Below are positions 1 to 64,000 of a stretch of DNA of 64,000 nt, in pieces; the first letter of the stretch is position 1, and every line of letters begins with the position of its first letter. Source of the DNA: Thermalbibacter longus (lineage in GTDB: Bacteria; Chloroflexota; Chloroflexia; Thermomicrobiales; Thermomicrobiaceae); assembly GCF_023806485.1 (NCBI RefSeq), contig NZ_JAMSLR010000009.1, positions 62,001 through 126,000 on the forward strand, read 5' to 3'. The notes under the pieces were generated by a model. That model was not told the origin of the DNA. It did not search any database and was given only the letters and a program-made list of their open reading frames with translations. Position numbers and translations under genes: made by a program.

Positions 1-108
1 ACCGCCACGGGCGCGCGAGGCCTCGGGGCTGCAGGCTCCGAGCGCCAGGGCCAGGACGAGGAGCACAACCGACGCCACATGCCGGACAAAGCGACAGACC
101 CGTACCAC
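1..108 (-). CDS. Lipoprotein N-terminus (partial, runs off the left edge)
   Basis: The frame is open from a GTG at 108 to the window edge, giving 36 residues. The visible part is a bacterial lipoprotein signal peptide: basic start with three Arg, a hydrophobic run of Val and Leu, and a lipobox LGAC with the lipidated Cys at about residue 26, followed by a Ser/Pro/Arg-rich linker. A GGAGG lies 9 bases upstream of the GTG, inside the end of the preceding gene, and only one base separates the upstream TGA from this start. It is therefore the fourth gene of the formate dehydrogenase-like operon and probably acts on the outer face of the membrane beside that enzyme. The mature domain is outside the window, so its function is unknown. 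Confidence 0.7.
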   Translation of the reverse strand, partial: MVRVCRFVRHVASVVLLVLALALGACSPEASRARGG

Positions 109-109
109 G

Positions 110-997
110 TCAGGCTGCCTCCGACGACAGCAGCATCGCCATCCGCAGCAAGAAGCCACCGACGAGCACGAGCACCGCGGCGCTCGGCAGCGTCAACCGG
201 CCGAGGAGTCGCGGTCGCCAGGCGAGCGCGAGCGGGACGAGAGTCCCCAGGAGCACCGCCACAACAAGCAGGACGCCATAGACGTTCTGCAGGACGAGGC
301 GCCGGACGTCAGCGTCGAGCGTCGCGGCTAGGATGACGACCACGAGCAGGGTGAGGGCCAGCGAGCCGGCCATCAGATTGCGCAGCCACTGTGACACCGC
401 TGGGGAGCGGTCTCGGGTCAGGAGTAGCAGGAGCGCGCTGGCCATCGCGAAGCCAGAGGCGAGCAAGAGGATGCCGAGCCAGGGTGTATCTCCCCACAGC
501 GGCCGGTTCGTGGCTGAGAGCAAGACTCCCTTGTATCCGGCATAGAACACCCCGGCGATCCCGGCGAGAGCCGCCAGCACCGTTCCGAGAACGCCTCGTG
601 CCAGGAAGGCGAGCCCCGATGGAAGCGGGCCACGATCGGCGAGGCTCCCGACCAGTGTCAGGAACGAGAAGCCGCCCAACAGGAAGAGCGCCCACGCACC
701 GTCAGCCATCGGCGCCCACCACTTTTGGAAGGTGGGGCCGAGCGTCTTGGAGAAGAGCAGCATGTGCCAGAACCGTTCCGGCCGCTTGAGATCGAGCGTC
801 AAGAGCAGGCCGCTCAACGCGCTGCCGACCGTCGCAACGGCGAAGCCATAGCGCGCGATGAACCGGTCATCGCGGCTGCCGAACAACCAGAGCAGCGCCG
901 CGATCGCTGCTGCGGCGCCAGCGATGCCGGCGATGAAGAACTCCGAGACAGCCCACCAGCCCCAGTGGGGTGACTTGGTGAAGAAGGTATCCGGCAT
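110..997 (-). CDS. nrfD: NrfD/PsrC-family membrane subunit of the formate dehydrogenase-like complex
   Basis: This 295-residue, very hydrophobic protein has about eight or nine predicted membrane helices and starts with a short soluble stretch (MPDTFFTKSPHWGWW). It matches the NrfD/PsrC family of quinone-reactive, haem-free membrane subunits that pair with a four-cluster ferredoxin-like subunit and a molybdopterin oxidoreductase. In this operon it should pass electrons from formate oxidation to the quinone pool. ATG 997 has a good AGGGGGAAG ribosome site and lies 9 bases after the stop of the iron-sulfur gene. Family-level identification is firm; electron acceptor and direction are inferred from the neighbours. 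Confidence 0.85.
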   Translation of the reverse strand: MPDTFFTKSPHWGWWAVSEFFIAGIAGAAAAIAALLWLFGSRDDRFIARYGFAVATVGSALSGLLLTLDLKRPERFWHMLLFSKTLGPTFQKWWAPMADGAWALFLLGGFSFLTLVGSLADRGPLPSGLAFLARGVLGTVLAALAGIAGVFYAGYKGVLLSATNRPLWGDTPWLGILLLASGFAMASALLLLLTRDRSPAVSQWLRNLMAGSLALTLLVVVILAATLDADVRRLVLQNVYGVLLVVAVLLGTLVPLALAWRPRLLGRLTLPSAAVLVLVGGFLLRMAMLLSSEAA

Positions 998-1006
998 CGC
1001 TTCCCC

Positions 1007-1837
1007 CTATCCCTCGGTCTCCGGCGCTTGCTGCCGACGTTCCCGCTCCTCGGCGGCCAGCCGATCCATCCGCTGCTTGCGCAGTCCGGCCAGCCCGAGC
1101 AGTCCGAGGGCGACCGCACCGGCCGCCGAGAGGGCGCTGGCCGGGGCAGCCTTCTGGGATGGGAGCTGCGGGTTCGAAGGCAGCCCGTACACCTCGGGCT
1201 CGTCGAGCAGGAGATAGAAGGAGTTTAACCCGCCGAGGATCGACTCGTCGTGCCCGTACAACCGTGCCTGCGTCACGCCCTGGGCTTGCAACTGTTCCAG
1301 CCGTGCCTGTGCCCGCTGTCGCAGCTCGGAGATCGGCCCGAACTGGATCGACTGTGTCGGGCAGGCCTGGGCGCAGGCCGGTACCATGCCCGCTTGCATG
1401 CGGTCGTAGCAGAGCGTGCACTTCATCGCCGTGTTAGTCTCGGGGTTGATCTCGATGACCCCGAACGGGCAGGCCGCGATGCACGCCCGGCACCCGTTGC
1501 AGACGTCGGACTGGATCACGACAGTATCGAACTCCGTGCGGATGATCGCGCCGGTCGGGCAGACTTCGAGACAGGCTGCCTGGACGCAGTGCTTGCACAC
1601 GTCGCTCATCATCAGCCAGCGCCCGGTGCTGCGATCGGGGCTGAACTGTTCGATGAACTTCACGTGGCGCCACTGGATGCCGCTGAGCGCGACTGTGTTG
1701 TCGTAGCTCACGCCGCTGAGCGTGACCTTGCCGCCGTTGCGAGCTGGGAGCTGGTTCCAGGCTTTGCAGGCAACCTCGCAGGCTTTACAGCCGATGCAGA
1801 CGGACGTGTCGGTGAAGAAGCCCATCGGTTCTGGCAT
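1007..1837 (-). CDS. fdhB: 4Fe-4S ferredoxin-type subunit, formate dehydrogenase beta-like, C-terminally anchored
   Basis: This 276-residue electron-transfer subunit has four [4Fe-4S] cysteine groups. The first is C14-x2-C17-x2-C20-x3-C24 (CIGCKACEVACK), followed by CKHCVQAACLEVCP, CNGCRACIAACPFG and CTLCYDRMQAG with PACAQACP. The C-terminal 50 residues hold one hydrophobic segment and then a basic, charged tail, as in FdhB/HybA-like subunits with a membrane anchor. It should relay electrons from the catalytic subunit to the NrfD-type membrane protein. ATG 1837 follows the catalytic gene by about 65 bases. The family (FdnH/FdhB/DmsB type) is certain; the specific substrate of the complex comes from the catalytic subunit. 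Confidence 0.9.
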   Translation of the reverse strand: MPEPMGFFTDTSVCIGCKACEVACKAWNQLPARNGGKVTLSGVSYDNTVALSGIQWRHVKFIEQFSPDRSTGRWLMMSDVCKHCVQAACLEVCPTGAIIRTEFDTVVIQSDVCNGCRACIAACPFGVIEINPETNTAMKCTLCYDRMQAGMVPACAQACPTQSIQFGPISELRQRAQARLEQLQAQGVTQARLYGHDESILGGLNSFYLLLDEPEVYGLPSNPQLPSQKAAPASALSAAGAVALGLLGLAGLRKQRMDRLAAEERERRQQAPETEG

Positions 1838-1902
1838 GGCATGGCTCCTTCAGCTTCTCCCGCGCGCGGCGAGATGCCTCGCGCGGGCGCCTACCTCGCT
1901 CC

Positions 1903-4900
1903 TCACTGCAGCTTCTCGACGTTGCAGCACAGGGCCTTGCTCTCGTGGATCGAGACGTTCGGGTCGCCCACCATCGCCGTCAGGTCGTTGACGATGTCGC
2001 CGGTGACGATGCCCATGTAGCCCCAGTGCCAGGGCATGCCGACCTGGTGGACGACTTTGCCGTCGATCATCAGCGGACGCAGCCGCGGCGTGACGAGCGC
2101 CTTGGCGACGATCGACCGGCGCTTGGTCGTGATCTTCACGAGGTCGAGGTTCTTGATGCCCTTCTCCTCGGCCAACTCCGGGCTCATCTCGATGAAGAGC
2201 TCGGGTTGCAGCTCGGCGAGCCACGGGAGCCAGCGGGTCATCGCTCCGGCTAGGTGATGCTCGGTCAGCCGGTAGGTGGTGAGCACGATCGGGAAGTTGG
2301 GATCGCCTACCTGGGCGAGCTGGTTCTCCTCGTGCTGCCAGTGCTTGGCCACCGGGTTGTGCTGCTGCTTCGGGTAGAGCAGGTTGACGACGGGCGACTC
2401 CATCGGCTCGTAGTGCGTCGGCAGCGGCCCATCGGCGAGCCCGGTGGGCACGAAGAGCCAGCCCTTGCCGTCGGGCATCATGATGAAGGGGCTCTTGCCG
2501 TCGTGGGCGTCCAGCCCGGTCGCGCCTGGCTTAGCCGGAGTATCGGGGGCCTTGGTGGCCGCGAAGTCGGGCACGTCGTATCCGACCCACTTCTTCTGCC
2601 CGGCGTCCCACCAGATGTACTTCTTGCGCTCCGACCACGGGTTGCCGTCCGGATCGGCCGAGGCGCGGTTGTAGAGCACGCGGCGGTTGGCCGGCCAGGC
2701 GTAACCCCAGCCCAGGTTGGTACCCGGCTTGTTGTCCGGATCCGGCTCGCGGTTGCGGGCCAGCAGCTTGCCCTCCTCCGGGAAGACGCCGCAGTAGATC
2801 CAGGAGGCGCAGGTGGTCGAGCCGTCGTCCTTGAGGTCGCCGAAGCTCTTGAGCAGCTCCTTCGTGCCGGTCTGGTAGCCGTTGATCTCGCGGATGATCT
2901 TGAAGACGTCCGGCTCGCCCTCGATCCGCGTGTTGGTCGGATAAGTGCCGGGGTCGTAATCGAAGTCCCAGAAAAGGTTCTTGATCCCTTCGTCTCTGGG
3001 CAACGTGCTGTCGGCGTAGAGCTTCTTGAGCCGCAGCGCGAGCTGGTGCGTGAACCAGGCGTCCGAGCGGCAGTCCCCGGGTGGGTCGGCGGCTTTCTCA
3101 TGGAACTGGATGAGCCGCTGCGTGTTGGTGAAGGTGCCTTCCGTCTCGGCGACCTGAGCCGAGGGGAAGAGGAAGACCTCGGTCTTGATGTCCTCCGGCT
3201 TGATCTGGCCGCTCTTCACCTCCGGCGAGGCGTACCAGAAGGAGGCTGTCTCGGTCTCGAAGTTGTCCTTGACCACCAGCCAGTCGAGCTGCATCAGCGC
3301 GCGTCGCTGCAGCGCGCCGTTGATCGAGGTGGCCGGGTTCTGGCCGAAGATGAGCGCGCCCTTCACCTCTCCCTTCGCCATAGCGATCATCGTCGCCATG
3401 TGCGAGTAATCGCCGGAGATCTTCGGGTGCCAGTCGTAGCCGAAGTCGTTCTCCGGGGTAGCCGCGTCTCCGTACATCGACTTGAGGTAGCTCACGATGA
3501 ACTTGGGGAAGTTGGCCCAATAGCCGGTTGGCCGCGTCTCGGTCAGGATGTAGTCGGCCAGCGTGTCGTGCGCCTTGCGGGCGTCCGGGTGGTTCATGTA
3601 GCCGTGGATCGAGTGGTACAGCGTCGGCACGTCGGTCGAGCCCTGGATAGTGGCATGGCCGCGCAGCGCGAGGATGCCGCCGCCCGGACGGCCCATGTTG
3701 CCCAGGAGGAGCTGGAGGAGGGCGGTCGTGCCGATCGTCTGGACGCCGTGGGTGTGCTGGGTCCATCCCATAGCGTAGACGAAGGTCGTCGTGCGCTCCC
3801 GCCCGGAGTTGGCGGTGACTGTCTCCGCCACTTTCAGGAAGACGTCCTTCGGGCAGCCGGTGATGCGCTCGACCATCTCCGGCGTGTAGCGGGAGAAGTG
3901 CCGACGCACGATCTGGAACACGCTGCGCGGGTGCTGGAGCGTAGGATCTTTCTCGGCGGCCGGCGGCACCATCCGCTGGATCATCTCGGCGAAGGTCGCC
4001 GCCTTCTTCGCCTCTTCGCGCGCCTTGGCCGGATCCCACGGCTCGACGCGCTTGTACTGCCAGGTGGCGTTGTCGTAGATGTACTTCTGCTCGCTCCCCT
4101 GCGGCGCTTCTTTCAGGCCGGAGAAGACGCCCTCCAAGTCCTCGGTGTCCTGGAAGTTGTCGTTGATGATGGTCGCAGCGTTCGTGTAGTTGACGACATA
4201 GTCCTTGAAGTACTTCTCGTTCTCGATCGCGTAGCTGATCAGCCCGCCCAGGAAGGCGATGTCGGTGCCCGAGCGGATCGGCACGTAGAGATCGGCCATC
4301 GCCGAGGTGCGCGTGAAGCGCGGGTCGACATGGATGAGCGTCGCGCCGTTGAGCTTGGCCTGAGCCACCCAGCGGAAGGCGACCGGGTGGTTCTCGGCCA
4401 TGTTCGACCCCATGATGACGATGCAGTCGGCGTTGACGAGGTCACCGGGGAAGGTGGTGGAGCCGCCGCGCCCGAGCCGTGCCCCCAGACCGGGGACGGT
4501 CGAGCTGTGTCATATCCGTGCCTGGTTCTCGATGCGGACTATCCCCAGTCCGCGCATCAGCTTCTGCTGGATGTGGTTCCACTCGTTGTCGATCGTCGCT
4601 CCGCCGAGGGAGAAGATGGCGGTCGTGTGCATGACCCGCTTGCCGTTGGGTAGGGTCTCGACGAAGGTCTCGTCGCGCGTCTTCTTGACCAGCTCCGCCA
4701 CCCGGTCCATGGCCCAGTCGAGATCGACGACCTCCCACTGCGTGGCATTGGGTGGCCGGTGAAGGACCTTGGTGAGCCGGTTCGGGTTCACGTGGAGCTG
4801 ATACGTCGCTGCGCCCTTGGGGCAGAGGTTACCCATGTTGATCGGGCTCTTCGGGTTTCCCTCGATGTTGACGATCTGCCCGTCGACCACGTGAACCAGC

Positions 4901-5088
4901 GTGCCGCAGCCGACCGCGCAGTACGGGCAGACGCTGGGGAATACCTGAGCGTTCTGGATCCGCAACTGCTGGGCGCGTACCTGTTTGGGGCGAACGTCGA
5001 TACCGAGACCCAGCAGTCCCCCGACTGCCGTCCCGGCCGCTGCCCCGCTCACCTTGAGGAAGCGCCGGCGCGAGAGTACGACAGCCAT
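1903..5088 (-). CDS. fdhA: Formate dehydrogenase alpha subunit, selenocysteine-containing (in-frame UGA at 4510-4512), Tat-exported
   Basis: One gene of 1061 residues is read through an in-frame TGA. ATG 5088 has an AGGAGGAGG site just upstream. Residues 6-12 (SRRRFLK) plus a hydrophobic stretch form a twin-arginine signal. A [4Fe-4S] motif follows (CPYCAVGCG ... NLCPKGA), then the molybdopterin oxidoreductase domains. After ENQARI the frame meets TGA at residue 193 and continues as HSSTVPGLGARLGRGGSTTF and on through NADCIVIMGSNMAENHP. This is the Mo/W-ligand position that is Sec or Cys in FdhA/FdnG/FdhF proteins. A hairpin with a GGUCU loop starts just after the UGA. The protein oxidises formate (or reduces CO2) outside the membrane together with the next two genes. 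Expression requires the SelABC machinery, which is not in the window. Read naively, the gene would be split into two ORFs ending at 4510 and starting at 4413. Confidence 0.93.
4470..4512 (-). promoter_or_regulatory. Bacterial SECIS element overlapping the Sec UGA of fdhA
   Basis: Directly 3' of the UGA (4512-4510) the RNA can fold as GCUCGA-CCGU-CCCC, loop GGUCU, GGGG-(GC)-ACGG-(C)-UCGGGC, about 14 base pairs with two small bulges (4505 to 4470). The loop GGUCU begins 18 bases after the UGA. From memory of the well-studied Escherichia coli fdhF element, both the loop sequence and this spacing are the same. The hairpin would recruit SelB so that Sec-tRNA is inserted at residue 193. Confidence 0.85.
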
Positions 5089-5172
5089 CAGCCTCCTCCT
5101 TCTACTCCCCGGCGCGCAACCTGCCGCGCCGGGCAAAGCATTAGGGTGATGGAAAGCACGTTTCTAACCGAG

Positions 5173-5202
5173 AGAATAGTCATCGATAACCGATGTTGTC
5201 AA
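5173..5202 (-). promoter_or_regulatory. Sigma-70 type promoter for the fdh operon
   Basis: On the minus strand TTGACA (5202-5197) and TATTCT (5178-5173) are separated by 18 bases, about 85 bases upstream of fdhA. Inside the spacer lies the short inverted repeat CATCG-ATAAC-CGATG (5181-5195), a possible operator. The rest of the interval 5203-5402 shows no further gene. Confidence 0.6.
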
Positions 5203-5402
5203 GAGGGGGGCAACCGAAAGGTCGAGCAATCCGTTCCGACCCTGCCAGCTGCTGGCGCGCTTCCCGCTTCGAGGCGCGTACCGTCTTCCCGGTTTATGGT
5301 TCCCTGGTACGGGGACATCACTCCCGGCCCTCGCCCGCGCGTTGCCAGCGAGGGGTAGGGCGAGGAGAACAGGGTTCCCTCTCTACCGGACAGGAGGTGA
5401 TC

Positions 5403-5825
5403 GTGTCGCCGAATCCCCGTCGCTCGCTCGCTGTCGTGCCGCTGCTCCTGCTGGTCTTTGCCTGCAGCCGTGGCCCGGCGCCGACGCCAACGCCGACTCT
5501 CACCCCGAGCGACCAGGTCAAGATCGCTGTCCGCTCCTACCTTGCGGCGATCTACGCCGGCGAGGCCGAAAAAGCCTGGGACATGCACACCCGGGAGACC
5601 AATCAGGGCGAATCGTTCGATCAGTTCGCCGAGGCGGTGGACGTCGCCGCCAGTGTGGGGGACCAGATCGAGATTGTCCAGATCGACGAGCCGGAGATCA
5701 ACGGCGAGGAGGCTCGCTGCACCGTCGTGCAGCGGCTGGGCCCGCGCATCTCCGTCTACACCTTCACCCTCCGTTACGAGGACGGCGAGTGGCGCATCCA
5801 TAACCCGGCGCAGTTCAACCCCTGA
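5403..5825 (+). CDS. Small lipoprotein of unknown function
   Basis: This 140-residue protein starts at GTG 5403 behind a near-perfect AGGAGGTGA. Residues 1-20 are basic then hydrophobic and end in a lipobox-like LVFAC, so it is probably lipidated and exported. A low-complexity Pro/Thr linker (PTPTPTLTP) follows. The folded part (about residues 40-140) has a helix then beta pattern ending WRIHNPAQFNP, which resembles small NTF2-like/DUF4878-type domains; that comparison is weak. It precedes the NUDIX gene by 60 bases and may be cotranscribed. No function is claimed. Confidence 0.7.
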   Translation: MSPNPRRSLAVVPLLLLVFACSRGPAPTPTPTLTPSDQVKIAVRSYLAAIYAGEAEKAWDMHTRETNQGESFDQFAEAVDVAASVGDQIEIVQIDEPEINGEEARCTVVQRLGPRISVYTFTLRYEDGEWRIHNPAQFNP

Positions 5826-5885
5826 GCCCCGGGTGTGCGACACTTCGGCGGGAGCGTCCGCGAGGCGCGGGAGGAGCGAGGCGAT

Positions 5886-6380
5886 ATGGAAGAGCGGGAG
5901 CGAGCGCTGCACGTCGTCGCGGTCGGCGGCGTGGTGGTGCGCGGCGATGCCGTGCTGCTGGTGCGCATGGCTTATGGCCCGGCGCGTGGCCAGTACCTGT
6001 TCCCCGGCGGGCTGGTGGAGCCGGGGGAGACGCTCGACCAGGCGGTCGCGCGCGAGGTCCTCGAGGAGACCAGTGTGGCTGCCGAGCCGATAGGGGTGAT
6101 CGGCCTCCGGACACGCTACGACGGGCCGCGCTCGGATACCTACGTCATGTTCCTCCTGGAGCACCGCTCGGGCGAGCCGCACCCGGACGGCCAGGAGAGC
6201 GACGACGCCCGCTACTTCGGCCTGCCCGAGCTGGAGGCCGCTGGCGATGCGGTCACCGGGCTCTCGCGCTACGTCTCGCTTCGGGTACTGCGCGGGGAGT
6301 ACTGCCTCCAGCGCTTCGCCGCCGACTTCGACTACCGCGCCGCCGGGCGCGACCCGGAGCGCTGGCGGATATTCTGCTGA
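5886..6380 (+). CDS. NUDIX hydrolase
   Basis: This 164-residue protein is taken from ATG 5886, which sits behind GGAGGAGCGAGG; a GTG at 5835 would add 17 residues without a good ribosome site. The Nudix box reads G-LVEPG-E-TLDQAVA-RE-VL-EE-TSV, matching Gx5Ex7REUxEExGU except that Ser replaces the last Gly. The fold hydrolyses nucleoside diphosphates linked to another moiety, with Mg2+ bound by the RE..EE residues. The sequence does not identify the substrate. It lies tail-to-tail with the ThDP enzyme gene. Confidence 0.88.
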   Translation: MEERERALHVVAVGGVVVRGDAVLLVRMAYGPARGQYLFPGGLVEPGETLDQAVAREVLEETSVAAEPIGVIGLRTRYDGPRSDTYVMFLLEHRSGEPHPDGQESDDARYFGLPELEAAGDAVTGLSRYVSLRVLRGEYCLQRFAADFDYRAAGRDPERWRIFC

Positions 6381-6429
6381 TGGTCGGCTAGGCGAGCGGT
6401 CCCTGGACGACGAGTGCCGGCGGCCGCGC

Positions 6430-8034
6430 TCAGACGATGTCACGGTACGCGTCCGGGTGGAGCGGCACCTCGATCACGAACGGAACATCGGCGCGCAGCG
6501 CCTGTTGGGCCGCCTCGGCGATCTCTTCCGGCGTACCTGCGCGGACGGCGTCCGCGCCACAGGCGCGCGCGGTGGCGACGCAGTCGATCGGCCCGAAGTC
6601 GACTCCGTGCCGGGGCAGCCCGCGCGACTCCTGCGCCAGCCGGATCAGCGAGTACGACTGGTCGGCGATCACCACGACGATGATAGGCACGCCGATGCGG
6701 CAGGCCGTCTCCAGTTCGTGGCTGTTCATCGAGAAGCCGCCATCGCCCAGCGCGGCCAGCACCGGCACGCCCGGCCGGGCCAGCTTAGCGCCGATGGCGG
6801 CCGGCAGCCCGTAGCCCATCCCGGAGAGCCCGTTGGACATCCAGAACGTCTCCGGGTAGCGGCTGGGCCAGAACTGGCCGAACAGGTACTTGTGCGAGCC
6901 GACGTCGGTGGTGACGATGGTCTCGGCCGGCAGGACGCTCGCCAGCGCCTGCACGATCTCGACCGGCTTGAGTCCCCGCCTGGGCGCCCGCGACTCCCCG
7001 CGGGCGATCGCCAGCCGCTCGGCGCGGATGGGCGCGAAGGGGTCACCCCAGGCGCGCGGGGGATCCTGCCGGCTCAGATGCTCCAGGAGCTGGCCGTGGT
7101 CGGCCAGCAGCAGGTCGTGGCGGGGTAACTCGCCGGCCGCGTTGGCCGATTCGAGCGCCCAGAGCACCGGCAGACGCGCGTGCCAGGTCTTGTCCACCTC
7201 GACCGGGTCGAAGCCGAACCCGACGAGCAGGTCGGCCTGCTCCAGCGCCTGGAGCATCAGGTCGTCGATCGCCATTCCCCCGATAACTCCGACGAAGTTC
7301 GGCGCCGTCTCGTCGACCAGGCCCTTGACCTTGGGGGTGACCGCGACCGGAAGCTTCCAGCTCTCGAGCCAGCGACGCAGCGCCGGGGCGTTCGCTGGCC
7401 GGACGCCGAGCCCGAGCAGGACCAGCGGGCGCTCCGCCTGAGCAAGGCGCTGGGTGAGCTCCGCCGCGGCGGAGACCGGATCGCCGACCGGCGCCGGCTC
7501 CGGTGGCTGCCAGGGGATCACCGGCTCGGCGGCGGGCAGCCGGGCGTCCTCCGCCGACAGCGTGAGGTAGCTGGGGCCGAGCGGCTGCGCCAAGGTGGCG
7601 GCGACGGCCCGCCTGACCGCGCTGCGGGCGTTGAGCGGGGTCATGCGCTCGACGTGCTTGGTGACCGGGCGATAGATGTCGTGGAGCGGCAGCCGCTGGT
7701 GGGTATGGCTGGGAGGCCAGCTCGCCGGGATATCGGCGGAGATCGCGAGCAGCGGCTCGCGGTCGAGCCAGGCGTTGGCGAGGGGCAGCATCAGGTTGGC
7801 GGCGCCGGGGCCGAGCGTGGTGAGCGCCACGCCCGCCGTACCTTTGAGCTTGCCGTAGACCCCGGCCATGATCCCGGCGTCGGCCTCGTGGCGGCAGAGG
7901 ACGTAGTCGATGCCGCGCTGGCGGAGAGCCTCCATCAGCACCAGTACTTCCCCGCCCGGCAGCCCGAAGACGCGGTCGACCCCGGCTGACGCGAGCTCTT
8001 GGGCAACAGCTTCAGCAATAGTCTGCTCTGCCAT
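6430..8034 (-). CDS. Thiamine diphosphate-dependent enzyme, acetolactate synthase/benzoylformate decarboxylase family
   Basis: This 534-residue protein has the three-domain layout of the family: an N-terminal pyrimidine-binding domain with the catalytic Glu in CRHEADAG, a central Rossmann-like domain (about 190-330), and a C-terminal PP domain with GDGGFSMNSHELE. The metal-binding Asn-Asn motif that normally follows about 25 residues later reads A-D-Q-S-Y here, so Asp replaces the second Asn. ATG 8034 is preferred to an upstream GTG at 8070 because the homologous part begins MAEQTIAEA. It decarboxylates or carboligates a 2-oxo acid; no regulatory subunit (IlvN) is adjacent, so a biosynthetic acetolactate synthase role is unlikely. 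It follows the racemase-like gene by 26 bases, but its base composition is that of the host and not of the island upstream. Confidence 0.82.
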   Translation of the reverse strand: MAEQTIAEAVAQELASAGVDRVFGLPGGEVLVLMEALRQRGIDYVLCRHEADAGIMAGVYGKLKGTAGVALTTLGPGAANLMLPLANAWLDREPLLAISADIPASWPPSHTHQRLPLHDIYRPVTKHVERMTPLNARSAVRRAVAATLAQPLGPSYLTLSAEDARLPAAEPVIPWQPPEPAPVGDPVSAAAELTQRLAQAERPLVLLGLGVRPANAPALRRWLESWKLPVAVTPKVKGLVDETAPNFVGVIGGMAIDDLMLQALEQADLLVGFGFDPVEVDKTWHARLPVLWALESANAAGELPRHDLLLADHGQLLEHLSRQDPPRAWGDPFAPIRAERLAIARGESRAPRRGLKPVEIVQALASVLPAETIVTTDVGSHKYLFGQFWPSRYPETFWMSNGLSGMGYGLPAAIGAKLARPGVPVLAALGDGGFSMNSHELETACRIGVPIIVVVIADQSYSLIRLAQESRGLPRHGVDFGPIDCVATARACGADAVRAGTPEEIAEAAQQALRADVPFVIEVPLHPDAYRDIV

Positions 8035-8060
8035 GCTCACCCCTATCGTGACGGTTCTCC

Positions 8061-8831
8061 CTAGCGCCAATTCGAGTCATGGAATGACCCGAGATCATGG
8101 GATGCGACAGCCCAGCGTATCATCGTGGTTACATCGAAGACAGGAAGCCCGGTCAGCGCGCGAATTCGGTGCGCGTAAGGGGGCATGTTTGTACATTCGA
8201 GCACGATCGCCCCAACACACGGGTCACGCTCGAGCAAGAGCCGCGCGGCGTCCTCGTGTTCCCGCGTGGCTCTCTCAACATCGAGCTCTTCCAGGTTGTC
8301 GAGCAGCACCGACGTGAAGTGACCGCCGGCTTCTTCGAGACCGACCACGGTGATCGGAGTGTCCTGTGGTACGCGCGCGGCGGCCAGATGCTGAGGCGTC
8401 AGCGATCGGCGCTCGACGGTAAGCACGCCGATGCTTCGCCCTCGGGGCAGTAACGTGGCGACGAGCGGGATCTGCAAGAGGCTGGACGTGAGCACGGGGA
8501 CGCCAACACTTTCCTGAAGCTGTTCCTGGTACAGGATAAGGAATCCGCAGCCTGTGGTAATCAGCTCCACCCCTTGTCCTTCAAGATCGCGCGCTGCGTC
8601 GATGAATTTCTGGACCAGGTCGGTCTCGCTGAGATGGCGGACCACCAGGTCAGGGGTGGCGCCTGACACGACACGATAGGCGACCGGAAAGGGCCAAGTG
8701 CTCGCGTTCCCGATGTCCCCAGGGATGCGTGGGAAGCGAGTATCCAGCATCAGGATGCCTACTGGAATTCCATAGGTCTTCTTCCCGCCGCGCGCGACTC
8801 GTCCAGATTCTCGCGACTCGGTAGCGATCAT
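8061..8831 (-). CDS. Aspartate/glutamate/hydantoin racemase-like protein
   Basis: This 256-residue protein carries two cysteine motifs, TTGCGF in the first half and VLECTNMPPY in the second. They fit the paired catalytic Cys of the cofactor-independent Asp/Glu/hydantoin racemase and arylmalonate decarboxylase superfamily. It begins MIATESRESGRVARGG and then GIPVGILMLDTRFPR. The substrate cannot be read from the sequence. As last gene of the low-GC operon, beside an amidohydrolase and an M20 peptidase, it may interconvert D- and L-forms of the amino acid released by those enzymes. ATG 8831 lacks a strong ribosome site (GAGGCCATC), so the start is only fairly sure. Confidence 0.78.
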   Translation of the reverse strand: MIATESRESGRVARGGKKTYGIPVGILMLDTRFPRIPGDIGNASTWPFPVAYRVVSGATPDLVVRHLSETDLVQKFIDAARDLEGQGVELITTGCGFLILYQEQLQESVGVPVLTSSLLQIPLVATLLPRGRSIGVLTVERRSLTPQHLAAARVPQDTPITVVGLEEAGGHFTSVLLDNLEELDVERATREHEDAARLLLERDPCVGAIVLECTNMPPYAHRIRALTGLPVFDVTTMIRWAVASHDLGSFHDSNWR

Positions 8832-8930
8832 GATGGCCTCCCGAGGCTTCGCGCTGACTCGGTCGGTTCACTCGAGGAAACTGATGCAGCTCCCAGCGAT
8901 CCCAACCAGCAGCGAGCGCCAGCTACGCGT

Positions 8931-10118
8931 CTACATGTTTAGCTCGTCCCGGTAGATGACACCATCACGCATGACCAACCGAATGTCGGTTTGAAGAGCG
9001 GTGATATCATCCAGTGGGTTTCGCCCGACAACAACCAGATCTGCGAGTTTACCTGGCTCGACGGTGCCAATGAGATGGTCCAGCTTGAGCAACTCCGCCG
9101 CCGTGCTCGTCGCGGCTACAATGGCATCCTCGGGCTTCATCCCTGCCTCGACCATCAACTGTAGCTCGAGAGCATTCTCACCGTTCTTCATTCGAGAAGG
9201 TGCTCCTAAGTCGCTTCCCATAGCGATCTTCACGCCCATTTCCATGGCCATTCGGAAACTTCGGCGATGCGGCTCGAGCAGCGGTTCCGCACGAGCTACC
9301 CGCCATGGTTCAGCCTTGCGACGTACCGCGTAATAGTAGAAGGGACCGAACGTCGGGACGAGGTAGGTTCCCTTCTCCTTCATCATCTGGCAGGCTTCCT
9401 CATCGAGGAAGATTCCGTGATCGATCGAGGTTACGCCTGCGGCGATCGCATTCTTAATACCGGTGAGCCCGATAGCGTGCGTCTGGTTCAGCTTGCGCGC
9501 TCTCGTCGCTTCGAACACCGCTGCGCGAATCTCTTCTGTGGTGAATCCTTCGACGTCTACATCGGCCCCAGCGGTAGCGACGCCAGCGGACACTGCGAAG
9601 ATCTTGATGCTATCGGCTCCACGCTTGACGAGCGTGCGAACCGCGCGGCGTATCTCATCGACGCCGTCAGCCTCGATTGCATAGTGATGGACATGCCCAC
9701 CGGTCATCGTGAGCCCGCGTCCACTCGCCAGGATACGAGGCCCGAATGATATGCCCTGGTTGATTGCGTCGCGTACATCGATATCGAGGTCGTACTGTGC
9801 CCCTGCTGACCGCACGGTGGTAAAGCCGGCTAACAGCGATCGTTGAACCGCCTCGAGCGACCGCAGGGCGAGAACGCCAACTGGATCGTGCTCGTGCGCA
9901 GGGTCATAGTCTCCACCAGCGAAGTGCAAATGAGTATCGATCATGCCCGGCATCAGCACCATGCCTTGGAGGTCGTAGATTCGGTCGACGTCCGTATGAG
10001 CGATCGAGCCTCTTGGCCCCACGCCTACTATACGGTTGCCTTCTACCAAAACATCGTGGTGCTCGAAGTACCCGCCCTTCCCGTCGAGCATCGTGGCGTC
10101 GGTGAACAGTACGCGCAT
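8931..10118 (-). CDS. Metal-dependent amidohydrolase (imidazolonepropionase/Xaa-Pro dipeptidase-like), copy 2
   Basis: This 395-residue amidohydrolase-superfamily protein has a beta-sandwich start, the metal motif DTHLHF near residue 62, the likely carboxylated lysine in DSIKIF, His ligands in NQTHAIG and SIDHGIF, and the final Asp in AMGSDLGAP. It resembles the COG1228 group that hydrolyses N-acyl amino acids, Xaa-Pro dipeptides or cyclic amides. It is a paralogue of the gene at 15306-16529 in the same operon (compare SIDHGIFLDEEA with SIEHGVFLDEEA). It is expected to be cytoplasmic. A substrate imported by the adjacent Dpp-type transporter is the likely target. Confidence 0.85.
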   Translation of the reverse strand: MRVLFTDATMLDGKGGYFEHHDVLVEGNRIVGVGPRGSIAHTDVDRIYDLQGMVLMPGMIDTHLHFAGGDYDPAHEHDPVGVLALRSLEAVQRSLLAGFTTVRSAGAQYDLDIDVRDAINQGISFGPRILASGRGLTMTGGHVHHYAIEADGVDEIRRAVRTLVKRGADSIKIFAVSAGVATAGADVDVEGFTTEEIRAAVFEATRARKLNQTHAIGLTGIKNAIAAGVTSIDHGIFLDEEACQMMKEKGTYLVPTFGPFYYYAVRRKAEPWRVARAEPLLEPHRRSFRMAMEMGVKIAMGSDLGAPSRMKNGENALELQLMVEAGMKPEDAIVAATSTAAELLKLDHLIGTVEPGKLADLVVVGRNPLDDITALQTDIRLVMRDGVIYRDELNM

Positions 10119-10193
10119 GACCTACCCCCTCTCGCCTCTCGGGTGCCGTCCTTCTCCCGTAAGTTCCGCGTCCGACGAACGAAATTGGTGATG

Positions 10194-11588
10194 CTAGCGA
10201 TCCGGAAAGCGGGCAAGCTCGGCGAAATTCAGGATGACATTGGCGACATACTCGATGCCGTCATCAAAATACGGAACGAGCATGAATTCATCAGGTGCGT
10301 GTCCACGCCAGTTAGGCGGGCCGATCCCGGTGATGGCGCCAGCGATACCGAGCTTTCCCGCGAGCCACGTTGCCTGGCGGCCCGAACTCTCGTGCCGCGG
10401 TTTGATCGCTACCGGTTTCCCATACACGTGTTTGGCTGCACGCATGATCGCCTCAGTTACCGGGGAGTTCAGCGCACTTTGAGTGGGATCGGTCGATGTG
10501 AGTCGTGTAACGGTAATTCCTTCGAACTGATGTGCTCTGAAATGTCGCTCAACCTTCTCATAGATGTCATCGGCGGTCTGGTTCGGCACGAGTCGAAACT
10601 CTAACCTGGCGATCGCCTGAGCTGGCAGCACTTCCTTCCAACCCGGTCCCGTATAGCCGCTATCCAACCCTGTTATCGTGAGACTCGGCTCGAACAGTAG
10701 CTTGCGTAGAGCTTCTATTCCCGTGACGTTATCCGGAAATTCGGAGATGCCAAGCTCTTCTGCATAGGCTGAGTCATCCCATGGATAGGATCGAAGGATG
10801 CTGAACTCGTCCGGATCGGGGGGACGCACGTGGTCGTAGAAGCCCTGTATCGTTATTCGTCCAGACGTATCGCGCAGGCTCGCGAGTGCATGCACGAGGC
10901 GCCAGCCGGCATGTGGGGCTAGCCGCGCCCTCGAAGAGTGCAGATCCTTGGATGAACCAGTCGCCTGGACTTCGAGGACAAGCATGCCTGAACTGCCGAG
11001 CCAAATGAACGGATGATCAGTTGGGGCGAAACCGGCATCGAAGCTGACAACTGCGTCAGCCTTGAGTAGACCGGCGTGCGTGTCGAGGAATTCGTCTAGT
11101 TGGGGACTGCCACGTTCCTCAGCACCATCGAACAGCAGCTTGATGTTCAACGGGTACTGGCCAAGGACCCGGCGAAGCGCATCCAAGGCCGCCAGGAGGG
11201 CGGCCAAGTTCCCCTTTGCGTCCGTTGCTCCGCGTCCAATGATCTTGTCCCCAAGTTGCCGAGCCTCGAAGGGGGGAACCGACCATGCTTCGACCGGTTC
11301 CGCTGGCTGTACATCGTAGTGGCTCGTCAGCAAAAGGGTGGGGGCGTTCAGGTGGGGCACCGATTGACCAAAGACCATCGGGCAGGCCGGGGTCGGCAGA
11401 ACCCGTGACTCGAAGCCAAGGTCCTCGATGAGCGTGTCAATTCGCCGCGCACATCGATCCAAGAAATCTGGTCGACTTCCAACTGACGGTATCTGTATCA
11501 GCTGCTGAAGTACATCGATATAGTGTTCAGAGCGATGCTTGACTACTTCAGCAATCTCTGACCGGGGATCTCTATTGGTCGCGCCCAT
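10194..11588 (-). CDS. M20 family dipeptidase (ArgE/DapE/CNDP type)
   Basis: This 464-residue zinc peptidase has the metal motifs TSHYDVQPAEP (His and Asp), GRGATDAKGNLAAL (bridging Asp), the catalytic Glu pair in DGAEERGSP, and a late His in PPNWRGHAPDEF. An inserted dimerisation domain sits at about 190-330. The family cleaves dipeptides or deacylates N-acyl amino acids. It starts only 14 bases after the DppC-like permease stop, so it is translated with the importer and probably cleaves what is imported. Codons are visibly less GC-rich than in flanking genes. Confidence 0.88.
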   Translation of the reverse strand: MGATNRDPRSEIAEVVKHRSEHYIDVLQQLIQIPSVGSRPDFLDRCARRIDTLIEDLGFESRVLPTPACPMVFGQSVPHLNAPTLLLTSHYDVQPAEPVEAWSVPPFEARQLGDKIIGRGATDAKGNLAALLAALDALRRVLGQYPLNIKLLFDGAEERGSPQLDEFLDTHAGLLKADAVVSFDAGFAPTDHPFIWLGSSGMLVLEVQATGSSKDLHSSRARLAPHAGWRLVHALASLRDTSGRITIQGFYDHVRPPDPDEFSILRSYPWDDSAYAEELGISEFPDNVTGIEALRKLLFEPSLTITGLDSGYTGPGWKEVLPAQAIARLEFRLVPNQTADDIYEKVERHFRAHQFEGITVTRLTSTDPTQSALNSPVTEAIMRAAKHVYGKPVAIKPRHESSGRQATWLAGKLGIAGAITGIGPPNWRGHAPDEFMLVPYFDDGIEYVANVILNFAELARFPDR

Positions 11589-11602
11589 CCACCTGCCCTT
11601 AT

Positions 11603-12544
11603 CTACGATGTACTCACCTGACGTGCTCTCTTCGAAGCCGGGTCTAGTTCATCTCGGATCCAGTCACCGACGAGGTTGATAGCCATCACTGTGATGAAGA
11701 TGGCTGCCCCTGAGATCCCAGAGATCCACCAGGCGGTGGCAACATACTGGCGGCCTTCCGAGACCATACCGCCCCAGGTAGGGATCGAAGGCGGGACTCC
11801 GAGTCCCAGGAAACTCAAGGACGCTTCAGTGATGATGGCCCGTGCAACTTGCAAGCTGGCGACAACGACGATCGAGGACGTCACATTCGGCAGGATGTGA
11901 CGGAGCAGAATCCGGAGACTATGACACCCGATGGCCCTCGATGCGACGACGAATTCCTGCTCGCGCAAGGCCAAGACTTCGCCACGAACGATTCTTGCGT
12001 AGTAGACCCACCCGGTGATTCCTATGACGAGGATGACGTTCCTGAGACTGGGGCCGAGAACGGCCATGATCGCGATCGCCAAGATGAGTGATGGCAATGC
12101 ATACTGGAGGTCGGCAATCCGCATGATGATGGAGTCGACGCGCTTACCGTAGTACCCGGCGAGCAGGCCGAGTGCGACTCCGATGCAGCCTTGGACGGTA
12201 ACCGCTAAGATGCCAACGGCCAGCGATATTCTCGAGCCGTAGATTATCCGGCTCAACACGTCGCGACCTAGAGCGTCAGTCCCGAGAAGGTAACGAGGAT
12301 CGCCCCCAGTGCTCCAGGCTGGTGGGACTAAGCGTCGTGCTATGTCTTGGACCGCCGGGTCGTGTGGAGCGAGAAGCGGCGCAGCAACACTGGCGATACC
12401 GATACCGATCAGCACGAACAAACCGACCAAGGCAGGCAGGTTCGTTCGCAGGGACCGCAGGTATCGCCTGTACGCTGGCGGCTCCTGGCGTACTTCGAAG
12501 CTTGCGAGTCGCGTCTCAACCGTACATGAACGGATGTCGGCCAT
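11603..12544 (-). CDS. ABC transporter permease, DppC/OppC type
   Basis: This 313-residue protein has the OppC-type N-terminal soluble stretch, a first membrane helix near residue 35-57 (LVGLFVLIGIGIASVAAPLL), five further helices and an EAA-like loop around GEVLALREQEFVVASRAIG. It forms the membrane channel with the upstream DppB-like gene, which ends 12 bases before its start. No ATP-binding subunit (DppD/DppF) follows in this operon, so the transporter must borrow ATPases encoded elsewhere or be incomplete. Substrate range (peptides, opines, N-acyl amino acids) is inferred from neighbours. Confidence 0.9.
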   Translation of the reverse strand: MADIRSCTVETRLASFEVRQEPPAYRRYLRSLRTNLPALVGLFVLIGIGIASVAAPLLAPHDPAVQDIARRLVPPAWSTGGDPRYLLGTDALGRDVLSRIIYGSRISLAVGILAVTVQGCIGVALGLLAGYYGKRVDSIIMRIADLQYALPSLILAIAIMAVLGPSLRNVILVIGITGWVYYARIVRGEVLALREQEFVVASRAIGCHSLRILLRHILPNVTSSIVVVASLQVARAIITEASLSFLGLGVPPSIPTWGGMVSEGRQYVATAWWISGISGAAIFITVMAINLVGDWIRDELDPASKRARQVSTS

Positions 12545-12556
12545 CGACCATCTCCG

Positions 12557-13471
12557 CTAGTAGCGAATGCGTGGATCGAGGTATGTGTACAAGACATCGA
12601 CAAGAAGGTTCAGGAGGACGATCACTGCGGAGATACTCACTACAAAAGCTTGTAGGACAGGAATATCTCGCCCTCTGATCGCTTGGATCGCAAGAAGGCC
12701 CATACCCGGATAACTGAAAACTGTCTCTGTGACGACCGAGCCTCCTAGGAGATAACCGATCTGGAGCCCGATCACTGTCACCACTGGAATGGCCGCGTTC
12801 TTTAGCGCATGTCTGGTCAGAATCGTTCTGTCGGCCAAGCCCTTCGAGCGAGCTGTGCGAATGTAATCGTGGCTGAGAACTTCGATGAGACTGGAACGCA
12901 GAATTCTCGCTACCATAGCGGATGTGTATAGACCAAGGGTTACTGCCGGAAGGATGATGTATTCTGGGCCACGGTAGCCCGACGTTGGCAGCCAACCAAG
13001 CTGAACTGAAACGATCAGAATAAGCATGATGCCTAACCAGAACGTCGGCATCGATTGGCCGAACAAGATCGCCATCATGCTCAGGCGATCGAAAAACGAG
13101 CCCTGCCTCGTCGCGGCGAGGATGCCCACCGGAATCCCCAAGCCGAGCGATACGACCGCGGAGGTAACTGCAAGGCGAAGCGTGGCGGGTATACGCTCCA
13201 CAACGAGGTCGAGGGCAGGGCGTCGAATCCTGTACGAATAGCCGAAGTCGCCTTGCAGCGCGCGACCGAGAAAGAGTCCATATTGAACGAGAATGGGTCG
13301 ATCGAATCCCATGCGTTCGCGGATCTCCTGCACCTGTTGGGGTGTTGCATCCTCCGGGACCATCATCGCTGCAGGGTCACCTGAGAGGTGTATGAGGATG
13401 AACACCACAAAAGAGATGCCGAGCATCACGAAGAACGCATGTAAGATTCGATGCAGAAGGAATGCGAGCAT
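12557..13471 (-). CDS. ABC transporter permease, DppB/OppB type
   Basis: This 304-residue integral membrane protein begins MLAFLLHRILHAFFVMLGIS, typical of DppB. It has the DPAAMMVPEDAT periplasmic segment, six predicted helices and a cytoplasmic loop with RSSLIEVLSHDYIRTARSKG, the ATPase-contacting EAA motif of this family. It partners with the DppC-type permease immediately downstream. The nucleotide sequence is close to 50 percent GC in places (29 of 60 bases at 12601-12660 by hand count), far below the flanks. Confidence 0.92.
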   Translation of the reverse strand: MLAFLLHRILHAFFVMLGISFVVFILIHLSGDPAAMMVPEDATPQQVQEIRERMGFDRPILVQYGLFLGRALQGDFGYSYRIRRPALDLVVERIPATLRLAVTSAVVSLGLGIPVGILAATRQGSFFDRLSMMAILFGQSMPTFWLGIMLILIVSVQLGWLPTSGYRGPEYIILPAVTLGLYTSAMVARILRSSLIEVLSHDYIRTARSKGLADRTILTRHALKNAAIPVVTVIGLQIGYLLGGSVVTETVFSYPGMGLLAIQAIRGRDIPVLQAFVVSISAVIVLLNLLVDVLYTYLDPRIRY

Positions 13472-13570
13472 CTCGCCTCCGAGAGAGCGCCGTTATCGCC
13501 CGATGTCGCCCCCGAAGCGACGTGACAACGCCCGGGGTGCGAACGTTGTATGTCCCTCAGGCAGCTGCGG

Positions 13571-15229
13571 TTAGCTCCAGCTCATCTCATGGACATTGAG
13601 CAGCTCGTCCGAGCGAGGCTGCCAGCGCAGATCTGCCTTGACTCCGTAGATGTCTTCCTGCACGTAGAGGAAGATCCATGGAGCCTGCTCGTGCAGGTAT
13701 GCCATGAGCTCGTGATAGATCGCTTCCCTTCTTTCGGGATCGAACTCGCTCATTGCCTCTTCGATCATGCGATCGCTTTCGGGTGAGTTGTAGTAGAGGC
13801 CACGACGCTTGCTGTGGAAGTGCCCGCCCATGACGCCATCCGCATCGAGCGTGGACGCACCCCAGCCGAGGAGGTACAGCCCAGGAATTTCCAGATTCAA
13901 CCAGCGTGTGAAGTACTCTTGGAACTCAGCTGGCCTTACCTCGACTTGAATGCCAACATTCGCGAGATACCCTGCCACAGCCTGTGCAACCTCGAGGTCC
14001 TGCAGGTATCGGCCAACGGGTGTATCCAAGGTTGTCTGGAAGCCGTCTGCGTAGCCGGCCTCGGCCAACAGTTGCTTTGCCTTCTCAGGGTCGAACGGGT
14101 ACGGCTCGAGGTTCGGATTGAAGCCGAACTCAGCTGGACCTGAAACTGAGGCGATTCGCAGCCCGTGTCCCCCGAGAAGGTTGTCGATGATCGATTGGAC
14201 ATCCACTGCGTAGTTTAGTGCTTGCCGTACGCGCACGTCGTCGAAGGGCGGATTCCAGGTATTCATGCCGATGAAGATGGTGCGAGTACTGGGCACCGTG
14301 CGGATATCCAAGTCTGATCGCTGTTCGATGGTCGGTATATCCGTGATGGGGATCAGCGTAGCGAGGTCGAGCTCGCCAGCCAACAGTGACGCCACGCGTG
14401 TCGCGGCCTCTGGAATTGGACGGAACTCGACGGATGGGATAGACGGGCTGCCGCCCCAGTGGTCCTCAAACCGTTCTAGTATTATGTGGTCGTCCTTGAC
14501 CCATTCCACGAACTTGTAGGGGCCTGTACCGATCGGTGAGACAGCGAACTGTTCTGAACCCATCTCTTGATACTTGTCCGCTGGAAGTGCGTAGAGATAG
14601 CCGAGTATCGTAAGCAGAGGAGGAAATGGTTCTCTCGTAATAATGCGGACAGTATAGTCATCCACCGCTTCAACGCGATCGATCACTTCCACTCGCGTGC
14701 GCGATCGCGAATTGACGGACGGGTCGAGTACTCGTTCGATACTGAACTTGATGTCTTTCGATGTCAGCGGGTTCCCATCATGGAAAAGCACGTCACGTCG
14801 AAGCTGGAATTCCCACGTCAGCTCGTCGATCGTTTGCCACGATTCCGCCAGCGCTGGGACGAGGTTGAGCTCGTGATCGCGCTCCACGAGCGAGTTGAAG
14901 ACATTTCGAAAGACAGCGATGGCAACCGTGGACGTGTCCTCGTGGGGATCGAACGAGGCGATGTCGACACCCTGCGCGATGACGATAGGGCGTGTAGACG
15001 ATCCAGTAGGTGTTTCACCGCCAGGTTGCGTGGCGACCGTTGGGGTCGATGACGTACCAGGGCCAGCGTCTTCACCTCCAGGAGTCTGCTCATCGGAAGC
15101 TTGACTGCACGCCGCCAAGAGCGCTGCCGTGCCTACAAGGCCGCCCGCCGCAAACTGGAGAAAGCGACGCCGGGATTGGACACGAGCGAGCGCCCGTCGA
15201 GCCGATACCGTGTTCCCCTGCTCGTTCAT
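13571..15229 (-). CDS. ABC transporter substrate-binding lipoprotein, DppA/OppA (SBP_bac_5) type
   Basis: This 552-residue exported binding protein has an Arg-rich start with RRRFLQFAAGG (Tat-like), a hydrophobic segment and a lipobox AAC near residue 41, then a Ser/Thr/Gly/Pro linker. The mature part follows the family-5 pattern (ESWQTIDELTWEFQLRRDV, HDGNPLTSKDIKFSIERV). It would capture a peptide-like ligand outside the membrane and deliver it to the two permeases downstream. ATG 15229 has GAGGAGGGAGCACC in front. It is the first transporter gene after the copy 1 amidohydrolase, 76 bases downstream. Confidence 0.92.
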   Translation of the reverse strand: MNEQGNTVSARRALARVQSRRRFLQFAAGGLVGTAALLAACSQASDEQTPGGEDAGPGTSSTPTVATQPGGETPTGSSTRPIVIAQGVDIASFDPHEDTSTVAIAVFRNVFNSLVERDHELNLVPALAESWQTIDELTWEFQLRRDVLFHDGNPLTSKDIKFSIERVLDPSVNSRSRTRVEVIDRVEAVDDYTVRIITREPFPPLLTILGYLYALPADKYQEMGSEQFAVSPIGTGPYKFVEWVKDDHIILERFEDHWGGSPSIPSVEFRPIPEAATRVASLLAGELDLATLIPITDIPTIEQRSDLDIRTVPSTRTIFIGMNTWNPPFDDVRVRQALNYAVDVQSIIDNLLGGHGLRIASVSGPAEFGFNPNLEPYPFDPEKAKQLLAEAGYADGFQTTLDTPVGRYLQDLEVAQAVAGYLANVGIQVEVRPAEFQEYFTRWLNLEIPGLYLLGWGASTLDADGVMGGHFHSKRRGLYYNSPESDRMIEEAMSEFDPERREAIYHELMAYLHEQAPWIFLYVQEDIYGVKADLRWQPRSDELLNVHEMSWS

Positions 15230-15305
15230 GGTGCTCCCTCCTCAGTGCAATCGCCGCGGCAATGCGGTGCCGAGCGACTGTCGTGAACTTGCGCCAGCGG
15301 CTCCG

Positions 15306-16529
15306 CTACAGGTACAGCTCGCCGTCGCGGACGAAGTGCTTTCCGTCGCGGATGACGTGAACTATGGACCGGAGTGCACGCACGTCGCTGAGCGGATCCC
15401 CGTTGACTACGATGACGTCAGCCGCGAGCCCAGGGGTCAGCGTGCCGAAGCGATCCTCCATGCCCATGATCTTGGCCGCGTTACCGGTTGCGGCGACGAT
15501 GCAGTCCATCGCGCTGATGCCGGCAGCTTCTTGCATGAGGAGCATCTCTTCGACCATTTCACCGGCGCTGTCGGTGCCGACCCCATACCGAACGCCTGCC
15601 TGTACTGCTTGGGCGAAGCTCTCTTGCTGGGGACGCAGAGCGAGGTCATAGATCAAGTCACAGGTCGCTTGATCCCCGGCCTCGCGGTAGTACTCGGCAA
15701 CTCGATAGAGCCCACTCATCGTTGGCACGAGATCGACCCCTCGTTCGATCATCATATGGATCGCTTCTTCATCTAAGAAAACGCCATGCTCGATCGAGTC
15801 GATCCCTGCCCTGATCGCATTCTTGATGCCTTCGGTGGCATAGGCATGGGCACAGGTCTTCTTACCGTGCTTGTGCGCCTCCTCGATCCCCGCGCGGAGC
15901 TCTTCCTCGGTGAACTCGACGTGCTGTGGGTGCTCCTGAGGGTAACGGGCAAGGCCAGCTGTGGCCATGAACTTGATGTGGTCGACGCCAGTCAGGAGTT
16001 GCTCGCGCACCGCCTTGCGTACCTCATCGGGGCCGTCTGCCTGGCGAGCCATCCAGTATCCGTGTCCGCCCGTCATCGAGATCGCCTGCCCTGCTACGAA
16101 CATGCGTGGTCCAGGGAGCAATCCTTCGTTGATCATGCGGCGCAAGGTGACGCTGATGTCATAGCCGGCGCCAACCTCTCGAGTGGTTGTGATGCCGGCT
16201 CTGAGCTCGATCAAGAGATTGCTCGCTGAGAGCACAGCCAGGTACGTCGGGGATTCTCTCACCAAGCGATTCGATGCTTCGCGGTACGACGAGACGCCTG
16301 GGGTGACGTACCGGAGCCGCTTGCGATACGCGTGATCGTGCAGGTTGATGAGACCAGGCAACACCGTCTGCCCAGTGGCATCGACCACCGTATCGCCAGG
16401 TTCGCCACGATGCGCTCTATCCTCGACGCTCGCGATCCGGTCTCCCTCGATGATGACCGTGCCTCGTTCGATCGGATCTCGACCGGTACCATCGATGATC
16501 GTCCCGTTGGTAATCACGATTCGTGCCAT
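15306..16529 (-). CDS. Metal-dependent amidohydrolase (imidazolonepropionase/Xaa-Pro dipeptidase-like), copy 1
   Basis: This 407-residue COG1228-type amidohydrolase has LINLHDHAYRK as its first metal motif (HDH in place of the usual HxH), DHIKFMATAG around the probable carboxylated Lys, CAHAYATEG and SIEHGVFLDEEA for the His ligands, and VGTDSAGEMVEEM for the Asp. ATG 16529 follows AAAGGAGAACGACAG. It is paralogous to the gene at 8931-10118, yet the two flank the transporter and peptidase instead of lying in tandem. That suggests two related but distinct amide or dipeptide substrates. Confidence 0.87.
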   Translation of the reverse strand: MARIVITNGTIIDGTGRDPIERGTVIIEGDRIASVEDRAHRGEPGDTVVDATGQTVLPGLINLHDHAYRKRLRYVTPGVSSYREASNRLVRESPTYLAVLSASNLLIELRAGITTTREVGAGYDISVTLRRMINEGLLPGPRMFVAGQAISMTGGHGYWMARQADGPDEVRKAVREQLLTGVDHIKFMATAGLARYPQEHPQHVEFTEEELRAGIEEAHKHGKKTCAHAYATEGIKNAIRAGIDSIEHGVFLDEEAIHMMIERGVDLVPTMSGLYRVAEYYREAGDQATCDLIYDLALRPQQESFAQAVQAGVRYGVGTDSAGEMVEEMLLMQEAAGISAMDCIVAATGNAAKIMGMEDRFGTLTPGLAADVIVVNGDPLSDVRALRSIVHVIRDGKHFVRDGELYL

Positions 16530-16612
16530 CTGTCGTTCTCCTTTCGTTCTTCCCTCGCCAAGCGATCGTCTCTTTGTAAACGCGCACTGATACGTCCCGT
16601 TGACAATCGCGG

Positions 16613-17764
16613 CTAGAAGATGACCGATTCTGTCAAGCGGAGATCACTGCGGAAGCGCGTGGCCGTGAGCGCTGAGGCGTCCCATGTAACTGGCGCCCCA
16701 TGGACGATCCATTCGGCCACCAATAGCCCCACCGCTGGGCTATGCATAACGCCGTGCCCGCTGAACCCGCACGCCACGTATAACCCCTCCTTATCCTCAA
16801 CTGGACCGAGAATCGGATGGTGATCGGGTGTGAGCGACCGTGCCCCGGCGTACGCGCGCACGACCTTGGCTTCGACGAGGACGGGCATCCTCCGCGCGGT
16901 TGCCTCGTGGATACGGGCGAATCGATCCCAGTCGACGGTGGCCTCCAATCCCGGGCGATCGTCCTTGTCTGTACCGCCGAGTAGCACTTCGTACCCGTGT
17001 GTGTGGGCATACCACCCGGTATCGACGTCGACGGTGAGCGGTACACTGCTCGGCACGCTGGGCGGGCGCTCCACGACGAAGACCTGGCGCTGGTACGGGA
17101 AGACGGGAAGATCGATACCGGCATACGCCGCAACTTGCCGTGTCCACGGCCCGGCTGCCAGGACTACGGTTTGGGCCGTCCAGGTCTGCTCAGGTGTCTG
17201 CACCCGCCACGCGGAGCCATCCATTGCCGAGAGGCCAGTCACAAGGCTCTCGGTGACGACTTCTCCTCCGAGCTCACGGAACCGTGCCAGAAAGCCCTGC
17301 ACCACGGTGTACGGGTCGAGCGATCCGTCCAGTGGACAATAAGCTCCGCCGATCAAGTCGTCGACGCGGAGGGCCGGGTGGAGTTCGGCAATCTCATCAG
17401 GAACCAGAAGCTGCGTCGGGACTCCGCACTGGCGCTGGAGTTCTGCCTGCCGTTGAAGGGTCTCCCAATGTTCCGGGCTGGTCGTTACAAATAGGTAGCC
17501 GTGCTGCCTGAACCCGGGATCGACGCCGAAACGCTCGAGGAACTGTTCGAAATACGGGAGACTGAGCTGGCTGAGGCGGATGTTGGCCTCGGTGCCGAAC
17601 TGCAAGCGAATACCACCGGTTGCCTTGGAGGTCTCTCCGGCACCCGGAGATTCCTGCGCTTCTAGGAGGACAACGTGGAGGTTTGCATCGAGTTCCTTGA
17701 GGTGGTACGCGACGCTCGCCCCCGCTACGCCAGCGCCGATGACGACGACATCTGCTGATCTCAT
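16613..17764 (-). CDS. FAD-dependent amine oxidoreductase (DAO/sarcosine oxidase beta-like)
   Basis: This 383-residue flavoprotein has an N-terminal Rossmann motif VVVIGAGVAGASVAYHL, the family's GAGETSKATGGIR segment, and a C-terminal VACGFSGHGVMHSPAVG motif. These place it in the DAO family that oxidises secondary or N-alkyl amino acids such as sarcosine, dimethylglycine, proline or opines. ATG 17764 overlaps the TGA of the regulator gene as ATGA and has AAAGGAGAAC upstream, so an upstream ATG at 17800 is rejected and translational coupling is likely. No alpha, gamma or delta sarcosine oxidase subunits are present, so a monomeric or hetero-oligomeric form cannot be decided. Confidence 0.88.
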   Translation of the reverse strand: MRSADVVVIGAGVAGASVAYHLKELDANLHVVLLEAQESPGAGETSKATGGIRLQFGTEANIRLSQLSLPYFEQFLERFGVDPGFRQHGYLFVTTSPEHWETLQRQAELQRQCGVPTQLLVPDEIAELHPALRVDDLIGGAYCPLDGSLDPYTVVQGFLARFRELGGEVVTESLVTGLSAMDGSAWRVQTPEQTWTAQTVVLAAGPWTRQVAAYAGIDLPVFPYQRQVFVVERPPSVPSSVPLTVDVDTGWYAHTHGYEVLLGGTDKDDRPGLEATVDWDRFARIHEATARRMPVLVEAKVVRAYAGARSLTPDHHPILGPVEDKEGLYVACGFSGHGVMHSPAVGLLVAEWIVHGAPVTWDASALTATRFRSDLRLTESVIF

Positions 17765-18492
17765 CCGTTCTCCTTTGCCGATGATGGTCGCCCCGGCCAT
17801 CCGGTAAACCAGTGCCGGAGCCGGCCGGAGGCGACCTCCGCGAGCACATCGTCCAGGTATCTCATGATGTGCTCGCGCATCCGGGCGGCCGCACTTGCGG
17901 CATCACCTCTACGAACGGCGCTAAAGATCTCCTCGTGCTCCTGCATCTGCTTCTGCGGGTGGCTCATGATGCTGGCTGAGATCATGCGAATGCGTTGCAT
18001 TTGGGAATCGATCGTGGCCATGAACGACGAGAGCTGCTTGTTGCTGTGCTTGTCGATGAAGAATCCGTGGAACTCGTTGTTGGTGAGGAAGAATTCCGGG
18101 AAGTCCTCGCGGGCAAGGGAGTCTCGCGCCCGGTCGAGAATTTGATCCAACGCGGCCAGATCATCCTCGGTCAGTCGCGGTACGACCTGCTCGACGACAT
18201 AGGGCTCGATGAGCGACCGTGCCTCGTAGATGTCGCGGACATCTTCGACGCGGAGCTCAGCGACGATCGTCTCCTTGAACGGCGTGATCACGACGAGCCC
18301 GTCACGCTGAAGATGAACCAAGGCGGTACGGATCGGGCTCTTGCTGATGCCGAGCATGGCTGCGAGTTTAGCCTCGGTGATCAGCTCACCTGGCTCAAGC
18401 TTCAACTCGAGGATCATCCGCTTGATGACCTCATAGGCTTGTTCGGCCAGTGAGGTCCGGGTAAGCGGTGTAACCGGGGTCTGGGTCGCCAC
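17761..18492 (-). CDS. GntR-family transcriptional regulator, FCD (FadR C-terminal) type
   Basis: The product is 243 residues from GTG 18492, which has GAGGAG five bases upstream. Residues about 15-80 form the winged helix (LAEQAYEVIKRMIL, ITEAKLAAMLGISKSPIRTAL, RDGLVVITPFK). The remaining all-helical FCD domain has conserved Asp/His metal-ligand-type residues (DIYEAR, NNEFHGFF, HEEIFSAVRRGD). Regulators of this type bind a metabolite and usually repress an adjacent catabolic operon. It heads the minus-strand operon and is coupled to the FAD oxidoreductase. A palindrome overlapping its own promoter suggests autoregulation. Upstream ATGs at 18558, 18534 and 18531 would put the promoter and operator inside the gene. 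Confidence 0.88.
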   Translation of the reverse strand: MATQTPVTPLTRTSLAEQAYEVIKRMILELKLEPGELITEAKLAAMLGISKSPIRTALVHLQRDGLVVITPFKETIVAELRVEDVRDIYEARSLIEPYVVEQVVPRLTEDDLAALDQILDRARDSLAREDFPEFFLTNNEFHGFFIDKHSNKQLSSFMATIDSQMQRIRMISASIMSHPQKQMQEHEEIFSAVRRGDAASAAARMREHIMRYLDDVLAEVASGRLRHWFTGWPGRPSSAKENG

Positions 18493-18516
18493 ACCTGCTC
18501 CTCGTCCGTTGCGGTC

Positions 18517-18558
18517 TGATGTTGTAGACATCATATACCAGATACCGACCGCTGTCAA
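18517..18558 (-). promoter_or_regulatory. Promoter and overlapping palindromic operator of the GntR catabolic operon
   Basis: On the minus strand TTGACA (18558-18553) and TATGAT (18535-18530) are exactly 17 bases apart, a near-consensus sigma-70 promoter. Overlapping the -10 box and the expected start site is TGATGT-N5-ACATCA (18517-18533), which also contains TTGTAGACAT, similar to the TTGTATACAA-like sites of FCD regulators. It ends 25 bases upstream of the regulator's GTG. Binding here would block polymerase, so simple autorepression is predicted. Confidence 0.75.
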
Positions 18559-18667
18559 GGCCCTACCCAGTCTCGGCGCCGGATATCAGGGGGGGGAGCA
18601 GCTCGAGGAGGGAGAGAGCAGCTGCGTGCCGCTCCGGCAGCGAGCTGCCTGTTTGGTAAGCAAGAGG

Positions 18668-18696
18668 TTGACAGGGCCGGTGGGCGGGAGTACGGT
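18668..18696 (+). promoter_or_regulatory. Promoter for the 3-hydroxyisobutyrate dehydrogenase-like gene
   Basis: TTGACA (18668-18673), 17 bases, then TACGGT (18691-18696), about 80 bases before ATG 18778. The -35 is consensus and the -10 weak. It fires away from the divergent GntR promoter. Confidence 0.45.
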
Positions 18697-18777
18697 GAGG
18701 GCGAGTTCGACAGACCATCGAGAGGATGAGGCGCTTCGATCGCTCGCAGGGAGCGGGCGCTGACTGGAGGTCGACCC

Positions 18778-19662
18778 ATGGCGACGATCGGATTCATCGG
18801 CCTGGGCAACATGGGCTTCCCGATGAGCCGCAACCTCCTGCGCGGCGGGCACCGGGTCGTCGGCTACGACATCGCCGCGCCGGCGCGCGAGCGGTTCGCG
18901 GCGGCCGGCGGCGAGGTGCGGCTGGGCGTGGCGGAAGTGGTTCGGGAAGCGGACGTGGTGTGCACGAGCCTGCCGGGACCAGTCGAGGTGGAGGAGGTCT
19001 ACCTCGGTCCAGGTGGCGTAGCCGAGACCGGCCGGGCGGGCCAACTGGCCATCGAGCTGAGCACGATCGGCCCGACGCTGGGCCGGCGAGTGGCCTCGAC
19101 GCTGGCAGAGAAGAGTGTGGGCTTTGTAGGCGCGCCGGTCTCCGGCGGAGTGGAGGGCGCTGAGGTCGCGACGCTGACCATCATGGCTGGGGGCTCGGCC
19201 GAAAGCTTCGCCCGGGCCGAGCCGCTCTTCGGCCTCCTGGGCAAGAACATCTTTCACGTGGGTGAAGACCCGGGGGCGGGGTATATCGTCAAGCTGCTCA
19301 ACAACTTCTTCATCGGCTTCTACACCGAGGCCGTGGCCGAGGCGCTAGCGCTAGCCGATCTCCTCGGGTTCGACAAGGAGAAGCTGTTCCAGATCCTCAA
19401 CGTGAGCTACGGCCGGAGCGGCATCTACCAGCGCAACTACGAGCTGTTCATCGCCAAGGAGCGCTACGAGCCGGGGTTCGCGCTGGGCCTGTTGCTCAAG
19501 GATCTCGCCCTGGCGCGGTCGATGGCCGAGGAGTTAGGGGCGCGACTCCCGATCTTCGAGCGCCTGCTGGAGGTGTACCGCCAGTCCGTGGAGGCCGACT
19601 TCGGGACGAGAGACATGGCCGCGCAATATCTCTATGTCAAGTCACTGCAAGGCGGGGCCTGA
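18778..19662 (+). CDS. NAD(P)-dependent beta-hydroxyacid dehydrogenase (3-hydroxyisobutyrate dehydrogenase family)
   Basis: This 294-residue protein has the N-terminal dinucleotide motif GFIGLGNMGFPMS (GxGxxG), the family signature region VGAPVSGGVEGAE at about 120-132, and the catalytic-lysine segment GAGYIVKLLNNFFIGF in the helical C-terminal domain. Such enzymes oxidise 3-hydroxyisobutyrate, tartronate semialdehyde or similar beta-hydroxyacids. ATG 18778 follows GGAGGTCGACCC. It is divergent from the GntR operon and has host-like GC content. Substrate assignment within the family is open. Confidence 0.88.
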   Translation: MATIGFIGLGNMGFPMSRNLLRGGHRVVGYDIAAPARERFAAAGGEVRLGVAEVVREADVVCTSLPGPVEVEEVYLGPGGVAETGRAGQLAIELSTIGPTLGRRVASTLAEKSVGFVGAPVSGGVEGAEVATLTIMAGGSAESFARAEPLFGLLGKNIFHVGEDPGAGYIVKLLNNFFIGFYTEAVAEALALADLLGFDKEKLFQILNVSYGRSGIYQRNYELFIAKERYEPGFALGLLLKDLALARSMAEELGARLPIFERLLEVYRQSVEADFGTRDMAAQYLYVKSLQGGA

Positions 19663-19791
19663 GCGACTCGGCGTGAGCGGCTACGGGCGCGCTGTCTTCC
19701 CCTGCCAAGCTCGGGGCTCGTCCGGGAGCTGTGCAGTGATGGAGCGAGCGGGCCGCGAGCAGCGCACCGTGGGTCGGCCCGGAGGCGGCGA

Positions 19792-19820
19792 CTCGCCGGA
19801 TACCCTGCTCCGCCGGCGAG
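19792..19820. terminator. Hairpin between convergent genes
   Basis: CTCGCCGG (19792-19799) and CCGGCGAG (19813-19820) form an 8-bp stem with a 13-base loop. It lies between the convergent dehydrogenase and unknown-protein genes. There is no T-run, so any terminator role would be Rho-aided or structural. Confidence 0.35.
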
Positions 19821-19841
19821 CGCGGTGGGCGGTCGCGCTCG

Positions 19842-20312
19842 TCAGGCCTTGCCCGACGATGTGAGCACGAACTCCACCGTCTGGCCGGGAGTCAGGCCGC
19901 GCTCCGCACCGTGGGCCAGGCGGTCAGCGCGCACGACGATGTTGAGGTGGTTCGGCTCGTGTGAGGTATCGAAGCCAGCGACCACGCCGACAGTCTCGCC
20001 GGCGATCGAGCACGTGTCCCCGACGATGACGATCCCGCCGGTCGGAAAGCGCACGAAGCCGAGGTAGGCCGCGCGCTGCACGGTCTTGCCGGGTTGGGCA
20101 TCGGGCTCGTCGGTGACGGCCAGCTCGGCTATCGAGCCGTCCGGAAAGGCGCGCGAGCCGACCGGTTCGAGCTCCAGCCCGCGTCGTTCGAAGGTGACGC
20201 GCAGGACAGCGACGAGCTGGCCGCGGAGCGGCGCCTTGGCTGCGAAGGGCTGTGGCGGCACGATCCCCAGGGCATAGGGGTCGCGTGTGCGCTCTGGATC
20301 CTTCCCGCTCAT
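19842..20312 (-). CDS. Conserved-looking protein of unknown function
   Basis: The 156-residue protein is taken from ATG 20312, which has GGAGG five bases upstream; an ATG at 20375 would add 21 residues without such a site. No family is recognised with confidence. The product is soluble, beta-rich by appearance, with GKTVQRAAYLGFVRFPTGG, GIVIVGDTCSI and FDTSHEPNHLNIVV as its most patterned segments. There is no signal peptide, membrane helix or Cys motif. It lies head-to-head with the proline-racemase-like gene, which suggests but does not prove a link to the same pathway. Confidence 0.65.
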   Translation of the reverse strand: MSGKDPERTRDPYALGIVPPQPFAAKAPLRGQLVAVLRVTFERRGLELEPVGSRAFPDGSIAELAVTDEPDAQPGKTVQRAAYLGFVRFPTGGIVIVGDTCSIAGETVGVVAGFDTSHEPNHLNIVVRADRLAHGAERGLTPGQTVEFVLTSSGKA

Positions 20313-20501
20313 CTTCCCTCCGCGCTCATCAGGCCTAGCAGTCCCTCGAACGAGCTGCAGCCATCTGTCCTGCACTCGCGCTGCCTCTCACCGGCAGCCT
20401 AGCAGGCCAGGGCGGACCAGTGCAAGGTGGATGCCGGCCCATCGATCGCTCGGATTGGAACGGTCCGCCTTCCACGGCTCTGATAGTCATGTTTTGGCGG
20501 G

Positions 20502-20530
20502 TTGCAGGTGCCTGCTCCAGCGCGTAGGAT
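20502..20530 (+). promoter_or_regulatory. Promoter for the proline-racemase-family gene
   Basis: TTGCAG (20502-20507), 17 bases, TAGGAT (20525-20530), 47 bases before ATG 20578. Arrangement and spacing match the tRNA-Lys promoter at 51904. Confidence 0.45.
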
Positions 20531-20577
20531 GCGGCAAGCGGGAGGGATCGTGGCCAGGGAGGGAGAGGAGCGAGGCA

Positions 20578-21618
20578 ATGTTCGGGCATGCGCGTCACGT
20601 GCTCCACGTCTGGGACTACCACCACGGGCAGGCGACGAGGATCGTGGTCGGTGGCTGCCCGCCGCTGCCAGGCAAGACGATGGCCGAGAAGCAGGCCTAC
20701 CTGGCCGAGCGGTACGACCACCTGCGGGCGCTGATCTGTCGCGAGCCGCGCGGGCATCGGAACATGCTCGGCGCCTTCCTTACCGAACCGGCCACCCCGG
20801 GCTGTGATGCCGGGGTGATCTTCGTTCACCCCGATGGCTACTTCGAGGCCTGCGGCGACTCTACTTTCAGCGTCGCGGTCGCGCTGGTCGAGAGCGGCAT
20901 GGCCCCGCGACAGCTCGAGGACGGCGAGCAGTTGCTGCGGCTCGACACGGTGCTGGGGCCGGTGCCGGTGACGGTGGAGCTGGCCGGCGGGCGCGTGCGC
21001 TCGGTCACTATGCGCAGCGGCTGGTCGCACGCGCTCGGAGCGACCACCCTGGAAGTCGAGGGGCTGGGCGCCGTGCAGGCCGAGCTGGCGTGGGGCGGCC
21101 TGCTCTACGCCTTCGTGCCCGCGGCTACGGTTGGCTTGCGGCTGGGCCCGGATATCGCCCCGAGTGAACGGGAACAGGTGCTGGATACCGGCACGCGAAT
21201 CTGGCGGGCGGCTCGCGAGCAGGCGCGCGCCGACGTGCCCAGCGTGCAGGCAGGCCGGCCGGTCGACCTGATCACGCTGTACGAGGACGTCGACGCGCAG
21301 GGGCGCCCGATGCCGCCGGGAGATGGGCAGCCGGCCGGTTCCCGCGTGGCGAACTTCTACGCGCCTCGCACTATGGGGCGCACGCCCTCCGGCACCGGCA
21401 CTGCGGCGCGGGTGGCCCTGCTGCACCAGGCCGGCCGACTGCCGCTGGGTGCGGAGTTCTACCACGAGAGCCCGCTCGGCCTGCGCTTCACCGCGCGGAC
21501 GGTGGCTGCCGGCACCGAAGGCGTCGTCTCCGAGATCTCGACGATGTCCTATTGTATGGGGATCGCGACGCTGGTACTCAGGGACGACGACCCCTTCCAC
21601 GAGGGGTTCGCGATCTGA
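20578..21618 (+). CDS. Proline racemase / hydroxyproline epimerase-dehydratase superfamily protein, atypical active site
   Basis: This 346-residue protein starts at ATG 20578 behind GAGAGGAGCGAGG. It belongs to the PLP-independent proline racemase superfamily. The first active-site motif is EACGDST with Cys92, where family members usually have CGHGT; the second is RTPSGTGTAARVALL with Ser271 where racemases have Cys. A single catalytic Cys with Ser or Thr at the second site is known from trans-3-hydroxyproline dehydratases, so a dehydratase or an untested reaction is more likely than proline racemisation. The Asp after CG in place of His is a further departure. It is cytoplasmic and lies next to an amide-hydrolysing M20 enzyme. 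Confidence 0.85.
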   Translation: MFGHARHVLHVWDYHHGQATRIVVGGCPPLPGKTMAEKQAYLAERYDHLRALICREPRGHRNMLGAFLTEPATPGCDAGVIFVHPDGYFEACGDSTFSVAVALVESGMAPRQLEDGEQLLRLDTVLGPVPVTVELAGGRVRSVTMRSGWSHALGATTLEVEGLGAVQAELAWGGLLYAFVPAATVGLRLGPDIAPSEREQVLDTGTRIWRAAREQARADVPSVQAGRPVDLITLYEDVDAQGRPMPPGDGQPAGSRVANFYAPRTMGRTPSGTGTAARVALLHQAGRLPLGAEFYHESPLGLRFTARTVAAGTEGVVSEISTMSYCMGIATLVLRDDDPFHEGFAI

Positions 21619-21690
21619 GTCCTCGGAGGCCGATCAGGCTCTGCCGGCGACCACGAGGGGTAACCGCGCTGGAGCGCTCGCCTGGCCATC

Positions 21691-22929
21691 CTAGTAGGCC
21701 ACGCGATGCAGCCCGGCTGTCAAGACCTGGATGCCGGCTACGGCGTCCTCAGTCGTGGTGAACTCGGCTGGGGTATGGCTGCGGCCTCCCACGCTCCGGA
21801 CGAACACCATCGCCACCCGGGCGATATGCGCCATCCGCTGGGCATCGTGCACCGCCCCGCTGGGCATGGTCGTCACCGGGATCTCCTGTTCGGCCGCAGC
21901 GTCGAGGAAGAGCTGGACGAGTTCAGGGTCGGAGGAGCACGGCGGATGGCTCGTCGTGATCCGCCAGCTCACCTCGCGGCCATGGCGCTGAGCGATCGAG
22001 CGCAGGGTCTCCTCGTGGGCGGCGCAGAGTTCGGATAGGGCTGCGGGGTCGGGATGCCGGACATCGATGGTGAAACTGACCTTCTCTGGGACGATGGCGG
22101 GAAAGTTGGGCTCGACCAGCACCCGTCCAACGGTGGTCACGGCCGGACGACCGATCTCGCGTGCCCGGGCGATGACCGCGCTGATCATCTCAGCGGCGGC
22201 CGGCATCGGATCCTGGCGCAGATCCATCGGCATGGCGCCGGCATGGTCGGCGCGACCGCGAACCTCGACCAGGTAGTGGCGGATTCCCGGGAAGCCGGTC
22301 ACGACTGCGACCGGGAGCCCCTGTTGCTCGAGGATCGGGCCCTGCTCCACGTGGAGCTCGATGAAGACGTCGATGTCGTCTCGCTTCGCCTCCGGAATGC
22401 GGCGGGGATCGAGCCCGACCGCGCGCATGGCGTCGGCAATCGTGACGCCATCGTAGTCGCGCAGCGTCTCGGGCTCGTCGGGGCCGATGAGGCCAGTCAC
22501 GGCGCGCGATCCCCAGAAGTTGGTGGCCGGGAAGCGGCTCGACTCCTCCTCGCAGAAAGAGACGAGCTCGAGTGTGCGCCGGGGCGTGCCGAACCGCTCG
22601 CGGAGCGTCCGGAGAGCGACGAGTCCAGCGATGACGCCGAGCGCGCCGTCGAAGCGCCCGCCTGGCGCCTGGGAGTCGATGTGCGACCCGGTGACGATAC
22701 TCGGCCCTCCCTCGAGCCCTTCGAGCCGAGCCCAAACGTTGCCGACCGCGTCTTGTCGAGCGTGGAGGCCAGACTCCTCGGCCCAGCGCATGACCTGCTG
22801 CTGAGCTCCGACCCACTCCGGCGTATACACCTTGCGGACGACGCCGGTGTCGCCCCAGGCGCCGTAGCGCGCGAGCTCGTGGAGCAAGCGCTCGACGAGC
22901 TCGGCGTCGATCGCGATTGTCTCGCTCAT
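21691..22929 (-). CDS. M20 zinc hydrolase of the hydantoinase/carbamoylase (N-carbamoyl-L-amino acid hydrolase, allantoate amidohydrolase) family
   Basis: This 412-residue protein begins MSETIAIDAE at ATG 22929, behind GGGGAGGGAGCAG. Metal and catalytic motifs are complete: TGSHIDSQAPGGRFDGALG, FCEEESSRF, ELHVEQGPILE, and SHTPAEF near the C-terminus. This set separates the carbamoylase/beta-ureidopropionase/allantoate amidohydrolase group from M20 peptidases. It removes a carbamoyl or similar group from an amino acid. No hydantoinase gene is in the window, though two racemase-family genes are. It is convergent with the proline-racemase-like gene. Confidence 0.88.
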   Translation of the reverse strand: MSETIAIDAELVERLLHELARYGAWGDTGVVRKVYTPEWVGAQQQVMRWAEESGLHARQDAVGNVWARLEGLEGGPSIVTGSHIDSQAPGGRFDGALGVIAGLVALRTLRERFGTPRRTLELVSFCEEESSRFPATNFWGSRAVTGLIGPDEPETLRDYDGVTIADAMRAVGLDPRRIPEAKRDDIDVFIELHVEQGPILEQQGLPVAVVTGFPGIRHYLVEVRGRADHAGAMPMDLRQDPMPAAAEMISAVIARAREIGRPAVTTVGRVLVEPNFPAIVPEKVSFTIDVRHPDPAALSELCAAHEETLRSIAQRHGREVSWRITTSHPPCSSDPELVQLFLDAAAEQEIPVTTMPSGAVHDAQRMAHIARVAMVFVRSVGGRSHTPAEFTTTEDAVAGIQVLTAGLHRVAY

Positions 22930-23462
22930 CTGCTCCCTCCCCTCGTGGCTCGACCCTCTGGCCCATTGTGCCGCCGAACGGCCCGCGAGTCCAGGACGGC
23001 AAGCGAAGTCCGGTGTGGGAGCATTCGACCACTGTATCCCACCCCTTAGGGAGAACGCTGCGTTCAGAGTGTGGCGTCCTCCATACGGTAAACACTCATC
23101 CGATGCCGCTGTGACCGGGTCACGCATCACGCTGGAGGCAGCATAGAGTGAGCTTTATTGCAGTAAACCTGTCCGGTTGCCTGGAGAGTTCCAGCCTAAA
23201 GCAAAACGAGCGGTTACAGGCCCAATGGGGCATGGCCGCACCGGTGACCGAGGGTACGAGCGTCGACTGATAGTCGGGACTCGTTGGCGAGAAGCCGCGA
23301 GCGATGTACCCTACACAGGCCAGACAGGCGAGCGAGGGACTCCTCTTCGCGAAGCGAACCCGGAGGAGAGCGTAGCCTGGCGGGTGTGCTAGCGCGCTTA
23401 GTCGGCCGGCAAGAGGGCGTGCACCGGCATGCATAGCCCGACGACTGTCGGGTAGAGCCCAG
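22930..23462. other. Gene-free stretch with a run of hairpins (possible structured RNA)
   Basis: No credible gene. Perfect or near-perfect stems follow each other: GAACGC-T-GCGTTC (23053-23065), GTGACC-G-GGTCAC (23111-23123), CTGGA-GAGT-TCCAG (23181-23194), GCCC-AATG-GGGC (23220-23231), a two-part stem ACGAG/CTCGT enclosing CGACT-GAT-AGTCG (23256-23284), CTCCTC-TTCGC-GAA-GCGAA-GAGGAG (23340-23368, with a CCCG bulge) and CCCGAC-GACT-GTCGGG (23437-23452). The last lies 11 bases after the 3' end of tRNA-Lys on the minus strand and may end that transcript. RNase P and tmRNA signature sequences were looked for and not found. Confidence 0.4.
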
Positions 23463-23538
23463 TGGTAGGCCGGGTGGGAATCGAACCCACAACCCGCGGA
23501 TTAAAAGTCCGCTGCTCTGCCAGTTGAGCTACCGGCCC
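23463..23538 (-). tRNA. trnK: tRNA-Lys (anticodon TTT), CCA encoded
   Basis: On the minus strand the cloverleaf runs from GGGCCGG at 23538. The acceptor stem pairs GGGCCGG with CCGGCCT (one G-T pair). The D-arm holds AGCTCAACTGGCAGAGC, the anticodon arm is GCGGA-CTTTTAA-TCCGC, and the T-arm is GTGGG-TTCGATT-CCCAC. Discriminator A is at 23466 and CCA is encoded at 23465-23463. A TAGAAT box upstream (about 23570) could be its -10, but no good -35 is seen. Confidence 0.97.
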
Positions 23539-24065
23539 GAGGCGTACGACACCCCGCGCACAACCTCATTCTACCACTACGGCACCCTCGCTCTCCGCTT
23601 CCCGGCGCCGCAGCCCGCTCGACCCGGCGGTGCCTCGCCGGCTCCCGGCCCGCTCGAGCCCGCGATCCGGTGGCCCGGGAGCCACGCATCGAGCGCGTGC
23701 CTGCGCCCGCCCTGCCGGTCATGCCCTCCCGGCACCGCCGAGCCCTGGCCTGGCGCCAGGGCCCGGCGCGGGCGGTCGCTTGCGGCATCCCTGTCGAACC
23801 CAGCAAGCTCGTGGATTCCTGGCGTCCGGAAACCTTTCTAGAATGCGCGCTGCATGCATCGACCGTCTCCCGGGGAGCGAGGCCAGTCCCGTGACGCGCT
23901 GGTCGTATCAAGAGCGGACGGCGCAGTCCCGCCAGCCGTGCGGTACGCTGTACCTGTGATGCCGCCAGCAGGCGATGCCGTGGCGGGTATACTCCGGCGG
24001 CTCGGTAGACCGGCAGCGGCACGGGTCAGCTACCGGGTCGACGCGAATCCAGAGAGGCAGGCACG
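23539..24065. other. Intergenic, no gene recognised
   Basis: This is 527 bases of GC-rich sequence between tRNA-Lys and a small plus-strand gene. Open frames here have no domain-like composition and overlap each other on both strands. A TATACT hexamer near 23992 could serve the gene at 24066, without a recognisable -35. Confidence 0.5.
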
Positions 24066-24320
24066 ATGACGATCGACGAGGCGACTGCCCTCCGCCTGGC
24101 GGGTGAAGCTGTGGATCGGGCGGGTGGCAGTCGTCACATCTATCGCAATCCACGTCACCCCTTCGCGCCCAACGCGATCCGCTCCTTCGAGATCGAGGGG
24201 TACCGGGTGGTAGTCCGGTTCGGCGAGATCAGCAGCCCGGCCATCGTCGAGGTCGAAGGCTGGGTGTTCGAGATCCAGGAAGAGGGGTTGATCACGCTCT
24301 TCCGTCCCTCCCGGGAGTGA
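24066..24320 (+). CDS. Small protein of unknown function, possibly PepSY-like fold
   Basis: This 84-residue protein starts at ATG 24066 after GAGGCAGGCACG. It opens with an amphipathic helix (TIDEATALRLAGEAVDRAG) and then three or four beta strands (SFEIEGYRVVVRFGE, AIVEVEGWVFEIQEEGLITLFRP). A helix followed by an antiparallel sheet of this size resembles single PepSY-like or similar small alpha/beta domains, but no motif settles this. There is no signal peptide. It precedes the DUF92 gene by 94 bases on the same strand. Confidence 0.65.
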   Translation: MTIDEATALRLAGEAVDRAGGSRHIYRNPRHPFAPNAIRSFEIEGYRVVVRFGEISSPAIVEVEGWVFEIQEEGLITLFRPSRE

Positions 24321-24414
24321 GGACGACGGTGGATCGACACCTCGCGCGCTCGGCCGGGGTGCGCACGGTGGCAAGATATCCGGGCGATCGAACGGGAACC
24401 GGGCGGAGGCAGGC

Positions 24415-25248
24415 GTGGTGCCCGAGAGCTTGATCGGCCGGCTCGCGCTCGGCCTGGCGCTCAGCGCAGCCATCGCCGGGGCCGGAGTCTGGCGCCGGGC
24501 GCTGACCTGGAGCGGGGCTGCCGGGGCGCTGGTGTCCGGCACCATCGTCTTCGGGCTCGGCGGGCTAGCTTGGGCCGTCCCGATGGTCGCCCTCTTCGTG
24601 TCGGGCAGCGCGCTCTCGGCGCTGGGACGCGAGCGCAAGCGCGCGCTCGGCGAAGTCGCGGCCAAGGGCGCCCGGCGCGACCTCATGCAGGTGCTGGCCA
24701 ACGGCGGAGCCGCGACCGCGCTTGCGCTGGCCGCGGGCTCGGCCGGCCTGGCTACGTCGCTCTTCCCTGCCTATCTAGGGGTTCTCGCCGCGGTCACGGC
24801 TGATACCTGGTCGACCGAGATCGGCGGGCTGAGCCGTCGCCCGCCGCGGCTGGTCACGACGCTGGCCGTCGTGCCGCCAGGGACGGCCGGCGGGGTCACC
24901 CCGCTGGGCCTGCTCGCAGCGACGGCCGGCGGACTCTGGATCGGCGCGGTCGGCTGGCTCTCCCTCCTGCTGGAGGGCGGGCCGGCAGCGATCGGGCTGG
25001 GTGCCGCGCTCGCGCTCGGCGCGCTGGCGGGGCTGGCGGGATCGCTCGTCGACAGCGTGCTCGGGGCGACGGTGCAGGAGGTGCGCTGGTGCCCTGCCTG
25101 CCAGGCGGCCACGGAGGCAGCGGTGCATCGCTGCGGAGCTCCGTCTTTGCCTCATCGCGGCTGGCCAGGGCTGACCAACGACGCGGTGAACTTCCTAGCC
25201 TCGCTCATCGGGATTCCGGTCGGGCTCTCGGTGGCGATGCTGGCGTGA
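24415..25248 (+). CDS. DUF92 family integral membrane protein
   Basis: This 277-residue protein starts at GTG 24415 (GGAGGCAGGC upstream). It has about six or seven membrane helices and the family landmarks WSGAAGALVSGTIVFG, GERKRA-type loop, AAVTADTWSTEIGGLSRRPPRLVTT and GSLVDSVLGATVQ. DUF92 includes plant VTE6 (phytyl phosphate kinase), so a prenyl-phosphate kinase activity is possible, though bacterial members are mostly untested. Two Cys pairs near the C-terminus (CPACQ and HRCGAP) are additional and could bind metal. Confidence 0.85.
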   Translation: MVPESLIGRLALGLALSAAIAGAGVWRRALTWSGAAGALVSGTIVFGLGGLAWAVPMVALFVSGSALSALGRERKRALGEVAAKGARRDLMQVLANGGAATALALAAGSAGLATSLFPAYLGVLAAVTADTWSTEIGGLSRRPPRLVTTLAVVPPGTAGGVTPLGLLAATAGGLWIGAVGWLSLLLEGGPAAIGLGAALALGALAGLAGSLVDSVLGATVQEVRWCPACQAATEAAVHRCGAPSLPHRGWPGLTNDAVNFLASLIGIPVGLSVAMLA

Positions 25249-25296
25249 TCGCTCGGTGCCACTCGCCGAATCTGCTCGCTGCCGTGGTGCAGGAGA

Positions 25297-25442
25297 CCCC
25301 CGCCCGACCAGCCGCCAGTGGCCAGGTGGAGGACTTGCCCACTGGCTGGGCTCGAAGCTCGAGGTTGCCTGCCCTCAGGGCACCCTCCGCCCCGGACGGC
25401 GCCGAAGGCGACGTGGCTAGCTCCCTGGCTGGTCGGCAGGGG
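25297..25442. other. Multi-branched inverted-repeat element between convergent genes
   Basis: An outer stem pairs CCCCCGCCCGACCAGCC (25297-25313) with GGCTGGTCGGCAGGGG (25427-25442), about 15 pairs with one mismatch and one bulge. It encloses GCCAGTGG (25314-25321) pairing with CCACTGGC (25339-25346) and a tight TGCCCT-C-AGGGCA stem near 25370. The remaining 25249-25296 and 25443-25564 hold no gene. Since the flanking genes converge, it is either a shared 3' structure or a free-standing RNA. Confidence 0.45.
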
Positions 25443-25564
25443 CGACTACGTATGCGACCACCTCCCCTGTGTTGCGGCGGCCTGCCTGGAATCCCGGCTG
25501 CCTGGGGCGGGCCCGGTGTCAGAGGTCTTCCGCTCTCCCTCCCGGCGTCACTGGCGGCGGATCG

Positions 25565-26236
25565 CTAGCTCAGGTCGGCCAGAACGTCTTCCGGCTCCTT
25601 GCGCAGGCCGAGGAAGATCGGCGTATCGAGCTGGGTGTAGCGGCGCACCTCGGCGGCGCGGAGCCGCTGCACCATCGTCACCAGCGTGGCGACGTCGTCG
25701 TCTTCGAGGGCGACGATGAACTCCTGATCCTGCACTCCGAAGGAGTTGACCGTATTGGTGAGGACGCTCGGGAACTCGTCGCCGAGTCGCCCGTGCTCGA
25801 TCATCAGCTCGCGCCGGCGCTCGAACGGCAGCAGGTACCACTCCGGCGTCTTGATGAACGGATAGACGCTCAGGTACCGCTTGGGGGGTACGCCGCGCAG
25901 GAAGGCTGGCCCGTGGGTGGGGTCGTACTGCGAGGCTCCGGCGACGCCGAGGTAGGCGTAGCGCATCTCCAGCGCCTGCCCCAGCGGTGTCCGGTTGAGC
26001 GCGACCGCGAGTCGCTGCAGGCGCTCCGGGTCGTCGGCCAGCAGCCAGAGGATCAGGTCGACGTCGGCGCGAAAGCCGATGGTCGAGTAGGCTCCCCGCA
26101 GGCGCACGTCCTCGGTATCGCCCAGCACCCGCAGGAACCGCTCGCGAGCTGCTCCCTGAGCGTCCGGCGGCAGCTCCCGCCAGCGCGGCGTCGCCTTGTA
26201 GAGCCAGAAGACTGTGTAGACCGGCTGTGCGCTCAT
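25565..26236 (-). CDS. hemQ: Coproheme decarboxylase HemQ (chlorite dismutase family)
   Basis: This 223-residue protein is taken from ATG 26236 (MSAQPVYTVFWLYK). It has the HemQ/Cld ferredoxin-like repeat and the characteristic stretch SVYPFIKTPEWYLLPFERR followed by ELMIEHGRLG. The Tyr of YPFIK matches the catalytic Tyr of HemQ and the His of MIEHG matches the proximal haem ligand region. The Arg needed for chlorite breakdown is not evident. It would perform the last step of the coproporphyrin-dependent haem pathway in the cytoplasm. It follows the M16 peptidase gene 55 bases downstream on the same strand. Confidence 0.85.
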   Translation of the reverse strand: MSAQPVYTVFWLYKATPRWRELPPDAQGAARERFLRVLGDTEDVRLRGAYSTIGFRADVDLILWLLADDPERLQRLAVALNRTPLGQALEMRYAYLGVAGASQYDPTHGPAFLRGVPPKRYLSVYPFIKTPEWYLLPFERRRELMIEHGRLGDEFPSVLTNTVNSFGVQDQEFIVALEDDDVATLVTMVQRLRAAEVRRYTQLDTPIFLGLRKEPEDVLADLS

Positions 26237-26291
26237 CTTCCCGTGCTCCCCGTCAGTCGGCCAGCGGAGGGCGATCTCCCTCCCAGCCAGA

Positions 26292-28937
26292 TTATGCCAC
26301 CGGGGTGGGCACGGTCTCCCCCGCAGGCGCCTCCGGCCCGGCCACCGCAATCGCCATCCGCTCCGGGTCGAGGTACCGCCGTGCGACCTGCTGGATCTGC
26401 TCAGCCGTAATGCTCCCGATCAGATCCGGCAAACGATCGACGTAGTCCAGTCCCAGACCGTAGCAGGCGAGGTCGAGGGCCAGGGAGGCGATCGCGCCGC
26501 TGGTTTCCAACCCCAGCGGCAGGCTGCCGAGCAGATATGTGCGGGCATCGCTGAGCTCGCGCTGGTCAACCGGTTCTTCGCGCAGGCGGATCACCTCGGC
26601 GATGATCTGCTCGATCGCGCGCTCGATGTTGACCGGGTTGACGCCGGCGTACGCCATCCAGAGACCTGGCCCGAGGCCGGCCTCGAGCGTGCTGCTGGCG
26701 TAGTAGGCCAGCCCGAGACGCTCGCGCACGCTGGCTCCCAGCCGGCCCATCAGGCCGAGACGGCCGAGGACGATGTTGGCCAGCCGTAGCGTCTCGTAGT
26801 CGGGGTGATGACGAGGAATGACCGGCAAGCCGAGCGCGATGTCGGCCTGGCTCTTGCCGGGCAGGCTCTCCCGACGGCGCACCCGGCCAGGGGGCGGTTC
26901 GACCGGCGGGATGGCGAGCTCCGGCGCCTCACCGGGTTCCCAGCCCGCGAACGCCGCTTCGATCAGCCGCCAGGCTTCCTCGACTGGCACCCCACCGGCA
27001 ACGGCGAGGTACGCTCGGTCTGGCCGGTACAAGCGACGGTGGAAGTCGACCAGCTCCTCGCGGGTCGCGTCGCGCAGTCGCTCCTCGGTGCCGAGCACCC
27101 GGTGGTGGTAGGGGTGCCCCGGCGGGTACAGCAGGCTGCGCAGCGTGTAATCGGCCTGAGCGCGCGTGCTGTTGAGCGCCTGGCGTAGCGCGGTCAGCGC
27201 TTGGGCGCGCACGCGCTCCAGCTCGTCTTCGGGGAAGGTCGGCCGCAAGGCGACTTCGGCTAGCAGCTCGACGATGCGCGGCAGATCGTCGCGCAGGCAA
27301 GTCGCGCTGACGTCGACGGCGTCGCGCCCCACGCTGACCGAGAGCGCAGCGCCGAGCGCGTCGAGCTCCTCGTTGAGCGCGTCGAAGCTGCGGGCCTCGG
27401 TGCCGTGGGTCAGCATCTGGCCGGTGAGGTAGGCGGTGCCCGGCCGGTCACCGTCACGGGCGGCTCCAGCCGGGAGGCGTAGCGCGACGGCCGCCACCTC
27501 GCTGGTCGGGTCGTGGTGGCCGAGTAAGGTCAAGCCGTTAGCCAGCCTGTCCTGCCGGATCGTCAGGCTTACCCGGGGATAGATGACAGGCTCGGGGCCG
27601 GGATCGACCAGGAAGTGCGGCCGCGCGGCCAGCAGTTCGGCTGGCGGTGCGGCACCCAACGTTGCCCCAGCCGGTTCAAGCCAGCCGACGGTGCGTCGCT
27701 CCGGCACGAGGCAGGTGTTGGCCACTCGCAACAGCTCGTCCGGCGTGACGCTCTCGAGCTCGTCGAGCAGTGCGTCCGGGTCGCGCTCCGGCGCGACGGT
27801 ACGAAGCATGCCCAAGTAGTAGCCCAGCGCGGTGACCTGCTCGTGTGCCTGCGCGAACTGCGCGCGGAGCTGGCGGATCGCCCGGGCCAATTCGTCTGGC
27901 GGTACTGGCTCCTCGCGCACCCTGGCCAGTTCGCGCTCGACGATGGCTTCGACCTGGCCGGGATCGGCCGTCGGCGTGAGGGTGGCCGAGACGGTGAACA
28001 GGTAGGGGTCGATAGTGAGGGCGAAGCTGGAGGCGGCGCTGCTGCACAGGCCGCTCGAGACCAGCGCGCGGTAGAGTCGAGAGCTTCGACCCATACCCCC
28101 GCCGCCGAAGCTAACGGGCTTGGCGCCGGACAGAACAGTATCGAGTACAACCAGCGCCGGGGCGTCGGGACTGGCGGCAGGGGGAGCGTGCCAGGCCATG
28201 AGCAGCACCGGCGTCGGTGCTGGGCGGCGCACGGTCACCCGCCGCTCGCCCCACTGCTCGGGCTCGCGGGCGCGCACCGCCGGCGGCTCGGGGCCGGCGG
28301 GGATCCGGCCGAAGGGGTCTTCGACCGAACGGAGCATCTGCTCGGCGTCGAAGTCGCCCACGAGCACCAGCGTGGCGTTGTTAGGGGTATAGAACGTGCG
28401 ATAGTGGCGGTAGAGCTCCTCGCGAGTGATGGACAGGAGATCTGCGCGGTGCCCGATCACCGGCTGGCCGTAGGGGTGTGCCCGGAAGGCGGCGGCGAGC
28501 ACCTCTTCGCGCAGGAAGTAGGCGGGCTGGTTCTCGTTGCCTTCGCGCTCGGATAGGATGACCGTCCGCTCGCGCTCGACCTCGGCGGGGTCGAAGGCGG
28601 CGTGCTGCGTCCGGTCGGACTCGATCTCGAGGGCTAGCCGGACGGCGGTGTTCGGTAGGGTCTCGAAGTAGGCCGTGTAGTCGATCCAGGTGAAGCCGTT
28701 CAGGGTACCGCCCCAGCGGTTCACCTCGCGGAAGATGCTGCCCGGTGGGAAGCGGGGCGTGCCCTTGAAGAGCATGTGCTCCACCCAGTGGGAGATACCA
28801 GTGAGGCCGGGCGGCTCGTTGCGCGAGCCGACGCGGTACCAGACCCAGCAGGAGACGACCGGAACCCGATGCAGCTCCCTCAGGACGACGGTGAGGCCGT
28901 TATCGAGCCGGGCGGTGATGGTGGTCGGACTGGCCAT
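26292..28937 (-). CDS. M16 family zinc peptidase, two fused M16 units
   Basis: This 881-residue protein contains two tandem pitrilysin-type halves, twice the usual bacterial size. The first half holds the inverted zinc motif H50-WV-E53-H54 with the third ligand near Glu130 (VILSEREGNE). The second half (from about residue 450, LTIRQDRLANGLTLLGHHD) lacks HxxEH and should be the inactive partner half. This is the same domain logic as insulinase/PqqL-type or PMPCB-PMPCA pairs made as one chain. No signal peptide is visible, so it is probably cytoplasmic. It lies between aconitase and hemQ on the same strand. Confidence 0.9.
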   Translation of the reverse strand: MASPTTITARLDNGLTVVLRELHRVPVVSCWVWYRVGSRNEPPGLTGISHWVEHMLFKGTPRFPPGSIFREVNRWGGTLNGFTWIDYTAYFETLPNTAVRLALEIESDRTQHAAFDPAEVERERTVILSEREGNENQPAYFLREEVLAAAFRAHPYGQPVIGHRADLLSITREELYRHYRTFYTPNNATLVLVGDFDAEQMLRSVEDPFGRIPAGPEPPAVRAREPEQWGERRVTVRRPAPTPVLLMAWHAPPAASPDAPALVVLDTVLSGAKPVSFGGGGMGRSSRLYRALVSSGLCSSAASSFALTIDPYLFTVSATLTPTADPGQVEAIVERELARVREEPVPPDELARAIRQLRAQFAQAHEQVTALGYYLGMLRTVAPERDPDALLDELESVTPDELLRVANTCLVPERRTVGWLEPAGATLGAAPPAELLAARPHFLVDPGPEPVIYPRVSLTIRQDRLANGLTLLGHHDPTSEVAAVALRLPAGAARDGDRPGTAYLTGQMLTHGTEARSFDALNEELDALGAALSVSVGRDAVDVSATCLRDDLPRIVELLAEVALRPTFPEDELERVRAQALTALRQALNSTRAQADYTLRSLLYPPGHPYHHRVLGTEERLRDATREELVDFHRRLYRPDRAYLAVAGGVPVEEAWRLIEAAFAGWEPGEAPELAIPPVEPPPGRVRRRESLPGKSQADIALGLPVIPRHHPDYETLRLANIVLGRLGLMGRLGASVRERLGLAYYASSTLEAGLGPGLWMAYAGVNPVNIERAIEQIIAEVIRLREEPVDQRELSDARTYLLGSLPLGLETSGAIASLALDLACYGLGLDYVDRLPDLIGSITAEQIQQVARRYLDPERMAIAVAGPEAPAGETVPTPVA

Positions 28938-29169
28938 GCGCGCGATCCTTCCGCGTTCGGGCGGTCACGAGACGCCGGGCTCGATGATGCCAGCGGGCTG
29001 CCTTCGGTGCCAGCGGGTAGCGCACGAGTAGCCGGCGGGGGCGGGTTCGAACCAGGAGGGGCAGCCAGGTGGCTGAGCGGATGCCTATCGCGACATATCC
29101 CTCGCTATACTCCGTACCCGGGAACTCAGCCACCCGGCCCCACCGAGCCGGCTACTGCGCCTACCCTGT

Positions 29170-31959
29170 CTACTCTGCGCGCAACAGCCGCCGCAGCACG
29201 TACTGCAGGATGCCGCCGTGCCGGTAGTACTCGACCTCCGTCGCGCTATCGACCCGGGCGATCACCTGGAACTCTGCGGTCGACCCATCAGGCCTCGTCG
29301 CCCGCACGCGCAGCAGCTCTCCCGGTTCCAGCCCATCGGCGATGCCCAGCACGTCGAAGACCTCGTGGCCCGTCAACCCCAGGCTCTCGGCGCTCTCGCC
29401 CGGCAGGAACTGGAGCGGCAGGATACCCATCCCCACCAGGTTGCTCCGGTGGATCCGCTCGTAGCTCTCGGCGATGGTGGCCCGGACGCCCAGCAGCATC
29501 GGCCCCTTAGCAGCCCAGTCGCGCGAGCTGCCGCTGCCGTACTCCTTGCCGGCGATGACCAGGAGCGGCACGCCCTCCGCCTGGTAGCGCGTCGAGGCCT
29601 CATAGATCGTCATCAGCTCGCTGCTCGGGAAATGGGTCGTCCAGCCGCCCTCGCGCCCACCCGCCAGGCGGTTGCGCAGGCGGATGTTGGCGAACGTGCC
29701 GCGTACCATCACCTCGTGGTTGCCCCGCCGCGCGCCGTAGCTGTTGAAGTCCTTCGGCTCCACCCCACGAGCGATCAGGTACTGGCCGGCCGGGCTGTTG
29801 ACCGGGATCGAGCCAGCCGGGGAGATGTGGTCAGTCGTCACCGAGTCGCCCAGCACCGCCAGCACGCGGGCTCCGCGGATATCGGCCAGCGGCGGTGGCT
29901 CCAGCGGTAAATCCTTGAAGAACGGTGGCTCCTGAATGTAGGTCGAATCAGGCTCCCAGGCATAGAGGTCGCCTTCGGGTACCGGCAACGAGCGCCAGTG
30001 CTCGTCCCCGGTGAAGACATCGCGGTACCGCTCGATGAACAGCTCCGGCCCGATCGCCTTTTCCATCGCCTCGCGGATCTCCTGCGGCGTGGGCCAGATT
30101 TCCCAGAGGTAGACCGGCTCGCCATTCGGGTCGTAGCCGACCGGCTCGGTCGTGAGATCGATGTCCATCCGACCAGCGATGGCATAGGCCACCACCAGCG
30201 GCGGCGAGGCGAGATAGCTGGCCCGCACCTGCGGGTGGATCCGTCCCTCGAAGTTGCGATTTCCGCTCAGCACCGAGACGACGACGAGCTCGTGATCCTG
30301 CACCGCCTGGGCGATCGGCGTCGGCAGCGGCCCGCTATTGCCGATGCACGTCGTGCAACCGTAACCGACCAGGTGGAAGCGCAGCGCCTCCAGGTACGGC
30401 AGCAACCCAGCCCGTTCGAGGTACGCGGTCACCACGCCTGAGCCCGGTGCCAGGCTCGTCTTGACCGCCGGGCTTACGTCCAGCCCTCGCTCGACCGCCT
30501 TCTTCGCCAGGATTCCAGCGCCGAGCATGACCTCGGGGTTGGACGTGTTGGTGCAGCTCGTGATAGCAGCGATCACCACCGAGCCGTGGCGCAGCTCGAC
30601 ATGCCGGCCATCCAGCCGCACGTCGACGGCCTTCGGGCGGGGATCGACCGGAACCACTGGAGCGCTCGGCTCTTCTTCCTCGTTAACCGTCCCGCCCTCC
30701 CAATCGAAGCGCTCAGCCTCCTCCTCAGACGGCTGTGGCTCCGGGAACTGATCGGGGAAGGCCGCTCGCAGGCTCTGGCGCACTTCGGAGAGCCGCACAC
30801 GATCCTGCGGCCGCCGTGGCCCCGCCACGCTCGGCTCGAGCGTTGACAGGTCCAGCTCGACGACCTGGTCGAAGAGTGGCTCCGCGCTGTCGTCGCTGCG
30901 GAAGAGCCCCTGCTCCTTGGCGTAGGCTTCGACGAGCTGCACGTGCCCCTCGCTGCGGCCGGTGAGCCTGAGGTAGCCGAGCGTCTCCTCGTCGATCGGG
31001 AACATCACTGCCGTTGCGCCCATCTCCGGCGCCATGTTGGAGATGGTCGCGCGGTCGGGCAAGCTGAGGTAGCGAAGCCCCGGGCCGAACACCTCGACGA
31101 ACTTGCCGACCACGCCGACCTTGCGCAGCAGCTCGGTGACGGTGAGCACTAGATCCGTGGCGGTCACGCCGCCCGGTGGCTGGTTCACCAGTCGAAGCCC
31201 GACGATCTCCGGCATCAGAAGGTAGATCGGCTGGCCGAGCAGCACCGCCTCGGCCTCGATGCCGCCGACTCCCCAGCCCAGCACCCCCAGGGCATTGATC
31301 ATCGTCGTGTGCGAGTCGGTGCCGACGAGCGTGTCCGGAAAAGCGACGGGCACTTCCCCGACGCCGCGCACCGTCACGACCGAGGCCAGGTACTCCAGGT
31401 TGACCTGGTGCACGATACCGGTGCCTGGTGGTACGACCCGGAAGTTCCGAAACGCCTGCTGGGCCCAGCGGAGCAGGGCGTATCGCTCGCGGTTGCGCTC
31501 GTACTCGCGCTCGACATTGCGGCGGAAGGCGATGTTCGTTCCGAAGACATCGACCTGGACGGAGTGGTCGATGACCAGGTCGGCCGGCACCAGCGGGTTG
31601 GCCTTCGCCGGATCGCCGCCGAGCCGGGCCATCGCCGCGCGCATGGCGGCTAGATCGACGACAGCCGGCACGCCGGTGAAGTCCTGGAGCACGACGCGCG
31701 CGGGCAGGAAGGGAAACTCCCTCCCCTCCTTCAGGCCAGGTCGCCATGCAGCAACGAGATCGACGTCATCCGTGCTGAATGGAGGGCTGCCGGCGTGCCG
31801 GAGCACGTTCTCGAGCAGCACCTTCACCGTGTAGGGAAGCCGCTCGAACCCGGCGGCAATCCGATCGGCAATCGCCGCCAGGCGGTAGTACGCTACTTCT
31901 CCCTCTGGGGTCACTAGCGTCGCGCGCGCTCCCAGGGGGTCGAGGTTCCGGTGCTCCAT
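29170..31959 (-). CDS. acnA: Aconitate hydratase A
   Basis: This 929-residue protein starts at ATG 31959 behind GGGAGGCAGGCG; an ATG at 32103 would add 48 non-homologous residues. It has the three-domain plus swivel order of AcnA/IRP-type aconitases. The [4Fe-4S] cysteines are in TSCTNTSNPEVM and GCTTCIGNSGPLPTP, with the swivel segment YGSGSSRDWAAKGP near the end. It interconverts citrate and isocitrate in the TCA cycle. An acidic insert of about 60 residues (near 375-440, rich in Glu/Pro) between conserved blocks is longer than in many homologues. Confidence 0.96.
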   Translation of the reverse strand: MEHRNLDPLGARATLVTPEGEVAYYRLAAIADRIAAGFERLPYTVKVLLENVLRHAGSPPFSTDDVDLVAAWRPGLKEGREFPFLPARVVLQDFTGVPAVVDLAAMRAAMARLGGDPAKANPLVPADLVIDHSVQVDVFGTNIAFRRNVEREYERNRERYALLRWAQQAFRNFRVVPPGTGIVHQVNLEYLASVVTVRGVGEVPVAFPDTLVGTDSHTTMINALGVLGWGVGGIEAEAVLLGQPIYLLMPEIVGLRLVNQPPGGVTATDLVLTVTELLRKVGVVGKFVEVFGPGLRYLSLPDRATISNMAPEMGATAVMFPIDEETLGYLRLTGRSEGHVQLVEAYAKEQGLFRSDDSAEPLFDQVVELDLSTLEPSVAGPRRPQDRVRLSEVRQSLRAAFPDQFPEPQPSEEEAERFDWEGGTVNEEEEPSAPVVPVDPRPKAVDVRLDGRHVELRHGSVVIAAITSCTNTSNPEVMLGAGILAKKAVERGLDVSPAVKTSLAPGSGVVTAYLERAGLLPYLEALRFHLVGYGCTTCIGNSGPLPTPIAQAVQDHELVVVSVLSGNRNFEGRIHPQVRASYLASPPLVVAYAIAGRMDIDLTTEPVGYDPNGEPVYLWEIWPTPQEIREAMEKAIGPELFIERYRDVFTGDEHWRSLPVPEGDLYAWEPDSTYIQEPPFFKDLPLEPPPLADIRGARVLAVLGDSVTTDHISPAGSIPVNSPAGQYLIARGVEPKDFNSYGARRGNHEVMVRGTFANIRLRNRLAGGREGGWTTHFPSSELMTIYEASTRYQAEGVPLLVIAGKEYGSGSSRDWAAKGPMLLGVRATIAESYERIHRSNLVGMGILPLQFLPGESAESLGLTGHEVFDVLGIADGLEPGELLRVRATRPDGSTAEFQVIARVDSATEVEYYRHGGILQYVLRRLLRAE

Positions 31960-32401
31960 CGCCTGCCTCCCTAGCTCTTCCGGCTCCTGTTCGCCTGCTC
32001 GCCGGCCAGGCGTTCCCTGATCCGGCAGCCCGATGTCGATTACTACTTTACCCGCTCGCACCACCGTGGAAAGAGCGTCTCGAGCCAGCAGTCGCGGCCG
32101 CATCCGGCATCAGCGAGCAACATGTCTAACTTTTCCCGACAGACAGGCACAGGGTTTCTGCCTAGACTAGCTGGCGTAACGGGATAAGCCGGACGACCTG
32201 ACGAGGCGGTCTTGGCTCGTTCCCAAGCTGCTGGTCCATCCCTTGCCCCTCTCGGATCGGCGGCAACAACCTCAAAATGCCTCTTTCTTCCCCCTCTTCA
32301 CCCCTGTGTCGGGACAGCGGTAAACACTCCGCTGTCCCGCCCCGTTTGTGCAGCCTATCACAATCTTCACGATGCCGGCTGGACCAATCGGGGGCTGGAC
32401 G
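31960..32401. other. Intergenic upstream of acnA
   Basis: This is 442 bases without a gene. On the minus strand a TTAGACAT near 32124 could be an acnA -10, with no clear -35. It contains the strong hairpin listed at 32310-32339, nearest to the end of the XdhC-type gene. Confidence 0.5.
32310..32339. terminator. Perfect 11-bp hairpin downstream of the cox operon
   Basis: CGGGACAGCGG (32310-32320), loop TAAACACT, CCGCTGTCCCG (32329-32339). On the minus strand it lies 63 bases beyond the last cox-cluster gene, so it may end that transcript. No T-run follows on either strand. Confidence 0.5.
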
Positions 32402-33433
32402 TTAGGCCCCTGCGCCGGGGTGAACGTATTCGGCGGGGTTAGCGAGGAAATGCCGTCGACAGGCCGGGCAACAGAAGTAGTAGCGCCGCCCCTGGTACTC
32501 GGCCGTGTGCCGCGCACCAGCGATCTCCACCGTCATGCCGCACACCGGGTCGACCGCGGTCGATGGCTCAGCCGGCTCGCGCAGCTCTGGTATGCCGCCC
32601 GCGAGAGGTTGCAGTGCCGGCTTGTGCGCGATGATCTCGGCCAGAATGCTCACCGCGATCTCCTCAGGGGCAACCGCGCCGATGTCCAGGCCCGCCGGGG
32701 CCTTGACTCGTGAGAGCAGATCAGGCGGAAGTCCCGACGCCTCGAGCGTTGACCGAACCGCGTCGAAGCGCCGGCGACTGGCGACGAGCGCCACGAACCC
32801 AGCCCCGGCCTGAAGCGCCCGCTCGACCGCCTCCTCGTCGTACTGCCCCATAGTGGCGACTACCGCGACCGTCTGCCGGCCGCGCACCAGCTCGTCGATA
32901 TCGAGGGTGGCCAGCGTCAGGTCGGCCTCCTCGACCGGCCCGACCGTGCCAGGCCGAACCGCCACTACCCGGTAGCCCATGGCGCGCCCGAGCCTGATCA
33001 GCGCCTGCGCGACGGGGCTCTCGCCGAAGACGAGGAGCTGCAGCGCAGGCAGGAACGGCTCGAGGAAGACCTCCAGCGCCCCGCCGCTGTGGCAGGTCAT
33101 CGGCACGACCACCACATCGCGGCGGTCGCTGGCGAGCTGGCCTTCCGGATCGAGCCGCAGAATGCGCGATCGCCCGTCCGCCAGTGCCTTGAGTGCCTCC
33201 TGGATGACCGCCGGCTGGGCACAGCTTCCCCCGACCCAGCCGAACAGCGCGCCATCGGCAGTGACGATCCCCTTCGCACCGGGCTTGGCCGAGGTGGGCC
33301 GCTGGCTCCAGATCACTGTGGCCAGCACGAAGGGCCGGCCGGCCTTTTTCAAGGCTGCGGCCCGTTCGAAGATATCCTGCGAGAGCATTGGCCCGCTCGC
33401 GGCGAGTGGCCGGCCGGCCTCGTCGATCGCCAT
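32402..33433 (-). CDS. XdhC/CoxI-type Mo-enzyme maturation protein fused to a C-terminal YHS domain
   Basis: This 343-residue protein has an N-terminal XdhC domain (IFERAAALKKAGRPFVLATVI, WVGGSCAQPAVIQEAL with the conserved Cys), a Rossmann-like XdhC C-terminal domain (LLVFGESPVAQALIRLGRAMGYRV; ASRRRFDAV; GLDIGAVAPEEIAVSILAEI), and then from about residue 293 a YHS domain (DPVCGMTVEIAG ... YYFCCPACRRHFLANPAEY). XdhC proteins bind and sulfurate the molybdenum cofactor and insert it into xanthine dehydrogenase-family enzymes. YHS domains bind metal, often copper. It lies directly downstream of coxL. ATG 33433 has GGGAG eight bases ahead. Confidence 0.9.
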   Translation of the reverse strand: MAIDEAGRPLAASGPMLSQDIFERAAALKKAGRPFVLATVIWSQRPTSAKPGAKGIVTADGALFGWVGGSCAQPAVIQEALKALADGRSRILRLDPEGQLASDRRDVVVVPMTCHSGGALEVFLEPFLPALQLLVFGESPVAQALIRLGRAMGYRVVAVRPGTVGPVEEADLTLATLDIDELVRGRQTVAVVATMGQYDEEAVERALQAGAGFVALVASRRRFDAVRSTLEASGLPPDLLSRVKAPAGLDIGAVAPEEIAVSILAEIIAHKPALQPLAGGIPELREPAEPSTAVDPVCGMTVEIAGARHTAEYQGRRYYFCCPACRRHFLANPAEYVHPGAGA

Positions 33434-33622
33434 AGGGCTGTCTCCCGGACGCGAGCCAGGGAAGCTCCGATCGCTTCACACATGGTAATTATGCCAACTG
33501 AGTCCAGTTGTTCTGTCGACGTGCGGTTCTACCGGTACTCCCCTGGCCATGCCACGACGCACTCTCTGCACCGGACGGGACGCCGGACAGAGGGCCGCTT
33601 CCTCCAGGTGCGGTCTTCCCTG

Positions 33623-35968
33623 CTACTCAGCGACCCCCTTCTCGAGCAAGATCTGGTAGACCTTGGCCGGCGTGATCGGGATGTCGATGTGGCGCACGCC
33701 CAGATGGCTCAGCGCGTCGACCACCGCGTTGACGATGGCCGGCGGAGCGCCGATGGTCGGGCTCTCGCCTACCCCCTTCGCGCCCAGCGGGTGATGCGGT
33801 GACGGCGTCACGGTCTTATCGGTCTTCCAGTGCGGCGTCTCCATCGCCGTGGGCAGCAGGTAGTCCATGAAGGTGCCGGTGAGCATGGTGCCGTTCTCGT
33901 CGTAGACGATCTCCTCGAAGAGCGCCGGGGCTAACCCCATGGTCAGCCCGCCGTGAATTTGCCCCTCGACGATCATCGGGTTGATGATGGTGCCGCAATC
34001 GTCCACGGCCAAGAACTCCCGTACCTTCACCTGACCGGTGCCGCGGTCGATATCGACGACGCACACGTAGGCGCCGAAGGGGAACGTCAGGTTGGGCGGG
34101 TCGTAGTAGCAGACCGCCTCCAGGCCACCCTCTAGACCTTGCGGGAAGTTGGTGTAGGCGGCGAAGGCGATCTCCTGCATCGTCTTGAACCGATCCGGGG
34201 CGCCCTTGACCCGGAAGGCGTAGTCGCGCCACTCAAGGTCGTCCGGGCTCACCTCGAGCAGGTGGGCAGCGATGAGCCGGGCCTTCTCCCGGATCTTGCG
34301 CGCAGCCACCGCGGTGGCCGCGCCGGCAGTCGGCGTGCTGCGGCTGGCGTAGGTACCGAGCCCGTAGGGCGCGGTGTCGGTGTCACCGTGCTCGACGATG
34401 ATGTTCTCAACCGGCAGGCCCAGCTCCTCGGCCACGATCTGGGCGAAGGTCGTCTCGTGGCCCTGGCCCTGCGTCTGCACGCCGATGCGGACGATGGCCG
34501 AGCCCGTGGGGTGGACGCGGATCTCGGCGCTGTCGAACATCTTGATCCCGAGGATGTCGAACGTGTGTGACGGGCCGGCGCCGACGATCTCGGTGAAGGT
34601 CGAGATGCCGATACCCATCAGCTCCCCGCGGGCGCGCCGCTCGGCCTGCTCGCGGCGCAGCTCCTGGTAGCCGATCGCGTCGAGCGCCTTCTGCAGCGTG
34701 GCCGGGTAGTTGCCACTGTCGTATTCCCATCCGGTCGGCGACTTGTAGGGGAACTGCTCCGGCCGGATGAAGTTCTTAAAGCGGATCTCCGCCGGGTCCA
34801 TGCCCAGCTCGTCGGCTAGGATATCCACCATCCGCTCGATCGTGTGCACCGCCTCGGTAACCCGGAACGAGCAGCGGTAGGCCACACCGCCGGGCGGCTT
34901 GTTGGTGTAGACTCCGTCGACGGCCACGTGAGCCGCTTCCATATCGTACGAGCCGGTGCAGACGCTGAAGAGACCGGCCGGGAACTTCGACGGGTTCGCG
35001 GCGGCGTCGAACGCGCCATGGTCGGCGACCGTGTGCACGCGCATGGCCCGGATCTTGCCGTCCCGCGTGGCGGCCAGCTCGGCGTGGATGTGGTAGTCGC
35101 GGGCGAACGTGTCGGCCTGGAGGTTCTCCGAGCGGTCCTCGATCCACTTGATCGGCTTGCCCAGCTTCAGCGCCGCATAGGTGGCGATGACGTAGCCGGG
35201 GTAGACCGGTACCTTGCCGCCGAAGCCACCGCCGATGTCCGGCGAGATGATCCGGATCTTGTGCTCGGGGATGCCGCTCACCAGCGAGAAGACAGTGCGG
35301 TGCGCGTGCGGCGCCTGGGAGGTCATCCAGATCGTCAGCTTGTCCGTCGCCCGGTCGTAGTTGACCACGCAGCCGCAGGTCTCGATCGAGCAGACGTGGA
35401 TGCGCGGGATGTAGAGATCCTGGCTGACGACGACCTGGGCTTCCTGGAAGATGCGGTCGGTCTTCTCCTTGTCGCCCGCCTCCCAGTGCCAGATGTGGTT
35501 GGTCTTCTGCTCGCGATCCGGCCGGACCAGCGGCGCGCCGGGCTCCAGCGCCTTGAACGGGTCCAGCACCGGCGTCAGCGGCTCGTACTCGACCTCGACC
35601 GCCAGCACCGCATCGGCCGCCGTATAGCGATCGGTGGCGACGACCGCCGCCACCTCCTGGGCGTAGTAGACGACCCGATCGGTCGGCAGCACCATCTGGC
35701 GGTCGCTCATCAGCGTCGGCATCCAGGCGAGCCCGGCCTTCTCCAGCTCGGCGCCGGTGATGACGTCGACGACGCCGGGCATGGCGAGCGCCTTGGATGC
35801 GTCGATCCGCTTGATGCGGGCGTGCGCGTAGGGGCTGCGCACGATGTCGAGGTAGAGCATGCCGGGGAGCTTGATGTCGTCGACGTAGGTGCCCTTGCCC
35901 CGGATGAAGCGGGGATCCTCCTTGCGCTTGACCGGATGGCCGAGGCCACGGATCGGCGTGGTTGTCAT
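33623..35968 (-). CDS. coxL: Form I aerobic carbon monoxide dehydrogenase, large (Mo) subunit CoxL
   Basis: This 781-residue molybdenum hydroxylase large subunit has the active-site loop AYRCSFR with Cys366. That matches the AYxCSFR signature of form I CoxL, in which this Cys carries the Cu of the Mo-S-Cu centre. Other family motifs are SPDIGGGFGGKVPVYPGY, QGQGHETTFAQIVAEELG, TYASRSTPTAGAATA and the catalytic Glu in AKGVGESPT. It oxidises CO to CO2 with water, handing electrons to CoxS. It lies last of coxM-S-L, 4 bases after coxS. The assignment as true CO dehydrogenase rests on the form I motif. Confidence 0.96.
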   Translation of the reverse strand: MTTTPIRGLGHPVKRKEDPRFIRGKGTYVDDIKLPGMLYLDIVRSPYAHARIKRIDASKALAMPGVVDVITGAELEKAGLAWMPTLMSDRQMVLPTDRVVYYAQEVAAVVATDRYTAADAVLAVEVEYEPLTPVLDPFKALEPGAPLVRPDREQKTNHIWHWEAGDKEKTDRIFQEAQVVVSQDLYIPRIHVCSIETCGCVVNYDRATDKLTIWMTSQAPHAHRTVFSLVSGIPEHKIRIISPDIGGGFGGKVPVYPGYVIATYAALKLGKPIKWIEDRSENLQADTFARDYHIHAELAATRDGKIRAMRVHTVADHGAFDAAANPSKFPAGLFSVCTGSYDMEAAHVAVDGVYTNKPPGGVAYRCSFRVTEAVHTIERMVDILADELGMDPAEIRFKNFIRPEQFPYKSPTGWEYDSGNYPATLQKALDAIGYQELRREQAERRARGELMGIGISTFTEIVGAGPSHTFDILGIKMFDSAEIRVHPTGSAIVRIGVQTQGQGHETTFAQIVAEELGLPVENIIVEHGDTDTAPYGLGTYASRSTPTAGAATAVAARKIREKARLIAAHLLEVSPDDLEWRDYAFRVKGAPDRFKTMQEIAFAAYTNFPQGLEGGLEAVCYYDPPNLTFPFGAYVCVVDIDRGTGQVKVREFLAVDDCGTIINPMIVEGQIHGGLTMGLAPALFEEIVYDENGTMLTGTFMDYLLPTAMETPHWKTDKTVTPSPHHPLGAKGVGESPTIGAPPAIVNAVVDALSHLGVRHIDIPITPAKVYQILLEKGVAE

Positions 35969-35972
35969 GGGC

Positions 35973-36482
35973 TTACTCTCCTCCCGCGATGCCGGCGGTG
36001 GCCGGCGCAGTCTCGCGCATCTTGCGCGCCGCGTACTGGATAGCCTTGACGATGTTGACGTAGCCGGTGCAGCGACACAGGTTCCCTGCGATCGCCTTGC
36101 GGATCTCCTCCTCGCTGGGATCCGGATTCTCCTGGAGCAATGCCACGGCGGTCATTATCATGCCGGGCGTGCAGAAGCCGCACTGGAGGCCATGCTCCTC
36201 CCAAAAGCCCTCCTGCACCGGGTGAAGCTGGCCGTCGCGCTCGAGCCCCTCGACCGTCTGGATCTCGCCGCCGTCGGCCTGCACGGCGAAGACAGTGCAG
36301 GACTTGACCGGGCGACCGTCCCAGAGGACCGTGCAGGCGCCGCAACTGGTCGTGTCGCAGCCGATGTGGGTGCCGGTGAGGTTGAGCACGTCGCGGATGA
36401 AGTGGACCAGCAGCATCCGCGGCTCTACCTCGGCCTGGTAAGGCTGGCCATTGACCGTGAGCTGGATCGGGACTCTCTCCAT
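35973..36482 (-). CDS. coxS: CO dehydrogenase small [2Fe-2S] subunit CoxS
   Basis: This 169-residue protein has two [2Fe-2S] clusters. The plant-type N-terminal set is C42-x4-C47-x2-C50-x11-C62, and the helical C-terminal set is C101-x2-C104-x31-C136-x-C138 (CGFCTPGM and NLCRCTGY). It transfers electrons from the Mo centre of CoxL to the FAD of CoxM. ATG 36482 has GGGAGGGAATCCG ahead and lies 17 bases after the coxM stop. Confidence 0.97.
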
Positions 36483-36499
36483 CGGATTCCCTCCCTCTG

Positions 36500-37375
36500 T
36501 CAGCTTGCTGCCTGTGCCCGGCTCAGCGCGGCCTCGAGGGCACGGAACGTCATCGTGCGGGCGACCGCACGCTTGTACTCGGCTGGCCCGCGCAGGTCAG
36601 TAGTGGGATCGGCCGCCTTGGCTGCGAGCTCGGCGGCCGCGCGGAAGAGCTCGCCAGACGGCACCTGGCCGAGCAGTGCGTTCTCGGCCTCCGCGGCGCG
36701 CAGCGGCTTGTAGTACACGTTGGTGAGCCCGATACCGGCACCGGCGATCTTGCCAGCCTCGTCGAGGACCAGGAAAACCGCCGCAGCCGCCACTGCGTAG
36801 TCGCCCACCTTGCGCTCGAACTTTACGTATGCTCCGCCGGAACGCGGCGGGGGCGCCGGCACCCGGATCTCGGTGAGGATCTCGTCCGGGCCGAGCGCCG
36901 TGGTGAAGGTGTCGACGAAGAAGTCGTCGATCGGGATGGTCCGCTCGCCGCCCGGCCCGCGGGCAACCACCTCGGCCCGGAGCGCCAGCATGGTTGCCGG
37001 GTGGTCGTTGGCCGGGTCGCCGTGGGCCAGGTTGCCGCCGATGGTGGCCAGGTTGCGGACCAGCGGGTCGGCGATGACCTCCGCGGTGTCGGCGATGATC
37101 GGGTAGCGCTGGCGGATGAGCGGCGAGCGCTCCAGGGCGACCTCGCGCACCAGCCCGCCGATGGCGAGGATGCCGTTGCGCTCCTCGATAGCGTCGAGGC
37201 CCGGGACGCGGTTGATGTCGACGATGACGGCAGGCTCGGCGAGGCGGAACTTCATCATCGGGATGAGGCTCTGGCCGCCGCTGAGCACCTTGGCCTCACC
37301 GCCGTACTGCTGGAGCAGCGCGATGGCCTCCTCGATCGATGCCGCCCTGCGATAGCTGAACGGTCCTGGGATCAT
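36500..37375 (-). CDS. coxM: CO dehydrogenase medium (FAD) subunit CoxM
   Basis: This 291-residue protein starts at ATG 37375 ([18 protein letters not shown]) with GGAGGTCAGAGCC ahead; the reading frame extends upstream but with unrelated sequence. FAD-binding segments are [17 protein letters not shown] and [17 protein letters not shown], as in all CO dehydrogenase/xanthine dehydrogenase flavin subunits. A C-terminal CO_deh_flav_C domain begins near residue 175. It passes electrons to the respiratory chain. It is first of the cox operon; the promoter should lie in the 288-base divergent gap upstream. Confidence 0.95.
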
Positions 37376-37401
37376 GGCTCTGACCTCCTCCCCGGTTTGC
37401 C

Positions 37402-37486
37402 GACAACCCTGAGAGGATCGCCTGGGAATAACGCGCCGAGCGCGGCGAGCGTCGCTTGTGGGTCTCCTCGGTTGTCGCGCGTTATT
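37402..37486. repeat. Interleaved inverted repeats upstream of coxM
   Basis: AATAACGCGC (37427-37436) is the exact inverse of GCGCGTTATT (37477-37486). GACAACC (37402-37408) is the inverse of GGTTGTC (37470-37476), which abuts it. The two units occur in swapped order in the two arms, so the two stems cannot both form in a simple nested fold. They lie 27-112 bases upstream of coxM and are candidates for regulator sites. Confidence 0.5.
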
Positions 37487-37663
37487 TTCTCTAGGGATAA
37501 GTTTACCGAGGTCCGGACTGTCCCAGTACCCTACCAGCGCGGGCTCAGCGTCCACCCGGATGGAGGTCTCCCTCCCTCCATTCGCAGGGTTGGACCTCGC
37601 GAGTGGCCTGGGAGAGCATATCGCCGGGCGAACCGGTAGAATAGCGCCGACAGGAGGCATCGC

Positions 37664-38221
37664 ATGGCCGTGCATGCGCTCAAGCACCGGTTTACGGTCT
37701 CGGAGTACCGCCGGATGGTGGAGGCGGGCATCTTCGGTGAAGATGACCGTGTCGAACTCCTCGAGGGAGAAATCGTCCAGATGAGCCCGATCGGCAGCCG
37801 ACACGCGGCATGCGTGGCTCGGCTTACCACGCTCTTGGCCCGCCTCCACGATCGAGCGATCCCCTGGGTGCAGAACCCCGTCGTGCTGGGCGAATACTCG
37901 GAGCTTCAGCCAGATATCACGCTGCTGCGCTTCCGCGAAGATTTCTATGCCCAGACGCTTCCCGGCCCACACGACGTCCTGCTGCTCATCGAAGTCGCTG
38001 ACAGCTCGGTGGAGTACGACCAGGAAATCAAGGTGCCACTCTATAGTCGCGCGGGAGTGGCCGAGGTCTGGCTGGTGAACCTCGTGCAGCAGCGGGTAAC
38101 CGTCTACGGGGCTCCCTCACCCGTGGGCTACCAGGAGGTTCGAGTCGCGACCCCGGGCGAGACGGTGAGCCCCCGCAGCTTCCCAGAGCTGGAGATCAGC
38201 GTCGGCGAGCTGCTGGGCTAA
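37664..38221 (+). CDS. Uma2-family (DUF820) putative restriction endonuclease-fold protein
   Basis: This 185-residue protein starts at ATG 37664 behind AGGAGGCATCGC. It has the Uma2 pattern RFTVSEYRRMVEAGIFGEDDRVELLEGEI, then the PD-(D/E)xK core: QPDITLL (Asp), LLLIEVADSS (Glu) and YDQEIKVPLYSRAGV (Lys). Uma2 proteins are very common in Chloroflexota and cyanobacteria in many copies and their role is unresolved. It stands alone, divergent from coxM. Confidence 0.9.
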   Translation: MAVHALKHRFTVSEYRRMVEAGIFGEDDRVELLEGEIVQMSPIGSRHAACVARLTTLLARLHDRAIPWVQNPVVLGEYSELQPDITLLRFREDFYAQTLPGPHDVLLLIEVADSSVEYDQEIKVPLYSRAGVAEVWLVNLVQQRVTVYGAPSPVGYQEVRVATPGETVSPRSFPELEISVGELLG

Positions 38222-38282
38222 CCTCGCGACGGCATCGGGCGGCGACGCGGCGCGGGCGGGTAAGGCCCGCCCGCGTGTCCTC

Positions 38283-40195
38283 TTAGAGGCTGAGGTGCTG
38301 GCTGAACCAGCCGAGGATGCGCTCCAGGAGATCGCGCTGGTGGTTCCGCTCCTCGAAGCCATGACCCTCGCGTGGATAGGTCACGAGCTGGCACTCGACC
38401 CCGAGCGCCCGCAACGCCTGGTACATCTGGATGCTCTCGCTGGCCGCGACGCGCCGGTCGTCCTCGCCGTGGACGATCAGTAACGGCGTACGGACGCTGC
38501 GCGCGTAGCGGATCGGCGAGCGGTCCCAGTACGGTTCCGGGTCCTCGTAGGGCGAGCGCTCGAAGTACGAGAGGTTCGCGCTCGGGATGTCGCCCAGGCT
38601 GTTGTCGCTGATCAGGTTGCAGAGGCCAGCGCCCATCACGGCAGCCTTGAAGCGGTCGGTCTGGGTGATCGTCCAGGCCGTCATGTAACCGCCCCAGCTC
38701 CAACCGCACACGCCGAGGCGGTTGGGGTCGGCGATGCCGCGCGCGATCAGCGCGTCCACGCCGGCCATCAGATCGCGAAACTCGCCGCCGGCCACGTCGC
38801 CGAAGATCGCGTTGGCCCAGGCGGGACCGCGCCCGGTGCTACCCCGCGGGTTCGGGAGCAGGACGGCGCAGCCGAGACGAGCCAGGGGCTGCGCCCAGTC
38901 GTGCCAGGAGCCGAGGAACTCGTTCGACCACAGGCTCGTCGGGCCGCCGTGGATCTGCACGATGAGCGGGATGCGCTCTCCCTCCCGGTAGCTCGTCGGG
39001 AGGACGAGCAGGCCCTGGACGATGACGCCCGGGTCACTCTCCCACTCGATGACGCGGCTGCGATCCCTGAGAGTGCTGTCCGTGCTCGTGCCGGCATCCT
39101 AAGGGATATGTCGTCCGGAGCAGCCCTCCAGGCCACCACCTCCGGAGCGTGTCCGGCGTCCGACCACACGCCAGCCAGCCGATCTCCTCCCGCGCTCGCC
39201 GTCACCGCCCCGTGAAACGTCCCGGCTGGGCCAGCCGGCAACAGGCTCTCTCGTCGCCCGTCCCAGCCTATCCGGTAGACCGTGGCCTCCAACCCTTCGA
39301 AGGCCACAGCCAGCAGCGCTCGCCCACCCTCTAGCGGGCGCATCGCTTCGATCGTCCCCGGATAGTCGGAGGTCAAGCAGATCGCGTCACCCCCATCGAC
39401 AGGCCGCGCGAAGACATACTCCCCGTGCACCACTCGGCCTGCCGGCGCCCGGTAGGCCAGCCATTCGCCGTCTGCTGACCAGACCAGGTCTTCCGCCAGC
39501 CCGGTCAGGCGAAAGACCGGTTGTGGCTCGCCACCGTCGCGGTGGAGGATCGCGACCTCCGTTTCCCGGAAGATGTCATCTATCTTCGGGGTGGGACTGG
39601 TGTTGATGGCCAGCCGGCTACTATCCGGAGCCCAGGCGTAACCCCGTACCTGCCGGTCGGGCGGCGAGATCGCCTTGCCCTGACCTGTCTCCGGATCGAT
39701 GACCCACAGCCGCTGGTACTTGTAGTCGGTATCCCAGACGCGCTGGTCTTCCTTCGCCTCTCGTCGCCGCTTCTCCTCCTCCGTCTCGGGATCGGTCATC
39801 AGCACGGCGAGCCAACGGCCATCGGGCGACCACGAGAGCATGGCCAGCTCACCCTGCTGGTCGAAAACGCGCACCGCCTCGCCGCCGTCGCGCGGTATGA
39901 CGTATACGCTCAGCTTGCCCCGCTCGGCGCGGTCGGACAGAAAGGCAAGACGGCTCCCGTCCGGTGACCAGCGCGGGCACTCGTCCTGCCACAGCCCGCT
40001 CGTGAACTGCCGTGGCTCACCCTCGCTGAACGGCACGACCCAGATCGCCGACTCCCAGTGTTCACCGCTCCGGCTAACTGGGCGGAGCACGAACGCGATC
40101 AGCGCGCCGTCCGGCGACACCTGCGCGTCCGACGGCCGCCGATAGCTCACCCACCGCTCGACCTCGAAGCGCCGCGCAGTCGTGTCCGAGTCCAT
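38283..40195 (-). pseudogene. S9 prolyl oligopeptidase-family peptidase with a -1 frameshift near 39100
   Basis: From ATG 40195 (behind AGGGGAGGAC) one frame encodes an N-terminal beta-propeller with repeated WSPDG-type blades (CPRWSPDGSRLAFLSD, MLSWSPDGRWLAVLM). It continues to PDDISLR at about 39103 and then into low-quality sequence to a stop at 38768. The catalytic half continues in the -1 frame from DAGTSTDSTLRDRSRVIEW to 38283. It contains the full triad GWSWGGYM (Ser), HGEDDRRV (Asp) and EGHGFEE (His). Restoring one base near CTTAGGAT joins the two halves into about 637 residues, the normal size for acylaminoacyl-peptidase-like S9C enzymes. Both halves look otherwise intact, so this is a recent mutation or a sequencing error. 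Confidence 0.85.
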
Positions 40196-40310
40196 GTCCT
40201 CCCCTTCCCGACTCATTGTCGCCATTCTCTACGGCTAGGTACCTCTGGCCAGTCGGTTTGCCGCCACGCTGCTGCCGGAGCCAGATCTCACGAGCTGGTC
40301 AGGAGCTCTC

Positions 40311-40928
40311 TCAGAGGCTCTCCTCGAGAAGCGCCTGATAGTCCACCCAGGTGTCGACATCCCTGGGATATGGCGCATCCACGTCGACCACCAGCGCCGA
40401 ACCCAGGAGCCGATCTACCAGCTTCCAGGCCGCCTTGTCCCCCCGCAGAGCCGCCAGCTCGCCGAACAGCTCCCGCCCGAACAGCAGCGGGTGCCCCAGA
40501 TCACCCCGGTAGCGCACGAGGGCGAGGGGTGCCCTCCGCTCCAGCCAGGCAGCCCCTAGCCGGTCGATGACCGTCGCTGAGATCCCAGGCTGGTCGCCGA
40601 GGACGACCATCACTGCCTCGGCGCGCGCCGCCACCGCGTCCAGACCGGCGCGGTAGGAGGCGCTGCAGCCGTCGCTCGGCTGCTCGCTGACCGCCAGCCA
40701 CGCGCGTCCCCAGTCGCGCTCCCTTGCCCAGCTTGCGAGCGCCGGATTGAGCACGACGACCACCTGATCCAGCAGGGCAGCGCGGCAGACCTCTGCGACT
40801 ACCCACTCGAGGAGCGTCCTGCCCCGGTAGGGCAGGAGCTGCTTGGGCTGGCCCATCCGCTCCGACCGGCCTCCGGCCAGCACCAGCCCGGCGATCGATG
40901 TCCGCCCCGGCGCCGCTCCCCGCGTCAC
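40311..40928 (-). CDS. mocA: Molybdenum cofactor cytidylyltransferase-like NTP transferase (MocA/MobA family)
   Basis: This 205-residue protein has the nucleotidyltransferase signature LVLAGGRSERMGQPKQLLPYRG at residues 16-37, the metal-binding VVLGDQPG and RYRGDLGHPLLFGRELF. The PKQLLPY form and GHP motif are typical of MocA, which makes the molybdopterin cytosine dinucleotide used by CO dehydrogenase and xanthine dehydrogenase-type enzymes, rather than MobA. It overlaps the response-regulator gene by four bases (ATGA). A form I cox operon lies 3 kb downstream on the same strand, consistent with that role. Confidence 0.85.
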   Translation of the reverse strand: MTRGAAPGRTSIAGLVLAGGRSERMGQPKQLLPYRGRTLLEWVVAEVCRAALLDQVVVVLNPALASWARERDWGRAWLAVSEQPSDGCSASYRAGLDAVAARAEAVMVVLGDQPGISATVIDRLGAAWLERRAPLALVRYRGDLGHPLLFGRELFGELAALRGDKAAWKLVDRLLGSALVVDVDAPYPRDVDTWVDYQALLEESL

Positions 40929-41572
40929 AGCCAGCCCTTCCGGTTGGCGATCATCACCGCCTCGAGCCGGTTACGGGCACCCAACCGTCGCAGCACCTCC
41001 TGCACATAGCCTTTGACAGTGTTCTCGCTCAGGAAGAGCCGCTCGGCTATCTCACGGTTGGACAGCCCCTGGGCCATCAGCCGCAGTACCGAGAACTGGT
41101 GCGGCGTCAACGGGTGCTTGGGCGGCTGATCCCCCTGCCGCAGCCGCTCCAGCACCACCGTCGCCACTCGCGGGTCGATCACCGCCTCACCCCGAGCGAC
41201 CGCTTTGAGGCTCTGCTTCAGGTCGAAGTGCACGATGTCCTTGAGCACGTAGCCCCGGGCACCGGCCAGTAGGCAGCGGTAGACCAGCTCCTCCTCACCG
41301 AAGGCGCTCAGCACGAGCACCTTGACCTCGGGCGCGCGCTCGGCCAAGAGCCGACACACGTCATCGCCGTGCATCGATGGTAGGCGGACATCGAGCAAGA
41401 CCACGTCCGGCCGCACGGCGTCCACCATCGCCACCCCGCTCGGCCCGTCATCGGCCTCGCCCACGACCACGAAGTCTGGATCACCGTCGAGAATATGCTT
41501 CAGCCCCGTGCGGACGATCTCATGGTCATCGATCATCGCCACGCGCAGAGGCGTGACCACAGCGCGCGCCAC
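40925..41572 (-). CDS. NarL/FixJ-family response regulator
   Basis: This 215-residue protein has a receiver domain (residues 10-125) with acidic pocket IDDHE, phosphoacceptor Asp61 in LLDVRLP and Lys in YVLKDI, and a C-terminal LuxR-type helix-turn-helix (LTPHQFSVLRLMAQGLSNREIAERLFLSENTVKGYVQEVL). It pairs with the histidine kinase whose stop is 3 bases upstream, and its own stop overlaps mocA. The DNA target is unknown; mocA itself and the cox genes are reasonable candidates. Confidence 0.94.
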   Translation of the reverse strand: MARAVVTPLRVAMIDDHEIVRTGLKHILDGDPDFVVVGEADDGPSGVAMVDAVRPDVVLLDVRLPSMHGDDVCRLLAERAPEVKVLVLSAFGEEELVYRCLLAGARGYVLKDIVHFDLKQSLKAVARGEAVIDPRVATVVLERLRQGDQPPKHPLTPHQFSVLRLMAQGLSNREIAERLFLSENTVKGYVQEVLRRLGARNRLEAVMIANRKGWL

Positions 41573-41575
41573 GTC

Positions 41576-42820
41576 TCACCTCCGCGGCTCAGCCGGGATC
41601 ACGGCACGGAGAACCACACCACCGTCCTCGCCGTTCTGCAGGTGGAGCTGCCCGCCGAGCGCCGCCACCCGCCGCTGCATCGAGCGCAGGCCCAGGTGCC
41701 CCGGCCGGTGCAGCGTCCACTCGAGCAGGCTTGCCGGGATACCCCGGCCGTTGTCCTGCACCACCAGCGTCACCGCCTTCGGGCTGTACTGCAAGCTCAC
41801 GATCGCGAGATCTGCCCCCGCGTGCCGCCGCACGTTGGCCAGCGCCTCCGCCACGATCCGCAGAACGGTCTCCTCCGCTTCGTGCGCGAGGCGACGCGGC
41901 CGGCCATCGACGACGAGGTCGACCTGGAGATCCGGCCCCTGGAAGGACTCGACCAGCTCGCGCAGCTCGTGGACGAGCTCCCGTCCGGCCGGTGGTTCGG
42001 CCGCCAGGTCGTAGACCGCCCGGCGGATCTCGGCCGCGCCGCGCGCTGCCAGGTCGCGGATGCGGCCGAGCGATGCGGCCAGCTCCGGCGGGATTCCGTC
42101 CCGCTCCAAACACCAGGTGGCCTCGATGCCGATGCTGAAGATGATCTGCGCCACCCGGTCGTGCAGCTCCTCGGCGATCCGGTTCCGCTCCTGGTGAATC
42201 AGCGCCTCAACCTGGGCCGCGTTCAGCCGGGCATGCAGGGACTGAAGATCGGCGATCATCTGCCGCTGCTGCTCGTAGAGTCGCGCGTTCGCGATCGCCA
42301 CGGCTACTTGATTGGCGAAGGTGCTGAGCAGCCGCTCGTGGCCGGCGTCGTAGCCGTCGGGACGGTTCGCCACCCCGATCATCCCGATCGTCTCGTCGCG
42401 CACCTTGAGGGGCACGCCCAAGAACGTGCGCACTGGCGGGTGCCCGCGCGGTGAGCCGATATGCAGGGGGTCGTTGAGCACATCGTTCGACAGGTTGGAG
42501 CGCCCCTCGAGGATGACCACCCCGAAGATCGTGCGACGGATCGGGATCTTGCGGAAGCGTTCGTAGAACCCGGGCCGATCGGGGACGAAGCCGCGGATAG
42601 CCGCTACGTCCATCGTGTCCGGCCCGTCGACCAGCCCGATAAAGCCGAAGGCTGACGTGGTCAGGGCAAGGCAGTACTCGAGCGCCCGATCCATCACCTG
42701 GCTCAGCTCGCGCAGCCCGGCGATCTCGACCGAGATCGCGTACAGCGATTCGAGCTGAGCCTGCCAGCCGTCGGCGTCGACGGTCGGATGAGGCAGCGAA
42801 TCTGGCAGACGGTACACCAC
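41576..42820 (-). CDS. GAF-domain sensor histidine kinase (HisKA_3/NarX-like)
   Basis: This 414-residue protein is taken from GTG 42820 (V-V-Y-R-L-P), which has GAGGAGAGAG upstream. Residues about 25-190 form a GAF domain (LSQVMDRALEYCLALTTSAFGFIGLVDG ... FLGVPLKVRDETIGMIGVANRP). A coiled linker leads to the HisKA_3 phosphoacceptor His220 in RIAEELHDRVAQ and a HATPase domain with NVRRHAG and VQDNGRGIP. There is no membrane helix, so it senses a cytoplasmic signal. The GAF Cys residues are few, so a redox or small-ligand sensor cannot be distinguished. An inverted repeat GGAGACAG/CTGTCTCC (42845-42852, 42890-42897) lies just upstream. Confidence 0.9.
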   Translation of the reverse strand: MVYRLPDSLPHPTVDADGWQAQLESLYAISVEIAGLRELSQVMDRALEYCLALTTSAFGFIGLVDGPDTMDVAAIRGFVPDRPGFYERFRKIPIRRTIFGVVILEGRSNLSNDVLNDPLHIGSPRGHPPVRTFLGVPLKVRDETIGMIGVANRPDGYDAGHERLLSTFANQVAVAIANARLYEQQRQMIADLQSLHARLNAAQVEALIHQERNRIAEELHDRVAQIIFSIGIEATWCLERDGIPPELAASLGRIRDLAARGAAEIRRAVYDLAAEPPAGRELVHELRELVESFQGPDLQVDLVVDGRPRRLAHEAEETVLRIVAEALANVRRHAGADLAIVSLQYSPKAVTLVVQDNGRGIPASLLEWTLHRPGHLGLRSMQRRVAALGGQLHLQNGEDGGVVLRAVIPAEPRR

Positions 42821-43090
42821 GACCGCTCTCTCCTCACGCGCGACGGAGACAGTGTAGCATCGCCTGCGTACCTTCCGCGAGTACATAGGCTGTCTCCCTG
42901 GACACCAGCCGAGGCCAGGGATGAGCTGCCTCCCCGAGTGCGTGGACTCGATAGGTGTAACGCCGTTCGCCCGCCTCCAGCCCGCGCATGCCGACTCGAG
43001 GGCGTCCGGGCCAACCGGCCATCCCGCTTCGCAGTCCCGGCAGCGCGTGCTACTCTTCCCTCGACATCGGATCGCGCGAGGGAGGACAGC

Positions 43091-44422
43091 ATGGTGATCG
43101 GCAAGCTCGCCGACCGGCTGGTCGCCGAGGGCTACGCCCACCTCTGGATCTGCTACACCGACTACAACGGCCGTCTCGCCGGGCGTAGCATCCCGCGCTC
43201 CCGCTTCGCCCACGTGGCCGAGCGAGGCACCAACTTCGCCAAAGCCAACTTCAACTTCACCATCCTCGACCAACAGGTGCCGGATCCCCGCTTCACCGCC
43301 GACACCGGCGACGTGCTCGCTATCCCCGACTCCGAGGCCGTCTACCCGCTGCCCTTCCACCCGGGCACCGCGCTCTCTTTTGCCATGCTGCACGAGGAGG
43401 ATGGGTCGCTCTGGGACGGCTGCCCCCGTGCTGCACTGCAGCGAGCAGTCGCCGCGCTGGCTGAGGCCGGGCTCAGCGCCCGCATCGGGCTGGAGCCAGA
43501 GTTCTACCTGTTCGAGGACGAGGACCTTACCCCCGCGACGCGGGCCGGGATGTACACCATCGCCGGGCTCGACGCCCAGGCCGCCTTCATCGAGCAGCTC
43601 ACCCAGCATCTGGTCGAGATGGATATTACCCTAGAGCAGATCGGAAAGGAGTACGGGCCAGGCCAGTACGAGGCGACGGCCACCCCGGCCGACCCGGTGA
43701 CTGCGGTCGACCGCTACCTGGTCTTTCGACTGGCGGTGCGCTCCATCGCCCGCGCGCACGGCCTGCGCGCGTCGTTCATGCCTAAGCCAGACGCTACCCT
43801 TGCTGGCTGCGGGCTGCATGTGCACGTGAGCCTGCGCGACCTCGCGACCGGTGCCGACCGCACCGCCGACCCCGACCACCCCAGCGGGCTCTCGGCCGAG
43901 GCGCGCTCCTTCCTGGCGGGCTGGCTCCAGCACGCCGACGCCCTGACAGGCCTCGGCGCTCCGACCGCGAATTCGGCCAAGCGGCTCCAGCCGGCCTCCT
44001 GGGCGCCGGCGCACGTCTGCTGGGGGATCGGGAACCGGGCGGCCCTCGTGCGCGTGCCAGGCCTCGGTGCTCGTGCCCGCCTGGAGTTCCGCTCCGGCGA
44101 TAACACCTGTAACCCGTACCTCTACGTCGCTGGCCTCATCTGGGCCGGGCTGGACGGGTTGCGCCGCGGGCTCGACCCCGGCCCACCGGCCGAGGCCGAT
44201 GTCGGCCGCCTGCCAGCCACCGAGCTGGCCGCCCGCGGCGTCCGGTTCCTGCCGCGGAGCACCGAGGCAGCCCTGGACGCCCTGGACGCCGACACGGCAC
44301 TGGCAGAAGGGCTCGGGCCGCTCCTGCACCAGGAGTTCCTCCGGGTCAAGCGCGCCGAACTAGCGATGTACCGGATCCAGGTCACCCCCTGGGAGCGCGC
44401 GGCCTACTTCGAAGCGCCGTGA
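43091..44422 (+). CDS. Glutamine synthetase-family ligase (gamma-glutamylpolyamine synthetase/GlnT-like)
   Basis: This 443-residue protein starts at ATG 43091 behind GGAGGACAGC. It has GS-I catalytic motifs: LEPEFYLFEDE, EYGPGQYEATATPADP, FMPKPDATLAGCGLHVHVSL and LEFRSGDNTCNPYLYVAGLIWAG. Its length and N-terminus (DYNGRLAGRSIPRSRF) fit the subfamily that glutamylates amines or uses other acceptors, rather than true GlnA, which is usually longer and has the adenylylation Tyr region. Cytoplasmic and ATP-dependent. A FluG-type amidohydrolase in the window (50414-51571) is the usual partner of such enzymes. Confidence 0.85.
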   Translation: MVIGKLADRLVAEGYAHLWICYTDYNGRLAGRSIPRSRFAHVAERGTNFAKANFNFTILDQQVPDPRFTADTGDVLAIPDSEAVYPLPFHPGTALSFAMLHEEDGSLWDGCPRAALQRAVAALAEAGLSARIGLEPEFYLFEDEDLTPATRAGMYTIAGLDAQAAFIEQLTQHLVEMDITLEQIGKEYGPGQYEATATPADPVTAVDRYLVFRLAVRSIARAHGLRASFMPKPDATLAGCGLHVHVSLRDLATGADRTADPDHPSGLSAEARSFLAGWLQHADALTGLGAPTANSAKRLQPASWAPAHVCWGIGNRAALVRVPGLGARARLEFRSGDNTCNPYLYVAGLIWAGLDGLRRGLDPGPPAEADVGRLPATELAARGVRFLPRSTEAALDALDADTALAEGLGPLLHQEFLRVKRAELAMYRIQVTPWERAAYFEAP

Positions 44423-44531
44423 GCCTTTCCCCGTCGGAATCCCCAACCCTACGAGAATCACCCCAGCACGAGGCATAGGGCTTCGCCGCGCGCCCGGCCG
44501 GCTGAGAGGCGTCCGACCGATCGCGGGGCGA

Positions 44532-44951
44532 TCACGGCATCGACGGTCTCGCCGAGCGCAGAGCCCGTACACGCAACAGTAGCGCCGACACGAGCAGCCC
44601 GATCCCGAAGACGCTGAGGAGCGGCTGGAGCGGCTGCAGGTACGCAAGCGCGCCGCTCGTCCCCAGCAGGAGTAGCGCGAGCTTGTTGCATGTGGGGCAG
44701 GCAATGCCGAACAGCGTGAGCATGCTCCCGGCGAGCGTGCGCCGCTCAGCCGTGGGACAGGCTGCCGGATAGGCATAGGTGGCCGCCAGAAGGCCGCTGA
44801 GCGCGACCACTACTACGAGCGCCAGGTAATCCAGCGGCCGTGGTGGCACCATCCGGGTGAACAGCGGGTTCGGCAACAGATCGGTCGGCACACCCAGGAC
44901 GAGGAGACTCACCCCTGCCCCAGCCAAACCGTAGAGAATGTGCCGGCTCAT
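44532..44951 (-). CDS. Small membrane protein with a CPTC motif, unknown function
   Basis: This 139-residue protein starts at ATG 44951 (MSRHILYGLAGAGVSLLVLG). Four membrane helices are likely. Between the third and fourth the sequence LFGIACPTCNKLALLLLGTSGALAYLQP places a CxxC at the membrane face. A second Cys occurs in YPAACPTAERR. The CPTC could be redox active or bind metal, as in thioredoxin-like or copper/mercury transport proteins, but no family is recognised. It is divergent from the MFS gene. Confidence 0.65.
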   Translation of the reverse strand: MSRHILYGLAGAGVSLLVLGVPTDLLPNPLFTRMVPPRPLDYLALVVVVALSGLLAATYAYPAACPTAERRTLAGSMLTLFGIACPTCNKLALLLLGTSGALAYLQPLQPLLSVFGIGLLVSALLLRVRALRSARPSMP

Positions 44952-45096
44952 GTGACCGTTGCCTCCCGTCTCCTCATGCGGATCGTACCACAGGGCCATC
45001 GCCGTAGCGCGGGTATGTTGCGCTCCTTCCCGGCATGGTATCGTCTGCCTTCAGCGGGAGAGTGGTGTTTCCGGCCCCTGTGGAGGATCGCTCCGA

Positions 45097-46404
45097 GTGC
45101 CCTTGCGCTTGCCGCACGCGTTCGCCGCGCTCCGGTACCGCGATTACCGGCTGCTCTGGATCGGCCAGTTCGTCTCGATGATCGGCGTCCAGATGCAGAC
45201 CGTGGCCCTCGCCTGGCTGGTCTACGATCTCACCGGCTCGGAGGCCCAGCTCGGCGGCATCGCGCTGGCCCGCGCGCTCCCGACCATCGTGCTCTCGCTC
45301 TTCGGAGGCACGCTCGCCGACCAGGTCGACCGGCGCCGGCTGTTGATCGTGACCCAGAGCACCGCCGCCGTGTTGCTGACGTGCCTCGCGCTGGCGGTCT
45401 CCGCGGGTTGGACCTCGATGCCGTTGCTCTATGGCTTCGCTCTGGCTACCTCCAGCGCGATGGCGTTCGACAGCCCGGCCCGCCAGGCACTGATCCCAGC
45501 GCTCGTGCCGCGCGAGCGCCTGACGAACGCGCTGACGCTGAATGTGCTCGCGTTCGACACGGCAGCCGTCCTCGGCCCCTCGATCGGCGGCGTTCTCATC
45601 GGCGCGTTCGGCACCGCCGCCGCGTTCTGGACGAATGCCGCGACGTACTTGGTAGTCGTTGTCGTGCTCCTTCTGATGCGGAGCAGCGTCGCGCCGCCGT
45701 CCCCGATCCGCCGCGGCTGGGCCGCCTTTGTCGACGGGCTCGCCTTCGTCCGCGAGCGCCCGATCCTCTGGCAACTGATGTTGCTAGATTTCTTCGCCAC
45801 TTTGCTGGTGTCCTCGATCGGGCTGCTCCCGGTCTTCGCGAAAGATATCCTGCGCGTAGGCCCGGACGGGCTCGGGCTCCTGTTCGCCGCCCCGAGCGCG
45901 GGAGCTATCGCCGGCTCGCTGCTGTTCGCGTTCTTGCCGACGCCGCGCCGGCCTGGCCGCATCGTCGTGCTGGTCGTGGTCGGCTACGGGACCTCGCTGG
46001 CGCTCTTCGGGCTCGCCCGCTGGTTCCCGCTGGCACTGGTCTTGCTGGCGGTGGCCGGCTCGCTCGACGCGATCAGCATGGCCATGCGCCACACTGTACG
46101 ACAACTCGCGACCCCGGACGCCTACCGCGGTCGCGTGGGAGCTCTCGCCTCCATTTTCGCCACCGGCGGACCGCGGCTCGGACAGTTCCAGGCTGGGATG
46201 CTCGCGAGCGTGATCGGGGCCCAGTGGGCGATGGTCGGCGGCGGGATCGCTTGCGTCCTGATGGCGCTCGGCTCGCGGTGGTGGGCACCGAACCTCTGGG
46301 TCTACCGCGGCGAGGAGCTACGGGAGCAGGTAAGCTCCGATGCCCGCCAGCCGTCTCGTCCGGCTGCTCCCGAGTACGACGCGGCCACAGGGCCAGGCGA
46401 GTGA
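45097..46404 (+). CDS. MFS transporter, EntS/MFS_3-like exporter
   Basis: This 435-residue protein is taken from GTG 45097 (VPLRLPHAFAALRYRDYRLLWIGQ), with GGAGG at 45082-45086. Twelve predicted helices are present. The start FAALRYRDYRLLWIGQFVSMIG and the loop GGTLADQVDRRRLL (motif A) are typical of the MFS_3 group of exporters (EntS-like, macrolide and siderophore exporters). The C-terminal 45 residues are hydrophilic. Substrate unknown. It ends near 46404 with a 363-base gap to the next gene. Confidence 0.9.
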   Translation: MPLRLPHAFAALRYRDYRLLWIGQFVSMIGVQMQTVALAWLVYDLTGSEAQLGGIALARALPTIVLSLFGGTLADQVDRRRLLIVTQSTAAVLLTCLALAVSAGWTSMPLLYGFALATSSAMAFDSPARQALIPALVPRERLTNALTLNVLAFDTAAVLGPSIGGVLIGAFGTAAAFWTNAATYLVVVVVLLLMRSSVAPPSPIRRGWAAFVDGLAFVRERPILWQLMLLDFFATLLVSSIGLLPVFAKDILRVGPDGLGLLFAAPSAGAIAGSLLFAFLPTPRRPGRIVVLVVVGYGTSLALFGLARWFPLALVLLAVAGSLDAISMAMRHTVRQLATPDAYRGRVGALASIFATGGPRLGQFQAGMLASVIGAQWAMVGGGIACVLMALGSRWWAPNLWVYRGEELREQVSSDARQPSRPAAPEYDAATGPGE

Positions 46405-46767
46405 GCCAGCGCATCACGGCGACCCTTCCCCGAAGGCATGCGGTGGACGACGCGGCACAGGGTGGAAATTCTTGCGTGAGCGCCGTCTCCCGACCGCAGC
46501 GGCGGTGCGGAGCGTCCCCGACTCGCGTCCCAGCGACCGTCAGGATCGGGACTAAAGTACTATGCGGTAAGTACTATTCCATCCGTACTGGCAGTGCTAT
46601 AGAGTGATCGTACCGTGCGCGGGCCGGTCGCTGGTACTCCAGTCACTCGCCTTATCCTCGGATCTCGCAGGGGTGACCGGAGTACCAGACCACAGACACC
46701 AGTTCGGGGGCATCCCACGTACATATCGGCTGTGGGTGCCTGGAGCGCCCTATCTACCGAGGTAGAT
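46405..46767. other. Leader region of the diguanylate cyclase gene with AGTACTAT repeats
   Basis: No gene is seen. AGTACTAT occurs at 46556-46563 and 46570-46577 (14-base period, so on nearly the same helix face), and a variant AGTGCTAT at 46593-46600. This short patch is notably AT-rich for the window. A TAGAGT hexamer at 46599-46604 could be a -10, with only a poor -35 (TTCCAT). Confidence 0.5.
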
Positions 46768-49044
46768 GTGACGATGGAGACGGAATCCAGGCTTCGCGTG
46801 CTCGTTGTGGATCCCGATACGACTCGCCGCGAGCGAATCGTGGGTCTCCTGGGGAATGCCCCCGTCGCCGCCGTAGCAGACTGGGAGACCGCCCGTGACA
46901 TCGTCAGGCAGCAACCGCCTTCGCTGCTGCTCGTTGCCAGCGAGGTGGTGGCCAGGCCCGAGCCGCTGGGGAGCGCGCACCTCCCGTTCGAGCTGGCGGA
47001 GTCGGTCGTGAAGGTCGTCATCCTGCGAGAAGGGGAGGGGGTGACGCCGGAGTTCCTGGCCTCGGGCTTCCACGCGGTGCTCTACGACCCCGTGACACTA
47101 GTCGACTGCGAACGCGTGCTGGCCCTGGCGAGCGCGATCCTGGAGCATACCGCCGATGCCGCGCGTCGCCGCCTTCGCGTGATGGAGGCGCTGCGCCAGC
47201 TCGAAGTCGAAGTCCTGGCCCTGGCAGACGTGACCCCGAACTGGCTCGGGCGCAGCCTGGAACTGCTGCGGCGTCTCCTCGGGGCTCCGGCCATTGCGCT
47301 CTGGGAACTCGTGGACGGGCCAGATCAGCTTCGCTGCCGGAGCGCCGTCGGACTTCCGGATCAGTACGTAGCGGGCGTTGAGCAAGGCTCGCTGGGACGG
47401 GCGAAGGAGATTCTGGACCTCCTCGTGCAGGCGCCGCTCCGCCCGATCGAGCTACACCCGGAATCGCCCGATCCACGCGTGGTCAGTCCGGTCGACGTTC
47501 GCCAGGATCTCGGACTGCGGCATGCACTTGCGATTCCCCTGAGAGAGGGGGCCCGTATCCGCGGCTTCATGGCGGTGTACTTCTCGGAGCAGGCTCCGTT
47601 CCTCTCCGAAGACTTGCCGCTCTACGACGCGGCCGCGAGCATCCTCGCCGCCGCGCTGGCGATCTCTCGCGCGCGTCACCAGCTCGTCGTCAGCCAACAC
47701 GTGCTCAGCGAGCTGATCGAGGGACTGTACGTCGGCGTGGTCGTCTGCGATCTCGAGGGTACCGTCCTGATGGCGAACCGGGCTGCGGCGCGCCTCATCG
47801 GTCTCGCCGATCGATCACCGGTGGGATTCTCGCTACCCGCGGTCGTGCGGACACGAACCGAGCTCCCTTGGGAGACCTGGCGACAGCTCTCGCCGGGCAC
47901 CACGTCCGACGCCGTCATCGCCCAGGTGATAACCCCCGACCACCGGCTCCGCGAGATCGAATTCCGAGTCCAGGCGATCGAGCTGCCGGACGAGCGGGCA
48001 GGCTGGGCACCGCGTCTCCAGGTGCTTCTGCAAGATGTGACGCTGGAGCGGCGCCGGTTACTGGAACTCGAGCTGCTGCAGGATCTCACGCGGATGGTCA
48101 CCGATCATCGCGACCTCGACGCGGCGGTCCGCATGGTCGCCGAGCGGCTCCAGCGCGACTTCGGGTACGCGTTGGTCGGCCTCGCCGTCCTCAGCCCAGA
48201 TCGCCAGCGCTTCATCGGACGCGCGATCCGAACGGAGGGAGCGGTCTCGTTCAACGAGTGGCTGACCACCCGAGGCGTGACTGGCCGGGCACTGCGCGAG
48301 AACCAGTCGCAGCTCGTCGTCAACGTCCGCGAGGATCCGGACTACTTCGAGCCACTCCCTGGGCTCGCGGTCGAGAGCGAGATCGTCGTCCTGCTGCGGC
48401 GCTGGGGCGAGCCGATCGGCGTACTGAATATCGAGAGCAATGCCGGGCACCGGCTCGACGAGGAAGACTTGCGGCTAGCCGAGAACGTCGCCGTCCACCT
48501 CGAACTGCTGATGGAGCAGGTCGAGCTGACGGATCGGTTGTCCCGCCAGGCGCTCACTGATCCCTTGACTGGGCTTGCTAACCGCAGGGCGTTGATCGAC
48601 CGCTTGCAACAGGTGACGCGCGACCGGCGGATCGAGACAGCCGCGGTCATGCTGATCGACTTCGACGGTTTCAAGCAGCTCAACGACCAGCGTGGCCACC
48701 TCTTCGGCGACGCAGTGCTCCAGCAGGTGGCCGACCGCCTCGTCCAGCACACCCGGCCAGACGATCTGGTCGCCCGCTACGCCGGGGACGAGTTCGCAGT
48801 GGTCGTCGTCGATGTCGGGCTTTCGGAAGCTGTCGAGGTTGCCGAGCGACTGCGGCGGGCGGTAGCCCGGGAGCCGGTCGTGCACGAAGACGTGGCCGTA
48901 AACCTGACTATCTCCATCGGGCTCGCCATCTACCCCGACCACGGGAAGACGCCCGACGATCTGATCCGCGTCGCTGACGAGGCCATGTATCGCGCCAAGC
49001 GACGAGGCGGAAACAGCATCGCCCTGGCTGGCGAGCCCGGGTGA
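46768..49044 (+). CDS. Multidomain diguanylate cyclase (receiver-like, GAF, PAS, GAF, GGDEF)
   Basis: The 758-residue protein is read from GTG 46768 (GAGGT five bases ahead; ATG 46774 is an alternative). Order: a receiver-like start LRVLVVDPDTTRRERIVGLL that has one Asp in the pocket and no clear phosphoacceptor; a GAF domain about 140-310; a PAS domain about 320-440 (LIEGLYVGVVVCDLEGTVLMANRAA); a second GAF about 450-590; and a GGDEF domain from DPLTGLANRRALIDRL. The active site is A672-GDEF and the product-inhibition site R-PD-D sits five residues before it. AGDEF proteins can be active, so cyclic-di-GMP synthesis with feedback control is likely. Soluble throughout. Confidence 0.92.
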   Translation: MTMETESRLRVLVVDPDTTRRERIVGLLGNAPVAAVADWETARDIVRQQPPSLLLVASEVVARPEPLGSAHLPFELAESVVKVVILREGEGVTPEFLASGFHAVLYDPVTLVDCERVLALASAILEHTADAARRRLRVMEALRQLEVEVLALADVTPNWLGRSLELLRRLLGAPAIALWELVDGPDQLRCRSAVGLPDQYVAGVEQGSLGRAKEILDLLVQAPLRPIELHPESPDPRVVSPVDVRQDLGLRHALAIPLREGARIRGFMAVYFSEQAPFLSEDLPLYDAAASILAAALAISRARHQLVVSQHVLSELIEGLYVGVVVCDLEGTVLMANRAAARLIGLADRSPVGFSLPAVVRTRTELPWETWRQLSPGTTSDAVIAQVITPDHRLREIEFRVQAIELPDERAGWAPRLQVLLQDVTLERRRLLELELLQDLTRMVTDHRDLDAAVRMVAERLQRDFGYALVGLAVLSPDRQRFIGRAIRTEGAVSFNEWLTTRGVTGRALRENQSQLVVNVREDPDYFEPLPGLAVESEIVVLLRRWGEPIGVLNIESNAGHRLDEEDLRLAENVAVHLELLMEQVELTDRLSRQALTDPLTGLANRRALIDRLQQVTRDRRIETAAVMLIDFDGFKQLNDQRGHLFGDAVLQQVADRLVQHTRPDDLVARYAGDEFAVVVVDVGLSEAVEVAERLRRAVAREPVVHEDVAVNLTISIGLAIYPDHGKTPDDLIRVADEAMYRAKRRGGNSIALAGEPG

Positions 49045-49303
49045 CCGCCGCCTCGAAGGGTGATCGCTCCTCCGTGCCTGGGGACGAGGCCCTCCTCATA
49101 GTCTGAAGCACCTTGTTCGCCGCGCTGTGGCATCGCGGGACGTCCCCACCCGCTCGACCGGGTGCCGAAGACGCGGCTGAGATGAAGGAACGCCAGCACG
49201 CTGCGGACCCACACGCCTCCGCGCTTTACCAGGCAACCCTCGTTACGCGAGCGAGCACCACGGAGCCTCGTGCCGAGACTGCACCGTTCGAAGGTCGGGC
49301 CGC

Positions 49304-50410
49304 TCAGGGGAGCCGCAACAGCTCGCGCGAGACGCTGTTCAGCCGCTCCGCCCCGTCCTCGGTAACCACGACCAGATCCTCGATCCGGACGCCCCAGCGG
49401 CCCGGGATATAGATGCCGGGCTCATCGGAGACGACCATGCCTGGCTCCAGGGGCTCGTCGTTCCCTTCGACCAGGTAGGGGTCTTCGTGCACCGTCAGAC
49501 CGACGCCATGTCCCAGCCGGTGGATGAAGTAGGAGCCGTAGCCGTGCTCGTGGAGGATCTGGCGCGCTGCACGGTCGACATCCTGGCAGGGCACGCCGGG
49601 TCGCATGGCGGCAAAGGCCGCTTGCTGCGCCTCGAGCACCGCCTCGTACGCATCGGCGAAGTCGGAGGATGGCTCACCGGCCACCGGCGTGCGGGTAATG
49701 TCAGAGTAGTAGCCGTAGTAGCTCCCGCCGAAGTCGATCACGACCGGATCGCCCGGCTGGATCACCCGGTCGCCGGTCTCGTGATGCGGCGAGGCACCGT
49801 TGGGGCCACTGGCGACGATGCAGAAGGCGACTTCGTGCAGGCCCTGAGCCAGCAACAGCTCGGTCAAGCGGGCTGCCACCTCGCGCTCAGTGCGGCCGGT
49901 CAGCCGCTCGTGGGCACAGAAGTACTCCCAGGCGGCGTCGGTACGCCGCGACGCCTCGCGCAGCAGCGCCAGCTCCCCGGTATCCTTGGCCATCCGCAGC
50001 CGGCGGAGCAACGGGCTAGCCCGGCGGAAGGACCGCTCGGGCAGGCGATCCTGGAGCTGGAGCAGGAAACCGCTCCAGAACTGGTCGTTGACCGCGATGG
50101 CCCGGCTCCCCGTCGACTGAACCAAGGTCACCAGGTGAGCGATCGGGTCATCGCCATCGGCCCAGACGACGAGCTGGAAGGCGCTCTCGAGGTCAGCGTA
50201 CAGGGGGGCTTCCAGCTTGGGAACGACCAGCACCGGCGGCCCGTCCCGCTCGATCACGAGAGCAGTTAGGCGCTCGCTCAGGTGTCCCGGCCTGCCGGTG
50301 AAGTAGCGGAAGTCGGCCGAGGGGCCGATCACCAGCAAGTCGATCGCCGCAGCCGCCATGAGCTGGCGAGCGCGGGCCAGGCGCTCCGGGTTCGGCGGGA
50401 GATGCTCCAT
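49304..50410 (-). CDS. M24 family metallopeptidase (Xaa-Pro dipeptidase/aminopeptidase-like)
   Basis: This 368-residue protein is taken from ATG 50410; a GTG codon immediately before it is also in frame. It has an N-terminal creatinase-like domain (1-130) and a C-terminal pita-bread domain with all five metal ligands: VIDFGG (Asp), YSDITRT (Asp), HRLGHGVGLTVHE (His), SDEPGIY (Glu) and VRIEDLV (Glu). It removes an amino acid before proline or acts on a similar imide. The upstream amidohydrolase stop (TAG) lies just before the start, so the two genes are coupled. Confidence 0.9.
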   Translation of the reverse strand: MEHLPPNPERLARARQLMAAAAIDLLVIGPSADFRYFTGRPGHLSERLTALVIERDGPPVLVVPKLEAPLYADLESAFQLVVWADGDDPIAHLVTLVQSTGSRAIAVNDQFWSGFLLQLQDRLPERSFRRASPLLRRLRMAKDTGELALLREASRRTDAAWEYFCAHERLTGRTEREVAARLTELLLAQGLHEVAFCIVASGPNGASPHHETGDRVIQPGDPVVIDFGGSYYGYYSDITRTPVAGEPSSDFADAYEAVLEAQQAAFAAMRPGVPCQDVDRAARQILHEHGYGSYFIHRLGHGVGLTVHEDPYLVEGNDEPLEPGMVVSDEPGIYIPGRWGVRIEDLVVVTEDGAERLNSVSRELLRLP

Positions 50411-50413
50411 CAC

Positions 50414-51571
50414 CTAACTCCTCTCTAACGGGTATATCCGTTCGGCGTTCGCGTGCAAGATCATCGCCGCCACTTCCAGGGCTTCCGCATCGGTGAGCAG
50501 GTCGTCGTCGACCAGCGCGCCGAGCGCTCGGGTCAGCGCGGCGCGCCAGAGGCGGGCAGCGAACCACTGGAACTCCGGTAGCCCGTGCCCGTCGGTCGAA
50601 GCCAGCACCTTGCTCGCCGGGGCCAGCCCGAGCGCCTCCTGCACCAGCGGTACCGCCTCGCCCGCGACCAGGGGCAGCGTTAACCCCAGATCCACATACG
50701 CATTTGGGTAGATACTGGCCAGGTAGGCCGCCTCGCGGACGAACGGGTAGCAGTGGAGCAGGACGATCGGGACATGCCGGTAGCGCTCCTCCTGGAACAG
50801 CGCGCGGAGCAGGGTGGGGTTGCTGGTGGGCAAGAACACGTCGTCGTCGCCCAGCCCGACATGGAGCTGGAGCGGCAGCTCCAGCTCCACGGCGACCTCC
50901 AGCGACTCCCAGAGCAGGGCGTCGATCAGCGTCTTGTGCTCCAGCCGCGAGAAGCTGCCAGCGTCGAGGTCGGCGATGACCTGGAGGAAGGCCTCGTCAG
51001 CGCTCGCGGCGTCGACTCGCTGGATCTCGAGCCCGCTGCGGTAGGCGGCGATGCTCTTGAAGGCCACGGCGCCCCCGGCCGCAGCGGCGACCAGCTCCTG
51101 GCCGAAGCGCCCCCGGAGCTCGTCCCACGACCTGACCTGCGGCAACAGGCGCTCGGCGACGGTCTCGATGCGGACGACGGGGCGCACTGGCCTGCCGATC
51201 AGCTCGGCCCATTCGCCGGGCGTGTAGCAGCGCTCTTCGTCGTAGAGGTAGTCGTCATAGCACGCCGCTAGCTTGGCGTCGTCCGCCAGAAGGCGGTGAT
51301 AGGCCGGCGGCTCATACGAGGCGCGCGCCTCGAGCACCGCGTGCTCGGTTGGGTCGGTGCCGAGCAGGCTGGCCAGCGAGCGGATCATCGCCCGGTAGGC
51401 GACCGTGTGCGGGACATCCTGCTCGACAACGTCGGGGATCGTCGACTCGGTGAAGGGCTGCCGCAGGTGAGTGGCCTTGATCTCTTGGCGGAGCCGCAGC
51501 GGCGCATGGCAGTGGTGGTCGACGAGCGGCATCTCGGCGATGTGCTCGGGCAGATAGTGGCGCGTGCTCAT
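50414..51571 (-). CDS. Amidohydrolase_2 (TIM barrel) protein of the FluG N-terminal type
   Basis: This 385-residue protein starts at ATG 51571 behind AAGGAGCTTGC. It begins with the metal motif LVDHHCHAPL. Later come LPLQLHVGLGDDDVFL, IVLLHCYPFVREAAYLASIYPNAYVDLGL and KVLASTDGHGLPE. These match the amidohydrolase half of FluG/NodGS proteins, in which this domain is fused to a glutamine-synthetase-like domain. Here a GS-family protein is encoded separately 6 kb away (43091-44422). Such hydrolases are thought to cleave gamma-glutamyl amides or related compounds. Coupled with the M24 peptidase downstream. Confidence 0.82.
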   Translation of the reverse strand: MSTRHYLPEHIAEMPLVDHHCHAPLRLRQEIKATHLRQPFTESTIPDVVEQDVPHTVAYRAMIRSLASLLGTDPTEHAVLEARASYEPPAYHRLLADDAKLAACYDDYLYDEERCYTPGEWAELIGRPVRPVVRIETVAERLLPQVRSWDELRGRFGQELVAAAAGGAVAFKSIAAYRSGLEIQRVDAASADEAFLQVIADLDAGSFSRLEHKTLIDALLWESLEVAVELELPLQLHVGLGDDDVFLPTSNPTLLRALFQEERYRHVPIVLLHCYPFVREAAYLASIYPNAYVDLGLTLPLVAGEAVPLVQEALGLAPASKVLASTDGHGLPEFQWFAARLWRAALTRALGALVDDDLLTDAEALEVAAMILHANAERIYPLERS

Positions 51572-51903
51572 GCAAGCTCCTTCGGATCGGATCCGCCACC
51601 GAAGCAGGGTAATTACCGCGGAGGATGCCCCGCGCGTCAAGGTGCGCTGACAGTCCGCCGAGCGGTGTACCAGGGGAAAGGGTGTTGATGCCTTCCCGGG
51701 ACGGTAAGGGCTGAGCCGCCGTCGGGGCAGCGCCCGGCCGAGCAGTGCCGCCCGCTCCGATGGGGCCGCCGCCCGCCGCCGGGGAAGCGCTGGCTGCACG
51801 GCGCGCGAATGGTTGCTCCGAATCGGATCGATTCACGAGTCGCACTCGCGCCCGTTGCAGGCTCGCTCGCGCCTGTGCGGAGAGCGCCCACGGCGCTGCA
51901 CGG
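51572..51903. other. Divergent intergenic region, no gene recognised
   Basis: This is 332 bases between the FluG-type amidohydrolase start and the tRNA-Lys promoter. Only unstructured GC-rich sequence is seen; open frames on both strands lack domain character. Confidence 0.45.
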
Positions 51904-51932
51904 TTGCAGTGCCGCCTATCCGCGGGTATACT
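51904..51932 (+). promoter_or_regulatory. Promoter of tRNA-Lys(CTT)
   Basis: TTGCAG (51904-51909), 17 bases, TATACT (51927-51932), 22 bases before the mature 5' end of the tRNA. Confidence 0.65.
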
Positions 51933-51953
51933 TCCGTACGGTGAGCGAGGCAG

Positions 51954-52026
<73 letters not shown>

Positions 52027-52057
52027 CCCGAGAAATCCCGATCAAGATCGGCAAATC

Positions 52058-52089
52058 GAGACGCCCCGGCAGACCGCGCGGGGCGTCTC
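52058..52089 (+). terminator. Hairpin terminator of tRNA-Lys
   Basis: GAGACGCCCC (52058-52067) and GGGGCGTCTC (52080-52089) form a perfect 10-bp stem with a 12-base loop, starting 32 bases after the tRNA. A T-run is lacking (GGCCTTCG follows). Confidence 0.6.
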
Positions 52090-52724
52090 GGCCTTCGACT
52101 GTAGCCAACACGTTCGCCTAATGCCCCAGGACGGTGTCGATCTCCCCCACCGCCTCACGGATCAGCTCCGGGGCGATGCCGTTTTGACGACCATTCTGAC
52201 GACCAATCGGGGCTCGGCATGCCCTGGGGCATGCCGTCGCCGTCTGCGTCCGCGAGCCTGACCCCTCTCGGTACCCGGCGTGCTGCTCCGGCTCGGTGCC
52301 CAGCGCGCTAGGGGCGACCAGCCCCGGGGTAAAGGTCGAGCCGCTTACCTGCCCCACTCCCGTGGCTCGCTCGCACCCTTTTGCCTCGATCGCTCCAGCG
52401 GCTGGCGTCGAGCGTCTCCTGCTCGCAACCTCCTCAATCGCCTGGTGCATCTCCCCGGCAGGATACCCTAGCATCGCCCGAACCCGGCGATCGCCGGCCA
52501 TGTTCATCCGCAGAGCGTGCGCTGCTGGGCACAGGATGGTCGCCGTGCCGGAGCGGAAGGCTCTCCTCGCCATCTGTTGATGGCGCCATGCGTTCGGGGC
52601 TGCCTCGCACGCGTGGATTGGCCAGCGGTGGCGATGACGGCCAAGGGCGCTTCCTGGAATCGCCTGCCGGCCGGCACCTAGAGCTCGATGCCGCGAGGGT
52701 AAGAGTGACTAGGTATCCTAAGGC
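52090..52724. other. Gene-free stretch after tRNA-Lys, possible integration debris
   Basis: No gene is supported. It contains a perfect 10-bp palindrome CGGCATGCCC-TG-GGGCATGCCG (52215-52236) and the short direct repeat TGACGACCATTC/TGACGACCAATC near 52186-52209. A 151-residue minus-strand frame (52118-52573) is compositionally odd and partly made of that repeat. A tRNA-adjacent location of this kind often marks old insertions, but no copy of the tRNA 3' end is seen. Confidence 0.4.
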
Positions 52725-52753
52725 TTGACAGAGCGACGGAAGCACGTTAGAGT
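52725..52753 (+). promoter_or_regulatory. Promoter of the sugar ABC importer operon
   Basis: TTGACA (52725-52730), 17 bases, TAGAGT (52748-52753), 127 bases before the first permease ATG. Confidence 0.6.
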
Positions 52754-52778
52754 AAGATTGTAAGCAGGGCAGATCGGC

Positions 52779-52798
52779 AGAGGGGAAGTTTCCCCTCT
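52779..52798. promoter_or_regulatory. 20-bp palindrome in the leader of the ABC importer operon
   Basis: AGAGGGGAA-GT-TTCCCCTCT, perfect 9-bp arms with a two-base centre, 26 bases downstream of the -10 box. The tight centre favours a protein-binding operator over an RNA hairpin. The regulator is not adjacent. Confidence 0.55.
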
Positions 52799-52880
52799 TC
52801 ACTTTGGAGAGCCGAACTGGCTCGGTTTCTTCCGAGGCTCGACGCGGCAGTCATTCCAGAGGCGTCGATCGGGCACGAGA

Positions 52881-53801
52881 ATGGTATCGACAGCTCTCCA
52901 GCGAGAAGCGGCCGCCCGGCGGCCCCGGCGGCTTATCACGTGGGAACTCTGGCTTCTCCTCCCGGCAGTCACGTACATCTTCCTGCTCATCGGTTTTCCC
53001 CTGCTACTCTCGATCTACTATAGCTTCAGCCACATCTCGGTCGGCCGGCGCGACTTCTCGTTCGCCGGCCTGGCGAACTTCCGCGCGCTGTTCAGCGACC
53101 AGGTCTTTCTCCAGGCGCTCAGAAACACGATCCTGATCACCGTGGTGGTGCTGGTCGTCGTTCTGGTGCTGGCGACGATCCTGGCCACCGCGCTCGCCGA
53201 GCGGTTTCGCGGCCGGGCAGTTATCCGCTACCTCCTGCTTCTTCCCTGGGCCGCGCCGGTCGTGATGAGCACGATCGCCTGGAAGTGGGTCTTCGATTCC
53301 CAGTACAGCGTCGTGAACTGGGTGCTGCGCCGCCTGCACATCATCGGCCCGTTCGAGTTTCCTCAGTGGCTCGGTGTCCCGAGCTTGGCTATCATCTCGA
53401 TCATCGTGGTGCAGGTCTGGCGCATCCTGCCGTTCGCCACGGTGATCACCCTGGCCGGGATGACCGCTGTCCCGCGCGAGCTGATCGAGGCCGCGCTGGT
53501 GGATGGCGCGGGGTTCTTCACCCGCCTCTTTCGCATTACGCTGCCGATCATTCGGCCGATCATCGGCGTCGCCGTGCTGTTTACCGCGCTGTTCACCTTC
53601 ACCGACATGGCCGTGGTATGGATCCTGACCCGCGGCGGGCCGTACAACACGAGCCATGTGCTGGCGAGCTGGGCCTTCCAGGTCGGTATCCTCGCCGGTG
53701 ACCTGGCCAGGGGCGCTGCGATCGCCCTCTTCATGCTGCCGGCACTGGCGGTGATCGCTGTCTGGGTGCTCCACCTCGTCAGCCGGGAGACGGCGCAGTG
53801 A
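52881..53801 (+). CDS. Sugar ABC transporter permease, MalF/UgpA type
   Basis: This 306-residue carbohydrate-uptake permease has six predicted helices (first at residues 22-47, LWLLLPAVTYIFLLIGFPLLLS) and the EAA motif VPRELIEAALVDGAGFFTRLFRITLPIIRP. It forms a heterodimer with the next gene. ATG 52881 lacks a strong ribosome site (GGGCACGAGA). The charged, Arg-rich N-terminus is cytoplasmic. No ATPase gene is present in the operon, which is usual for CUT1 systems sharing MsmK/UgpC-like ATPases. Confidence 0.93.
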   Translation: MVSTALQREAAARRPRRLITWELWLLLPAVTYIFLLIGFPLLLSIYYSFSHISVGRRDFSFAGLANFRALFSDQVFLQALRNTILITVVVLVVVLVLATILATALAERFRGRAVIRYLLLLPWAAPVVMSTIAWKWVFDSQYSVVNWVLRRLHIIGPFEFPQWLGVPSLAIISIIVVQVWRILPFATVITLAGMTAVPRELIEAALVDGAGFFTRLFRITLPIIRPIIGVAVLFTALFTFTDMAVVWILTRGGPYNTSHVLASWAFQVGILAGDLARGAAIALFMLPALAVIAVWVLHLVSRETAQ

Positions 53802-54649
53802 GCGCGTCGAGCCATCTTCGCCCATATCTCATCAAACTGGTGCTGGTAGCCGTTCTGGCGATCTTCCTCGCCCAGGCGCTCTTCCCCTTCGCCTGGATGG
53901 CGATCACGGCGTTCAAGCGCGATAGCGACCTGTACAACCCGACCAACAATCCCTTCCTCTTCAACGAGCCACCAACACTGGCCCATTTCCGTCTTCTCTT
54001 CAACGAGACGAAATTCCTGCGATGGGTCGCGAATACCGCCGGAGTCGGCCTCTCGACAGTGTTGATCACCCTCGTACTGGCCGTCCCAGCAGCCTACGCC
54101 CTGTCGCGCCTGCGCGGGCGGCTCGGCCAGCAGCTCGCCGTCGCGATTTTCCTTACCTACCTGGTGCCACCGACGCTGCTCTTCCTGCCGCTCTCCCAGA
54201 TCGTCAGCACGCTCGGGTTCCAGGATAAGCTGTGGGCCTTGGTGATTACCTACCCGAGCCTCAGTACCCCATTCGTCGCCTGGTTGCTCATGGGCTTCTT
54301 CCGCTCGCTACCCCAGGAGCTCGAGGAGGCCGCCCTCGTCGACGGCGCCGATCGGTTCACCGCCTTCCGCCGCATCATGTTGCCGCTCGCGGTTCCTGGG
54401 ATTCTTACCGCTGTGATCTTCACGTTTACCTTGGCAGTGAACGAGTTCATCTACGCGCTCACCTTCGTGTCGATCTCGGACCTCAAGACCGTCAGCGCCG
54501 GCGTGCCGACCGACCTTATCCGCGGTGACGTCTTCTTCTGGGGAGCAATCATGGGATCCGCGCTCGTCGTGAGTCTTCCGGTCGCGCTCCTCTATAACGC
54601 CTTCCTCGACCGCTTCGTGGAGGGGTTGACCGCGGGAGCGCTCCGCTAG
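53798..54649 (+). CDS. Sugar ABC transporter permease, MalG/UgpE type
   Basis: This 283-residue partner permease has six helices and the EAA motif LPQELEEAALVDGADRFTAFRRIMLPLAVPG. GTG 53798 overlaps the TGA of the first permease as GTGA, so the two are translated together. Together with the binding protein downstream it forms a CUT1-type importer. The specific sugar cannot be read from the sequence. Confidence 0.94.
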   Translation: MSASSHLRPYLIKLVLVAVLAIFLAQALFPFAWMAITAFKRDSDLYNPTNNPFLFNEPPTLAHFRLLFNETKFLRWVANTAGVGLSTVLITLVLAVPAAYALSRLRGRLGQQLAVAIFLTYLVPPTLLFLPLSQIVSTLGFQDKLWALVITYPSLSTPFVAWLLMGFFRSLPQELEEAALVDGADRFTAFRRIMLPLAVPGILTAVIFTFTLAVNEFIYALTFVSISDLKTVSAGVPTDLIRGDVFFWGAIMGSALVVSLPVALLYNAFLDRFVEGLTAGALR

Positions 54650-54708
54650 TTCCGGCAGGAGGCGATCAGCGGTTGGTTCCGGTGTATCTCACGTGAGGAG
54701 GTCGAGCG

Positions 54709-56148
54709 ATGCGACGACTCACTCGCCGCCGTCTGCTCCAGTGGATAGCCGTCTCCGCCGCTACGGGCCTGCTCGCTGCCTGCGGTGGCGAAGAGACGAC
54801 GCCGACTCAGCCGAGCGGGGCCGGTGCCCAGGCTACACCGACAACTGCTCCAAGTACACCGACCACCCAAGCAAGTCCCGCCGCGGCAGCGTCGCCCACC
54901 GTCATCGCTTCCCCCACGCCATCCGGGCCGAAGGAACTCAGAATCCTTCAATGGAGCCATTTCGTGCCCGACAGCGATAAGTGGTTCGACGAATTCGCCC
55001 AACGGTGGGGCCAGGAGAATAACGTCACAGTCGTGTCCGACCATATCAACTATGCCGACATCCCGGCGCGGGCTGCCGCTGAGGTTTCGGCGCAGAGCGG
55101 CCACGATCTCTTCGCGTTCGGATTCCCGCCAGCTCAGTACGAGCCAGAGGTCGTCCCGCTCAACGATCTCATCGAGGAGTTCAAGAGGGAGTACGGCGAC
55201 CCGTACCCGATCCTCGAGCGCTCCTGCTATAACCCCAAGACTGATACCTGGTTCGCTTTTATGGACTTTTGGGCTGCCGACCCGGTGAACTACCGCATCG
55301 ACCTGTTCCAGCAGGTCGGCGGGAACCCCGATACCTGGCAGGGGATTCTCGAAGCCGGGCGCCAGCTCAAGCAGATGGGAAACCCGATCGGCATCGGCTT
55401 CTCGCCGGAGATCGATACCGGCATGGCGATGCGCGCTATCATGTGGGGCTTCGGCACCTCGATCCAGGACGAGAACGGGGAGATCGTCATCAACAAGCCG
55501 GAGACCATCGAGGCGCTGAACTACGCTCGCCAGCTCTTCCAGGAGGCTGAGACCGAGGAGGTGCTGGCCTGGGATGCCTCGTCCAACAACCGGTTCCTGG
55601 CCTCCGGGCGCGGTGCGCTGATCCTGAACGCGATCTCCGCCCTCCGGACTATCGAGGGCACCTACCCGGATCTCGCGCCGAACATCGGTCTCGCCAAGGC
55701 GGCCGCCGGCCCGGCCGATCGCCGCGGCTGCGCCCACTGGTACAACTGCTTCGTCATCTGGAAGTTCTCGCCCAACGTCGATCTGGCGAAGCAGTTCCTC
55801 AAGGATCTCGTCGCGAACTATCGCGACAAGTTCCTGGCGAGCAAGTTCTACGACATCCCCTCCTTCCCGAAAGCGGTACCGGACTGGCAGGACCTGGTCC
55901 AGAACGACCCCAACGCCAAGCCCACCGACAAGTACGCCGTGCTGGCCACCGCCCCCGAGTGGACGGTCAACGTCGGCTGGCCGGGCTACATGAACGCCGC
56001 CGAGGCGGAGATCTTCGACCTCTGGATCATTAACGACATGTTCACCAAGGTGGCGACCGGCCAGGCGGAGCCTCAGGCAGCGCTGGACGAGGCCGAGCAG
56101 AAGATCAACGACGTGTTCAAGAAGTGGCGCGACCGCGGCCTGATCTGA
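54709..56148 (+). CDS. Sugar ABC transporter substrate-binding lipoprotein
   Basis: This 479-residue extracellular binding protein begins MRRLTRRRLLQWIAVSAATG with a lipobox LLAAC (Cys near 25), preceded by a Tat-like RR pair, then a Thr/Pro/Ala-rich linker to about residue 70. The mature domain follows the family-1 pattern (LRILQWSHFVPDSDKWFDEF, NDLIEEFKREYGD, YNCFVIWKFSPN). ATG 54709 has GTGAGGAGGTCGAGCG ahead. It is last of the operon, followed by a strong hairpin. Ligand unknown; a sugar or amino sugar is likely. Confidence 0.93.
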   Translation: MRRLTRRRLLQWIAVSAATGLLAACGGEETTPTQPSGAGAQATPTTAPSTPTTQASPAAAASPTVIASPTPSGPKELRILQWSHFVPDSDKWFDEFAQRWGQENNVTVVSDHINYADIPARAAAEVSAQSGHDLFAFGFPPAQYEPEVVPLNDLIEEFKREYGDPYPILERSCYNPKTDTWFAFMDFWAADPVNYRIDLFQQVGGNPDTWQGILEAGRQLKQMGNPIGIGFSPEIDTGMAMRAIMWGFGTSIQDENGEIVINKPETIEALNYARQLFQEAETEEVLAWDASSNNRFLASGRGALILNAISALRTIEGTYPDLAPNIGLAKAAAGPADRRGCAHWYNCFVIWKFSPNVDLAKQFLKDLVANYRDKFLASKFYDIPSFPKAVPDWQDLVQNDPNAKPTDKYAVLATAPEWTVNVGWPGYMNAAEAEIFDLWIINDMFTKVATGQAEPQAALDEAEQKINDVFKKWRDRGLI

Positions 56149-56177
56149 GCCCGACGAGGATCAACGTTCCAATAACG

Positions 56178-56208
56178 GGCGGCTCCCCCAAGGCTAGGGG
56201 GAGCCGCC
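56178..56208 (+). terminator. Terminator-like hairpin after the ABC importer operon
   Basis: GGCGGCTCCCCC (56178-56189), loop AAGGCTA, GGGGGAGCCGCC (56197-56208), a perfect 12-bp stem 29 bases after the binding-protein stop, followed by TTGCCG. It lies between convergent genes and could serve both. Confidence 0.75.
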
Positions 56209-56277
56209 TTGCCGTGTGCCGTGTCCTTCGTCCCGCCTTCGAACGGCTACCGGCGGGACGATACCGCGCCAATGGCC

Positions 56278-57063
56278 TTACCGGCCCTTCCACTGGGGCT
56301 TGCGCTTCTCGAGGAAGGCGTTGACCCCTTCGCGGAAGTCCTCGCTCATGTAGCAGGTTAGGATCAGGTCCTCGGCGCGCGGCGGCCGCCGGTGATCCAG
56401 CACGCGCCGCACAGCCTCCTTCGTTGCCTGGATCGTCAGCGGCGCGTTGGCAGCGATCTGTTCCGCCAGCTCCTGGGCCCGGTCGAACAGCGCCTCCGGC
56501 TCGACGATCTCGTTGACTAGTCCGATCGCCCTGGCTTCCTCGGCCTCGATCATCCGCGCCGTGAACAGCAGCTCCTTGGTGCGCGCCGGCCCGATCAGGT
56601 CGACCAGCCGGGCGTAGTTGCTCATCGAGAGGCAGTTGCCGAGCGTGCGGGCGATCGGAATGCCGAAGCGGGCGTCGGGCGTGCAGATCCGTAGATCGCA
56701 GGCGAGCGCGATGCTGGCTCCTCCACCCACCGCATACCCGCGGATGGCGGCGATGGTCGGGCGAGCGAGCGTCTCCAGCCGGCCGATCACCTGATCGATC
56801 CTCGCCTCGTAGTCGAGCGCATGCTGCGGATCGGTGAAGGTCCGGAATTGGCTGATATCGGTGCCGGCCACGAACGCCCTGTCCCCGGCCCCGGTCAGCA
56901 CCATGACCCGGATCTCCGGGTCCTGCTCCACCAGCTCGCAGGCGCGCGCCAGGCCGTCGTACATGGCGAACGTCATCGCGTTGCGCGTCTCCGGCCGGTT
57001 GAATGTCAGCCAGGCCACCCGCCCACGACGCTCGAACACCAGGTCAGGGGTACCGATCTCCAT
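56278..57063 (-). CDS. Enoyl-CoA hydratase/isomerase family protein
   Basis: The 261-residue crotonase-fold protein starts at ATG 57063 (MEIGTPDLVFERRGRVAWLT) with GGAGGAGCG ahead. Oxyanion-hole segments are FVAGTDISQF and YAVGGGASIALACDLRI. Position and residues around TPDARFGIPIARTLGNC give no clear pair of catalytic Glu (one is replaced), so isomerase, decarboxylase or hydratase activity cannot be chosen. It follows the CoA-transferase gene by 47 bases, so both likely act on the same acyl-CoA. Confidence 0.87.
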   Translation of the reverse strand: MEIGTPDLVFERRGRVAWLTFNRPETRNAMTFAMYDGLARACELVEQDPEIRVMVLTGAGDRAFVAGTDISQFRTFTDPQHALDYEARIDQVIGRLETLARPTIAAIRGYAVGGGASIALACDLRICTPDARFGIPIARTLGNCLSMSNYARLVDLIGPARTKELLFTARMIEAEEARAIGLVNEIVEPEALFDRAQELAEQIAANAPLTIQATKEAVRRVLDHRRPPRAEDLILTCYMSEDFREGVNAFLEKRKPQWKGR

Positions 57064-57110
57064 CGCTCCTCCGTCTCGCTGCATCTACGCCTCTGCCCAC
57101 TCTCGAACGC

Positions 57111-58355
57111 TCAGCCTGCCGCCTCTGCCTGGCCAGCAGGGCCACAGCCGATCACGCCGCGCTCGCGCAAGCGGCGCATCTCGTCGCCGGTAACGCCGAT
57201 CTCCCTCAGCACCTCATCAGTATGCTGGCCGAGCAGCGGCGGGGCGAGCCGGATCGCGCCCGGCGTCTCGCTCAGCTTGACCGGCAAGCCCAGCAAGCGG
57301 ACGGTTCCCATCGCCGGGTGGGGAAGCTCGACCACCATCTGCCGGTGCCGCACCTGCGGGTGCTCCATGGCCTGATCGATACCATAGATCGGGCCGCAGG
57401 GGATCCCGGCCTCGTTCAGGATGCTCTCCCATTCGTCGATGGTATGCGCCTGGAGACGCTCGCTGATGAGCTCGGCCAGCAGCTCGCGGTTGCGGTGCCG
57501 GTCACCGTTGGTCTTGAAGCGCGGGTCATCTAGCCACTCTTCCGCCCCGAGCACCTCGCACAGCTTGCGCCAGCGCTTCTCGCCAGTCGCGCCGATCGTG
57601 AGGTACCCGTCGCGGGCACGGAAGACACCATAGGGCGCGTTGAGCGGGTGGTGATTACCGGCCGGCGGCGGTGCCCCAGCACCGTTCAGGTAGCGCACTG
57701 CCTGGAAGCTCAACATCCCGACCATGCCTTCCAGCAGCGAGGTTTGGACGTGCTGGCCACGCCCGGTGCGCTCCCGCGCCTGCAAGGCCGCCAGTACGCC
57801 GTAGGCCGCAAGCAGTCCGGTGAGCAGGTCGGCAATCGGGATGCCGACGCGCACTGGCTCGCCACCCTCGAAGCCGGTGACGCTCATCAACCCCGAGACT
57901 CCCTGGATGATCTGGTCCAGCCCAGGACGGTCAGCGTAGGGCCCGTCGGCGCCGAAGCCGGAGATGGAGCAGTAAATGATGCGCGGGTTGCGCTCGGCCA
58001 TCGCACGGTAGCCGATCCCCAGCGCGTCCATTACGCCAGGGCGGAAGTTCTCGACAACCACGTCGGCGGTCTCGGCGAGCCGGCGAAAGATCTCCTGGCC
58101 CTCCGGCTGCTTGATATCGAGCTCTATGGAGCGCTTGTTGCGGTTCGCCGCCAGGAAGAAGGCGCTCTGACCATCGAAGAACGGTGGGCCAGACGCTCGC
58201 CCGTCGTCGCCCTCGCCCGGCTTCTCGATCTTGATGACGTCAGCGCCGAGGTCACCGAGCCACATGGCGCAGGTCGGCCCGGCGAGGTGCCGTCCCAGGT
58301 CGAGGACCCGAATCCCTGCCAGCGGCATATGCTCTGCCTGCAAACCTTCTCCCAC
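57111..58355 (-). CDS. CaiB/BaiF-type (family III) CoA-transferase
   Basis: This 414-residue protein has the family start GIRVLDLGRHLAGPTCAMWLGDLGADVIKIEKPG with the catalytic Asp expected in the later segment around GFGADGPYADRPGLDQIIQG. The C-terminal part contains LGAEEWLDDPRFKTNGDRHRNR and GIPCGPIYGIDQAMEHPQV. It moves CoA between carboxylic acids, and with the adjacent enoyl-CoA hydratase-like protein it suggests carnitine-like or branched/aromatic acid catabolism. GTG 58355 with GGGAGG is preferred to ATG 58328. Confidence 0.9.
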   Translation of the reverse strand: MGEGLQAEHMPLAGIRVLDLGRHLAGPTCAMWLGDLGADVIKIEKPGEGDDGRASGPPFFDGQSAFFLAANRNKRSIELDIKQPEGQEIFRRLAETADVVVENFRPGVMDALGIGYRAMAERNPRIIYCSISGFGADGPYADRPGLDQIIQGVSGLMSVTGFEGGEPVRVGIPIADLLTGLLAAYGVLAALQARERTGRGQHVQTSLLEGMVGMLSFQAVRYLNGAGAPPPAGNHHPLNAPYGVFRARDGYLTIGATGEKRWRKLCEVLGAEEWLDDPRFKTNGDRHRNRELLAELISERLQAHTIDEWESILNEAGIPCGPIYGIDQAMEHPQVRHRQMVVELPHPAMGTVRLLGLPVKLSETPGAIRLAPPLLGQHTDEVLREIGVTGDEMRRLRERGVIGCGPAGQAEAAG

Positions 58356-58537
58356 CGTGCTGCCCTCCCGCTCGGCCTGCTCCAGTCGCGCCCAGTGTAA
58401 CAGAAGCGCCGCTCCTCACCCTCGCTGGAGCCATCTCACCCAGCCAGCTATCATGCCGCGCAGGCTGACGATGCCGGCTGCTGGAACGGTTCAAGCCGGG
58501 AAGGGCACGCGCGCAAGCGGAGAGAGGAGGCAGCAGG

Positions 58538-59059
58538 GTGACTGTGTACGCGCTCGGAGAGCGCCGACCTCAGATCGATCCCAGCGTCTACATCGCGGAG
58601 GGCGCCCGGGTCATCGGCGATGTCGTACTCGGCCCCGGTGCCAGCGTCTGGTTCAATGCGGTGCTGCGCGGCGATACCGAGCAGATCCTGATCGGCGAGG
58701 GCACGAACATCCAGGACGGCGCCGTCGTGCACGCCGACCCGGGCTACCCGTGCGTCGTCGGTGCCCGCGTGATTGCCGGCCACGGGGCGATCCTCCACGG
58801 CTGCCAGATCGGTGACGACTGCCTGATCGGGATGGGAGCGATCGTGCTCAATGGGGCCCGGCTCGGCCCCGGCTGTATCGTCGCCGCCGGGGCGTTGATC
58901 CCCGAGAGGCGGGAGATCCCCGAGCGCTCGCTCGTCATGGGGGTGCCGGCCCGGGTGGTTCGCGCGGTGACCGATGCGGAGGTGGAGGAGATACGCGCCG
59001 CGGCGGAGCGGTACCGCCAGCGGGCCGCGATATACCGCTCGACGCTCCGCCAGGTCTGA
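58538..59059 (+). CDS. Gamma-class carbonic anhydrase-like hexapeptide-repeat protein
   Basis: This 173-residue left-handed beta-helix protein has repeated hexapeptides (YIAEGARVIGDVVLGPGASVW, IGEGTNIQDGAVV, IGDDCLIGMGAIV) and a C-terminal helix (DAEVEEIRAAAERYRQR). The metal His ligands are seen in AVVHADP and GHGAILHGC. It belongs to the YrdA/PaaY/CamH group; members show weak carbonic anhydrase or thioesterase-related roles. GTG 58538 follows GAGGAGGCAGCAGG. It is divergent from the CoA-transferase operon. Confidence 0.9.
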   Translation: MTVYALGERRPQIDPSVYIAEGARVIGDVVLGPGASVWFNAVLRGDTEQILIGEGTNIQDGAVVHADPGYPCVVGARVIAGHGAILHGCQIGDDCLIGMGAIVLNGARLGPGCIVAAGALIPERREIPERSLVMGVPARVVRAVTDAEVEEIRAAAERYRQRAAIYRSTLRQV

Positions 59060-59237
59060 GCGACCCAAGGGCTGCTGCCAAACCGTGGTACGGCGGCCGG
59101 TAGCCTGCGGCCCTCCTCTGGCCCGAGCCCAGCCGGTCCACCCACCTGTTCCGCCTAGACTCGCGCGAGGTGGTGTGGGGCCAGCCACCGGAGCATTGGC
59201 GGCGCCTGATATCCGGGAAGAGAGCGGCGAAGAACCG

Positions 59238-59265
59238 GTAGGGGCGAATGATGATCCGCCCCTAC
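59238..59265. repeat. REP-like palindromic element
   Basis: GTAGGGGCG (59238-59246) and CGCCCCTAC (59257-59265) pair perfectly around AATGATGATC, whose ends can pair further. Compact GTAGGGGCG...CGCCCCTAC hairpins are common dispersed elements in Chloroflexota and cyanobacteria; this is the only copy seen in the window. Confidence 0.55.
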
Positions 59266-59492
59266 ATTTGGGGAGGGGATACCTGGCGACGACCGGGGAT
59301 CTCGAGACGGCGCACCAGGGCGCGGCGTTCCGATCGGACCGGCAGCCGGGTCTCACTTCCGCGCGGGTGTCGCATGCCTCTCAATCTAGCCGACCTGCCC
59401 CTGGCTTCCACGTGATCGTCGAGCGAGCCGCTGTCCGGGCGTCTTCCTCCAGAACATCGACGCGCTCGCACGCGATCATGAAGGAAGCGCAA

Positions 59493-59536
59493 TGGTCTTG
59501 ACATGAGAGCCAATTGGTCCTAACATCATAACCAAT
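59493..59536 (+). promoter_or_regulatory. Promoter and DasR/NagR-like operators of the amino-sugar operon
   Basis: TTGACA (59498-59503), 17 bases, TAACAT (59521-59526) form a good promoter 48 bases ahead of the GTG. TGGTCTTGACAT (59493-59504) matches the known DasR/NagR core TGGTCTAGACCA at 9 of 12 positions and overlaps the -35. A second repeat, ATTGGT (59513-59518) with ACCAAT (59531-59536), brackets the -10 box. Both suit autoregulation by the GntR/UTRA protein encoded downstream. Confidence 0.65.
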
Positions 59537-59573
59537 AGCCGAGTGCAGCCCTATCCAACTGCGTGGAGGCATT

Positions 59574-60371
59574 GTGGCGGCCACCCGGTCCTGGTTTGAT
59601 CCTGGGAACGGTGTCCCCAAGTACCGGCAGCTCCAGCAGGTCCTCGAAGAGCTGATCGACCGGCTCCAGCCGGGCGACCCGCTCCCGCCCGAGCGCCAGC
59701 TCGAGCTCGAGTACGGGGTCAGCCGGGTCACCGTGCGCCAGGCGCTCCAGCAGCTCGTCCTCGCCGGCCGGCTCGAACGCATCCAGGGCCGCGGCACGTT
59801 CGTCGCCCGGCCGAAGCTCGAGCAGGTCCTGGCACTCACCTCGTTCACCGAAGACATGATCCGGCGCGGGCTGCGCCCCGGCAGCCGGACACTCGGCGTC
59901 GAGCAGGTCCCGGCGAGCGGATCGATCGCTCAGCACCTCCGGCTCCCGGAGGGCGCGCCGGTCCTGATGCTCCAGCGACTGCGCCTGGCCGATGATGAGC
60001 CGATGGCGCTCGAGACGGTCTTTCTCCCGGCCAGCCGCTTCCCCGACCTGACAGAGACCGACCTGACCAACCGCTCGCTCTACGCCTGGCTCGCCGAGCG
60101 ACACGGGATCGAGCTCGGCCACGGGACGCAGACGATCGAGGCGACCGTACTAGGAGCCGAGGAGGCACGGTTACTGGAGGTGGCACCGGGGATGCCAGCG
60201 TTCCGGCTGGAGCGCTTGAGTTACGACCAGTTCGGCCGGCCAGTAGAGCTGGTACGCAGCCTGTACCGCGGCGACCGGTACAAGCTCCACGCCCGGCTCG
60301 AGCGGCCGCGGGGAGCAGCCCCGAGCAGCGCGTCGCTGCGGCGGCGCGAGGCGGGAGGGGACGACCGGTGA
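59574..60371 (+). CDS. GntR-family regulator with UTRA domain, NagR/DasR-like
   Basis: This 265-residue protein is read from GTG 59574 (GGAGG four bases ahead). The winged helix spans about 12-78 (PKYRQLQQVLEELID, PPERQLELEYGVSRVTVRQALQQLV, GRGTFVARP) and the UTRA ligand domain about 90-245 (LTSFTEDMIRRGLRPGSRTL ... PVELVRSLYRGDRYKLHARL). UTRA regulators of this subgroup bind phosphorylated sugars such as GlcN-6-P. With NagA and a SIS deaminase downstream, an amino-sugar regulon is the natural reading. Its stop overlaps the next gene by GTGA. The C-terminal tail is Arg-rich. Confidence 0.9.
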   Translation: MAATRSWFDPGNGVPKYRQLQQVLEELIDRLQPGDPLPPERQLELEYGVSRVTVRQALQQLVLAGRLERIQGRGTFVARPKLEQVLALTSFTEDMIRRGLRPGSRTLGVEQVPASGSIAQHLRLPEGAPVLMLQRLRLADDEPMALETVFLPASRFPDLTETDLTNRSLYAWLAERHGIELGHGTQTIEATVLGAEEARLLEVAPGMPAFRLERLSYDQFGRPVELVRSLYRGDRYKLHARLERPRGAAPSSASLRRREAGGDDR

Positions 60372-60868
60372 GCCAGAGCCGGCGCCCGGCAGCGCGCCAC
60401 GCAGTCTTACCCGATCACAGCCCGGAGGCCATCCTCAACGCCCTGCGCACCGGTCCCTATGGCCACTGCGTGTATCGTTGCGACAACAACGCAGTCGACC
60501 ACCAGGTGGTCTTGCTCGAGTTCGAGGGCAAGCTGGCGGTGAGCCTCACCATGCAGGGATGCTCGCACGTGGAGGGGCGCACCCTGCGCTTCGACGGCAC
60601 GCGGGCAACGCTGCTGGCTAACGAGTCGCGCCGCGAGCTGCTCGTCGCCGACCATCTCACCGGTGAGACCGACCTGATCAGGCTCCCCGAACCGGTGGGC
60701 GGGCACGGCGGCGGCGACGTCGGACTGATGCGCACCTTCGTCCGAGCCGTCCGCGGCGAGGTAGCTTCGGTGCTGACGACGGCGCGGCAGTCGGTCGAGA
60801 GCCATCTCATCGCCTTCGCCGCCGAGGAGGCGCGCCTGAGCGGCAAAGTTATCGAGATGGACCTGTAG
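60368..60868 (+). CDS. Free-standing C-terminal domain of a Gfo/Idh/MocA-family oxidoreductase
   Basis: This 166-residue protein corresponds only to the C-terminal substrate/oligomerisation half of Gfo/Idh/MocA dehydrogenases: [41 protein letters not shown], then [18 protein letters not shown] and [16 protein letters not shown]. The N-terminal NAD-binding Rossmann domain with GxGxxG is absent, and there is no room for it because GTG 60368 overlaps the regulator's stop. The coding sequence is otherwise well kept. It may be a remnant, or a domain working with another chain. The recognition is from pattern memory; a profile search would settle it. Confidence 0.75.
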
Positions 60869-60894
60869 GGGCAGCTCGTCGGCAGGAGCCAGGC

Positions 60895-61932
60895 ATGACC
60901 GTCCTCGAGCGCGAGATCCACGAGCAGCCAGAGGCGCTGGCCCGCCTGATCCAACACGGCCGCTCGCTCGCCGAGGATCTGGCTGCCCGGATCGCGAGCT
61001 TCGCACCCAGCGGCGTCGTGATCGCCGCGCGGGGCAGCTCGGACAACGCCGCGCGCTACGCGCAGTACTTGTTCGGAGCGCACAACCGGCTGGTCGTCGC
61101 GCTGGCCACTCCGTCGCTCTTCACGCTGTACCAAAGCCCGCCGTCGCTCGCCGGCAAGCTTGTCATCGGCATCAGCCAGTCAGGCCGCTCGCCGGACATC
61201 GTCGCGGTGATCGCCGAAGCCCGGCGCCAGGGCGCGCTGACGGTCGCGCTCACGAACGCGATAGAATCGCCCCTGGCCCAGGCGGCCGAACACGTCTTCC
61301 CGCTCCACGCCGGGGAGGAGCGCGCCATAGCGGCGACCAAGACCTACACCGCCGAACTGGTGGCGCTCGCAATGCTCAGCGCCGCGCTCGAGGGCGAGCC
61401 GGCACGCTGGGATGCACTCGCGGCCGTGCCCGGGGCAGTACAGCGCGCAATCGAGCTCAACCTGCCGGTGCGCGAGTTAGTCAACCGGTTCCGCTATGCC
61501 AGGCACTTCGCGGTCATCGGTCGCGGGTTCAACTACGCGACCGCCTTCGAGATCGCGCTCAAGATGAAGGAGACGAGCTACGTCATCGCCGAGCCCTACT
61601 CGTCGGCCGATTTCCTCCATGGACCGATCGCGGTGATCGACGAGGGCTTCCCGGTCGTCGCGATCGCCCCCTCGGGCAAGGTGCTGGCCGATATGACCTC
61701 GTTGATCGATGTGCTCGACCAGCGGCGGGCCGAGCTGATCGTCATCTCGGATCGACAGGATCTGCTCGGCCGTGCCCGGGCTCCCTTGCCGCTGCCCGCC
61801 AGCGTGCCGGAGTGGCTCTCTCCCGTCACCGCGGCGGTTCCGGGCCAGCTTTGGGCACACGCGCTAGCGGTTACCCGCGGGCTCGACCCCGACCGCCCCC
61901 GCGGCCTGCGCAAAGTCACCGAGACGCTCTGA
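60895..61932 (+). CDS. Double SIS-domain aminosugar-phosphate isomerase/deaminase (GlmS C-terminal/NagB-II-like)
   Basis: This 345-residue protein has two SIS domains. The first holds [21 protein letters not shown] and [17 protein letters not shown] (Ser-rich phosphosugar loop), the second [22 protein letters not shown] and the GlmS-like [13 protein letters not shown]. It lacks the glutaminase domain of GlmS, which indicates deamination or isomerisation of GlcN-6-P or a related aminosugar phosphate rather than synthesis. ATG 60895 follows GGAGCCAGGC, 26 bases after the preceding gene; nagA follows 9 bases later. Confidence 0.9.
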
Positions 61933-61941
61933 GGGGGGCAC

Positions 61942-63150
61942 ATGCGCTACACGCTAGCCGGCGCGCTCGTCATCGATAACCGGCAGCGCCGGTCCGAGTG
62001 CCAGGTGGTGATAGAGGGCACGCGGATCGAGGCGATCGGCCACGAGGTCGCTCCCGCCGGCGCCGTTATCGACGCGCGCGACGCGCTGGTCGTGCCGGGC
62101 TTCATCGATGTGCACACGCACGGCGGTGGCGGGTTCGCCCTCCACACCGAGAGCCCAGGTGAGATCGAGGGTTATGCCCGCTGGGCGCCACGGAGCGGGA
62201 CGACCGCCTTCCTGGTTGCTGTGGTCGGCGTGCCGGGCGGCCTGCCGGAAGGCCAGCTCCGGGCCGCCGTCGAGGCGATCGACAGGCACCGCGGAGGAGC
62301 CCAGCCAGTCGGCATCCACCTCGAGGGGCCGTACATCAACCCGACGCGGCGCGGCGCGCACCATCTCTCCTGGTTGCGCCGGCCTGACGTGGCCGAGCTG
62401 GAGCGGATACTGGAAGTGGCCGGCGAGTGGCTCCGGCTGGTGACACTGGCGCCTGAGCTACCGGGTGCGGATCTCTTGATCCGGCGGCTTGCGGAGACCG
62501 GGGTCACCGTCAGCATCGGCCATACCGATGCCACCTACGAGCAAGCGCGGCAGGCGATCGAGGCCGGCATCAGGCACGCCACCCACTGCTTCAACGCAAT
62601 GCCGCCGCTCTTGCACCGCGCGCCCGGACCGCTCGGGGCCATCATCGAAGTGGAAGACGTGACCGGCGAGCTGGTCGGCGACTGCATCCACGTGCTGCCA
62701 CCGGCGATGCGCGCGCTGATCCGGGCGCTGGGCCCGGATCGCACGGTGGTCGTGACCGACTCGCAGCCGGCAGCGGGCCAGCCCGAGGGTGCGACGTTCT
62801 CCTTCGGTGGCCTCACCGCACAGGTGACCGGCGGCGTGGCGCGCCTGAGCGACGGGACGATTGCCGGCAGCGTCGTGACCATGGACCAGGCACTGCGCAA
62901 CCTGGTCGAGCAGGTCGGTATCGCGCTCGAAGACGCTGTGGCGATGCTGACCGCCAACCCGGCGCGCGTCGCCGGTGTGGCGTCCCGCAAGGGGCATCTG
63001 CGGCCTGGCTACGACGCCGATCTGGTGATCCTGGACCGGGAGCTCCGCGTGCATGCCACGATCTGCCGGGGCCGCGTCGCCTTCGCGACAGGGGAATGGC
63101 AGCGGCGGCTCGCGGGCCTCCTGCGCGACGACGCAGAGAGCGGAGCCTGA
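61942..63150 (+). CDS. nagA: N-acetylglucosamine-6-phosphate deacetylase
   Basis: This 402-residue amidohydrolase has the NagA layout: GFIDVHTHGGGGF (HxH), GIHLEGPYINPTRRGAHH (metal Glu), SIGHTDATYEQARQAIEAG (His), HCFNAMPPLLHRAPG (His and substrate loop) and VVVTDSQPAAGQPEG, where catalytic Asp lies in VTDS. It removes acetate from GlcNAc-6-P to give GlcN-6-P for the SIS-domain enzyme encoded just upstream. ATG 61942 has GAGGGGGGCAC ahead. Confidence 0.93.
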   Translation: MRYTLAGALVIDNRQRRSECQVVIEGTRIEAIGHEVAPAGAVIDARDALVVPGFIDVHTHGGGGFALHTESPGEIEGYARWAPRSGTTAFLVAVVGVPGGLPEGQLRAAVEAIDRHRGGAQPVGIHLEGPYINPTRRGAHHLSWLRRPDVAELERILEVAGEWLRLVTLAPELPGADLLIRRLAETGVTVSIGHTDATYEQARQAIEAGIRHATHCFNAMPPLLHRAPGPLGAIIEVEDVTGELVGDCIHVLPPAMRALIRALGPDRTVVVTDSQPAAGQPEGATFSFGGLTAQVTGGVARLSDGTIAGSVVTMDQALRNLVEQVGIALEDAVAMLTANPARVAGVASRKGHLRPGYDADLVILDRELRVHATICRGRVAFATGEWQRRLAGLLRDDAESGA

Positions 63151-63217
63151 CGCCGTCGCCGGGACGTGCGTGAGAAGCCTGTGCCTTCAACTCGCGCGGG
63201 ACGCTGGAGAGAGGAGC

Positions 63218-64000
63218 ATGCGCCGGCCCGACACAGACCACTTCGATGAAGCCCGCCTCGACGAGGCCTGGCAGGTTGTGCTTGAAGGCCTGCGCCAGGG
63301 CGCATTCGGCGGCGCGGTGGCGCTCGTCGCTCACCGGGGCACGGTCGTGCTGCATCGGGCGGCCGGCTGGGCCTGTCGCGAGCCGGAGGCGATCCCGATG
63401 ACGGTGGACACGATCTTCGACCTCGCCTCGCTGACGAAGGTGGTCGCGACCCTCCCCGCGATCCTCCGCCTCGTCGCGCGCGGCGATCTCGAGCTGGATC
63501 GGCCGGCCGGGCAGGTACTGCCGGAGTTCGGGCACGACGACTGGAAGACCGCGGTGACGGTCCGCCGGCTCTTGAGCCACACGACCGGCCTACCGGCCTG
63601 GCTCCCGCTCTACCTCGACGCGCGCGGCCCCGACGAGTACGTCGCCGCCATCGCCCGTCTCCAGCCGGTCGCTCCTCCTGGCGAGCAGGTCATCTACAGC
63701 GACCTCAACTTCATCCTGCTCGGCGAGGTAGTGCGACGGGTGAGCAGCCAGGACGTGGCGCGCTTCGCGGCGGCTGAGATCTTCGCCCCGCTCGGGATGC
63801 GAGACACGCTGTTCCAGCCGCCGGCCGCGCTGCGGTCGCGCATCGCGGCGACCGAGCACGGCAACGGCTACGAGATGGGGCAGGCCGGCGAGCGGGCCAC
63901 GAGCTTCCCCTGCTGGCGGCGCGAGCTGATCTGGGGCGAGGTCCACGACGGGAATGCGTGCTATGGCCTGGGCGGAGTCTCCGGCCACGCCGGACTGTTC
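63218..64000 (+). CDS. Beta-lactamase/esterase-family serine hydrolase (partial, runs off the right edge)
   Basis: The frame is open from ATG 63218 (GAGAGAGGAGC ahead) to the window end, 261 codons without a stop. It has the class C/esterase motifs S-LT-K in FDLASLTKVVAT and Y-S-N-like YSDLNFILLGEVV, then GNACYGLGGVSGHAGLF near the edge. No signal peptide is visible, so it appears cytoplasmic, unlike true beta-lactamases. Relatives of this type often lie in amino-sugar or peptidoglycan-recycling clusters. The KTG-like third motif, if any, is outside the window. Confidence 0.85.
   Translation, partial: MRRPDTDHFDEARLDEAWQVVLEGLRQGAFGGAVALVAHRGTVVLHRAAGWACREPEAIPMTVDTIFDLASLTKVVATLPAILRLVARGDLELDRPAGQVLPEFGHDDWKTAVTVRRLLSHTTGLPAWLPLYLDARGPDEYVAAIARLQPVAPPGEQVIYSDLNFILLGEVVRRVSSQDVARFAAAEIFAPLGMRDTLFQPPAALRSRIAATEHGNGYEMGQAGERATSFPCWRRELIWGEVHDGNACYGLGGVSGHAGLF

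Follow-up and report, generated by a model that had tools for sequence, protein, structure and literature searches.

A CoxF-type XdhC protein with a C-terminal YHS domain, a candidate copper-loading factor of form I CO dehydrogenase

Introduction

Aerobic CO dehydrogenase underlies microbial uptake of atmospheric CO. The form I enzyme carries a Mo-S-Cu site, and the model of copper insertion proposed in 2014 was built on a single species, from a suspected site and a suspected phytase motif. In Thermalbibacter longus (Chloroflexota) a stretch of 64,000 nucleotides (contig NZ_JAMSLR010000009.1, positions 62,001 to 126,000, hereafter the window) holds a form I cox cluster in which a protein of the XdhC family continues into a small YHS domain. 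Which step in the assembly of the Mo-S-Cu site is served by this protein, and what is the YHS domain for? In the original prediction, made from the sequence itself, a single chain was thought to couple sulfuration of the molybdenum cofactor with delivery of copper to CoxL.

The fusion gene and its cluster

The fusion gene occupies 32402..33433 on the minus strand and encodes 343 amino acids followed by a stop, as judged from the list of open reading frames, Pfam and orthologues. Three domains of the window protein exceed their curated Pfam cut-offs: an XdhC_CoxI domain (PF02625, residues 30-94, 33152..33346, minus strand, 76 bits against 24.3), an XdhC_C Rossmann domain with a fold match to 2we7/2we8 (PF13478, residues 133-267, 32633..33037, minus strand, 98.5 bits against 29.7) and a YHS domain (PF04945, residues 294-338, 32420..32554, minus strand, 52.6 bits against 30.3, E 4.6e-14). 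The conserved cysteine of the GG-x-C loop of the XdhC/CoxI family is present as Cys71, in the motif GWVGGSC inside the XdhC_CoxI domain (33221-33223, minus strand), and a CoxF-type loop, M112-T-C114-H-S116-G-G118, is encoded at 33080..33100 on the same strand. Within the YHS domain the spacing of residues indicates D295, C298, C321 and C325 as putative metal ligands, with C322 in addition. The reading of this frame as an XdhC-type protein with a C-terminal YHS domain was borne out by the Pfam domains and by the motifs on which it had been based, DPVCGM and YYFCCPACRRHF, both of which are present. It is not a chance frame, since the complete fusion recurs in class genomes, in 80 loci of a contig scan and in six plasmid records.

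The gene lies directly downstream of coxMSL and all of these genes are on the minus strand. The coxL gene (33623..35968) encodes a form I subunit, as had been proposed: it scores 1283 bits with TIGR02416 (cut-off 991), and the cysteine of its AYRCSFR loop is residue 366. The [2Fe-2S] subunit gene coxS (35973..36482, minus strand) was identified by Pfam, and the FAD subunit gene coxM is placed at 36500..37375 (minus strand) with its most likely start, 37375, taken from the protein letters, the mechanical frame starting further upstream. Upstream of the cox genes follow a split S9 peptidase, a MobA-like NTP transferase (40311..40928, minus strand), which is a possible Mo-pterin cytidylyltransferase and has an NTP transferase counterpart in the same place in Thermomicrobium roseum, and a LuxR-type response regulator (40925-41572) with a GAF histidine kinase (41576-43609), which together span 40925..43609 on the minus strand and are possible regulators of the cluster. 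This order is shared with T. roseum. The peptidase (38218-40225) has a frameshift near 39059-39101 in comparison to T. roseum and is a single frame in three relatives (G117, G114 and G118); the split is either a sequencing error or a pseudogene.

Profile searches of the whole genome gave one YHS match, two XdhC_C matches and ten MoCoBD_2 matches. Among the ten MoCoBD_2 proteins, two of which gave no loop call, AYRCSFR is found in the window CoxL only, the other loops being AYRGAGR, SYRGAGR, PYRGAGR, AYRGFGS and AYRAPGA. The second XdhC protein lacks a YHS domain and belongs to a form II cluster together with a MoxR-type CoxD, CoxE and CoxG. CoxD has its sole match in that cluster, and CoxE has its match there and one weak match elsewhere (26.6 bits). 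As CoxD and CoxE are located in the form II cluster, the fusion is the sole form I-specific factor found in this genome. In the form II XdhC (L044:4922-6042) the loop cysteines are absent from the main frame and a small frame, 5707-6042, matches the XdhC N-domain; such a two-frame arrangement is seen in relatives as well.

Identity of the XdhC part

The XdhC part had been described as XdhC/CoxI-like. Its membership of the XdhC family stands; the CoxI identity had to be rejected, for the plasmid match, the tree and the C-x-S loop all indicate CoxF. On plasmid pHCG3 of Afipia (Oligotropha) carboxidovorans OM5 the sole match reported at E<=1e-5 is coxF, a gene for 280 amino acids that comes after coxD and coxE, and its product shares 36.6% identity with the window protein over 73% of the latter. 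In named records the matching protein comes after CoxE or after CoxL. In the tree of the XdhC part, fused proteins and Afipia-type CoxF stand together in a CoxF clade of 109 rows (SH-aLRT 95), and in a smaller tree this clade is separated from five paralogues with support of 100/100. In one reduced tree the CoxF clade took in two form II rows with long branches, and the separation from those rows is weak. The XdhC equivalog profiles remain below their cut-offs (NF045664 with 113 bits against 350, TIGR02964 with 32 against 161.6).

A simple distinguishing mark is a C-x-S-x-G loop, which was present in 107/107 fused frames, in 20/21 unfused CoxF (the exception being a fragment) and in 0/32 other XdhC frames, several of which are cut. 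In CoxF this motif follows the second cysteine and exceeds by two residues the C-G-G found in proteins of the CoxI and XDH types. The copper site suspected in Afipia CoxF is M107-CPSHGTM (PMC4240915), and its M-C-P-S-H-G aligns with M112-T-C-H-S-G-G of the window protein. Judged by these features, the window gene is a coxF. With or without a YHS domain, the C-x-S loop offers a form I-specific sequence mark for the annotation of CO oxidisers.

The likeness to Afipia CoxF covers the XdhC family, the form I cox cluster and both the Cys71 and the C-x-S loops. The Afipia protein differs in having no YHS domain and in coming after CoxD and CoxE, which are missing from the window cluster. The wider family (XdhC of Rhodobacter capsulatus, CoxI, PaoD) has the two-domain fold in common with the window protein, and 2we7/2we8 and 3on5 are solved relatives. 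In contrast to CoxF, the non-CoxF XdhC proteins in the loci examined carry C--GG or no cysteine in place of C-x-S-x-G and lack a YHS domain; such proteins serve copper-free hydroxylases (PMC2997495).

Copper or sulfur

The coupling of two tasks in one chain, put forward in the original prediction, was not supported. CO dehydrogenase from the Afipia coxF mutant contained 1.85 mol/mol molybdenum, 1.40 sulfane sulfur and 0.043 copper, in comparison to 1.73, 1.53 and 1.47 in the wild type grown alike (PMC4240915, Table 1). The mutant enzyme thus retains its sulfane sulfur and is without copper, and in the same work the sulfuration step is assigned to CoxD (PMC4240915). Sulfuration as the main role of the window protein was rejected on this ground. 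That the XdhC body sulfurates molybdenum while the YHS domain adds copper would agree with the description of XdhC proteins as handling the molybdenum cofactor ahead of sulfuration (PMC2997495) and with the position of Cys71 in the conserved XdhC cysteine loop; in a protein of the CoxF type, given the metal content of the mutant enzyme, such a double task seems very improbable. In Afipia the loss of CoxF eliminates CoxE as well (PMC4240915), and the copper defect may therefore not be due to CoxF alone.

The reading we prefer, and consider probable, is that the window protein is a CoxF which completes the form I Mo-S-Cu site and that a flexible linker at its C-terminal side tethers a YHS domain serving to hold Cu(I). 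The occurrence of the fusion beside the same enzyme in related bacteria and in an archaeon suggests a role in copper loading. In the proposed course of events the YHS domain would take Cu(I) from the cytosolic pool by means of C298, C321, C325 and D295. The XdhC body would then dock on folded apo-CO dehydrogenase in which molybdenum is already sulfurated, a state suggested by the Afipia coxF mutant. Finally, copper might pass from the YHS thiolates to the Cys114-x-Ser116 loop, perhaps with the participation of Cys71, and from there to Mo-SH and Cys366 of CoxL. CoxD and CoxE would act from the form II cluster.

Occurrence of the fusion beside form I CO dehydrogenase

The association with form I CO dehydrogenase was followed in 158 genomes of the window's class, chosen irrespective of YHS and searched with the fused protein, a query that favours fused proteins. 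The complete fusion is present in 21 of them and cut pieces in three more (G001, G119 and G148). Form I coxL occurs in 22 genomes, namely 20 with the complete fusion and two of the other 137: G001, where the fusion is cut by a contig end, and G064, where the start of coxF is broken by a stop a few dozen residues in. Conversely, of the 21 genomes that carry the complete fusion, 20 contain a form I coxL at E<=1e-240, and in the remaining one a CoxL fragment of 79% identity adjoins the fusion. The association has a Fisher p of 4e-22 by genome and 6e-10 by genus, kinship being ignored in both. Read locus by locus, form I coxL is adjacent in 19 of 21 cases; in L056 the neighbour is the fragment of 79% identity, and in L059 the fusion stands at a contig end and a CoxL of 75% identity is found elsewhere in the genome.

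A broader view was gained from a contig scan with two patterns, from which the best 80 of 563 loci were kept; one of the patterns was the YHS motif itself, and consequently the set is silent on the frequency of unfused CoxF. In these best 80 of 563 loci the nearest CoxL-like frame is form I in 59, of which 58 share the strand of the fusion, a form I fragment in nine, form II in two and missing in ten. Genome-wide searches for the last 12 recovered CoxL or a piece of it at >=71% identity in ten. The two others, L112 and L148, have no CoxL assignment and lie on contigs that end at or near the fusion; in L129, whose closest CoxL-like gene belongs to form II, form I lies on a separate contig. With coxL or a fragment either adjacent or elsewhere in the genome, 78/80 scan loci are tied to form I. 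In the window's class, fusion loci beside copper-free hydroxylases only were sought and amounted to 0/21. The co-occurrence with form I coxL and not with copper-free hydroxylases, which was the test set by the original prediction, is supported.

By phylum, the best 80 of 563 scan loci comprise Chloroflexota (34), Actinomycetota (9), Acidobacteriota (8), Thermomicrobiota (5), Myxococcota (5), Bacteroidota (4), Gemmatimonadota, Verrucomicrobiota and Pseudomonadota (3 each), and Armatimonadota and Calditrichota (1 each), with four lacking a named phylum. The six plasmid records with the fusion (H1-H6) include Deinococcus, Paraburkholderia, two Caballeronia, the second of which (H6) is known from the match listing alone, and the archaeon Natronorubrum bangense. 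The fusion thus occurs in at least 11 named bacterial phyla of the scan and, on plasmids, in Deinococcota and a haloarchaeon. Among its carriers is T. roseum (orthologue WP_143714800.1), which oxidises CO (PMC2615216). The plasmid cluster of this species, given as Mo-CODH trd_A0564-6 in PMC2615216, carries AYRCSFR. Another cluster, trd_1206-1215 with maturation genes, is called type I in PMC6776052; by analogy with the window genome it may be form II. Loop variants of CoxL were noticed as well, AYRCSFM in Caballeronia SBC1 (L085) and SYRCSFR in several Pseudomonadota.

It could be argued that a YHS gene of metal resistance joined coxF through a shared neighbourhood and has no function in assembly. 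The domain is indeed promiscuous, being fused in this class to kinases, ABC ATPases, ferredoxin-like proteins and monooxygenases. Against such hitch-hiking stands its retention across this range of bacterial phyla, Deinococcota and the haloarchaeon, together with the near invariance of its cysteines, and we regard it as extremely unlikely.

The YHS domain as a metal site

For conservation counts, fused frames that agreed in their last 200 residues were counted once, which reduced 107 to 93. Cys71 and Cys114 are kept in all 93 distinct fused proteins and Ser116 in 92; in the YHS domain C325 is kept in 93, C298 and C321 in 92 each, D295 in 82 and C322 in 76. A degenerate YHS domain, with D and T at the positions of C298 and C321, was seen in the CoxF of a form I cluster on plasmid p380k of Deinococcus sp. 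AJ005 (L082), and a tandem pair of YHS domains, the second with FCAAGC, in the CoxF fusions L060 and L062 (genomes G084 and G083). In the AF2 model of the whole protein (65 sequences, pLDDT 90, pTM 0.77) two confidently predicted parts are connected by a loose linker, residues 271-290, with pLDDT 68 and 59 in its two blocks. Modelled alone, the YHS domain consists of strands and two helices. A fold search with the whole model returned only XdhC and Rossmann-type proteins, the YHS part being barely probed; the YHS model searched alone had no match at E<=0.001, and a PDB sequence search with this domain gave no convincing match.

Treble clefs related to YHS/TRASH bind zinc. The YHS domain could therefore be a structural zinc treble clef by which CoxF docks on form I CoxL or on CoxE, without any copper. 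The fold matches listed for the YHS model, all of them weak with E 0.096 or worse, include ribosomal chains as well as subunits of the toluene, phenol and methane monooxygenase hydroxylases, and the variation at the D295 ligand position points in the same direction. A zinc site has no need of the additional vicinal Cys322, the association is with the copper-dependent form I enzyme, and the closest sequence relatives outside the fusion, in the plasmid listing, belong to copper and silver pumps. On balance, a zinc-bound docking element is judged unlikely. The pumps in question are P1B-type ATPases (SilP and its relatives) with about 40-51% identity in the YHS domain; beyond T. roseum, 60 rows spread over 3159 plasmid records, with redundant Klebsiella among them, comprise 56 heavy-metal, silver or copper P-type ATPases. 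The SilP-type domain is part of a membrane pump, whereas that of the window belongs to a molybdoenzyme factor.

A measured case for comparison is the adenylyl cyclase of M. phlei, whose C-terminal YHS domain confers copper-specific activation, Cu2+ turning the enzyme on; its likely ligands are an Asp and three Cys (PMC4626032). By spacing, this set is matched by D295, C298, C321 and C325 of the window protein, from which we infer that the window YHS binds copper. The domain had been introduced in the original prediction as a fold linked with copper, which is fair in view of the M. phlei domain and the Cu/Ag pump relatives; the link is nevertheless indirect, for YHS/TRASH folds take other metals too, and L24e, which has this fold, binds cadmium in a crystal (PMC4626032).

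The M. phlei domain is a sensor, and delivery is not part of its function as described. The window YHS could likewise be a copper sensor and not a donor, with copper switching the CoxF body to act only when the metal is available. This idea gains from the fact that the measured YHS case is a regulator (PMC4626032) and from histidine kinase-YHS fusions in the class, and it loses because the client enzyme needs copper and the CoxF body has a proposed copper loop, which makes delivery the simpler account of the pairing, and because a loose linker suits transfer more than tight allostery. We take a sensory role to be improbable and retain the view of the YHS domain as a copper-holding site that serves CoxF. 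A TRASH-fold copper chaperone is described in archaea, CopM (PMC7830388); it is a separate protein and is compared here by description only. In the account given by PMC3551603 the TRASH domain sits in the regulator and not in a chaperone.

There are 76 YHS matches in 45 of the 158 class genomes. Twenty long-frame YHS proteins outside the CoxF places of this class (L346-L365) were read by eye. No XdhC protein is among these 20, which are histidine kinases, ABC ATPases, ferredoxin-like proteins and monooxygenases. Those with histidine kinase, ABC ATPase or ferredoxin-like parts are possible copper sensors or regulators.

No published XdhC-YHS or CoxF-YHS fusion was found by title or abstract start in the open-licence PMC literature. 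The copper role of CoxF is already known from the YHS-less Afipia protein, and for a YHS-bearing CoxF we found no report. The small and conserved metal domain that CoxF carries in many lineages is a concrete candidate for the copper donor.

Unfused CoxF and the history of the YHS domain

Two further samples, 398 genomes of Pseudomonadota and 396 of Actinomycetota, were chosen irrespective of YHS and searched with the fused query, which again favours fused proteins. In Pseudomonadota a CoxF-like protein at E<=1e-30 is present in 18 genomes, form I coxL at E<=1e-250 in 16 and both in 15. In G170 and G181 the CoxF-like gene lies beside a cut CoxL fragment; G316 has two paralogue-type proteins with cox genes absent nearby, and G543, which has form I, lacks a CoxF-like match at E<=1e-30. 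The Pseudomonadota CoxF is fused only in G170 and G499 and unfused in 15 genomes. The YHS domain is thus dispensable in Afipia and in these 15, as their CoxF does without it.

Matches were found in 66 genomes of Actinomycetota, from which 65 loci were read, G174 being excluded as identical with scan locus L153. The 57 fused loci have form I coxL in 48 cases, a form I fragment in five and neither in four (three contig-end cuts and one 135-aa piece), with AYRCSFR and AYACSFR both accepted in the form I counts of this phylum. Seven of the eight unfused proteins stand beside form I, four of them contig-end cuts and three intact (L332, L334 and L336), and the eighth, L340, is beside an enzyme that is not form I. 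It can be said that outside Pseudomonadota the fused form is dominant.

Was the YHS domain gained by some CoxF or lost by others? The larger trees place the unfused CoxF of Pseudomonadota as one clade nested among fused proteins. The reduced trees, for which 37 fused rows were hand-picked for spread, had two form II rows dropped before the AU test; with 58 rows the test does not reject a tree in which all fused proteins form a single clade (AU p 0.41), and this clade appears in 24% of bootstrap trees. An ancestral fusion with later loss is only favoured, owing to the nesting in the larger trees, yet the AU test keeps the alternative. The unfused Actinomycetota proteins L332 and L334 sit in a mostly fused clade, a placement which points to losses of the YHS domain in this phylum.

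A more far-reaching proposal may be put forward tentatively, as a possibility that we hold with some doubt: CoxF-YHS could be the original and default copper-loading factor, or metallochaperone, of the form I Mo-S-Cu site, from which Afipia CoxF would be derived by loss of the YHS domain, with the C-x-S loop as the shared transfer site and the YHS domain as a store of Cu(I) that hands copper to it. In any case, the fused CoxF gives ground for doubting models based solely on the YHS-less Afipia protein.

Some minor observations concern the same loci. In AYACSFR an alanine replaces the arginine before the copper cysteine; the variant was seen in the Actinomycetota CoxL of L313, L318, L320-L325, L327, L329, L332, L333, L336, L339, L341, L342 and L345. 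Where the YHS domain is absent, the tail of L334 ends in GGGCCGHGSG and that of L332 in HCAAHGH, and the Natronorubrum fusion (L084) has SCCGGG in the linker beside its YHS domain. These tails and this linker, rich in cysteine or histidine, could be metal sites.
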